This document shows, piece after piece, positions 1 through 37,396 of a stretch of DNA of 37,396 nucleotides. The first letter of the stretch is position 1, and the number at the start of each line of letters is the position of its first letter. This DNA comes from Candidatus Zymogenus saltonus (GTDB taxonomy: Bacteria; Desulfobacterota; Zymogenia; Zymogenales; Zymogenaceae): positions 1 through 37,396 of the forward strand of contig JAFGIX010000026.1 in NCBI GenBank assembly GCA_016929395.1, given 5' to 3'. The position numbers were made by a program, and so were the translations under genes. The notes under the pieces were generated by a model. It searched no databases. It saw only the letters and a list, made by a program, of their open reading frames with translations, and was not told the origin of the DNA.

Positions 1-44
1 TATAATAACCGTTATAATGATGATATATTCGAAATTGTAGTTTC

Positions 45-203
45 TTATCTAACTAATTTGGTGGAAAATCGTTTATAATTCCCTAAATTAATTACCTCAT
101 CCATCAACTTCTGAGGTGGCGCTGGTTTTTCCTGGGCTTGGGCGGGGAGAGTAAAAATAAAAAAAGAGACCAACATTATTAAGAGCTTTATTCTTAATTT
201 CAT
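45..203 (-). CDS. Small putative secreted peptide (52 aa)
   Basis: This short reading frame opens with ATG at 203 and ends with TAA at 45-47. The product starts with a short basic stretch (MKLRIK), then a hydrophobic core (about residues 7-19), then LPAQAQ, a typical signal-peptidase I site with cleavage after A23 or so. About 29 residues would remain, proline-rich at first (EKPAPP) and basic at the end. An AGAGGA ribosome-binding site lies about 7 bases before the start, and a TTGACA promoter lies about 50 bases upstream. I do not recognise a family. It could be a genuine small secreted peptide or the surviving 5' end of a truncated gene, since only 44 bases remain before the window edge. 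The signal peptide, ribosome site and promoter together make translation plausible. Confidence 0.5.
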   Translation of the reverse strand: MKLRIKLLIMLVSFFIFTLPAQAQEKPAPPQKLMDEVINLGNYKRFSTKLVR

Positions 204-250
204 TTAGTATCCTCTATTTATTAGCTCAAGCGCTTCTAATCTTCTTAAAA

Positions 251-279
251 GTTACAATTTGGAATATTAGCCTTGTCAA
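251..279 (-). promoter_or_regulatory. Sigma70-like promoter for the small peptide gene
   Basis: On the minus strand a perfect TTGACA (274-279) is followed after 17 bases by TGTAAC (251-256, four of six matches to TATAAT). The start codon of the small secreted peptide lies about 48 bases downstream of the -10. Spacing is ideal; the -10 is imperfect. Confidence 0.5.
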
Positions 280-381
280 TTTCTAAAATAGGTAACAATG
301 TTTATAAAGAAAATTCCAACGAGTAGGCAAAGAACTTACCTCCCCACCCCCCCCCAACACCAAAAACCCGACCTCCCCCCC

Positions 382-2436
382 CTACTCGTAGACCTCCTTG
401 AAGTACCTGTCCCAGAGGGTCGGGTTCTTATCCTTTATCCTGTCCAGAGCATTAAGGTAGCCCCCCTGGGCCTTGAGGAGGTCTATCGCGAACTTGTCCC
501 TGTTGTCAGCCTTGCGAAACTCGTCCTCGGCGAGCTTCTCCCGGGAATAGTTCACGACCCCCGCCTTTTTAACGAAGAGTTCCATGAACTCGGCGTCGTC
601 GCCCGTCAGGGGCGGCGGGGCGTTCCCGAAAAAGTCGTTGAGCTCATTCATCGCATTTTTCTCCTTGTTGGCGAAGGCTTCGGCATCTGGTTCTTTCAGC
701 CCCCTCTTCTCGGCGAGCTTTTTGAACAGGTCCTCCACATGAACGAGCCTTGCGCCCAGAAGGTCGGGGTAGAGCTCCGGGGGATTCTGCTGAACGACGA
801 AAAGAGCGGTTTCGAGTCTGGAGAGGATAAGCTCCTCCTTCCCATCGGGCAGCGCCTCCATAAGGAGCGCCTCGCAATAGGTCGCGCGCCAGATAATTTG
901 CCCAAGGTTCAGCTCCTTCGCGATCTTCCCGCTCTCCGCGAAAAATCCCTTCGCGACGTTTGCCTTGCCCATTTTCATAAGGGCCAACCCGGAGCCTATC
1001 AGGAGGTCCGCCTCCCGACATTTGCTCCTCTCCTCCCGGTAGAGGCTTAAGGCATCGGAGAAATTTTTAAACGAAGAGCTGTACTTGCCCTCCCTGTAGT
1101 CGATAAGCGCCAGGTAGGATATCGCCTCCGCCCGGTGTTTTTTGTCTTTTACTCCCGTCAGTAGCTTAAGAACCTCGTTAAATACCGCCCTTGCCTCCTT
1201 ATAATCCCCACTGTCGTATAGAATCTCCCCTATCCCGAGGAGGTTTATCCCCCGGTATTTATCCCTGTTGGTCTCCTTAAACATCTCATCAGCCTTCTTC
1301 AGGAAATCTAACGCCTCATCAATCTCGCCAACCTTGAGATAGAAGTTGCCGAGGCTGTTTAGGACAACGGCCTCGTTTACCTTATCGCCCCCCACTTGAT
1401 ATATCAACCGTGCCTCGCCGAAGACCTTCTCCGCCTCGATAAACATCATGAGATCTCCCCACAGCGATCCCACCTTCCTCTGTATCTTGGCCACGTCTCC
1501 AAGCTCCTTCGCCTCCTTCTTTATTTCGATTGCCTTGTAATAATTTCTTATCGCCTCTTCGTAGTCACCGGAGCAATCATACAAGTCTCCCATCGCCGTA
1601 TAAACGGTGCCCTGAATGCCTTTATCCTTCTCCTTCTTCGCCATCTTAAACGCCTCGTCCAGATACTCCTTTGCCGTCTCATATCTTCCGTTCTCCTCCA
1701 ACGATTCCGCGATGCGAATCTTTACATTTACAGCGGACTCGACATTCTCGTCGGCTATTAAAACCTTGACCGCCTCTTCGTACAGGTCGAGGGCCTTGTC
1801 GAGCCTCCCCAGATCAGTCAGACAGTCCGCCAGGGCGACTATATCCCGGGCGTAGCCCACCCTGTCCAGCAGCTTCATATGAATATCGGAGGCCGCGGCA
1901 TAGAAGTTCGCCGCCGCCACGTATTCTCCCTGTTCATAGTGGACCTTACCGACCCAGTAGACAATCTCCGCCCTTTTTTGATCATTTTCCAGCCCTCTAT
2001 ACAGCTCGGCCGATTTAGAAAACGAGAAGAGCGCCTCCTCGTATCTCTGCATATGATAGTAGAGAACGCCTATGTTGTAGAGGTCCGAAGCAACGTCCTT
2101 GTCCACGTCTCTCTTCTTGTCGATCGCCAGGGCCATTAAATAATATCTCTCCGCGTCGTTATACTTAAACAAATAAAACTTCATAAGCCCGATGTTATTC
2201 AAGGCCTGTGCCATCCCGTCTTCGTTCTTCGAAGCTTTGTAAATTGAATATGCATCTCCAAAATACTTGACTGCATCCTCATATTTTTTCTCTTTGTAAG
2301 CCTCGTATCCCTGCTGAAAGAGTACCTCCGGGTCTTCTTCTGAAAAGGCCGAGACCGGAATTACGGCGGCGGTAAAAGTAACAATCAGTATCGCAAACAG
2401 CGATTTAGAATTTAATAGTCTAAAATGATATTTCAT
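382..2436 (-). CDS. Exported tetratricopeptide repeat (TPR) protein
   Basis: A 684-residue protein with an N-terminal signal peptide (basic start, hydrophobic residues about 13-28, VSA-F cleavage site near residue 30). The rest is mostly alpha-helical TPR units of about 40 residues from residue 35 to 500, with recurrent G-x-x-Y/L and A-x-x-Y/F patterns and phrases such as YEEAIRNYYKAIEIKK and ALNNIGLMKFYL. The C-terminal 150 residues are helical and charged without an obvious repeat. TPR proteins are scaffolds for protein-protein contacts; export suggests a periplasmic or envelope role, but no partner can be named. It is the last gene after plsC, 79 bases away, with GAGGA nine bases before the ATG. 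The stop is TAG, followed on the transcript by a G-rich tract. Confidence 0.8.
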   Translation of the reverse strand: MKYHFRLLNSKSLFAILIVTFTAAVIPVSAFSEEDPEVLFQQGYEAYKEKKYEDAVKYFGDAYSIYKASKNEDGMAQALNNIGLMKFYLFKYNDAERYYLMALAIDKKRDVDKDVASDLYNIGVLYYHMQRYEEALFSFSKSAELYRGLENDQKRAEIVYWVGKVHYEQGEYVAAANFYAAASDIHMKLLDRVGYARDIVALADCLTDLGRLDKALDLYEEAVKVLIADENVESAVNVKIRIAESLEENGRYETAKEYLDEAFKMAKKEKDKGIQGTVYTAMGDLYDCSGDYEEAIRNYYKAIEIKKEAKELGDVAKIQRKVGSLWGDLMMFIEAEKVFGEARLIYQVGGDKVNEAVVLNSLGNFYLKVGEIDEALDFLKKADEMFKETNRDKYRGINLLGIGEILYDSGDYKEARAVFNEVLKLLTGVKDKKHRAEAISYLALIDYREGKYSSSFKNFSDALSLYREERSKCREADLLIGSGLALMKMGKANVAKGFFAESGKIAKELNLGQIIWRATYCEALLMEALPDGKEELILSRLETALFVVQQNPPELYPDLLGARLVHVEDLFKKLAEKRGLKEPDAEAFANKEKNAMNELNDFFGNAPPPLTGDDAEFMELFVKKAGVVNYSREKLAEDEFRKADNRDKFAIDLLKAQGGYLNALDRIKDKNPTLWDRYFKEVYE

Positions 2437-2515
2437 GGATATATGTCCTCAAAAAATACAAAAATTGCCCTTTGTAATAAATGTGGGAACACGGTCGGAT
2501 GGATACGGCGAGACA

Positions 2516-3277
2516 CTAAAGGATCCTTCCGTACTCGAGATCGAGTCCCCCCTCGATCACTTCTCTTACCTTCTTCATCAACGTATCTATATCCGCAAAG
2601 CCCAAACCCTCTACCTCGATCGGATCGTGGACAATAATCTCCATCTTCCCGGGCTTCATCATGAAGGGATATCCCTTGGGAAGGGCGAACCTCCCTCCGT
2701 TGACGGTAATCGGCAGGATCGGCGTCCCGGTGCCGAGGGCCATGTGAAATCCCCCCTTTTTGAATGTCAACAGCTTGCCGTCGTTGCTCCTGGTTCCCTC
2801 CGGGAAAAACACCACCGAGGCCCCAGCCTCTATCTTAGATTTTGCGGCTTCCAGACTCTCCCTGGCCTTCTCCGAGTTCGACCTGTCCACGTAGATCTGG
2901 CCGAGCTTCTCGCACCCTATGCCGAAGACCGGAACCGCCCTGAGCTCGATCTTCATCACCCACCTCAGCGAGAGGGGCAGCCTCGAGATGATCGCCCAGA
3001 CGTCAAAGTGGCTCTGGTGGTTGGACATCACGACGTAGGAGCGCTTCCTGTCGATTTTATCCATCCCCCTGACCTTGAGCCTCGTCCCGGTGACCTTCAG
3101 ATTCAGCCAGGCCCAGAACTTCCCTATCTGATAGCCGAAATTGTTGTTCGTATCCAGACCGGGGATAAAACCGATAATTATTACTATGGCCCCGAAAAAG
3201 GCCGTGGTTAAGCCGGTCACCAGAACAACAACAGGGAGGTAAAAGGGAAAGATATAGTTATAGAACAACTTCTTCAT
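2516..3277 (-). CDS. plsC: 1-acyl-sn-glycerol-3-phosphate acyltransferase (PlsC-like)
   Basis: A 253-residue membrane-associated acyltransferase that would transfer a fatty acyl group to lysophosphatidic acid, giving phosphatidic acid for phospholipid synthesis. The family HX4D motif is visible as NHQSHFD (H87, D92), and the acceptor-binding motif FPEGTRS is at 158-164. The N-terminus holds a hydrophobic segment (about residues 10-40). Length fits the family. The gene begins three bases after the EF-G stop, and its GGAGG ribosome site lies inside the end of the EF-G gene, so the two are almost certainly cotranscribed and perhaps translationally coupled. The specific acyl acceptor cannot be read from sequence. 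Confidence 0.9.
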   Translation of the reverse strand: MKKLFYNYIFPFYLPVVVLVTGLTTAFFGAIVIIIGFIPGLDTNNNFGYQIGKFWAWLNLKVTGTRLKVRGMDKIDRKRSYVVMSNHQSHFDVWAIISRLPLSLRWVMKIELRAVPVFGIGCEKLGQIYVDRSNSEKARESLEAAKSKIEAGASVVFFPEGTRSNDGKLLTFKKGGFHMALGTGTPILPITVNGGRFALPKGYPFMMKPGKMEIIVHDPIEVEGLGFADIDTLMKKVREVIEGGLDLEYGRIL

Positions 3278-3280
3278 CTG

Positions 3281-5320
3281 TCAATCCTCCACCCTTCCGT
3301 AATGAGAAAACTGCATCGTAAAGGTTGCCCTTCCCTGACTCTGCGATCTCAGCTTTGTAGAGTAGCCGAACATGTTGGAGAGGGGGACCTCGACCCTGAC
3401 ATGGTTTATCTTCCCCTTGGGCTCAACGCCCTTCAGATGTCCGCCCCTGGCGTTCAGGTCCCCGATTATCTCCCCCATGAACTCTTCCGGGGTCAATATC
3501 TCGACCGCCATGATCGGCTCCAGGAGGACGGGCGACGCCTTTTCGGCGGCGCTCCTGACCGCCATTCCGGAGGCTATTGAAAACGCCATCCCGTCGGTGA
3601 GTCCCTCCCTGGCGTCGAGGGACGTGATGCTTATCCTCACATCGGCCAGCGGATAGCCCAGAATCGGCCCCGACGCGGCGGCGTCCCTTATCGCCGTCAG
3701 GGCGGAGTTCATCCACTCATCCGGTATTCCGTCCGACTCCACGAGGCTTTTGACCTCGACTCCCAGACCCCTATCAAGAGGCTCGATGGATAGGGAGACC
3801 CTGGCGTAGCGCTGCTCGCCGGCTATCTCCCTGTCTATGGTGGCCTCCGACTCGGCCCCCTTCGTCGCAGTCTCCCTGTAGACCACTTGTGGCTTTCCTA
3901 CGTTCGCCGCAATGTTGAACTCCCTCATGAGCCTGTCCACCACGATCTCCAGGTGAAGCTCCCCCATCCCGGAGATGATGGTCTGTCCCGTATCTTCGTC
4001 GACCTTGACCTTCAGAGTAGGGTCCTCGTCAACGAGCTTTCCCAGCGACTGCTCGAGCTTCTCCTGATCGGCCACCGTCTTCGGCTCGATGGCGAGGCTT
4101 ATTACGGGTTCGGTAAAGAGGATCGATTCGAGGAGGATCGGCTTATCCTTGTCGCAGAGGGTGTCCCCAGTAGTGGTGTCCTTGAGGCCCACGGCGGCGG
4201 CGATGTCCCCCGCTTTTGCCGTATCTATCCGCTCCCGCTTGTTCGCGTGCATCTTCAAGAGCCTCGCCATACGCTCCGGCTTTTTAAGCCTCGGATTGTA
4301 GACCTCCGCCCCCGCCTTCAGGACGCCGGAGTATACCCTGAAATAGGTCAGCTTTCTCCCCTGGTCTACATGGACCTTGAACGCCAGGGCGGAGAGAGGC
4401 TCGCCCTCGTCGCTCCTCCTGACCTCGGCCTCTCCGGTCTTCGGGTTTGTGCCGGCGATGGGGGGAACGTCAATCGGTGAGGGGAGAAAATCCACGACTC
4501 CGTCGAGAAGGGGCTGAATCCCCTTGTTCCTCAGGCCGGAGCCGCAGAATATCGGGACGAAAGAGCCGCCGATAGTCCCCCTTCTCACGGCATCGATTAT
4601 CGAGTCCCTTGTTATCTCTTCCCCCTCAAGATACCTTTCCGCTATGTTGTCGTCCATATCGGCCGCGGCCTCTATCAGCTTCTCCCTGTACTCGAAGGCC
4701 TTGTCTTTGACCCCCTCTGGGATTTCCCCCCTGCTTACCGTTACGCCGAGGTCTTGCGCGGAAAAAGTGATAGCGCTCATATCGATCAGGTCGATCACCC
4801 CGGAGAACTCCTCCTCCGAGCCGACGGGGAGGGTGACGACGAGCGGCCTTACGCCCAGCTTTTCCACCATCATATCTATTACGGCGAAGAAATCAGCGCC
4901 GAGCCTGTCCATCTTGTTGATGAAGGCGACCCTTGGGACGTGGTACTTGTCCGCCTGGTGCCAGACCGTCTCCGACTGGGGCTCCACCCCCTCGACACCG
5001 GAAAAGATCGCTATCGCGCCGTCCAGCACCCGAAGGGACCTCTCCACCTCCACGGTAAAATCGACATGGCCCGGGGTGTCGATAATGTGGATCTCATGCC
5101 CCTGCCAGCCGCACGTTGTGACCGCGCTGGTTATCGTAATCCCCCTCTCCTGCTCCTGGGGCATCCAGTCCATGACCGCCTCACCGTTGTGGACCTCCCC
5201 GATCTTATAGGAAACCCCCGTGTAGTAGAGGATCCTCTCGGTCACGGTGGTCTTCCCCGCGTCGATATGGGAGATGATCCCGATGTTACGGATATTCTTT
5301 AATCTTCCCTCGCCCGCCAT
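3281..5320 (-). CDS. fusA: Elongation factor G, stand-alone paralog
   Basis: A 679-residue translational GTPase catalysing ribosomal translocation and/or recycling. G1 is HIDAGKTT (18-25), followed by RGITIT (switch I), DTPGH (81-85) and NKMD (135-138). Domain II and the C-terminal domains III-V follow at normal length and end in HYGRVED. The gene is not in a str operon: no rpsL, rpsG or tuf is nearby, and its neighbours are murI and plsC. This suggests a second EF-G, perhaps of the divergent pair found in deltaproteobacteria and spirochaetes. The switch I region ([18 protein letters not shown]) is bacterial EF-G-like. A GGAGGG site lies 12 bases before the ATG, somewhat far. Whether it performs translocation or recycling cannot be settled here. 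Confidence 0.9.
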
Positions 5321-5339
5321 CTCTCGATGAATCCCTCCA

Positions 5340-5405
5340 GCCTTATTTTAAAACAGCCCCCCCACCCCCCCCTGAATCCCTTACCCCGCTTTTAAGTTGT
5401 GCACC
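5340..5405 (-). other. G-rich (transcript strand) spacer between murI and EF-G
   Basis: Just after the murI TAG the minus strand carries two runs of seven or more G separated by a single T, within a short non-coding gap. It is one of several such G-rich tracts that follow stop codons in this window. It has no hairpin followed by a T run, so it does not look like an ordinary terminator. G-quadruplex formation is possible but unproven. Confidence 0.4.
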
Positions 5406-6203
5406 CTAAACCACAATATCCACATGTTCGACGTCGTCTATCCTGCACCCCAAAAAGGGCTCGCCCACCCTTTTAAAATTATCCGGATCGTCGGTGACAA
5501 AAAACCTCTTCTTCCCCTCTCCCCCGTTCCTCTTAAGCCCCATCTCCGTAAGCCTCTTTTTGACCTCCCACGCTATCGGCACGGCGGAATCCACCAGGGT
5601 CACGTCGTATCCCACGGCCTCCTGGATCACGCCCTTAAGGAGCGGGTAGTGCGTGCAGCCGAGGACAAGCGTATCCAGGTCGAATTCGGCAAACCGCGAG
5701 AGGTACCTCTCCGCGGTAAGCCGGGTTATCTCATCTTCGGTCCAGCCTTCCTCGGCCAGCGGAACGAAGAGGGGACACGGCTGCTGAAAGACCTGAACGG
5801 CGGGGTCGATTTTCACTATCTCCCTCTCGTAGGCACCGCTCAATACCGTTGCCCTCGTCCCAATCACCCCCACCCTGCCGTTTTTCGTGACCCTGACCGC
5901 CCGCTCGGCCCCAGGCAGGACAACCCCGATCGTGGGGACATCGAACCTATCCGCTATCGCGTCGAGCCCCGCCGCGGCGGCGGTGTTGCAGGCCACGACG
6001 AGAAATTTTATCCCCAGCGACACCAGAAACTCGGTGTTTTTTATCGCAAATCCGGTTACCGTCTCCTTTGACTTAGTCCCGTAAGGTATCCTCGCCGTGT
6101 CCCCGAGGTAGAAGCAGTCCTCGTTCGGAAGGGCCTTCATGATCTCCCTAAGAACCGTAAGCCCCCCGACCCCGGAATCGAACACCCCTATCGCCTTGTT
6201 CAG
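5406..6203 (-). CDS. murI: Glutamate racemase
   Basis: This enzyme converts L-glutamate to D-glutamate for peptidoglycan. The FDSGVGGLTV signature is at the N-terminus. The two catalytic cysteines lie in VVACNTAAA and LGCTHYPLL, and the IPYGTKS motif is present. I place the start at CTG 6201-6203, giving MNKAIGVFDSG. The first beta strand of the family is then complete, and GGAGG sits five bases upstream. No ATG, GTG or TTG exists in this frame between the upstream TAG and that CTG. The alternative is GTG at 6185, which would give a protein starting VFDSG and lacking most of strand one. A TTGACA promoter lies about 90 bases upstream. It appears to be the first gene of a murI - EF-G - plsC - TPR unit. 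Confidence 0.9.
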   Translation of the reverse strand: MNKAIGVFDSGVGGLTVLREIMKALPNEDCFYLGDTARIPYGTKSKETVTGFAIKNTEFLVSLGIKFLVVACNTAAAAGLDAIADRFDVPTIGVVLPGAERAVRVTKNGRVGVIGTRATVLSGAYEREIVKIDPAVQVFQQPCPLFVPLAEEGWTEDEITRLTAERYLSRFAEFDLDTLVLGCTHYPLLKGVIQEAVGYDVTLVDSAVPIAWEVKKRLTEMGLKRNGGEGKKRFFVTDDPDNFKRVGEPFLGCRIDDVEHVDIVV

Positions 6204-6292
6204 TGAATCCTCCCCATGAAAATCCCATGAAAACTAATAACCTATTGTCTATATTTCCACTTGTATCTTTTTTTGACGCAAAAATTTTCCTT

Positions 6293-6321
6293 ACTTTATT
6301 CCATTTGGTCGGTATTGTCAA
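6293..6321 (-). promoter_or_regulatory. Sigma70-like promoter for the murI unit
   Basis: Minus strand: perfect TTGACA (6316-6321), a 17-base spacer, then TAAAGT (6293-6298, four of six consensus bases). It reads toward murI, leaving a leader of roughly 80 bases. Confidence 0.5.
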
Positions 6322-6364
6322 GGGAAAGCTAAAAACGGATCGGTCATTTGTATTTAAGGCGTCC

Positions 6365-6769
6365 TCAAGGGGCGAGGACGTTGAAGGGATAGAAGGGGAG
6401 ATTCCTCAAAATCGTGTAAACAACTATCAATGCGAGGATAGACCAGACCCATAGGGGGTGCCTTATCAGCTGCGGAAGCCCCCTTCCCATTATCTTATAG
6501 AGGGCGAGAGAGATAAAACCGTATCCCAAAAAGGGGATGGAAACAACCATCAGGGGGTTGAGGTCGAGGGCTTTTAGGATCTGGCCGTGAAGGAGGGCGT
6601 GGATCGCCCTCAGCGACCCGCAGCCTGGGCAATAGAGCCCGGTGATGAGATGGAAGGGGCATGGGGGATATATGAGGGACTGCCCGGGCTTGAAAAGGTA
6701 TAGGACAACGAGTCCAAACACAAGTATGAGCGCCGCACAGGCAACCTTTATTAGATTCAGCTTGTTCAT
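6365..6769 (-). CDS. DUF2752 family membrane protein
   Basis: A 134-residue protein with three hydrophobic segments (about residues 8-28, 72-95 and 108-128). The family motif is recognisable as PCPFHLITGLYCPGCGS followed by LRAIHALLHG. The cysteine pair in CPGCG and the following arginine are the conserved core of DUF2752, whose function is unknown. In many bacteria such genes sit beside TM2 or CD225/dispanin genes. Here it directly follows a zinc-ribbon/CD225 gene after 62 bases, on the same strand, so the two may work on the same membrane process. There is no clear Shine-Dalgarno sequence before the ATG. A hairpin (GTCCTC/GAGGAC) overlaps the stop codon but no T run follows. Confidence 0.8.
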   Translation of the reverse strand: MNKLNLIKVACAALILVFGLVVLYLFKPGQSLIYPPCPFHLITGLYCPGCGSLRAIHALLHGQILKALDLNPLMVVSIPFLGYGFISLALYKIMGRGLPQLIRHPLWVWSILALIVVYTILRNLPFYPFNVLAP

Positions 6770-6831
6770 ATCATTAGCGACTGCTGTGACCTTTTAAGGT
6801 TCAACGACGGGCCTTTAGAAACACTCGTACG

Positions 6832-7206
6832 CTACTGCATCGATCCTATTATGGCGCCGATCATGGCGAGTCCGAAGATCGAAAAGTAGATCATAAAATA
6901 GACGCTCCAAAAGAGGACCCCGACGCCGACCGTGACAAAACACCATATCTTGGCCATGTGCGAGGCATTGAGCGCCTTTTCGCGCTGGCCGGCGATCAGC
7001 CTCCCGTTTACCTGCGCGGCATAAGCGAGGCTCACCACCCCGAATGGGAGACAGCAGAAGATCATAACGAGGATTGCCGGGGCGAGGTAATTCGGGACGT
7101 ACTCCGACTCCCCCTTCTTCAGCGCCTTTGGCTCAAGGGACTTGCCGCAATTTGAGCACTTTACGCTCCCCTGCGGATTTTCTTCTTTACAATTGGGACA
7201 TTTCAT
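6832..7206 (-). CDS. Zinc-ribbon + CD225/dispanin (IFITM-like) membrane protein, copy 1
   Basis: A 124-residue protein. Residues 1-22 form a zinc ribbon (MKCPNCKEENP...CSNCGKSL, four cysteines as two CxxC). A linker follows, then a CD225-type region: YLAPAILVMIFCCLPFGVVSLAYAAQV as a re-entrant or membrane helix with a double cysteine, the conserved G-Q-R-E-K-A loop, SHMAKIW, and a second hydrophobic helix at the C-terminus. This is the bacterial counterpart of the IFITM/dispanin fold; in eukaryotic IFITMs the cysteines are palmitoylated and the protein alters membrane curvature, but bacterial roles are unknown. AGAGGG precedes the ATG. It is the intact copy nearest the DUF2752 gene and one of four tandem paralogs. 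Confidence 0.75.
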   Translation of the reverse strand: MKCPNCKEENPQGSVKCSNCGKSLEPKALKKGESEYVPNYLAPAILVMIFCCLPFGVVSLAYAAQVNGRLIAGQREKALNASHMAKIWCFVTVGVGVLFWSVYFMIYFSIFGLAMIGAIIGSMQ

Positions 7207-7263
7207 TTTTGCCCTCTAAAAAAGCAATGAATAAACTACAATAAAAGCAAACTTCCCGACAGC

Positions 7264-7281
7264 CATGGCTCAATAGCCATG
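7264..7281. repeat. Perfect inverted repeat between paralogs 1 and 2
   Basis: CATGGCT and AGCCATG are separated by four bases, giving a tight 7-bp stem in the spacer after copy 2 and before copy 1. No T run follows on either strand, so it is more likely an mRNA hairpin or protein site than a terminator. Confidence 0.5.
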
Positions 7282-7285
7282 ACTA

Positions 7286-7636
7286 CTATAGGTCATCGAG
7301 GATTACGCTTAAAGCAATAAAAAAAGCATAGATTGCGCTAACAGCGACACCGATCAGGAAGCCTACCCAACACCACTTCTTCGCATTATCCGAGGCCTCC
7401 TGGGCCATCGCATACTACCTGCCGAGCAAAAAGGCCTTGACCCTGGCCGCGTATACGATGGCGACTATTCCGAAGGGGAGACAGCAGCATAGCGTAACGA
7501 GGATCGACTGGACGAGGTAGTCGGGGACGTAATCCGTTGGGCCAGCAGTTACCCCGCTTCTGGTCAGGGACTCCCCGCAAAACGAGCACCTCAAGTTCCT
7601 CGGCGGATTCTCCTCTTTACAATATGGACACTTCAT
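7286..7636 (-). pseudogene. Zinc-ribbon + CD225/dispanin paralog 2, interrupted by in-frame TAG
   Basis: The frame from ATG 7636 to TAG 7286-7288 spans 117 codons but is cut by an in-frame TAG at 7415-7417. Before it are the zinc ribbon (CPYCKEENP...CSFCG) and the CCCLPFGIVAIVYAARV membrane segment. After it the same frame resumes with family-like sequence (AQEASDNAKKWCWVGFLIG and a second hydrophobic helix). Aligned without gaps to copies 1 and 4, the TAG falls where copy 1 has Gln and copy 4 has Asp, so one C-to-T change from CAG would explain it. The ribosome site (AGGAG, seven bases from ATG) is excellent. A 73-residue N-terminal fragment could still be made. TAG is the main stop codon in this window, so readthrough or pyrrolysine is unlikely; recent inactivation is the simplest reading. 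Confidence 0.7.
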
Positions 7637-7708
7637 ACCGGTCTCCTGTAAAATAGAGGGACACTTATCACACGATTATACCTTCTTGACAATTATATCA
7701 TACGTTGA

Positions 7709-8060
7709 TCAATCGATATCGGCCAAGACGGCGATCAACAAAAAGAAGAGGAATACCGCTATCAATACCAACGCTGACCAGAAGCCGGCCATGGACCAGC
7801 TCTTGGCCTTTTCGTAGGCCTCCAGCGCCTCCTTATGAAATCCTCCCAAGAGAAACGACTTTACCTGCGTGGCATATTATCATGGCCACAATCCCGAAGG
7901 GCTGGCAGCAGAAGAGGGTTACCAGGATCGACTCCACGAGGTAGTCGTGGACGTGATCTTCCCTTTTCCCGGATGTATTACCCTTTCTCATGAGCTTCCC
8001 GCAAGACAAGCACCTGTTATTCCCCTGCGGACTTTCCTCCCTGCAGTAGGGGCACTTCAT
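7709..8060 (-). pseudogene. Zinc-ribbon + CD225/dispanin paralog 3, one-base frameshift
   Basis: The frame starts at ATG 8060 with the zinc ribbon (CPYCREESP...CLSCGK) and the LVTLFCCQPFGIVAMI segment, then goes out of frame and stops near 7833. Removing one base at about 7877 restores the paralog reading Y-A-T-Q-V-K-S-F-L-L-G, a KEALEAYEKAKSW loop and a final hydrophobic helix ending at TGA 7709-7711. The repaired product is 116 residues, the same as copy 2. The change lies in ATAATAT rather than a long homopolymer. The ATG lacks a clear Shine-Dalgarno sequence (AATTGGT), unlike copies 2 and 4, which fits a decaying gene. A programmed frameshift is possible but no slippery heptamer plus structure was seen. 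Confidence 0.7.
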
Positions 8061-8131
8061 ACCAATTTCATATTAGTTTATGTAAAATGAATTCGTAAAA
8101 AGCACCTATGGAGAAAAAACTCCAATCAAAG

Positions 8132-8542
8132 CTACATACCTTCAATAAGGGTTTTGTAAAAACCAGTAAAAACATAAATTCCGATTATTACAGTTCCTAT
8201 TATGAAGCCGATCCAGCAAAAAGCTTTCGCTGTCTTCGCCTCCTCCATTGCCTTGACATAATCTCCCCTGTTTAAAAACATCTTCGCCCGGGCAGCGAAA
8301 ATAATCGCGACAATTCCAAAAGGCATACAGCAAAAAACCGTTATAAAGATTGCGAAAACAAGATAAACATCAATGTTGCACGGTACTTTTCCAATTAAAC
8401 GATCCTGAGTATATTCCGGAATATTATCCGGGATATCCTCTACCTGTTCCTCCACCTCTTCGATATAATCCAGGGGCGCACCGCAGTACTCGCAAATAGT
8501 TCTCTCCGGCTTGCCCACTCTGCCGCAATAGGGACACTTCAT
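8132..8542 (-). CDS. Zinc-ribbon + CD225/dispanin (IFITM-like) membrane protein, copy 4
   Basis: A 136-residue intact paralog. The zinc ribbon uses C3, C6, C17 and C20 (CPYCGRVG...CEYCG). A longer acidic linker (about residues 26-50, rich in E and D) follows. The CD225-like region then reads YLVFAIFITVFCCMPFGIVAIIF, ARAKMFLNRGDYVKAMEEAKTAKAF, and a C-terminal helix (WIGFIIGTVIIGIYVF). GAGG lies seven bases upstream of the ATG. It is the first gene of the paralog array and has its own putative promoter at 8626-8652, just past the ATPase operon terminator. The function is unknown; the zinc ribbon may bind zinc, nucleic acid or a partner on the cytoplasmic face. Confidence 0.75.
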   Translation of the reverse strand: MKCPYCGRVGKPERTICEYCGAPLDYIEEVEEQVEDIPDNIPEYTQDRLIGKVPCNIDVYLVFAIFITVFCCMPFGIVAIIFAARAKMFLNRGDYVKAMEEAKTAKAFCWIGFIIGTVIIGIYVFTGFYKTLIEGM

Positions 8543-8625
8543 CCTATCCTCGTTTTCTAATTGACATGAACAACTGCAATTTTCTAATTTGCGGCTTATG
8601 ATTAGATAGCCTTAAAAAAGATACG

Positions 8626-8652
8626 ATAATATTTCACTAATTGCAATGTCAA
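8626..8652 (-). promoter_or_regulatory. Putative promoter for the zinc-ribbon/CD225 array
   Basis: Minus strand: perfect TTGACA (8647-8652) and TATTAT (8626-8631, five of six) with a short 15-base spacer. It sits 16 bases beyond the ATPase terminator and reads into copy 4, leaving a leader of about 75-80 bases. The spacer length is suboptimal. Confidence 0.4.
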
Positions 8653-8667
8653 AATAAATTAAAAAAC

Positions 8668-8695
8668 AAAAAAAACGGCCTTAAAATAAGACCGT
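8668..8695 (-). terminator. Rho-independent terminator of the V-type ATPase operon
   Basis: On the minus strand ACGGTCTTA and TAAGGCCGT form a 9-bp stem (one G-T wobble) with a three-base loop, followed directly by eight T. It lies about 235 bases after the subunit D stop and just before the promoter of the next unit. Confidence 0.75.
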
Positions 8696-8929
8696 CTATT
8701 TTTTTGATTTATGTTTTTAATTCAATTATCGGAATGCCACCCCGTCATCCAATCAAATCCCATCGGTAACCATCCCCCCTGTTCCCCCCATCCCCCATGT
8801 CCCAAAAAGAGGCCTACCCCCCCTCCGCAAACAGAAATAAGACCGACCCCCCACCCCCCAATCTAAACCTCTGCCCGATCCCCCAGTCCAAACAGCCACC
8901 CAACCGCCCGATTCCCCGGCGCCCGCCCG
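8696..8929 (-). other. Long G-rich 3' untranslated stretch after ntpD
   Basis: Between the subunit D stop and the terminator lie about 230 non-coding bases. On the transcript strand they are strongly G-rich, with repeated runs of four to nine G separated by short T/A-containing loops. No open frame with a ribosome site or conserved-looking protein was seen. The stretch is one of the clearest examples of the post-stop G-rich tracts in this window and could form G-quadruplexes. Confidence 0.5.
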
Positions 8930-9550
8930 CTACTTCGCCCTCACGATGTCCTTTACCTTCATCAGGCGGGAGAGGTTGCTTCTCTCCATCTCGTCGAGCT
9001 TTATGGTTATGTATCTCACCGTCTCCTGTATGTTCGGGATGAGGACGTATTCGAGGGCGTTCACCCGCCTTCTGGTCTTTACGAGCTCCTCCGCCAGAAG
9101 CTCCGCCCGTTTCTCGTTCTGGGCGAGTTTTATCATGTCGGAGAAGAGCTTTCTCAATGCCACTATGTAGAGGTCGAGTTCACCGGACGTCCCCGAATAC
9201 CCGTAGCAGATGGGCGGCCCCTCGATCTTGTATGAGATCTCGGGGACCTTGACGTTCATTATCGACATTATCGAGACTTCCATCTCGATCTTGACGGAAG
9301 GCAGCGTCAACGCCTCCTCGACCCGCTCCGGCCCCATGAAGGAGTTGATGTGTATGAATCGCCCGAGCACCCCCGAGAGCTCTTTCTCCACCTTTGCCCT
9401 GATCTTCCTCGTCTCCTCGATGATCTCCATGAACCGGCGCATCAGCTCGTCCTGCTTGTCCTTCAGGAGCTTGTGGCCCCTTTGGGCGACCGCGAGCCTG
9501 CGCTTCAAGCGCATAAGCTCCATCCTCGTGCTGTTGACGTTAAGTTTCAT
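8930..9550 (-). CDS. ntpD: V-type ATP synthase subunit D (central stalk)
   Basis: A 206-residue coiled-coil protein, the rotor shaft that couples the A3B3 head to the membrane ring. The family N-terminus is clear (NSTRMELMRLKRRLAVAQRGHKLLKDKQDEL), with two long helices at the termini and a globular insert, and the C-terminal coiled coil ends KVKDIVRAK. Length matches the family (about 205-215). It is the last gene of the operon, 358 bases after subunit B. In most organisms B and D are closely linked, so the long spacer is odd. The ribosome site is weak (GGAA). The stop is TAG. Confidence 0.93.
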   Translation of the reverse strand: MKLNVNSTRMELMRLKRRLAVAQRGHKLLKDKQDELMRRFMEIIEETRKIRAKVEKELSGVLGRFIHINSFMGPERVEEALTLPSVKIEMEVSIMSIMNVKVPEISYKIEGPPICYGYSGTSGELDLYIVALRKLFSDMIKLAQNEKRAELLAEELVKTRRRVNALEYVLIPNIQETVRYITIKLDEMERSNLSRLMKVKDIVRAK

Positions 9551-9908
9551 CTATTCCAGATAAAGATAGTGTTCTATAAAAAAACCACACGACCGAAAGT
9601 CTGTTATCAATTAACAGTCTATTCCCGTCCCCGACCATATATCCCCATCTCTAACCACCAATTCCCATATCTAATCATATAAAATAACCGCCCCCACTCC
9701 CTGTAGCCCCATGCCTCTATCCCCCCTAATAATACCCGACCGTATAAAGCGATCACCCCCATCCCCCTATTTATCAATCCCTATCTAAACCCCATTCAGC
9801 CCTTCTTTTGATCTGGCCCCCCTTAATCTTTCGTGCTGCATCCCCTCGTATCCTGCCCCCCCCCACATATAAACAACCCAACATATCGACGGCCCCTGTC
9901 GACAGTGA
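9551..9908 (-). other. 358-base spacer between ntpB and ntpD
   Basis: No gene is apparent. On the transcript strand the first 270 bases after the B stop are rich in G runs (up to ten) with short T/A-containing loops. Near the D start the composition turns AT-rich and holds an inverted repeat (CTGTTA/TAACAG, 9601-9617). No convincing promoter or terminator was found, so ntpD is probably still read from the upstream transcript. Confidence 0.45.
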
Positions 9909-11306
<1,398 letters not shown>

Positions 11307-11325
11307 TTTTTAATCGATGCCTCCT

Positions 11326-13104
11326 CTACATATATATCTCGTCTTTGGCGTAGGTCTGAGAAATCAACTCGAGCTCGCTGGTAATGGCGTTTTTTATCTT
11401 TTCTATCTCCCCGGCCTTCCCTTCGGGGACATACTTGGCTCTCGCAATCTCCTCCTTTACCTTCATGTTTGCAATCCCATCGAATGATATGCCCTTTTCG
11501 AGGGCCTCCTTTGAGTTGTGGTGGAGGAAGAGGATAAGCTTCATGATGTTGGTCATCTTGCTCGACGAGCAGTAGCTGTCGACCTCGTGGAAGGCGTTCT
11601 GGTGGAGAAAATCCTCCCTCAACGACCTTGCGGTCTCGAGGGTAAGCCTGTCGTTGTCCGACAGCGAGTCTACGCCCACGAGCTTTACTATCTCGGCGAG
11701 CTCCGCCTCCTCCTGCAGGATCTTCATCGCCTCCTGTCTTACCTCCACGATGTCCTCGGCGACCTCCTCCCTCAGGTTCTGCTCGATGTTTTCATGGTAG
11801 AGTGAGTAGCTGTTTAGCCAGCTGATCGCGGGAAAGTGGCGCTGGTAGGCCAGCTTGTCCTCGAGGCTCCAGAAGACCTTGACGACCCTTAAGGTGGCCT
11901 GAACGACCGGGTCGGAGAGGTCTCCTCCGGGCGGGGACACGGCCCCGATGGTCGAGAGGCTCCCCTCCCTGTTTCCTGAGCCGAGCGTTATCACCCTTCC
12001 GGAACGCTCGTAGAACTCCGCTATCCTGGTTCCGAGGTATGCGGGGTAGCCCTCCTCGCCGGGCATCTCCTCGAGGCGTCCCGATATCTCCCTCATAGCC
12101 TCCGCCCAGCGGGACGTGGAATCGGCCATTACCGCCACGGAGTATCCCATGTCCCTGAAGTACTCGGCTATGGTGATTCCGGTGTACACGGAGGCCTCCC
12201 TTGCGGCCACCGGCATGTTCGAGGTATTAGCCACGAGGACCGTCCTGTTGATCAAGGCCTCTCCCGTCTTCGGGTCTTTGAGGTGGGGGAACTCCTGGAG
12301 GACGTCGGTCATCTCGTTTCCCCGCTCGCCGCAGCCGATGTAGACGATCACCTCTGCGTCGGCCCACTTTGCCAGCTGGTGCTGGATAACCGTCTTTCCG
12401 CTCCCGAAGGGGCCGGGCACGCAGGCCGTTCCCCCCTTGGCCAGCGGGAAGAATGCGTCCACGACCCTCTGACCCGTGGTCAGAAGCTTGTCCGGCTTGA
12501 TCTTCCTCTTGTAGGGCCTCGGGACGCGAACCGGCCACTTCTGCATCATGGTGATCGATTCATTCCCCTCTTCGGTCTTTACCTCGCATACCACGTCCTC
12601 GACCTTGTACTGGCCCGACTTGATCATCTTGATCTTGCCGGAAACGTTCGGCGGAACGAGGATTTTTTGTACGACGGCCACGGTCTCTCTTACCTCGCCC
12701 AGGATATCCCCCGGCTCGACCTCATCGCCTTCCTTCGCCGTGGCGACGAAATCCCAGACCTTTTCCCTGTCTAAGGCCATTGCCTCCACGCCTCGGGTTA
12801 TGTAGTCGCCCACCGCGTCCTTGATGACGCTTAAGGGACGCTGAATCCCGTCGTAGATGGATGTGGTCAGCCCGGGGCCAAGCTCCACCGAAAGGGGCAT
12901 GCTGGTCGGATACACGGGGTCTCCCGGGCCTATCCCCCCGGTCTCCTCGTAGACCTGAATAAACGCCTTGTCCCCGTGAAGCTCGATAATCTCTCCTATT
13001 AATCCTTCATCGCTTACCTTCACCACGTCAAACATCTTTGACGTGCTCATCTTATCCGCAACCACCAGGGGCCCGGACACTTTGGTAATTATTCCCTTTT
13101 CCAT
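11326..13104 (-). CDS. ntpA: V-type ATP synthase subunit A (catalytic)
   Basis: A 592-residue catalytic ATPase subunit. The Walker A loop GPFGSGKT at 231-238 is the V-type form. GERGNEM follows, and the [27 protein letters not shown] stretch is diagnostic. The A-type non-homologous insert (about residues 115-190) is present, which separates it from F-type beta subunits. The N-terminal barrel begins [16 protein letters not shown]. Length fits the family. It follows subunit F (NtpG type) after 190 non-coding bases with G-rich tracts, and runs into ntpB. Confidence 0.97.
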
Positions 13105-13294
13105 TGACGAACCAACCTTTTTATCTGTTATTTACATACAGTTCCATTTATGGTTTTTTTCTAAAAGCCCCCTCCGCCTTTATCATTCCAGACAATCCCG
13201 GATAGCCGATTTAAAGCGCCCCCCTCCCCAACACCCCCCAACAAACTCACCCTCTCTACCCCCCATCCTTACAACGATCCCGGGACCATCAAGA

Positions 13295-13639
13295 TCAGCC
13301 GGTTTCCTCTTCGTCCTCCTTGGACGATATATGGGAGCCCACGGCCCTCACGATAATATCGTCCAGCTTCTTAAGCCCCAATCCCATGCTTCCCGATGCG
13401 TCGGGAATTGTGACAACGGTCGGAAACGGCCTCTCGGAAAGGTCTTCCAAGAGGTCGGAGACGGTCTCAGCCATTCTCTCCGTGATAAAGAGGACCATGA
13501 CCTCATCCTTTACCGCCTTGACAACGGCCTCCCTGACCTTATCGGGCGCCGGCGTCATAACGGCGACTCCAAGGGCGGAAAATCCGAGCACGGAATCCCT
13601 GTCCCCTATGACCGCCACCTCTACCTTACCATCAGACAT
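13295..13639 (-). CDS. ntpG: V-type ATP synthase subunit F (NtpG type)
   Basis: A 114-residue central-stalk subunit with a Rossmann-like fold. It opens KVEVAVIGDRDSVLGFSALGV, the usual start of subunit F, and ends in an acidic tail after GSMGLGLKKLDDIIVRAVG. It overlaps the end of subunit C by eight bases and has GAGG within the C gene, so translation is probably coupled. In the hirae naming this subunit is NtpG. It binds subunit D and regulates rotation. Confidence 0.9.
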   Translation of the reverse strand: MSDGKVEVAVIGDRDSVLGFSALGVAVMTPAPDKVREAVVKAVKDEVMVLFITERMAETVSDLLEDLSERPFPTVVTIPDASGSMGLGLKKLDDIIVRAVGSHISSKEDEEETG

Positions 13640-14696
13640 ATCCCAGCCTCATCTTTATATCTTGTGCGGACAAATTGTTCTCCTTGGCGATAAACACGGT
13701 CCTCAACTTCTTTATCTCCATCATCTTCTGGTAATGGTACGCGAGGATAATCTCGATTCCGAAGTTCAGGAGCTTGGTCCTTTCGATCACCCTTGTAAAC
13801 TCGTTATTTATCATGGCCTCGAAGCGGAAGAAGGAGTTCTCCCCTTTCAGGTAGGGAACGCCCTCTCCGACAAAATCGCCGTACTCGGTGTTTGAAAATA
13901 TCGTCTCTATTCCGTCGAGCTCCCTCAAGTAAAGGTCGCTGAAATAGGCCAGGGGGAGCCCGCCGTCCTCGATAAAGCCCCTGGTGAACACCGGCTGCGG
14001 CTCTTCCTGCCACCTGGCCCTAAAAAATGTGAGGATATTGGTGATATCCACCTCCATGGTCAGGAGCTTGTAGAAGAATAGGAGCCTGGCCTCTTTGACC
14101 TTATCGATGATATATTTGAACATGGCCCTGTCGACGACAATATCGATATCCATGGGATTGGCCGAGGCCTCGTAGGCCTTCTTAGCCTCAACCGCCGTAT
14201 TTCTTAAATAGTTTTCCAGCTCCTTGGACTGTTCCGGCTCTTTCGCCTCCTGAAAAATCATATCCGCCGAGAAAAGCCCAAGTCGTGAATAGGCATTCCC
14301 CTGCTCCTTTTCTCCGAAGATCTCTTTCAGGGCCAGCTTTAGGTTGAAAAAATCGTTCCGCAAAAAGAGGAGATCGGTTATGTCTTTGTCCTTTGTAAGC
14401 TCGTTGATTATCCCCTTTATCCTCTCCTCCTCCTCCCTCAACATTACATTGGTATCGAACTCATAGAGGCCGCCGATGTCTTCCTGATACACCTTGGCGT
14501 AATCGGTATCCCCAAGCATGGAGAAGATGTCTTCAACGCCTCTTGCCTCTGCAAAGCGGAGATAGCGATCCGGGGCTATCATGCGAACCTCTATCGAGCG
14601 GATATACCCCGCGGCGTAGGCGTATCTCGGGTCGCTTCCCCACTTCCAGTCGCCAAAGGGGACGTTGTTATCGAGGTCTAAACCATTTTCAATCAT
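13632..14696 (-). CDS. ntpC: V-type ATP synthase subunit C (d-type, ring cap)
   Basis: A 354-residue, mainly helical subunit that links the central shaft to the proteolipid ring (the homolog of eukaryotic subunit d and Thermus subunit C). Typical features are YAYAAGYIRSIEVRMI near the N-terminus, internal duplicated helical bundles, LLFFYKLLTMEVDITNILTFFRARW about two-thirds along, and an end of IKMRLGYV. The match is by overall character and operon position. The ribosome site is weak. It is separated from subunit E upstream by 562 bases of repeats and G-rich sequence, an unusual break. Confidence 0.88.
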   Translation of the reverse strand: MIENGLDLDNNVPFGDWKWGSDPRYAYAAGYIRSIEVRMIAPDRYLRFAEARGVEDIFSMLGDTDYAKVYQEDIGGLYEFDTNVMLREEEERIKGIINELTKDKDITDLLFLRNDFFNLKLALKEIFGEKEQGNAYSRLGLFSADMIFQEAKEPEQSKELENYLRNTAVEAKKAYEASANPMDIDIVVDRAMFKYIIDKVKEARLLFFYKLLTMEVDITNILTFFRARWQEEPQPVFTRGFIEDGGLPLAYFSDLYLRELDGIETIFSNTEYGDFVGEGVPYLKGENSFFRFEAMINNEFTRVIERTKLLNFGIEIILAYHYQKMMEIKKLRTVFIAKENNLSAQDIKMRLGYV

Positions 14697-15258
14697 TGTA
14701 AAACCTAATATTTTTCAGCTTTGCATGTTATCTCAGCGAAAGCCGTATTTCATTCCTTATATGTCATTATCGTGCAAAAAGGACCTGCTCTCTTTTCTGG
14801 ATTCCCAATCGAGTTGGGAATGACAGAATAATATCTACTTGATTACCGATCGAGCCGTGAATGACAGCATAGACTCCCAGTCAATTTAGGGATGTCAATA
14901 TATGTCATTCCCGCGGAAGCGGGAATCCATATCGGTATCTTTTCTCTTTCTGGATTCCCAATCAAGTTGGGGATGACAAAACAGACCCCCTATTAAACCG
15001 GGAATCACAGGGCCACAGATTTTAAAATATCCAAGTCAAAATCAACAAAACACCGCCCCCCTTACCCTGCCCCTCACTACCCTGCAAAACATCCCGCAGA
15101 TCCCTATCTCGTACCCTCCCCCGTCCGACCATCCCCGAAACCGACTCTCCCCGTCCCGACACCCTTCCCCCTCGCAATACACGATCCCCCCAACACGACA
15201 CCCACCCCCTGCATAGTAGACTACATCCTTCCCGCTCAACCAAACTCCGGCGATACCA
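14697..15258. other. 562-base spacer inside the ATPase operon (repeats plus G-rich tract)
   Basis: No gene is apparent between subunits C and E. The part next to C (about 14790-15010) holds five or six copies of a palindromic repeat. The part next to E (about 15040-15250) is G-rich on the transcript strand and follows the E stop. An apparent small reading frame there is low-complexity G/R-rich and lacks a ribosome site. No promoter was found for ntpC. Confidence 0.5.
14797..15010. repeat. Cluster of palindromic 'GGATTCCC...GGGAATGACA' repeats
   Basis: Clear copies are at 14797-14826 and about 14953-14979 (CTGGATTCCCAAT...TTGGGAATGACA), with the opposite orientation at 14903-14929 (TGTCATTCCCGCGG...CGGGAATCCA). 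Degenerate copies lie at about 14839-14867, 14874-14899 and 14988-15008. Each is itself a hairpin. The same family fills 32868-33294, so it is a dispersed REP/REPIN-like element. Its position inside an operon suggests insertion after the operon formed. Confidence 0.8.
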
Positions 15259-15864
15259 TCAGCCGAACAGGATCTCCATCAACTCCCCTTCGAGTGTCAG
15301 TCTCAACTCCGAGAGGAGCACATCAAGACTCAGGTTTATCTCCGTTCTCCCCTTTGAGAGGACAAGGCCCCCATCGATATCCCTGGTCTCGTCGGTAACC
15401 CTTACCTCCCCCTTGAAACCCTCTTTTTTCAGCCTTTCGTTGAGGTCATTGTTCCACGCCTTCAGATTGCCTTTGAGGCGGGATGCATCCTTCGGCGACA
15501 GCATTATCACCTCGTCTCCCACGGCGCCGTGTTTCACGACCAGCTCCGTAAGAAGGTTGAGGTATCGATCCTCCGGGAGGTTAAGGAGGCCATTCTTGGC
15601 CTCGGTGAAGACCTCGTTTAGGATCATCTCCTTTTGGCCAAGGACGCGTTTTCTGCCCTCGAGCCTCGCCGAGGAGACCCTTCTCCTCACGATCTCTTCG
15701 GCGTCCACCTTTGCCCTCTTTACGGCATCATCCTTGAGCTGCCTTTCCTCGCTCGAAAACTTACCCCTCAGGCGATCGAGCTCCTCATCGGCCCCTTTGT
15801 TCACACCATCGGCGGTTTTCCGGGCCTCGTCTATGATCTTTTTGACAATATTATCAAGGGACAT
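15259..15864 (-). CDS. ntpE: V-type ATP synthase subunit E (peripheral stalk)
   Basis: A 201-residue peripheral stalk subunit. The N-terminal half (about residues 1-90) is a charged helix predicted to form a coiled coil with the small stalk subunit at 18924-19241. The C-terminal globular domain contains the family-typical VKHGAVGDEVIMLSPKDASRLKG region and the DGGLVLSKGRTEINLSLDVLL strand-turn motif that anchors the stalk to the head. Length is normal. AGGTGA lies four bases before the ATG. Confidence 0.88.
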   Translation of the reverse strand: MSLDNIVKKIIDEARKTADGVNKGADEELDRLRGKFSSEERQLKDDAVKRAKVDAEEIVRRRVSSARLEGRKRVLGQKEMILNEVFTEAKNGLLNLPEDRYLNLLTELVVKHGAVGDEVIMLSPKDASRLKGNLKAWNNDLNERLKKEGFKGEVRVTDETRDIDGGLVLSKGRTEINLSLDVLLSELRLTLEGELMEILFG

Positions 15865-15932
15865 AAAGTCACCTACACTCTTTAGTGAAAAAAGTCGCCA
15901 TCGTTAGCACGATGAATCGCTCAAAACCACGC

Positions 15933-16481
15933 TTAAGGTATCGGAATCTGCTTTATCGTGATACCGTTGAGCATCAGTATGGTTATAAGGAGTCCCAGAA
16001 TGGCGTATGTCTCAACCATGGCGCCGTAGATGACTGCCCTCATCATAGCATCGGGACGCTTTGCGGCCATGCTGACACCGGTGGCGCAGACCTTGCCCTG
16101 GTTTATCCCTGAAATCCAGCCGGACAGACCGGTCGATAGGCCGGCGAACATGACCATCCAGGCCTGACTCATAGACAGGTCGTACATCATTCCTTCCTCG
16201 GGGCCGCCGATCAGCCCGACGGCGTTCAGGATCAAGAAGGCGCCCAAAAAGCCGTATATACCCTGGGTCCCTGGAAGCGCCACGAGGATCAAGAGGTTTC
16301 CGAACTTGTCCGGGTCTTCGGCGAGAACGCCGTTGGCCACCTGGGCCGCATAGCCGATGCCTATGGCCGAGCCAAATCCGCCGAATATTACCGAAATAGC
16401 GGCGCCTAAAATGGGCAAAGACCATTCAGGAACCGTTAATAGATACATATGGTCTTTCAAGATCTCAGTCAAAAACTCCAT
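15933..16481 (-). CDS. ntpK: V-type ATP synthase subunit K (proteolipid), Na+-type ion site
   Basis: A 182-residue proteolipid with four transmembrane helices in two homologous hairpins. The ring of these subunits carries the translocated ion. The ion-site residues known from Enterococcus hirae NtpK (Leu61, Thr64, Gln65, Gln110, Glu139) are all found in register: LPGTQG with L69, T72 and Q73, NQGK with Q128, and VETYA with E157. Q-to-E spacing is 29 residues in both proteins. The second hairpin has the glutamate; the first has Gln in its place, as in NtpK. A loop of about ten extra residues (GGPEEGMMYD) lies between the hairpins. I infer Na+ (or Na+/H+) coupling; this needs biochemical proof. 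CGGAG lies nine bases before the ATG. Confidence 0.93.
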   Translation of the reverse strand: MEFLTEILKDHMYLLTVPEWSLPILGAAISVIFGGFGSAIGIGYAAQVANGVLAEDPDKFGNLLILVALPGTQGIYGFLGAFLILNAVGLIGGPEEGMMYDLSMSQAWMVMFAGLSTGLSGWISGINQGKVCATGVSMAAKRPDAMMRAVIYGAMVETYAILGLLITILMLNGITIKQIPIP

Positions 16482-16587
16482 AATCTAAACTCCGAAAGGT
16501 TACTTGTTAAACGATTTTCTTAAGCGAAATCACATTTTAGGATACATAAAGAAATCTATCCCGATTCTCTTCCATTTATAGAAACAG

Positions 16588-18591
16588 CTATTCTTTTGAC
16601 TCCTTAAGAACAGTGTATTTCGGTTTTACGCCGAAGGGCTTAAAGGTTCTCCCCCCGCCTTCATAGAACTTGCTGAAGAACTCCACGTACTGAAGCCTCG
16701 TTGTGTGGACAAAAGCGCCCAGGGCGTTTACGGCGATGTTAAACGTATGGCCGCCAATGAGGATGATGACGGCAAAGACGACTCCCACATAGGGAATCTC
16801 TCCCATCATGGCGGCGATCAGGTTTACAACCGTGGCAATGATTCCGGTGGCAAGCCCCAGGGCCAGCAGCCTTAGATAGCTCAAGAGGTCGCCCATGTAT
16901 GAGGTGCTGCCGTAAATGGCGTAGAGCCCCCAGGCGATCCTCACGAAGATGTTGTTCGATTCCCTGTGCGAAAACAGGATGATGCTCCCGCAAGCCACGA
17001 TGAAACCGACCGTTGCGGCTTTTGTTGCCCAGGCGGGAATCATTTCGGCCGCCATAAAGCCGGATACGAGGACGGCGGCAGAGTTGATGAACAGAATCCA
17101 GCCGCCCTGGACGAAAATGGCCTGAGTACGATCTCCCTTTTTTAAGTTCTTGTACATCCTGATCAAAATGCCGAAGTTTATCTGAATGAATCCAAGGACT
17201 ATACAGATAAGCATGAACGTGATGGTATCCATTAGGGGGTCCATAACCTTGAAGGACATCAGGATGTTTTTTGACAAAGACCCCTCGGGGAGGCGGGTCA
17301 GCACATCGCCGAACCAGCCGCCCATGAGAGCCCCAAGGATCACCGTGGATATTGCCCCCAAGAGCAGGAGTCCCACGAGCTTAGTCTTTCCAAGGCTGTT
17401 TCTAAACCTTATCATTACGAAGAGAAGTAGACAGATGAGCACCAGGCCGTATCCTGCATCCGTCAGGCAGAGGCCGAAGAACACAGCGAAAAACGGCGAC
17501 AGTAACGGAGTGGGGTCGACCTCCTTTGGGTTCGGCACCCCGTACAGCTCGGTAATGAGCTGAAAGGGTTTGACCATCCTCTCCTTTGTTTTCAGCAGGA
17601 TGGGGGGTTTGTCGTCTTCGGAAGGCGGGAATTCCACCATCTCGACGAAAGAGAAATTTTCCTTGATGGCCCTTTCAAGCCTGGGAAGGTCATCTGTCGG
17701 CACCCACCCCTCCATATAGGAGACACTGGTGGAGGATCTAAGCGTCTTTATGACCTCTTCCCGCTCCTTTTCTATGGTGTAATGGTCATATAGCCTTTTA
17801 AGCTTTTCCGCATCTGCGGCCAATGCCTCGGCCTCGGCCATGAGCTTTTCTCCCCGATTCTTAAGCGAGGTGACCTCTTTTTCTGTCTTTTTCAAGACAT
17901 CCTTGAAGGTGCCGGATGTCTCGGGAAGGGCCTCCTTTTCCGCCTCGATTGAGGCGAGGGCCTCCTCGTAGGTCGGGCGGTCTTCCTTATGACAGGCAAA
18001 ATGGTAGTAGGAGTAGTTCGCCCCTTCGAAGATAAGCGTTATAATATGGGTATTTCCCGCCTCGTTGAGCACCTCCCCGATCCTCTCCCTGGGCATCTTG
18101 TAGATCATGAAAAGCGTCTGGTAGACGTTTTTCGTCTCCGACAAGTCGGCGATGGGCGCCTTGACGCTTAGCCAGGGTTTTAAAACATTGGCCGATGATC
18201 TCAGTTTTGCAATCTGATTGTTGTTTTCGGCTATCTCCCTGTTCAGCCTGTTGGCCTTGTCTATTGTTTTTTGAATGTTGTACTTTTTGGCCAATGACAG
18301 AAGATCGTCGGCGCTCTCCATCTCTTTGGGGGTCATAAAGGCAAGCGCGGGCTTTTTCTTCTCGTAGGGCTTTAAGAAATTAATTGTGAAGTCTATCTGG
18401 GAGGTTAGGGCCACCAGATCGTTAAGCCTATCGGAGTCGGTCGGCGCAAGTTCCGGAAAGGTCTCTATGACGTTGGGCTCGGTAAGCTCTGAGATCTCAA
18501 CCACGGCCCACTTCTGGAGAAGCTTCAGGAGTGAATTTCTCTCGTCGGAATGAAACGCAAAAAGGACCTTTTTAAGTTCTGAAATACTCAA
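16588..18591 (-). CDS. ntpI: V-type ATP synthase subunit I (membrane stator, a-type)
   Basis: A 667-residue stator subunit forming the ion half-channels against the proteolipid ring. The N-terminal cytoplasmic half (about residues 1-330) is coiled coil plus alpha/beta domain that binds the peripheral stalks. The C-terminal half has about seven to eight hydrophobic helices beginning PLLSPFFAVFFGLCLTDAGYGL, the family-diagnostic segment, and includes YMGDLLSYLRLLALGLATG with the conserved arginine in SYLRLLALG. The start is TTG at 18591, with AAGGA eight bases upstream; no better ATG is nearby. The stop is TAG. It lies 333 bases from the preceding stalk gene. Confidence 0.94.
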   Translation of the reverse strand: MSISELKKVLFAFHSDERNSLLKLLQKWAVVEISELTEPNVIETFPELAPTDSDRLNDLVALTSQIDFTINFLKPYEKKKPALAFMTPKEMESADDLLSLAKKYNIQKTIDKANRLNREIAENNNQIAKLRSSANVLKPWLSVKAPIADLSETKNVYQTLFMIYKMPRERIGEVLNEAGNTHIITLIFEGANYSYYHFACHKEDRPTYEEALASIEAEKEALPETSGTFKDVLKKTEKEVTSLKNRGEKLMAEAEALAADAEKLKRLYDHYTIEKEREEVIKTLRSSTSVSYMEGWVPTDDLPRLERAIKENFSFVEMVEFPPSEDDKPPILLKTKERMVKPFQLITELYGVPNPKEVDPTPLLSPFFAVFFGLCLTDAGYGLVLICLLLFVMIRFRNSLGKTKLVGLLLLGAISTVILGALMGGWFGDVLTRLPEGSLSKNILMSFKVMDPLMDTITFMLICIVLGFIQINFGILIRMYKNLKKGDRTQAIFVQGGWILFINSAAVLVSGFMAAEMIPAWATKAATVGFIVACGSIILFSHRESNNIFVRIAWGLYAIYGSTSYMGDLLSYLRLLALGLATGIIATVVNLIAAMMGEIPYVGVVFAVIILIGGHTFNIAVNALGAFVHTTRLQYVEFFSKFYEGGGRTFKPFGVKPKYTVLKESKE

Positions 18592-18923
18592 TTTGCAAAT
18601 CCTTAACTTTCCTGATTAAAAAGTCTCAATAGCTAAAAAGTCCAGATATATATAATTTTTACCTTCCCCTTATAACGCTCGATTTCAGCTACAACTTCAA
18701 ATATAGCACTCCCCCCATCTCCGCTCCTCCCCATCAACAATCCCCATCTCCGCCCCCTCATCATCAATCCCCAAGTCTAACCCGCATCGCCTTCACCTTC
18801 ATTCCCCCCCCCACCATTATAAATCCACTTCCGCAGTCATCACAATATGCTACCAACCCCTCTGATCAATAATCTATAGTCCCTCCTTTAAAAAAGTTTA
18901 AAAAAGTAAGCTTGCGGCACGGC
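18592..18923 (-). other. 332-base spacer between the small stalk gene and ntpI
   Basis: No gene was found. The transcript strand carries G runs of four to ten bases in a GAT/GGA-rich context between about 18700 and 18820 (for example a run of ten G near 18810), flanked by AT-rich sequence. A near-repeat 'TTTAAAAAAGTTTAAAAAAGTAAG' (18889-18912) lies just after the stalk gene stop. No terminator with a clear stem and T run was seen, so the operon probably reads through. Confidence 0.45.
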
Positions 18924-19241
18924 CTACCCTTCCACTCCCAGGGCCTTAAAGATCAACTTGACGGCCTCACCCTTCTTCTTGTCGGCGGCGGCCCTCAATA
19001 GATTCATCTCCTTTTGCGCCTCGGAGAGGATATTGGATTCCTCGACCTTACCTCTTTCTTCGGCCTCGGCCAAAAGCTCCTTTCTTGCCGATTCGTTTTC
19101 CTTCTCCATCTTTTTCAGGCGATTTGCCCTTTCCTTTTCAAACTCGATCACTTTCGACTCGGCGTCCATTTCGGCGTCCTTGATCAGCTTTTCACCTCTG
19201 GTCTCGGCGTCTTTTATCTTATCCACGATTTTTTTTACCAT
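18924..19241 (-). CDS. ntpF: V-type ATP synthase small peripheral-stalk subunit (G/H, NtpF type)
   Basis: A 105-residue, highly charged, almost wholly helical protein (KIVDKIKDAETRGEKLIKDAEMDAESKVIEFEKERA...) of the kind that forms the coiled-coil peripheral stalk with subunit E. Assignment rests on composition, length and position as the first gene before ntpI; such coiled coils are too variable for motif proof. A GGGAGGGAG ribosome site lies nine bases before the ATG. It opens the ATPase operon. Confidence 0.8.
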   Translation of the reverse strand: MVKKIVDKIKDAETRGEKLIKDAEMDAESKVIEFEKERANRLKKMEKENESARKELLAEAEERGKVEESNILSEAQKEMNLLRAAADKKKGEAVKLIFKALGVEG

Positions 19242-19401
19242 CTTTTATCACTCCCTCCCTTAAGCCCCGGGAATATCAATCAATCCAACAATCTATCAAT
19301 CCAGCAATCCAACAACCCGGCCCAATTTGTTCAATTCCACCCCTGCCCCCCACCCAATCTTAATCCCAATCCGCGAGATTTTCAAATTAGAAATACCTAT
19401 G

Positions 19402-19415
19402 CCCGGCCGGCCGGG
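19402..19415. repeat. Perfect 14-bp GC palindrome CCCGGCCGGCCGGG
   Basis: This fully self-complementary GC-only sequence stands in otherwise AT-rich DNA about 20 bases downstream of the putative ATPase -10. It would lie in the operon leader. It may be a protein-binding site or an RNA stem; nothing flanking continues the symmetry. Confidence 0.6.
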
Positions 19416-19435
19416 ATTTAGATTGAAGTTATATA

Positions 19436-19462
19436 TTTATATTATTGTGAGAAATAAATCAA
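19436..19462 (-). promoter_or_regulatory. Possible promoter of the ATPase operon
   Basis: Minus strand: TTGATT (19457-19462, four of six) and TATAAA (19436-19441, five of six) with a 15-base spacer. The leader to the first ATPase gene would be about 190 bases. The match is modest; it is offered because the operon must start between here and 19241. Confidence 0.3.
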
Positions 19463-19574
19463 GAATTTTTTTAAATTTTTTTTATTTATGATACTTTTTT
19501 GTCGCATTTCAATATTCAAATATTCCACTCATTTTTTTGATTAAAAAATAAGGGCGGGCGGGATTATTCTACTA

Positions 19575-19602
19575 TTTACATTACCGCAATATATGTTATC
19601 AT
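19575..19602 (+). promoter_or_regulatory. Promoter of the GH106-like gene, with direct-repeat operator candidate
   Basis: TTTACA (19575-19580) and TATCAT (19597-19602), each five of six consensus, have a 16-base spacer. The 12-base word ATGTTATCATTA occurs at 19593-19604, covering the -10, and again at 19611-19622, covering the start site. That arrangement is typical of an operator for a repressor. Confidence 0.5.
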
Positions 19603-19723
19603 TAGAACCGATGTTATCATTAAAGTCGACTCATTTAAATGGCTTCGCCTTTTGAATGCTGCAAAACGAGAAGGCCAGTCCAAAATGATTGCCTGAAATA
19701 GAAAACGATTTTTAATAACGAAC

Positions 19724-22700
19724 ATGACAAAGAGTGAAAACAAGATAGAGAGTCTTTACGCCAGATTCGAGAATCCCCCCGGGGAGTTCTCTCCCGTTCC
19801 TTTCTTATTTCTTAACCTCAACATGGATCTGAAGACGACCGAGTCGATCTTCAAGGAGCTTATCGACAAGGGGATAATGGGGGTGGTCCTTCATCCCAGG
19901 ACGGGGCTTACCGTGAAGTTTGCAAGCGATGAATTCTGGAGGAGGCTTGTCGCCATAGTAAATAAGGCCAAGGAGCTCGGGATGACGGTATGGCTCTACG
20001 ACGATTACAACTGGCCGAGCGGGACCGCGGCTGGAAGGGTTATACAGGAAAAACCGGATTTTGCCGCCTCGGGGCTCGTATTTCGCTACGGCAAATCGGT
20101 GGAGAAGTGGGAGGAGCTCATCGGGGCCTATTCAATAAAAAAGGATGTGTTCAAATATTCATCGGATATCCCGAAGGGGAAAAAGAGCCTCCTCGTGACG
20201 GCCCGGAGGATGACCGACAGCAATTTCTGCCAGACCGGCGCACCCTGGTTTATATCGTCTAACTGGGGAGCGCTCGACCTGATGAATCCGGACGCTACCG
20301 ACCACTTTATCGGGATCGTATACAGCGGATTTGAGAAACACCTGAAAAAATATTTCGGTAATCCGATAGTCGGAGTATTCACCGACGAGCCGGAGCACTA
20401 CCGATCTTTTCCGTGGACAAAAACGTTTGCTGGCCACTTCACAAACAGCTTCGGCTACGACATAGTGGGCTACCTCCCCTCCCTCATAAAAGATGTCGGG
20501 GACTTTAGAAAGGTACGAAGGGACTATTATTCCCTCGTTACCGAGCTTACCCGAAAGTCTTACTACGAGAGGCTGAGACTCTGGGCGGAAAGGAACGGCC
20601 TTTTGCTCACGGGCCACCTCGGGGAGGAGGACTTTCTGGAGAAGTTCCCCCACTCCCACGGAAGCCCTTATTCTGTCCTTAACGAGATGCACGTGCCCGG
20701 AACCGACTACCTCGGGGCGGGCCACGGATACATAAAGGATGAGATACTCTCCGGTTTTCCAAACTTCAACCCGAAGCTTGTATCGGCCGCCGCCCGCACA
20801 AAAAAGAGCGGGAGAATTCTCTGTGAGATATGGGGGGGGTCAGGGTGGGGATACGGCCCGAGGAGTTTGAAGGGATCGATAGACTGGGGCGCCGCTTTGG
20901 GGATAAACCTCTTTGTCCCCCACGCCGTTCACACATCGTTGATGGGCCTGAGAAAGAGGGACTTCCCGCCGTCACACTTCGTCCAGCAGCCCTTCTGGAG
21001 ATACTACAAAATCTTTGCCGATTACATCTCCAGGGTGAGCCTCATTACAAGCACCGCAAGGCGAGCGACAAAGGCCCTCCTGTTGTTTCCAATAACCTCC
21101 CTCTGGCATGAAACTACCGGGATGGGAATCTTGACAAAAAAGGGGGCGGAGTTCATAAACGGCATAAAGGAGATAACCGACAACTTAATTAGAGATCAGA
21201 GGAATTTCGACTACCTCTTCGAAGAGGATATCGAAAGTGAGACGACAAAAATAGCTCCGGGAATAGTATTTGTCGGAAAATCTATTTATGACACCATTAT
21301 AGTTCCTGAAGTGGACCGGATAACCAAGCCGACCGAAGATTTCTTGACCAACGCGGAAGAGAACGGGATAAGGGTCATCTACATGGGAGGCCCCTCTCGG
21401 TTCGAGAAGAATGACCGAGATGAGGATGATCTCACAAATTCAATCAAAAAAACGGCAATAAGAAGCATCGACGACCTCATCGATTACCTGAAGCTGGTTA
21501 ACGTCACAAGCCCGGTAATAGAAGGAAAAAATTCCACCGACTTCGTCAGCCGACAGATGTGTTACGGTCAGTCGGATATATATTTTTTCGCCTATCTCGG
21601 CGTGGAGCGATTCAAGGGAACCTTGACCGTTCGCGAGAGGGGAATCCCCGAGCTTTGGAATCCCGAAACCGGCGAGAGATATGGAATCGCCGACTTCGAG
21701 CTGGTAAAGAAAGGGCTTAAATTTAAAATCGAGTTCGAGCCCGGGGAATCGAAGTTCTACGTAATCCACGACGATATTACCAACTCCAAAAAGGGAAGAC
21801 AGTTTTTCCCCGAAAAAAAGATCGGGGAACAGTTCCTGCCGAGGAAATGGGAGGTCCTCTACAAAAAGGACAACATGATGAGAATCGACAACTGGCGCCT
21901 GATCAGATCCTCCATTTTGCCCTCGTTCCCAAACCTGCACAAGCTGTGGAGCGACGACAGGTACGGATTCAGAACGAAACTGAGTATCTGTGCAATCCGC
22001 CTCCTGATCGAGGCGCTGGAGCCCTTCATCGGCCTCAGGAGTCGTATACGGTACGCCCCCTTTAAGAGCATGGATAAAGATTTCAAGCTTACGGATATAG
22101 CGGCCAAACTCTTTGGAATTGAGACAAGGGGGTTGGGACTTTACCAAAAGTTCGACCTCATAAAGGACGCCGCCATGTATCTTGGAGTTCCCCTCACAAT
22201 CTCCATGCCCCCTCCCGGATCGGAATACGAGATCGTATCATACTTCTTAGTGGATCACATTCCCGATAAAATCCACCTCGTCTGGGAGGACAACGGGGAG
22301 CCGACCGAGATCTACATAAACGGTCAATTGATAAGCGACGACTCGGAGCCCTTCTTCCTCTGGGACAGGTCGAACCGAAGGGCAAATCTGAAAAATTATC
22401 TGCGGAGGGGGAAAAACAGAATTGGCATCAAGTCGAGGCAGCCGGGCTTTCCCACCATCCCCCCGATACTCCACGGGATCGAACCGATCGTAATCACCGG
22501 GAACTTCCGGGTAAGCAAAAACAGCATCACCCGAACGAAAAACAGGACAACAACCCTGTACTGGGGAGAGAAGGGAACGGGAAACTACAGCGGAACCGTG
22601 GCCTTCAGGTGCGAGCTTAAAATTCCGAAGCGTTTTAACGGGATGAAGGGTATCCTCGACCTCGGGGATGTAAGAGAGACGGTAAGGGTCGTGTTGAACG

Positions 22701-22885
22701 GGGAAAGGGTCGATGTAAAGCTGTGGCCCCCGTACAGATTTGACGTTACGGATTATATTATCGAAGGAGTAAACTCCCTCGAGATATGTGTTTCGAACAC
22801 GGCGGAGAACCTGTTGGGCACCCCCATCCTCTCGGGAATCGTCGGTGACCCGAAGCTTACCTTCTACGGTCAGAAGTTCCGGTAG
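19724..22885 (+). CDS. GH106-like glycoside hydrolase (putative alpha-L-rhamnosidase family)
   Basis: A 1053-residue protein resembling GH106-type alpha-L-rhamnosidases and related large hydrolases. The N-terminal barrel region reads PGEFSPVPFLFLNLN, GIMGVVLHPRTGL, and LYDDYNWPSG at 91-100, followed by GVFTDEPEHY (217-226), GHLGEEDF (297-304) and CEIWGGSGWG (367-376); these acidic motifs probably form the active site. The last 200 residues look like a beta-sandwich carbohydrate-binding module (ILDLGDVRETVRVVLNGERVDV...YRFDVTDYI...GVNSLEI). Length fits the family. No signal peptide is visible, so a cytoplasmic enzyme on imported or internal glycans is inferred. The ATG lacks a good ribosome site. 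The substrate is unproven. Confidence 0.65.
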   Translation: MTKSENKIESLYARFENPPGEFSPVPFLFLNLNMDLKTTESIFKELIDKGIMGVVLHPRTGLTVKFASDEFWRRLVAIVNKAKELGMTVWLYDDYNWPSGTAAGRVIQEKPDFAASGLVFRYGKSVEKWEELIGAYSIKKDVFKYSSDIPKGKKSLLVTARRMTDSNFCQTGAPWFISSNWGALDLMNPDATDHFIGIVYSGFEKHLKKYFGNPIVGVFTDEPEHYRSFPWTKTFAGHFTNSFGYDIVGYLPSLIKDVGDFRKVRRDYYSLVTELTRKSYYERLRLWAERNGLLLTGHLGEEDFLEKFPHSHGSPYSVLNEMHVPGTDYLGAGHGYIKDEILSGFPNFNPKLVSAAARTKKSGRILCEIWGGSGWGYGPRSLKGSIDWGAALGINLFVPHAVHTSLMGLRKRDFPPSHFVQQPFWRYYKIFADYISRVSLITSTARRATKALLLFPITSLWHETTGMGILTKKGAEFINGIKEITDNLIRDQRNFDYLFEEDIESETTKIAPGIVFVGKSIYDTIIVPEVDRITKPTEDFLTNAEENGIRVIYMGGPSRFEKNDRDEDDLTNSIKKTAIRSIDDLIDYLKLVNVTSPVIEGKNSTDFVSRQMCYGQSDIYFFAYLGVERFKGTLTVRERGIPELWNPETGERYGIADFELVKKGLKFKIEFEPGESKFYVIHDDITNSKKGRQFFPEKKIGEQFLPRKWEVLYKKDNMMRIDNWRLIRSSILPSFPNLHKLWSDDRYGFRTKLSICAIRLLIEALEPFIGLRSRIRYAPFKSMDKDFKLTDIAAKLFGIETRGLGLYQKFDLIKDAAMYLGVPLTISMPPPGSEYEIVSYFLVDHIPDKIHLVWEDNGEPTEIYINGQLISDDSEPFFLWDRSNRRANLKNYLRRGKNRIGIKSRQPGFPTIPPILHGIEPIVITGNFRVSKNSITRTKNRTTTLYWGEKGTGNYSGTVAFRCELKIPKRFNGMKGILDLGDVRETVRVVLNGERVDVKLWPPYRFDVTDYIIEGVNSLEICVSNTAENLLGTPILSGIVGDPKLTFYGQKFR

Positions 22886-22916
22886 CTTCAAGTGTAAAGA
22901 TATGATACTTGCGTTT

Positions 22917-23873
22917 CTATCTCCCCTTGGCCCCCTTAACGTGCCTCACAAAATCCTCAAAGGCGGAAACGGTGTCGTGCTCAAAGCAATATCCGGTCTC
23001 GGCGATAAGCTTCTCGGACGTGGCGACCCAGGGATGTATCATTAAATTCAGCGCCGCGCTCGGAAACTCGGTCAAGAAGGTGAACCTGAAATACCACGAA
23101 AGGTTGTTCAGCGGATAAAGGAGCCTCGGGGGTATGTGAACCGGGATATTCCCGAGCGTCCTTACCATCTCGTCGAACGTCATGGTCCCCTCTCCAACCA
23201 CGTTGTATACACCGGAAATTTCCCGCTTGAAAAAAAGGAGCATGACATTTATCAGGTCGTCCTCGTGGACGTACTGGAAGGGAGAACTGACGCTCGACAG
23301 CATTACGAGCTTCCTCAAGAGGTGCCTGGCCAGGGGGTTTCTGAATCCCGGCCCCGCAACAAAACAGGGGCGGAGTACGGCTACCCTGATCCCACGGTTT
23401 TCGGCGATAAACTCCGCCATGATCCCCTCCACCTCCCTCTTGTTCTTGCTGTAGGTAAAATCTTCGTTTCCCCGAAGCGGGCTCTCCTCCGTCAGCGGGA
23501 AGTCGTTGTCGGGATGGAAGCCGTAGGTGGTGGTGGAGCTCGTGTAGAGGAGATACTTGACGCCGCACCTCGATGCCGCCCCGAGGACGTTCTTTGTTCC
23601 CCCCACGTTTACATCTTCCATGAGCGACCTGTCGTGGATGGGAGGAAGTATCCAGCATAGGTGAAATACGGCGTCTATCTCTTCATCAATAAATATGTCG
23701 TCCAGGGGATCTCGAATATCCCTCCTGTAAAACCCGAGCTTCGGGTCATCGAAGCCAGGGGGCCTGACATCTATTCCGACAATCCGTTCGACGGATTTAA
23801 GCCCGATAAGCGCTCTTACGAGCCTCCCCCCTATGTAGCAGCCGGAGCCGGTTACGAGGACCCTCTTTCCCAT
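22917..23873 (-). CDS. NAD-dependent epimerase/dehydratase family protein (extended SDR)
   Basis: A 318-residue extended short-chain dehydrogenase. The cofactor loop is TGSGCYIGG (8-16), the acid after beta2 is GIDVRP (D35), and the catalytic set is SSTTTYG (112-118) with YSKNK (Y141, K145). I chose ATG 23873, with GGGGG about ten bases upstream; a longer frame to 23945 would overlap the upstream gene and adds non-family residues. It lies 13 bases after the SDR stop and is probably in one operon with it. Nucleotide-sugar or sterol/polyketide-like substrates are all possible; the sequence does not tell. Confidence 0.8.
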   Translation of the reverse strand: MGKRVLVTGSGCYIGGRLVRALIGLKSVERIVGIDVRPPGFDDPKLGFYRRDIRDPLDDIFIDEEIDAVFHLCWILPPIHDRSLMEDVNVGGTKNVLGAASRCGVKYLLYTSSTTTYGFHPDNDFPLTEESPLRGNEDFTYSKNKREVEGIMAEFIAENRGIRVAVLRPCFVAGPGFRNPLARHLLRKLVMLSSVSSPFQYVHEDDLINVMLLFFKREISGVYNVVGEGTMTFDEMVRTLGNIPVHIPPRLLYPLNNLSWYFRFTFLTEFPSAALNLMIHPWVATSEKLIAETGYCFEHDTVSAFEDFVRHVKGAKGR

Positions 23874-23886
23874 AAAACTGTTCCCC

Positions 23887-24714
23887 CTAAAATACCTCGC
23901 CCCCTTTTTTGCCCTTGAGCAGGTGGTAGAAACAGAAATCCACAAATCTCCTCGGAGAAAACTTTATAAGGACGAGGTGGATGAACTTTGCGTATATGCC
24001 CGGGACGTAGAGGAACTTCCCCTTCTCGAAGGCCTTTATCGCCTTTTTCGCCACCCACTCCGGCGTAACGAGACCGGTGATCCAGTAGGCCCTGATCTTC
24101 TTAGGGATCCCCTCGTGCCTCAGGAGCGCGGTATCCGCGTACGGGGGATTTAACGTGCAGACGGTTACCCCGGTTCCCTTGAGCTCCACCCTCATCCCCC
24201 GGCTCCAGCTGAGAAGGCCCGCCTTCGTCATGCCGTACATATTCTTGAAAGGCACCGGCTGAAACGACGACACGCTGCACGTGTTAAAGACCACCCCGCT
24301 TCCCCTCTTAACCATGTCGTTTACGAAGAGGTAGCTTAGCCTCATCGGGACGTAAAGGTTGAGCGTAAATACCTTCATCTGGAGCTCCCAGTCTATCTCC
24401 CACGATTTCCCGTAACAGAGAGTTCCGGCGTTGTTGACAAGCGCGTAGACTTCCCCCACCTCGGCCTTTACGTCCTTGTGGAGTTTTTCCGGGGCGCCCT
24501 TCTCTGTCAGGTCGGTCGTGAAGGTCCAAACCTCGATTCCATATTTTCCCTTTAGCTCCTTTTCAAAATCCTCGAGGATCTTCTTCTCCGAGGGGAGGGC
24601 CGTAACTGCGAGATTTGCCCCCTTCACCGCAAACTGCTCCGCCAGAGCCCTCCCGATCCCCGAAGACGCACCGGTTATCAGTACCTTCTTGCCATTAAAG
24701 TCGTGTTTTTTCAT
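23887..24714 (-). CDS. Short-chain dehydrogenase/reductase (classical SDR)
   Basis: A 275-residue NAD(P)-dependent oxidoreductase. It shows TGASSGIG (14-21), NNAG (94-97), a serine in SVSS (147-150) and YGMTK (Y160, K164). The C-terminus has a hydrophobic stretch (KFIHLVLIKFSPRRFVDFCFYHLL) that could touch membrane. AAGGTGG precedes the ATG by five bases. It heads a two-gene minus-strand unit with the epimerase-like gene and diverges from the metallo-beta-lactamase gene. Substrate unknown; lipid or sugar carbonyls are plausible. Confidence 0.85.
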   Translation of the reverse strand: MKKHDFNGKKVLITGASSGIGRALAEQFAVKGANLAVTALPSEKKILEDFEKELKGKYGIEVWTFTTDLTEKGAPEKLHKDVKAEVGEVYALVNNAGTLCYGKSWEIDWELQMKVFTLNLYVPMRLSYLFVNDMVKRGSGVVFNTCSVSSFQPVPFKNMYGMTKAGLLSWSRGMRVELKGTGVTVCTLNPPYADTALLRHEGIPKKIRAYWITGLVTPEWVAKKAIKAFEKGKFLYVPGIYAKFIHLVLIKFSPRRFVDFCFYHLLKGKKGGEVF

Positions 24715-24886
24715 TATTCCACCTTACATTAATGCTCAATAAAAAATGGTCTTTACTGCTCGATATTCATAGTCACATCACCTAAAGCCAAAAATGAAAA
24801 TTTCCTTCTCAAAAGGATACTTCCAAAAGGCGGAAAAGTCAATCCGCGAAGACAAGCTATATTTATTAAAAACAACGACCTCACTA

Positions 24887-24915
24887 TTGACATTGCACTT
24901 TGAAACCTATATATT
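24887..24915 (+). promoter_or_regulatory. Strong sigma70-like promoter for the MBL-fold gene
   Basis: Perfect TTGACA (24887-24892), a 17-base spacer and TATATT (24910-24915, five of six). Transcription would begin near 24922, upstream of the ATG at 24960. Confidence 0.7.
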
Positions 24916-24959
24916 TTGCATTAGAGTTTTTTAAAGAACAGAAGACCCAAAGGATAGGG

Positions 24960-25712
24960 ATGGAACGGGCGCAGAAAAAAGACGTGGTGATAACGATCCT
25001 CTACGACAACAACCCACTGGATGACATCTTCCAAAACAGCTGCGGCAAATGGGGATTCTCATGTTGCATCTTCGGGCTCGATGACGTAATCGTCTTTGAC
25101 ACCGGCGCAGATGACGGGCTGATGTTGAGAAACATGAAGGAGGCGGGGATCGATCCGCTGGAGATCGACACCGTCGTCCTGTCCCACGGCCACTGGGACC
25201 ACATAGGTGGTCTTGAAAGCCTACTCAGGGCCAATCCGGACGTTACGATCTACATGCCTGCATCTCTTGCCGAGGAGTTGAATGAGGGGTGCGTAGACTA
25301 CGGCGCCGATGTAATCGAGGTTACGGCATCCATGGAAATAATGGAAGACGTGCACCTGATAACCGGGATGCACGGAAAAATCGATGAGATATCCATGGCG
25401 CTGAACACAAAAAACGGCCTCATCCTCGTCACCGGCTGCGCCCATGCCGGGATAGATAACATCCTGGAGAAGGCGACGGATGTTTTAGACCCCGAACTCC
25501 TTCTCGTCGCCCTGGGCGGCTACCACACCATGAAGATGGACAAGGAAGAGGTCAAAAACATCATATCGAAGCTCAAGAGGCTCGGCCTGAAGTACGTAGC
25601 CCCGTGCCACTGCACCGGGGAGGAAGCGATGAAGCTCTTCAGAAGCGCCTTCGGAGACAACTTCATCAAGGCCGGCTCCGGCTTAGAGCTGAGGAGCGAA
25701 GACCTCAAGTAG
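24960..25712 (+). CDS. Metallo-beta-lactamase-fold hydrolase (dihydropterin/RFAP-synthase-like subgroup)
   Basis: A 250-residue metal-dependent hydrolase. The metal motif is SHGHWDHIGG (H76-x-H78-x-D80-H81), with further ligands in TGCAHAGI and the C-terminal PCHCTGEEA. These resemble the archaeal/bacterial MBL group that includes the beta-ribofuranosylaminobenzene (methanopterin-pathway) annotation; the true reaction is unknown. I start at ATG 24960, after AAAGGATAGGG. A longer frame from TTG 24900 would begin upstream of the -10 hexamer of the promoter and cannot be on the same transcript. The frame has no signal peptide and is cytoplasmic by inference. The gene stands alone. Confidence 0.8.
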   Translation: MERAQKKDVVITILYDNNPLDDIFQNSCGKWGFSCCIFGLDDVIVFDTGADDGLMLRNMKEAGIDPLEIDTVVLSHGHWDHIGGLESLLRANPDVTIYMPASLAEELNEGCVDYGADVIEVTASMEIMEDVHLITGMHGKIDEISMALNTKNGLILVTGCAHAGIDNILEKATDVLDPELLLVALGGYHTMKMDKEEVKNIISKLKRLGLKYVAPCHCTGEEAMKLFRSAFGDNFIKAGSGLELRSEDLK

Positions 25713-26088
25713 TGAATTTCCCGTTTCATAAAACCTCCCTGATTTTTATCAAACCCGATTTTCTATAAAATCGACTGACCCGTTATGGCGTTAAGAATTT
25801 CTATCGATGGAGACGGCGAAGTAATTCATTAGAAACAGATCGCAAAACTAATCAAGACCGTTTTTCCAAACCCGGGATGCTTCCAACCTGTAAGGCTTCC
25901 TTTATACACCCGATATGGCACGGTTTTAAAAAATGTCTTAGATTATTTGCAAATTTCGGAACGAAATAATATAATAGAGGTAATAATTCTTCCGAGTTCA
26001 TTGGAAAGCCTTCAAGGCACGAAGCGGAAAATGTGCGATCAATATCTGGATTAATCTAAAAACATATAAACCCATTGGGAGATCAAGC
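25713..26088 (+). other. 376-base spacer with the promoter for the CAP lipoprotein
   Basis: No intact gene. A frame from ATG 25785 to TAA 26052-26054 is broken by TAG at 25830-25832. Its latter half overlaps the promoter of the next gene, so I do not count it as coding. A small inverted repeat (GATTTT/AAAATC) lies near 25752-25767. Confidence 0.4.
25947..25975 (+). promoter_or_regulatory. Sigma70-like promoter for the CAP lipoprotein gene
   Basis: TTGCAA (25947-25952, four of six) and a perfect TATAAT (25970-25975) with a 17-base spacer. The leader to the start codon is about 107 bases. Confidence 0.6.
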
Positions 26089-26613
26089 ATGAAAAGATAT
26101 AGATTACTTTTATACCTCCTTTCCATAGTAATCCCGGCGGCGATCTTTATCGCCGCAGGCTGCCTACCGCCGCCCAACTACTACGGCTCTCCCTCCCCCG
26201 GAGGCTCACCCACCACAAACACGGGGGTCTGTTTTTCCGGCGGCTACGTTGGAATCAGGACCGACATCTTCAACCTCCTTAACAACGAACGCCAGAGCCG
26301 GGGCCTGTCCCAGCTGAGCTGCGATGCGACCTTAAGCAACATCGCCCAGGCCCATGCCGAGGATATGAACCGCAGAAACTACTTCAGCCACGTAACCCCT
26401 GAGGGAAAAACCCATACCGATCGCATCAGGGAGGGGGGCTCCACATATACCTACGTCGGGGAAAACCTCGCCTACGGCCAGAACTCGGGAAGGGAGGTCG
26501 TCAACAAGTGGATGAACTCCCCGCCCCACATGGAGAACATCTTGAGGAGAGAATTCACCACTATGGGAATCGGGGCATCGGGGAAATACTACTGTCTGAT
26601 CCTGGCAAAATAG
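26089..26613 (+). CDS. CAP-domain (SCP/PR-1-like, YkwD-type) lipoprotein
   Basis: A 174-residue lipoprotein. The signal sequence has a basic start, hydrophobic core and lipobox IAAGC with C25 as the lipidated residue. A proline/glycine-rich linker (about residues 27-45) leads into a CAP domain: LLNNERQSRGLSQL, AHAEDMNRRNYFSHVTPEG (H89, H101), VGENLAYG (E125) and NSPPHMENIL (H147), the usual cavity residues. CAP proteins of bacteria are extracellular or periplasmic and mostly of unknown activity. GGGAGA precedes the ATG. It has its own promoter and a strong terminator, so it is monocistronic. Confidence 0.85.
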   Translation: MKRYRLLLYLLSIVIPAAIFIAAGCLPPPNYYGSPSPGGSPTTNTGVCFSGGYVGIRTDIFNLLNNERQSRGLSQLSCDATLSNIAQAHAEDMNRRNYFSHVTPEGKTHTDRIREGGSTYTYVGENLAYGQNSGREVVNKWMNSPPHMENILRREFTTMGIGASGKYYCLILAK

Positions 26614-26653
26614 CAAAGGACTGAGTTAAAGTCCGGCTCAAAAAAAATCAAGC

Positions 26654-26692
26654 GGGGGAATATTTAGCTTTAGAAATACTCCCCCTTTTTTT
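26654..26692 (+). terminator. Rho-independent terminator after the CAP gene
   Basis: GGGGGAATATTT and AAATACTCCCCC form a 12-bp stem with one mismatch and an eight-base loop, followed by seven T. It begins 40 bases after the stop codon. Confidence 0.85.
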
Positions 26693-26744
26693 GTCAATCT
26701 TTTCCTTGAAATAAAAAAAAACGAGTGATATTGTATACCTGGTT

Positions 26745-26770
26745 TTGTCACATCATACATATCATATAAT
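26745..26770 (+). promoter_or_regulatory. Weak promoter candidate for the acylase operon
   Basis: A perfect TATAAT (26765-26770) lies just before the AGGAGGA ribosome site. The best -35, TTGTCA (26745-26750), is only 14 bases away, which is too close for a normal promoter, and the leader would be very short. The gene follows a strong terminator, so a promoter must be nearby. Confidence 0.3.
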
Positions 26771-26789
26771 ATATTTTTAGGAGGAATAG

Positions 26790-28979
26790 ATGAAGATAAT
26801 GGATGAGGAGGTAAAACTCAGGGGCGTCAAGGGTGACGTGACGATCAAGAGGCTCGACGAGGGGGGATCTCCGAGGATAACGGCAAAGTGGGAGATCGAT
26901 CTCGCATACGGACTCGGCTACATGCACGGACACGACAGGCAGGTCCAGCTCTGGCTCATGAAGCTCATCGGCTGGGGGCGGGCCTCCGAGACCCTCGACG
27001 GCTCCGATGAGCTGGTCGCAATCGACAAATACATGCGGTGGATAGACATGGGGGGGGACGCCAAGAAGGAGCTGAAGAGCCTCGAATTTAATGCGAAAAA
27101 ATATATAGAGGCTTACTGCAAGGGGGTAAACGACGCCGTCAAAGACACCAAGAAGCCCTTCGAGTTCAAGATGGTGGGGTACAAGCCGGACCCGTGGACG
27201 CCCGAGGACGTTGTCATTATAGGGAGGATGATCGGCTTTATCGGACTTACCCAGAGCCAGGGGAGCGTGGAGAAGCTCATCATCGAGATGATTCAGAAAG
27301 GAATCTCTGTCCCTAAAATCAAGGATCTCTTTACCAACCTGACCGACAAGCCGACCAAAGAGTACCTCGATATCTTAAAAAAGGTCAAGGTAGACCCACC
27401 GATAATACCCCCCGACGTTAATTGGTTTTCGGCGGTGCCCTCCTTTCACGCCAGCAACAACTGGGCCGTCTCCCCTAAGAAGACCGCATCGGGCAAGCCA
27501 ATCCTGGCGGGAGACCCTCACCTCGAATCCAACCGGCTCCCCTCGATCTGGTACGAGGCGGAGATGGTCGCCGGAGACGTCGTCATGATGGGAGCTACTC
27601 TCCCGGGGACCCCCTTTCTGGGGGTGGGACGGTGCAGGGATATTGCCTGGGCGGTTACCTTTGCTTTCATGGATGTGGTCGACTACTTCATCGAGGAAGT
27701 CAAGGGAGGTAAATACCGCCGCGGCAACAAATGGCACGACTTTACCGTCAGGGAGGAGATCATCAGGCCGAAGAAGAAAAAACCCGTCACCGTCAAATAT
27801 TACGAGAACGACATAGGCGTCCTGGAGGGGATGCCTGACGAGGACGGCTACTACCTCAACTACGCCTGGTCGGCGAGGAGGGGATGCATAGCAGAGTCCC
27901 TCAACAGCCTCTTAAAGGTCATCAAGTCCAAGAGCGTCTCCGAGGCAATGAAGCTCTTCGAAAACATGTATTTTGCGGTGTTCAACTGGGTCTGCGCCGA
28001 CAGGAAGGGGAACATCGGCTACCAGATGAGCGGGCTCTTCCCGAAAAAGGCGGACGGCACGTCGGGGCTTCTGCCCTACCTCGCCTGGGACAAGAAGCAG
28101 CACTGGGGAAAACCGGTCAGCCCCAAGCTGTTCCCCAGCCAGTACAACCCGAAGGAGGGATTTATCGCCACCGCCAACGAGGATGCAAACCATCTGGGGA
28201 AGGTGAAGATCCAGAACATGCCTATGGCGAGCTACCGCAGGGACAGGATCGCCCAGATATTGAAAGATGGGAAGGACCTGACCGTGGATGACATAAAGAA
28301 GATGCACTACGACACATACTCGACCCAGGCCGAGAGGTTCATGAAGGTGATCGGGCCGCTTCTCCCCAACAAGAAAAACGGCAGGATACTCAAGGAGTGG
28401 GACCTGAGATACGAGGTTGACTCCCTGGGGGCGACCCTCTTCGAGAGGGTATACGAGGAGCTGATGAATATCGTCTTCGGCGAAAACGGTCTGGGAGTGG
28501 ACGTGGTCAAGTACGCCCTTACCGAGACCGGGATATTCAACGACTTTTACGGCTTCTTCGACGAGGTGCTCCTCAAGAAAAAGTCGGCCTGGTTCGGAGA
28601 CATGGAGAGGGACGATATATATAAATTGGCGATCGAGAGGGGCCTCAAGAAGAAGGCGGTCCGCTACGGGAAGGTACACTCCATCATGATGACAAACCTC
28701 TTCTTTGCCGGAAAGCTCCCGAAGTTCCTCGGGTTCGACCAAGGCCCCTTCGAGCTGATCGGAAACCGCGCCACCATTCCCCAGGGGCAGATATTCAGGG
28801 AGGCGGGAAGGGACACCACCTTCATGCCATCCTACAGGATGGTCTGCGACATGGCGGAGGACACGCTCCACACGAACTACCCCGGTGGTGCCTCGGACAG
28901 GAGGTTCTCGAAGTATTACAAATCGGATGTCGAGGCCTATTTTACGGGTAAATACAAGGTTTTGAAATTTGATCGTTAG
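26790..28979 (+). CDS. Penicillin acylase family protein (Ntn hydrolase)
   Basis: A 729-residue member of the penicillin amidase/acyl-homoserine-lactone acylase superfamily. These enzymes hydrolyse amide bonds after self-cleavage. The N-terminal part has GYMHGHDRQVQLW. The nucleophile is probably S222 in FHASNNWAVSP, followed by GDPHLE (241-246). ANEDANH further on supplies the usual asparagine. The start is certain: AGGAGGA lies four bases before ATG and the domain begins at once. There is no signal peptide, unlike most family members, which mature in the periplasm, so it may be cytoplasmic. It leads an apparent three-gene unit with a ThiS/MoaD-like gene and a cytochrome. The natural substrate is unknown. 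Confidence 0.85.
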   Translation: MKIMDEEVKLRGVKGDVTIKRLDEGGSPRITAKWEIDLAYGLGYMHGHDRQVQLWLMKLIGWGRASETLDGSDELVAIDKYMRWIDMGGDAKKELKSLEFNAKKYIEAYCKGVNDAVKDTKKPFEFKMVGYKPDPWTPEDVVIIGRMIGFIGLTQSQGSVEKLIIEMIQKGISVPKIKDLFTNLTDKPTKEYLDILKKVKVDPPIIPPDVNWFSAVPSFHASNNWAVSPKKTASGKPILAGDPHLESNRLPSIWYEAEMVAGDVVMMGATLPGTPFLGVGRCRDIAWAVTFAFMDVVDYFIEEVKGGKYRRGNKWHDFTVREEIIRPKKKKPVTVKYYENDIGVLEGMPDEDGYYLNYAWSARRGCIAESLNSLLKVIKSKSVSEAMKLFENMYFAVFNWVCADRKGNIGYQMSGLFPKKADGTSGLLPYLAWDKKQHWGKPVSPKLFPSQYNPKEGFIATANEDANHLGKVKIQNMPMASYRRDRIAQILKDGKDLTVDDIKKMHYDTYSTQAERFMKVIGPLLPNKKNGRILKEWDLRYEVDSLGATLFERVYEELMNIVFGENGLGVDVVKYALTETGIFNDFYGFFDEVLLKKKSAWFGDMERDDIYKLAIERGLKKKAVRYGKVHSIMMTNLFFAGKLPKFLGFDQGPFELIGNRATIPQGQIFREAGRDTTFMPSYRMVCDMAEDTLHTNYPGGASDRRFSKYYKSDVEAYFTGKYKVLKFDR

Positions 28980-29036
28980 AAGGAGACCGAGCCCGGGCGC
29001 TATTTGTGGTAAAAAGCAAATTTGGGATTCACGGGG

Positions 29037-29282
29037 ATGATATTCAACAAAAAGAGGATAACCGTTACAGTAAAGCCGTACGGACTGGTGAAAAACTACG
29101 TGGAGGGGGGGACCTTCGAACTCAAGGAGGGGGCAAGGCTCAAGAAGCTTTTGAGAAAATCCGGGGCGGCGGGCCTTTCCTTCCCCCTGATCTTGATGAT
29201 CAACGGCGAGAGGGTAAATCCCTCCCACAGCTTAAGCGACGGAGACGAGGTGAAGCTCCTGAATGTGGTGGGTGGGGGCTAA
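29037..29282 (+). CDS. ThiS/MoaD-like small sulfur-carrier family protein
   Basis: An 81-residue beta-grasp protein. It starts MIFNKKRITVTVKPYG, continues through MINGERVNPSHSLSDGDEVKLL, and ends VVGGG. A terminal Gly-Gly is the site that is adenylated and thiocarboxylated in ThiS, MoaD and related carriers. I start at ATG 29037; TTG at 29022 would add five residues with no better ribosome site. It sits 57 bases after the acylase and 48 before the cytochrome. No E1-like ThiF/MoeB gene or MoaE lies nearby, so its partner is elsewhere. Molybdopterin or thiamin roles are possible but not shown. Confidence 0.75.
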   Translation: MIFNKKRITVTVKPYGLVKNYVEGGTFELKEGARLKKLLRKSGAAGLSFPLILMINGERVNPSHSLSDGDEVKLLNVVGGG

Positions 29283-29330
29283 TTTATCGACACAATAAGA
29301 TTATTTAATTCATTTAGAAGGAAATAGCAG

Positions 29331-30047
29331 ATGTTTGACAGAGAGTTGAAGAGTCTGGGGATTCCGGCAAAGGTCCTTATAACCTTCTTTCTCTTGGTTA
29401 TCGGGACCGGGTATCTTTCCGCGGTCTACGCCATATACGAGACCCACAGGCTCGCCGACGGAAAGGAGCCGCTGACGATGGGCGACATCGTTCTAACCTA
29501 CTACGGCGACAGGGAGACAACCCTCCTCGGCTCCAAGAGCCTGGGAACGATGAAGACCTATTACGAATCGGATGATGACATCGACAAGGTCTTAAACTGG
29601 ATAAAGTCGGGGGCGGACAGGATCGCCTACGAGAAAACAGTGGCCCCGATATTTACAAAGAGCTGCGTCTCTTGCCACTCGTCGAGGGGAAGCGAGAGCG
29701 GCTCCCCGCTGACGACTTTCGAGGAGGTGGTGAAATACGCGGAGGTCAATAAGGGGGTCGCCTTTGCGCGCCTCTCCACCCTCTCCCACACCCATCTGAT
29801 CACCCACAGCCTGATGTTCTTCCTTCTCTCTTTGATTTTCCTGATGAGCTCGGTAAAGGACAGGTGGAAGACTCTCCTCTTCATCTTATCTTTCGGGGCG
29901 ATCTTCTGCGATGTCGCCTGCTGGTGGCTCTCGAAGCTGTCTCCCGTTTTCTCCTACGGAACGGTGATCTTCGGCTCTGTCCTGGGGATAACCTTTCTCT
30001 TTTACTTCTTCAGGCCCCTTTACGAGATGTGGCTGAAAAAGAAATAA
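29331..30047 (+). CDS. Membrane-anchored monoheme cytochrome c-like protein
   Basis: A 238-residue protein with one N-terminal transmembrane helix (about 15-37), a soluble region with a single heme c motif CVSCH (112-116), then three hydrophobic helices (about 160-175, 181-200 and 209-228). A histidine-rich stretch, SHTHLITHS (152-160), lies at the edge of the second helix and could bind heme or metal. The heme site would face the periplasm. AAGGA lies eight bases before the ATG. It ends the acylase unit and is followed by a terminator. The redox partner is unknown. Confidence 0.75.
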   Translation: MFDRELKSLGIPAKVLITFFLLVIGTGYLSAVYAIYETHRLADGKEPLTMGDIVLTYYGDRETTLLGSKSLGTMKTYYESDDDIDKVLNWIKSGADRIAYEKTVAPIFTKSCVSCHSSRGSESGSPLTTFEEVVKYAEVNKGVAFARLSTLSHTHLITHSLMFFLLSLIFLMSSVKDRWKTLLFILSFGAIFCDVACWWLSKLSPVFSYGTVIFGSVLGITFLFYFFRPLYEMWLKKK

Positions 30048-30064
30048 CATACTATCGTTAAACC

Positions 30065-30094
30065 GGCCCTTCGCTGATTCGAGGGGCCTTTTTT
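30065..30094 (+). terminator. Rho-independent terminator after the cytochrome gene
   Basis: GGCCCTT and GAGGGGCC form a GC-rich stem (with one wobble) around a short loop, followed by six T. It starts 18 bases after the stop codon. Confidence 0.75.
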
Positions 30095-30179
30095 ATTTCG
30101 AGGGGAATTTTATTAATCGCCCAGGCGGCGAATGAGTATTTTTGCCGAATGGGGGGGTCAGCAGGCGAATTGAAATGAC

Positions 30180-30208
30180 TTGAATTGCCCCCGCTCATCT
30201 GGCATAAT
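30180..30208 (+). promoter_or_regulatory. Promoter candidate for the flippase gene
   Basis: TTGAAT (30180-30185, four of six) and CATAAT (30203-30208, five of six) with a 17-base spacer. The start codon lies about 43 bases past the -10. Confidence 0.4.
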
Positions 30209-30250
30209 CGGAAGTGAAATTAAACCTTTTTTTGCGTCTCTTCCACTGCC

Positions 30251-31705
30251 TTGACACTATCTATCAAAAGCAAGATACTGAGCTCGTTTTTCTGGGTGGG
30301 AATAAGCACGTTTCTGTCGAGGGCGTCCACCATCCTCGCAACGCTGATCCTTGCGGGACTGCTCGTCCCGGACGACTTCGGGGTCGTAGCCGTAGCAAAC
30401 GTAATAACCGCAAGCCTGGGGCTTTTTCGCGACCTCGGGATGAACCAGGCCCTGATATATCAGAAGGAGCATATCGAAGAGGCCGCGGACACCTCCATGA
30501 TCCTGAGCGTCTCGGTAAGCGTGATCCTATTTCTAATTGGGTATTTCCTGGCCGGACCCGCCGCCCTCTTCTTTAAAAACCCGGCGGTGAAGGACGTTGT
30601 TCAGGTGCTCTCCTTTACTCTTGTCATCTCCTCATTCTCTTCCATACCATCATCGCTCTTGGAAAAGGAGATGGACTTCAGGAAGAGGGCGCTTCCGGAG
30701 GTAGCCTCCTTTTTCACCTACTTCGCAGTATCGTTGATCCTGGCCCTCAACGGCTTCGCCTACTGGAGCATAGTCTTAGGCTACACGGCGCTCTCCATCG
30801 TGAACCTGATCGTCGTCTTTATCGTGTCGCCCTGGCACCCCACCCTCAAACTTCACCGACACATGGTCTCCGAGATGTTCGGCTTCGGGAAATACGTCAT
30901 GTCGAACACCGTCATAGTCTTCATCCTGAAAAACATCGACGATTTCTCCCTCGGAAGAATTATGGGGACGGTCTCCCTCGGCTTCTACTCACTGGCCTAC
31001 AGGATAGCCAACGTCCCCGCCACCCAGATAACCCACATGGTCTCAAAGGTCGTATTTCCCGCCATGATGCAGATGAGCGAAGACTCCCAAAGAGTAAAGG
31101 ATTTTCACCTGAAGACGTTCTACTACCTGAGCATAGTGAATATTCCGCTGGCGATCGGGATAATATGTTTCGCGCCCCCGTTCTTTCACATTTTTTACGG
31201 GACGAAATGGGACGCCGCAATCATCCCCACCCAGATATTGGCGATATACGGCCTGACGAGGGGACTTTTCTCCTCGACTACGTCGGTCTTTATGACCTTG
31301 GGCAGGATAAGAGAGATCTTCCTGTTTCAGCTGTGTCATCTTATATTGCTGGCCGTCCTGATCTATCCGGTCATTACCCTTTATAAAATCGTGGGACTCT
31401 CTATCCTCCTCTCTCTTTTAAATATCGCCAATGCCGTCGTTATAATTATGAGGATGGAAAATTTCCTCGGCGGAGTCACGGTAAGCTCCCTGAAGCACCT
31501 CATCTACCCATCCGTCATATCAATCATCGCCATAGTAGTCCCATTCAAGGCATGGACCGTGCTCGTGGGCGATCTAAACGTATTTTCATTTTTCATTCTC
31601 ATCGGCCTCTCCGGCCTGATCTACACGATCGCTGTCTTCAAGAGGGACGCCGAGCTCATCGACCTGATCAGGAACTCCCTGAAGGGGACTATAGGAAATG
31701 GGTAG
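30251..31705 (+). CDS. Oligosaccharide flippase family protein (WzxC/TuaB-like)
   Basis: A 484-residue multidrug/oligosaccharidyl-lipid/polysaccharide (MOP) exporter with about 12-14 hydrophobic helices. The N-terminus (KSKILSSFFWVGISTFLSR...LILAGLLVPDDFGVVA) is typical of the WzxC/TuaB branch, which moves lipid-linked glycans across the inner membrane. EKEMDFRKRALPE and GFGKYVMSNT are further family-like stretches. The start is TTG 30251, since no ATG fits the expected N-terminus and the upstream frame closes at TAA 30221; the ribosome site is poor. No glycosyltransferases adjoin it, which is unusual because most wzx genes lie in polysaccharide clusters. Confidence 0.85.
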   Translation: MTLSIKSKILSSFFWVGISTFLSRASTILATLILAGLLVPDDFGVVAVANVITASLGLFRDLGMNQALIYQKEHIEEAADTSMILSVSVSVILFLIGYFLAGPAALFFKNPAVKDVVQVLSFTLVISSFSSIPSSLLEKEMDFRKRALPEVASFFTYFAVSLILALNGFAYWSIVLGYTALSIVNLIVVFIVSPWHPTLKLHRHMVSEMFGFGKYVMSNTVIVFILKNIDDFSLGRIMGTVSLGFYSLAYRIANVPATQITHMVSKVVFPAMMQMSEDSQRVKDFHLKTFYYLSIVNIPLAIGIICFAPPFFHIFYGTKWDAAIIPTQILAIYGLTRGLFSSTTSVFMTLGRIREIFLFQLCHLILLAVLIYPVITLYKIVGLSILLSLLNIANAVVIIMRMENFLGGVTVSSLKHLIYPSVISIIAIVVPFKAWTVLVGDLNVFSFFILIGLSGLIYTIAVFKRDAELIDLIRNSLKGTIGNG

Positions 31706-31738
31706 AACCTGGAGTCTGTGTTTGTAGATATTTGAAAT

Positions 31739-31767
31739 TTGACATATAAGGCCCCGTTATCTATACT
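31739..31767 (+). promoter_or_regulatory. Near-consensus sigma70 promoter for the MscS-like gene
   Basis: Perfect TTGACA (31739-31744), a 17-base spacer and TATACT (31762-31767, five of six). The leader is about 70 bases. Confidence 0.7.
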
Positions 31768-31843
31768 TGATTGAGGGAGTCCCTTTTATAAGTTGCCCTG
31801 ATATACTTACTATTTCTCAAGACCTGATCCGGGAACAAACGAC

Positions 31844-32830
31844 ATGAAAGAGTTTCTTAAATCGTTCACCAAAATAGCCAAGAAGACGGGCGATTTTCTG
31901 TCGAAGATCGGCGCCTGGATCGAGAAGATGACGGACATCAATCCGGAGCTGATGAAGGATTTTCTTATCACCCTTATCATCATCCTCTTTCTCTACTTTC
32001 TTCGCAAGGTGGTCTTGAGAATAGCCTTTAGGAGGATAAAGGACGTCCGCATCCAATATCAGTGGCGCAAGGTCTCCACCTACGTCTCCGTGCTCTTCGG
32101 GATAATATTGATAGGCAGGGTGTGGTTCGAGGCGTTCCAGTCCCTGGCGACCTTTCTGGGTCTCCTCTCCGCCGGACTTGCCATCGCCCTAAGAGACCCG
32201 GTCGCCAACTTCGGCGGCTGGATCTTCATCCTATGGCGGCGTCCCTTCGAGGCGGGGGATAGAATACAGATTGGGGATTTCGCCGGAGATGTAATTGACA
32301 TCAGGATATTCCAGTTCACGCTTATGGAGATAGGAAACTGGGTCGACGCCGACCAGAGCACCGGCAGGGTTATCCACATCCCGAACGGCAAGGTGTTCAC
32401 CGAGATGCTGGCGAACTACAGCAAGGGATTCCAGTATATCTGGAACGAGATGCCCGTCCTGATCACATTTGAGAGCAACTGGCGGAGGGCGAAGGAGATA
32501 CTGCTTGCTATCGCCAACAAGGAGGCGGAGTTTCTGACCCAATCGGCCGAGAGGAGGATCAAGAGGGCCGCGAAAAAGTTCCTCCTCTTTTACTCGATAC
32601 TGACCCCGATAGTCTATACCAGCGTTAAGGAGTGCGGAGTGCTTTTGACGATACGCTACCTCTGCGAGCCGAGAAAGCGACGCAGCACCGAACACGAAAT
32701 CTGGGAGGACATCCTCGTGGAGTTTGCCAAGTGCGAGGATATAGACTTCGCCTACCCGACACAGCGGTTCTACAGCAACATACACGAAGGTAAGCCCTTG
32801 ACGAGACCGCCGGATTTGGGGAAAAAGTAG
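31844..32830 (+). CDS. Small-conductance mechanosensitive channel family protein (MscS-like)
   Basis: A 328-residue inner-membrane channel that would open under membrane tension to release solutes on osmotic downshock. Three hydrophobic helices are visible (about 38-55, 75-95 and 100-125). The pore helix and beta-domain junction read LGLLSAGLAIALRDPVANFGGWIF, followed by RRPFEAGDRIQIGDFAGDV, the family signature. VIHIPNGKVF and the C-terminal alpha/beta domain follow. Length is close to E. coli MscS (286) plus an N-terminal helix. The ribosome site is weak (GGGA). It has its own promoter. Confidence 0.88.
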   Translation: MKEFLKSFTKIAKKTGDFLSKIGAWIEKMTDINPELMKDFLITLIIILFLYFLRKVVLRIAFRRIKDVRIQYQWRKVSTYVSVLFGIILIGRVWFEAFQSLATFLGLLSAGLAIALRDPVANFGGWIFILWRRPFEAGDRIQIGDFAGDVIDIRIFQFTLMEIGNWVDADQSTGRVIHIPNGKVFTEMLANYSKGFQYIWNEMPVLITFESNWRRAKEILLAIANKEAEFLTQSAERRIKRAAKKFLLFYSILTPIVYTSVKECGVLLTIRYLCEPRKRRSTEHEIWEDILVEFAKCEDIDFAYPTQRFYSNIHEGKPLTRPPDLGKK

Positions 32831-32867
32831 TAGGGCTGTCTCTCTGCAGAGGCGGCGGGGAACTATG

Positions 32868-32938
32868 CTGTCATTCCCGACCTGATCGGGAATCCAGTGA
32901 ATATCAAGACTGGATTCCCGTTTTCACGGGAATGACAG
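32868..32938. repeat. REPIN-like composite palindrome, copy 1
   Basis: This 71-bp element begins CTGTCATTCCCG and ends CGGGAATGACAG, a perfect 12-bp terminal inverted repeat. Each end is itself a small hairpin. A near copy is at 33226-33294, and a further half unit lies at 32944-32970. Confidence 0.8.
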
Positions 32939-33056
32939 ATATATGGATTCCCGTTTCTCAAGGGAATGATAACTTATTGTTTCTTCGCTGTCCCCTACCC
33001 CACTGACAAGCTGGAGCTTGCCTGTGGAACCCGGCCGTTTTTTTATCGTATTAACC

Positions 33057-33095
33057 CGATTGCTTCGTCGCTAAAGCTCCTCGCAATGACAATGA
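33057..33095. repeat. Second dispersed repeat type ('ATTGCTTCGTCGCTA...CTCGCAATGACA')
   Basis: An imperfect palindrome bounded by ATTGC and GCAAT, with CTTCGTCGC and CTCCTCGC inside. It resembles short dispersed repeats common in several environmental bacterial genomes; this is from memory, not a search. Confidence 0.5.
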
Positions 33096-33164
33096 AAATA
33101 TATTTTGTCATTCCATGCAAACAACTTCGCATACTGTCATTCCAAGCACAATCAGGAATTAGAC

Positions 33165-33224
33165 TGTCATTCCCGACTTGATCGGGCACTATACCGTCAT
33201 TCCCGACCAGATCGGGCACTATAC
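33165..33224. repeat. 30-bp tandem repeat built from the same hairpin
   Basis: Two adjacent 30-bp units (33165-33194 and 33195-33224) have the pattern TGTCATTCCCGAC..GATCGGGCACTATAC and run into the composite element at 33226. They differ at about three positions. Confidence 0.75.
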
Positions 33225-33225
33225 C

Positions 33226-33294
33226 GTCATTCCCGACTCGATCGTGAATCCAGTAGATATTAAGTCTGGATTCCCGCTTCCCAAGGGAATGACA
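33226..33294. repeat. REPIN-like composite palindrome, copy 2
   Basis: The same layout as 32868-32938: GTCATTCCCGAC hairpin, a linker (AGATATTAAGT against GAATATCAAGA in copy 1), then the inverted unit ending AAGGGAATGACA. The two copies have diverged slightly, so they are old or independently inserted. Confidence 0.75.
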
Positions 33295-33363
33295 CTTTAT
33301 CCCTCTTCCGCCAAACCATCTATTAAACCTCTTCCAACTTTGACGTATATAGAGCATAAACAA

Positions 33364-33396
33364 ATATGCCACGCGGCACATCGCCATGTGGCATAT
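33364..33396. repeat. Perfect 9-bp inverted repeat ATATGCCAC / GTGGCATAT
   Basis: The arms are 33364-33372 and 33388-33396, with a 15-base GC-rich loop. It is unrelated to the GTCATTCCC family. It lies about 80 bases past the PBP1A stop, so it may act in 3'-end formation, but no T run follows. Confidence 0.6.
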
Positions 33397-33476
33397 GAAA
33401 ATTTAGTAACAGCCCTTCCTTCCCATCCCTTCCCTACTCTCTCACATCTTCAATTCCCCGGCAGGATCCCGACAAC

Positions 33477-35882
33477 CTACAGCCCCAGGTCCTCCTTGAG
33501 GAACTTGCTCCCCTCCTCCGGCAGCACGATGTCGCCCCCCTCCTTCGGCAGGAAGTCCGGCTTGAAGCACTCTATTACGGTCTCGTAGGAGTTGCCAGTC
33601 GCTATTCCGCCGGTTTCCGGATCGACGCGGGCAAAGACGACCCCCTCCGGTATCGGAAATACTTTGACCGGCATATCCTTTACGGCCTCCTTCATGTAGT
33701 AGAGCCAGATGGGTGCCGCGGCCTTCGCCCCGGTCTCGTACCTTCCGAGGGTCTTCTCGTCGTCAAAGCCCACCCAGACACTTGTGGTAAGCTGGGGGAT
33801 GAATCCCATAAACCAGGCATCGATATAATCGTTGGTGGTTCCGGTTTTGCCCGCCGTGGGTCTCCCCAGGGCCTTGACCCTGGTCCCCGTTCCGGACTGG
33901 ACGACGCTCTCCATAAGGCTCGTTATGATGTAGGCGGTCTCCGGACTGATGACCGGCTCCGATTTTGGGAGGTTCTCCTCGATGACGTTTCCGTCACGGT
34001 CTACGACCTTGGTTACGAATATAGGTATCGGCCTGTTTCCGCCGTTATTGAACACCGAGAAGGCGTTTGTCATCTCCATGGGCGAGACGCCGCTGGCGCC
34101 CAGGGCGATGGATGGAACGGCGGCCAGGGGTGAGGTTATCCCCAGCTTCTTTGCGTAATCGACCACGTAATCCGGCCCGATGTCAAATACTATCTTCACC
34201 GAGACGACGTTCCTCGAGAGCATCAGTGCGCGCCTTAAGGTCGTGGGGCCGTAAAACTTGCCGTCGTAGTTCTTCGGCTTCCAGACGCCCTTCCTGGAAT
34301 ATTTGTCCTTGTATATTACGGGGGAGTCGTAGATAACTGTTGCGGGGGTGTAGCCCTTGTCCAGGGCCGCGGCGTAGATTATAGGCTTGAAGGACGACCC
34401 AGGCTGTCTTCTGGACTGGATGGCGCGGTTAAATTCGCTCCTGTTGAAATCGTAACCGCCCACGAGGACCCTGACATAACCGGTATCCGGCTCCATCGAC
34501 ACAACGGCCCCCTCTACCTGAGGATCCTGGTCGAGGGCGAGGCGATAGGTACCCTTGTCGGAAATCCTCTCGAGGACTTTTACCAGAATGACGTCCCCCT
34601 TGGAAAGGGCTGAGGAGGGATTAGAGATACTTACATAGGGCGTTGCGGGATTGAACTTCCTCGCCCAGCTCATGTTTGCCAGGGCGATCGTCCCGCTGTT
34701 GTTTCCTAGGTTTACTGACACGACTTTATTGGAGTCATCCACCTTCGTGACGATCCCCCTGTAGGTCAGACCGTCGACAAGGGGCTCCTCGCCGTATTTG
34801 TCTTTCAATTTCTCTATATAGTTTTCGGCATCTTCGTCCTGAAGGTTGTCCAGAGCGCCCCGATACCCCTGTCTCTTGTCCAGCTCTTTCAGTCCCTTCT
34901 TCAACCCCTCCCTCGCGTATCCCTGCATATCAGCGTCTACAGTAGTGTATACGGAAAGCCCCTCCCTGTAGAGGGCGGTGGAACCGTATTTCTTTTCGAT
35001 GTAGCGGCGCACGTGCTCTACAAAATAGGGACATTTCTTCCTTGTGGGATTGGAGTACCTCTTAAGCTCAATAGGTGTATTTAGGGTCTCCTCCATTATC
35101 TCCTTTGTGATGTACTTCTCGCTCATCATCCTTGAGAGGACGTATCTCTGACGATCCTTTGCGAGCTCCCAGTGGTTGTAAGGCGAAAACCGCTCCGGCG
35201 ACTTTGTAAGCCCGGCCAGAAGCGTACACTCCGCGAGGTTAAGCTCCTCGACCGGTTTCCCGAAATATGACTCCGAAGCCGCCTCCACGCCGAAGGCCCC
35301 ATATCCTAGATAAATCTGGTTGAGATAGAGGTAGAGTATCTCCTCCTTTGTGAGATAATTCTCGATCCTGTATGCCAGAATCGCCTCCTTTATCTTCCTG
35401 GAGATGTCAACGGTAGGGGTCAAAAGGAGGGTCTTTATCAACTGCTGTGTGATGGTACTCCCGCCCTCCACAACCTTTCCGGCCTGGATGTTGTGAATAA
35501 AGGCCCGGATGATTCCGCTTATGTCTATCCCCGGGTGCTCGAAGAAGTCGTCGTCCTCGGCGGCGACAAAGGCCAGAACGAGCATTTTCGGAATCTTTTC
35601 GTATTTGACCACCGTTCTCCGCTCAACGAAGTATTCACCGATAAGCTGGCCGTCGTAGGCGTAGACCTTTGTGATGATGCTGGGCCTGAAATCTTTAAGT
35701 GCGGTAACGCTCGGCAGGTCCTTGGAAAAGTAGTAATAGGTCCCCAGAGAGACGGTGGTAACCAGAAACATGAACACAGCAGTGATCGTCAGGAAGATGA
35801 CTATCGCCATCCTCCTCTTCTGATACTTGGTTTCGGAGAGCATCAGGAGGCTCTCCTCTGATGTCTTATATCGACGTTTCAT
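33477..35882 (-). CDS. Class A penicillin-binding protein (PBP1A type)
   Basis: An 801-residue bifunctional peptidoglycan synthase. One membrane anchor lies at about 25-50. The glycosyltransferase (GT51) domain has the catalytic glutamate in FVAAEDDDFFEHPGID (E109) and EGGSTITQQL. A central OB-like insert (about 340-455) is typical of PBP1A. The transpeptidase has S496 in QPGSSFKP, SRN (556-558) and KTGT (679-682). The ATG at 35882 lacks a ribosome site; ATG 35843 (M14), preceded by GAGGAG, is a possible true start and still leaves the anchor intact. The stop is TAG. It lies 96 bases after the SurA-like gene. Confidence 0.93.
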   Translation of the reverse strand: MKRRYKTSEESLLMLSETKYQKRRMAIVIFLTITAVFMFLVTTVSLGTYYYFSKDLPSVTALKDFRPSIITKVYAYDGQLIGEYFVERRTVVKYEKIPKMLVLAFVAAEDDDFFEHPGIDISGIIRAFIHNIQAGKVVEGGSTITQQLIKTLLLTPTVDISRKIKEAILAYRIENYLTKEEILYLYLNQIYLGYGAFGVEAASESYFGKPVEELNLAECTLLAGLTKSPERFSPYNHWELAKDRQRYVLSRMMSEKYITKEIMEETLNTPIELKRYSNPTRKKCPYFVEHVRRYIEKKYGSTALYREGLSVYTTVDADMQGYAREGLKKGLKELDKRQGYRGALDNLQDEDAENYIEKLKDKYGEEPLVDGLTYRGIVTKVDDSNKVVSVNLGNNSGTIALANMSWARKFNPATPYVSISNPSSALSKGDVILVKVLERISDKGTYRLALDQDPQVEGAVVSMEPDTGYVRVLVGGYDFNRSEFNRAIQSRRQPGSSFKPIIYAAALDKGYTPATVIYDSPVIYKDKYSRKGVWKPKNYDGKFYGPTTLRRALMLSRNVVSVKIVFDIGPDYVVDYAKKLGITSPLAAVPSIALGASGVSPMEMTNAFSVFNNGGNRPIPIFVTKVVDRDGNVIEENLPKSEPVISPETAYIITSLMESVVQSGTGTRVKALGRPTAGKTGTTNDYIDAWFMGFIPQLTTSVWVGFDDEKTLGRYETGAKAAAPIWLYYMKEAVKDMPVKVFPIPEGVVFARVDPETGGIATGNSYETVIECFKPDFLPKEGGDIVLPEEGSKFLKEDLGL

Positions 35883-35978
35883 TTTTTAAGAAATTATTCA
35901 GTTACTTTTCAAGTTTACGTTATTGTTCTTTAGACAACGGGACGGATAAAAGTTCCCCTTTTTAAGTCAAATTTTAAG

Positions 35979-36947
35979 TTAAAGCATCTTCTGCACAAAG
36001 GCCTCTTCTCGAATCTGCTCCAGCCACTTGTTGAAGAGCTGAATCTTCCTTTGGTTTGTCAATATATCCACTATGTCCGCCCTTACGTCTTCCACCTTGA
36101 CTCCGCCCGGGATAGGCTTTGTGTCGGTCAATTTAAAGATAAGAAAAGCCATCGGCGTCGCCAAAACCTCGCTCACCTCGCCAACCTTCATAATCTTCAA
36201 TCTCATCGAAAAACCTGCCCCTACATCTTTCGGTTGGATGAAGCCCATATCCCCCCCCTCAGGGGCGTCGGGGGCCTTGGAATGCTTTTTCGCCAGCTCG
36301 GCGAAGTCCGCTCCGCCCACGGCCATCCTCCTTATCTCGTCCATCTGATTTCTCAAAGATAAAAGCTCTTTTGACGTCACATCAGCCGGTATTGGGATAA
36401 CAATCTCGCTTACCCTATACTGCTTCAAGTCAGCGAATTCAGACTCGTGTTCTTTGAAGTAGTTCTGAATCTCCTCTTCGGTCACGATGATGTGAGCTCC
36501 TATTTTCTTCGATACAAGCTTCTGCTTCTTTATTGAATACTCCTTCTCCTTCTTGTAGTCAGAGAAGTTCAAGTTTTCCTTTGCAAGCCTCTCCAAGAGC
36601 TCCGTCTTGGTCAAGCCGTATATCGCCATCTCCTGCTCTATAGCCGATTCTATCTCTTTATCCTTGACTACAATACCGTATTTCTCCACCTCCTGGTCAA
36701 GAATTTTCTTGCGAATGAGCTGCTCCAGCACGATTTCCCTCGCCTCCTTGACGGTCATGCCGTTTTCGAGGACTCTATCGGGATCGCCCTTCACGTTATC
36801 CCCGCCCTCCTTCAACAACTCGCTGTAGGTTATCGTCTCATTGTTGACTATGGCGACGGCCTCGTCGGAAATCTCTTTCGGGACAGCCCAGATTGAAGAG
36901 ATGCCGCACAAAAGAACCGCCGCTATTATAATCGAGATTGTTTTCAT
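35979..36947 (-). CDS. SurA-like periplasmic peptidyl-prolyl isomerase/chaperone
   Basis: A 322-residue exported protein. The signal peptide (MKTISIIIAAVLLCGISSIWA) is followed by a SurA-type N-terminal chaperone region (EAVAIVNNETITYSELL, then LIRKKILDQEV). A parvulin (PPIC) domain is at about 175-285, with QYRVSEIVI, GGADFAELAKKHSKAPDAPEGGDMGFI and AFLIFKLTDTKP. It probably helps fold outer-membrane proteins. I place the start at ATG 36947, nine bases after GGAGG; TTG 36953 lies too close to that site. It precedes PBP1A, which suggests an envelope-biogenesis unit. Confidence 0.88.
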   Translation of the reverse strand: MKTISIIIAAVLLCGISSIWAVPKEISDEAVAIVNNETITYSELLKEGGDNVKGDPDRVLENGMTVKEAREIVLEQLIRKKILDQEVEKYGIVVKDKEIESAIEQEMAIYGLTKTELLERLAKENLNFSDYKKEKEYSIKKQKLVSKKIGAHIIVTEEEIQNYFKEHESEFADLKQYRVSEIVIPIPADVTSKELLSLRNQMDEIRRMAVGGADFAELAKKHSKAPDAPEGGDMGFIQPKDVGAGFSMRLKIMKVGEVSEVLATPMAFLIFKLTDTKPIPGGVKVEDVRADIVDILTNQRKIQLFNKWLEQIREEAFVQKML

Positions 36948-37036
36948 ATCCAAATTCCTCCGTTTCTAACATGCAATTTAGAAATTTAAAATAACCAAAA
37001 CCCCTTTAACTCCCCCATATATAACTGCCTTAAAAT

Positions 37037-37064
37037 ATAAAAAACCTTGCCCTTTAAGCAGGTT
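37037..37064 (-). terminator. Terminator or attenuator hairpin upstream of the surA-like gene
   Basis: On the minus strand AACCTGC and GCAAGGTT pair with one bulge, followed by TTTTTT. It may end an upstream transcript from beyond the window or attenuate the surA-like gene. Confidence 0.45.
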
Positions 37065-37260
37065 GAAATGATCCTTCGGTTAAAAATAAATCAGGGCTTT
37101 GCCTCCGAAAAAAAAATGTGCCACTTGTCTATTTTGGTGTCCTCCCGGCCCCCATCATTACGTTAAAAAATTCCCAAAAAAGCCGATAGACTTCTCAATA
37201 ATCGTCGGCTTCAGGCACTCCCGTCCTATATAACCTTGCCCCTACTGCAACATATTATAC

Positions 37261-37396
37261 ACCATCATCCCCACAGCCTAACAGGATCGACTCCTTCATC
37301 AAATACCATCATCCCCACAGCCTAACAGGATCGACCCCCCCATCAAATACCATCATCCCCACAGCCTAACAGGATCGACCCCCCCATCAAATACCA
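37261..37396. repeat. 44-bp tandem repeat, at least three units, cut by the window end
   Basis: Units are at 37261-37304, 37305-37348 and 37349-37392, then four bases of a fourth. Units 2 and 3 are identical. Unit 1 differs at three positions in the C run (CTCCTTC against CCCCCCC). Each begins ACCATCATCCCCACAGCC and holds AACAGGATCGA. No spacers separate them, so this is a minisatellite, not CRISPR. Confidence 0.85.

Follow-up and report, generated by a model that had tools for sequence, protein, structure and literature searches.

Proteins of the CD225 family protect human cells from viruses and regulate membrane fusion. IFITMs block virus entry via membrane fusion, are S-palmitoylated and are endosomal; bacteria are without endosomes. 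Dispanins of several bacterial phyla have already been described (Sallman Almen 2012, PMC3282796); the motifs of the family are two adjacent cysteines in membrane helix 1 and A-x6-A in the loop (PMC3282796). When produced in human cells, two mycobacterial IFITMs were found to confer moderate resistance to influenza virus (PMC4488726). The locus analysed here carries four CD225 genes of bacterial origin next to a gene for a DUF2752 protein.

The window, a stretch of 37,396 nucleotides from Candidatus Zymogenus saltonus, contained on the minus strand and in this order a gene for V-type ATPase subunit D (8930..9550; PF01813, 1.3e-55), the four zinc-ribbon/CD225 copies, the DUF2752 gene and a glutamate racemase (MurI-like) gene (5406..6185; PF01177, 9.1e-21). 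Copy 1 (8132..8542, 136 aa; PF04505, 1.8e-18) and copy 4 (6832..7206, 124 aa; PF04505, 1.4e-18) were intact, copy 2 (7709..8060; PF04505, 6.1e-8 for the first fragment) was frameshifted, and copy 3 (7286..7636; PF04505, 9.4e-13 up to the stop) contained an in-frame TAG. The repeat copies were spaced 424 and 430 nt apart, and copy 4 adjoined the DUF2752 gene (6365..6769), which encodes a protein of 134 aa with three predicted transmembrane helices (PF10825, 1.4e-20). A preliminary description of this DNA had given the coordinates, the head-to-tail order and the presence of both intact and broken copies, all of which were correct. No CD225 genes were found elsewhere in the source genome, and an Rfam scan of the window matched no RNA. 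A consensus scan of the minus strand found a terminator-like hairpin of the intrinsic type (8673..8697, an 11 bp stem and then a run of T) 3' of the V-ATPase gene, between it and the array, and a sigma-70-like promoter site, TTGACA-18-TATCGT (8623..8652, 10/12 matches), upstream of copy 1. These consensus matches suggest that the array may be transcribed separately from the V-ATPase genes.

The four paralogs had been assigned to the CD225/dispanin family, with an N-terminal CxxC...CxxC and a cysteine pair in the CD225 region. The profile search placed all four above the PF04505 gathering cut-off of 27.1 bits (66.9, 33.1, 48.5 and 67.1 bits for copies 1 to 4), and the CxxC...CxxC was found in 4/4 copies, with individual zinc-ribbon models scoring slightly under their cut-offs. 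The cysteine pair corresponded to the dispanin signature CC-x-P-x-G, and the second dispanin signature, A-x6-A, was also present; among 51 aligned CD225 proteins, C51-C52 was kept in 49-50, A78 in 51 and A85 in 48. The CD225 profile also matched eukaryotic PRRT1 in PDB 9zks (2.2e-20). The DUF2752 protein scored 73.5 bits against PF10825 (cut-off 27 bits).

To follow the DUF2752 link beyond this locus, public genomes were scanned with DUF2752 as the query; the CD225 alignment of the family was too divergent for a contig scan. About 60 of the best 80 DUF2752 loci had an adjacent CD225 gene, nearly always directly upstream, and at one additional locus (L087) the CD225 partner was confirmed by Pfam. 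A set of 40 genomes spanning many bacterial phyla was picked for carrying a window-like DUF2752, so that the count is conditioned on DUF2752; of its 43 CD225 genes, 42 had a same-strand DUF2752 gene no more than 1.5 kb away, and CD225 came first in 41. Because of this conditioning, even samples were added. In the Actinomycetota sample (99 genomes, seed excluded), 8 of 9 CD225 genes were paired with DUF2752, which was present in 8/8 genomes with CD225 versus 26/99 overall (p about 9e-6), and both CD225 genes in the Bacteroidota sample were paired. The link with DUF2752 was borne out and is far more general than could be known from the sequence that the preliminary description covered. Among 395 genomes of the window's phylum, CD225 was found in 8, of which 7 also had DUF2752; the two genes were adjacent in 5 of these, and in the other 2 they sat at or close to the ends of separate contigs. 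CD225 genes without an adjacent DUF2752 gene were seen in G530 C8, G431 and G274, the last being the one CD225-carrying genome of the window's phylum with no DUF2752 at all, and DUF2752 genes without an obvious membrane partner were seen at L047, L063, L089 and L139-L141. The words "operon" and "neighbour" are absent from PMC3282796, and neither DUF2752 nor DUF4190 was mentioned in the main texts of the literature searched, which covered non-subscription papers and a minor share of preprints; DUF4041 and DUF1887 were found in main texts by the same approach. The pairing of CD225 with DUF2752 appears to be undescribed in the literature searched.

DUF2752 genes without CD225 often followed a gene for DUF4234 (PF14018), TM2 (PF05154, some with zinc ribbons and some lacking them), a zinc-ribbon Yip1 protein, DUF7544, RDD (PF06271) or DUF4190 (PF13828), so that TM2, DUF4190, DUF4234 and RDD take the slot of CD225 upstream of DUF2752 elsewhere. 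Genes for unnamed multi-TM proteins preceded other DUF2752 genes, and some DUF2752 genes stood alone. On the DUF2752 tree the partner label changed 14 times, versus 35.7 times when shuffled, showing that the label follows the tree. Two Nonomuraea loci, each from a different species, had different partners in the same slot, namely CD225 at L050 (4574-4982; 3e-23) and DUF4190 at L094 (4496-4937; 1.9e-20). The upstream DNA of the two loci was 81.5% identical, the N-termini were similar and rich in Gly, Tyr and Pro, and the DNA was 89.6% identical from around codon 16 in DUF2752 into the downstream region, but no DNA match was found across the membrane domain and the first DUF2752 codons were also unmatched. 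Within the Streptosporangiaceae (Nonomuraea), the partner swap occurs in place with collinear flanks kept, and the locus amounts to a natural domain-swap experiment. In Planotetraspora kaengkrachanensis (L073, 4191-4877), an RDD protein was seen in the same slot, behind a Pro/Gly-rich N-terminus. A comparison of the CD225 alignment with the DUF4190 and DUF4234 sets by hhalign gave probabilities of 6.6 and 0.7, respectively, and detected no homology. Because this profile-profile comparison was negative, a common fold of CD225 with DUF4190 or DUF4234 is not claimed.

The predicted structure of the DUF2752 protein (pLDDT 94.3, pTM 0.81) showed three long helices with a structured loop between helices 1 and 2. 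T43, G44, C47, P48, G49, C50, G51, N71, R122 and N123 were invariant in 58/58 sequences, giving the loop motif TGxxCPGCG; C37 was kept in 56/58 sequences, and a C-terminal L-A-P was conserved. The N-terminus and the second loop carried the positive charge, and the positive-inside rule applied to this distribution would place the Cys loop probably on the outer face. A fold search with the DUF2752 model gave no match in the PDB (best E 7.7) and none among viral models. In the AlphaFold model of copy 4 (pLDDT 85, pTM 0.53; helices 41-50, 53-71 and 75-123), a zinc ribbon was accompanied by one long helix and two shorter ones; the fold search with this model matched nothing beyond short zinc fingers or helices, with E >= 2 throughout.

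On balance, we consider it reasonably likely that the pair is a bicistronic membrane module, with a constant DUF2752 and an exchangeable CD225 protein, that has a role in envelope or membrane homeostasis and was amplified here. The CD225 hairpin protein and the DUF2752 protein encoded just downstream would most likely assemble into a single complex of the cytoplasmic membrane, as gene order suggests. As we infer it, DUF2752 would be the constant 3-TM subunit, and its invariant Cys motif (TGxxCPGCG plus the upstream Cys), probably facing outward, could serve in metal binding or thiol exchange. The exchangeable subunit would be the CD225 protein, forming a hairpin in the membrane and having a cytoplasmic N-terminus, a zinc ribbon here and Gly/Pro/Tyr-rich in others, for sensing or recruitment. 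The complex would most likely serve membrane or envelope homeostasis, its genes being a housekeeping accessory of the chromosome. Tandem duplication of the hairpin gene took place in this genus; copy 4 retains the ancestral pairing, and the extras are diverging and decaying. Gene pairing, partner exchange, orthology, amplification and decay were thus observed, and the physical complex, the topology and the envelope role are inferred.

The history of the array was explored in relatives. The sister species (G001) had five CD225 copies and DUF2752, with one copy broken, beside the same murI gene. Genomes from two other genera of the family (G002 and G003) each had one CD225 gene and DUF2752 after V-ATPase subunit D, and in G002 murI, orthologous to that of the window as is the one in G001, was next in order. 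Thus, the local amplification that had been proposed holds, and copy number at this site does vary, with 4 copies here, 5 in the sister species and 1 in each of the other two genera. In the tree, the DUF2752-adjacent copies of the window, G001, G002 and G003 formed one clade (96/95), with the extra copies as its sister group (81/81); within the extras, copy 2 of the window paired with copy 4 of G001 (98/94), and copy 1 was a divergent extra paralog on a long branch. Synonymous sites between the window species and G001 were saturated, and dN was 0.15 for murI, 0.20 for DUF2752, 0.27 for copy 4, 0.51 for copy 2 and 0.57 for copy 1, so that the extras evolved at about twice the rate of copy 4 at non-synonymous sites. 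Copy 4 is therefore the conserved syntenic ortholog and the other copies are faster-evolving extras. From the copy numbers in the relatives, the tree and dN, it follows that the ancestral unit was one CD225 gene plus DUF2752, and that amplification with relaxed constraint and decay took place in this genus. The proposed turnover was seen as well, the extras diverging, copies 2 and 3 being broken and the ortholog of copy 2 in G001 being independently broken. Two side observations concern single genes of the pair. The only CD225 protein of G003 (L014, 4283-4672, minus strand) was without the zinc-ribbon cysteines, and the ribbon is thus dispensable among these CD225 proteins. Two Bacteroidota loci, L079 (5323-5628) and L092 (3943-4236 and 5393-5695), had extra short DUF2752-like ORFs beside the main pair, showing that the DUF2752 side can duplicate too.

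For the extra copies, neutral tandem duplication has close to an even chance of being the explanation. The ancestral pair would then do the work, and the three extras would be transient by-products under loss; this reading is limited to the extra copies and does not conflict with the two-gene module. It fits the broken copies 2 and 3, the independent break in the G001 ortholog of copy 2, and the contrast in dN between the extras (0.51-0.57) and copy 4 and DUF2752. However, the extras were retained in two species despite saturated synonymous sites, and their dN is still far lower than dS. In addition, copy 1 and its relatives in G001 remain intact, and independent tandem CD225 copies occur in other phyla (L018, L021, L023, L038, L040 and L095). 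With dN this far below saturated dS, the extras do not look like genes under diversifying selection.

It is rather unlikely that DUF2752 acts as an insertion, folding or thiol-redox factor for the neighbouring hairpin protein instead of as a stable subunit. In favour of this reading, DUF2752 stays constant while unrelated membrane domains swap beside it, and the invariant CPGC lies on the predicted outer side. The partners, however, share no conserved outward cysteines as an obvious substrate, and the invariant RN and the conserved C-terminal L-A-P would be left unexplained. We prefer DUF2752 as a subunit of the proposed membrane complex.

The lesions in the array could also be assembly errors, or be read through, in which case all four genes would be functional. 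Three-frame translation placed the lesion of copy 2 at a one-base frameshift near 7880, and that of copy 3 was a single in-frame TAG at 7415-7417. Each broken copy thus has one lesion, after which recognisable homology resumes and runs to the natural end (PF04505 2.3e-21 for copy 3 read through the TAG), and the source genome was assembled in 92 contigs. Nevertheless, the orthologous copy in the other assembly, copy 4 of G001, was interrupted by a TGA, a lesion different from that of copy 2 in the window, and the genes on either side of the array were intact. Recoding of TAG was rejected because copies 1 and 4 terminate with TAG, which is an ordinary stop here. Taken together, functional copies 2 and 3 are quite improbable, and decay of the extras beside an intact ancestral pair is the reading that we retain.

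A conflict or defence role, which had been raised as speculation, was not borne out. The synteny of the locus is conserved, between the V-ATPase and murI genes; recurrent defence genes were absent among 99 neighbours of the module, and at E 0.01 no PADLOC model matched copy 1, copy 4, DUF2752 or their relatives. There was little on mobile DNA, with no relative found on viral contigs by tblastn and few plasmid matches (4 records, all non-mobilizable). Most phages are generally known to enter without membrane fusion. For these reasons, and because the extras have a dN far lower than dS, it is very improbable that the CD225 proteins stiffen the membrane against phage DNA entry in an IFITM-like anti-phage or conflict system whose array diversifies under attack, despite the homology to IFITM3, the moderate influenza resistance that mycobacterial IFITMs confer on human cells (PMC4488726), and the variable copy number and broken copies. 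Phage carriage was also rejected, the best match in a phage collection (MT839860) having pyrimidine biosynthesis genes. This record (L130, MT839860.1, filed as Bacteriophage sp.) has pyrF/pyrK/pyrD-like genes beside a CD225-DUF2752 pair and, because of them, looks like a mislabelled bacterial contig. The pair and its three partly decayed extras suggest a membrane housekeeping complex over virus defence.

The near-obligate gene partner names a candidate binding partner for bacterial CD225 proteins. With bacteria as the presumed origin of CD225, the pairing argues that the ancestral role of CD225 was in a membrane complex and not in defence. More tentatively, and with somewhat less than an even chance, bacterial dispanins may be the exchangeable hairpin subunit of a widespread and so far unrecognised two-protein membrane machine with DUF2752 as its constant part, in which CD225, DUF4190, TM2, DUF4234 and RDD are alternatives, and the ancestor of eukaryotic IFITM, PRRT and similar proteins may have come from such a complex.

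Compared with the described systems, the four copies resemble the CD225/dispanin (IFITM) family, PF04505, in the HMM match, the CC in the first helix and the A-x6-A in the loop and, more tentatively, in the predicted hairpin-like shape of the copy 4 model. An operon with DUF2752 is, to our knowledge, not known for eukaryotic IFITMs, and the zinc ribbon and the tandem array with broken copies likewise set this locus apart from them. The DUF2752 protein of the window is a clear member of PF10825, an uncharacterised family. Copy 1 was weakly alike to the CCC motif membrane protein NF040945, at 20 bits, far under the 65-bit cut-off. The closest described relatives are the bacterial dispanins (PMC3282796) and the mycobacterial IFITMs (PMC4488726), which belong to the same family as the four copies.
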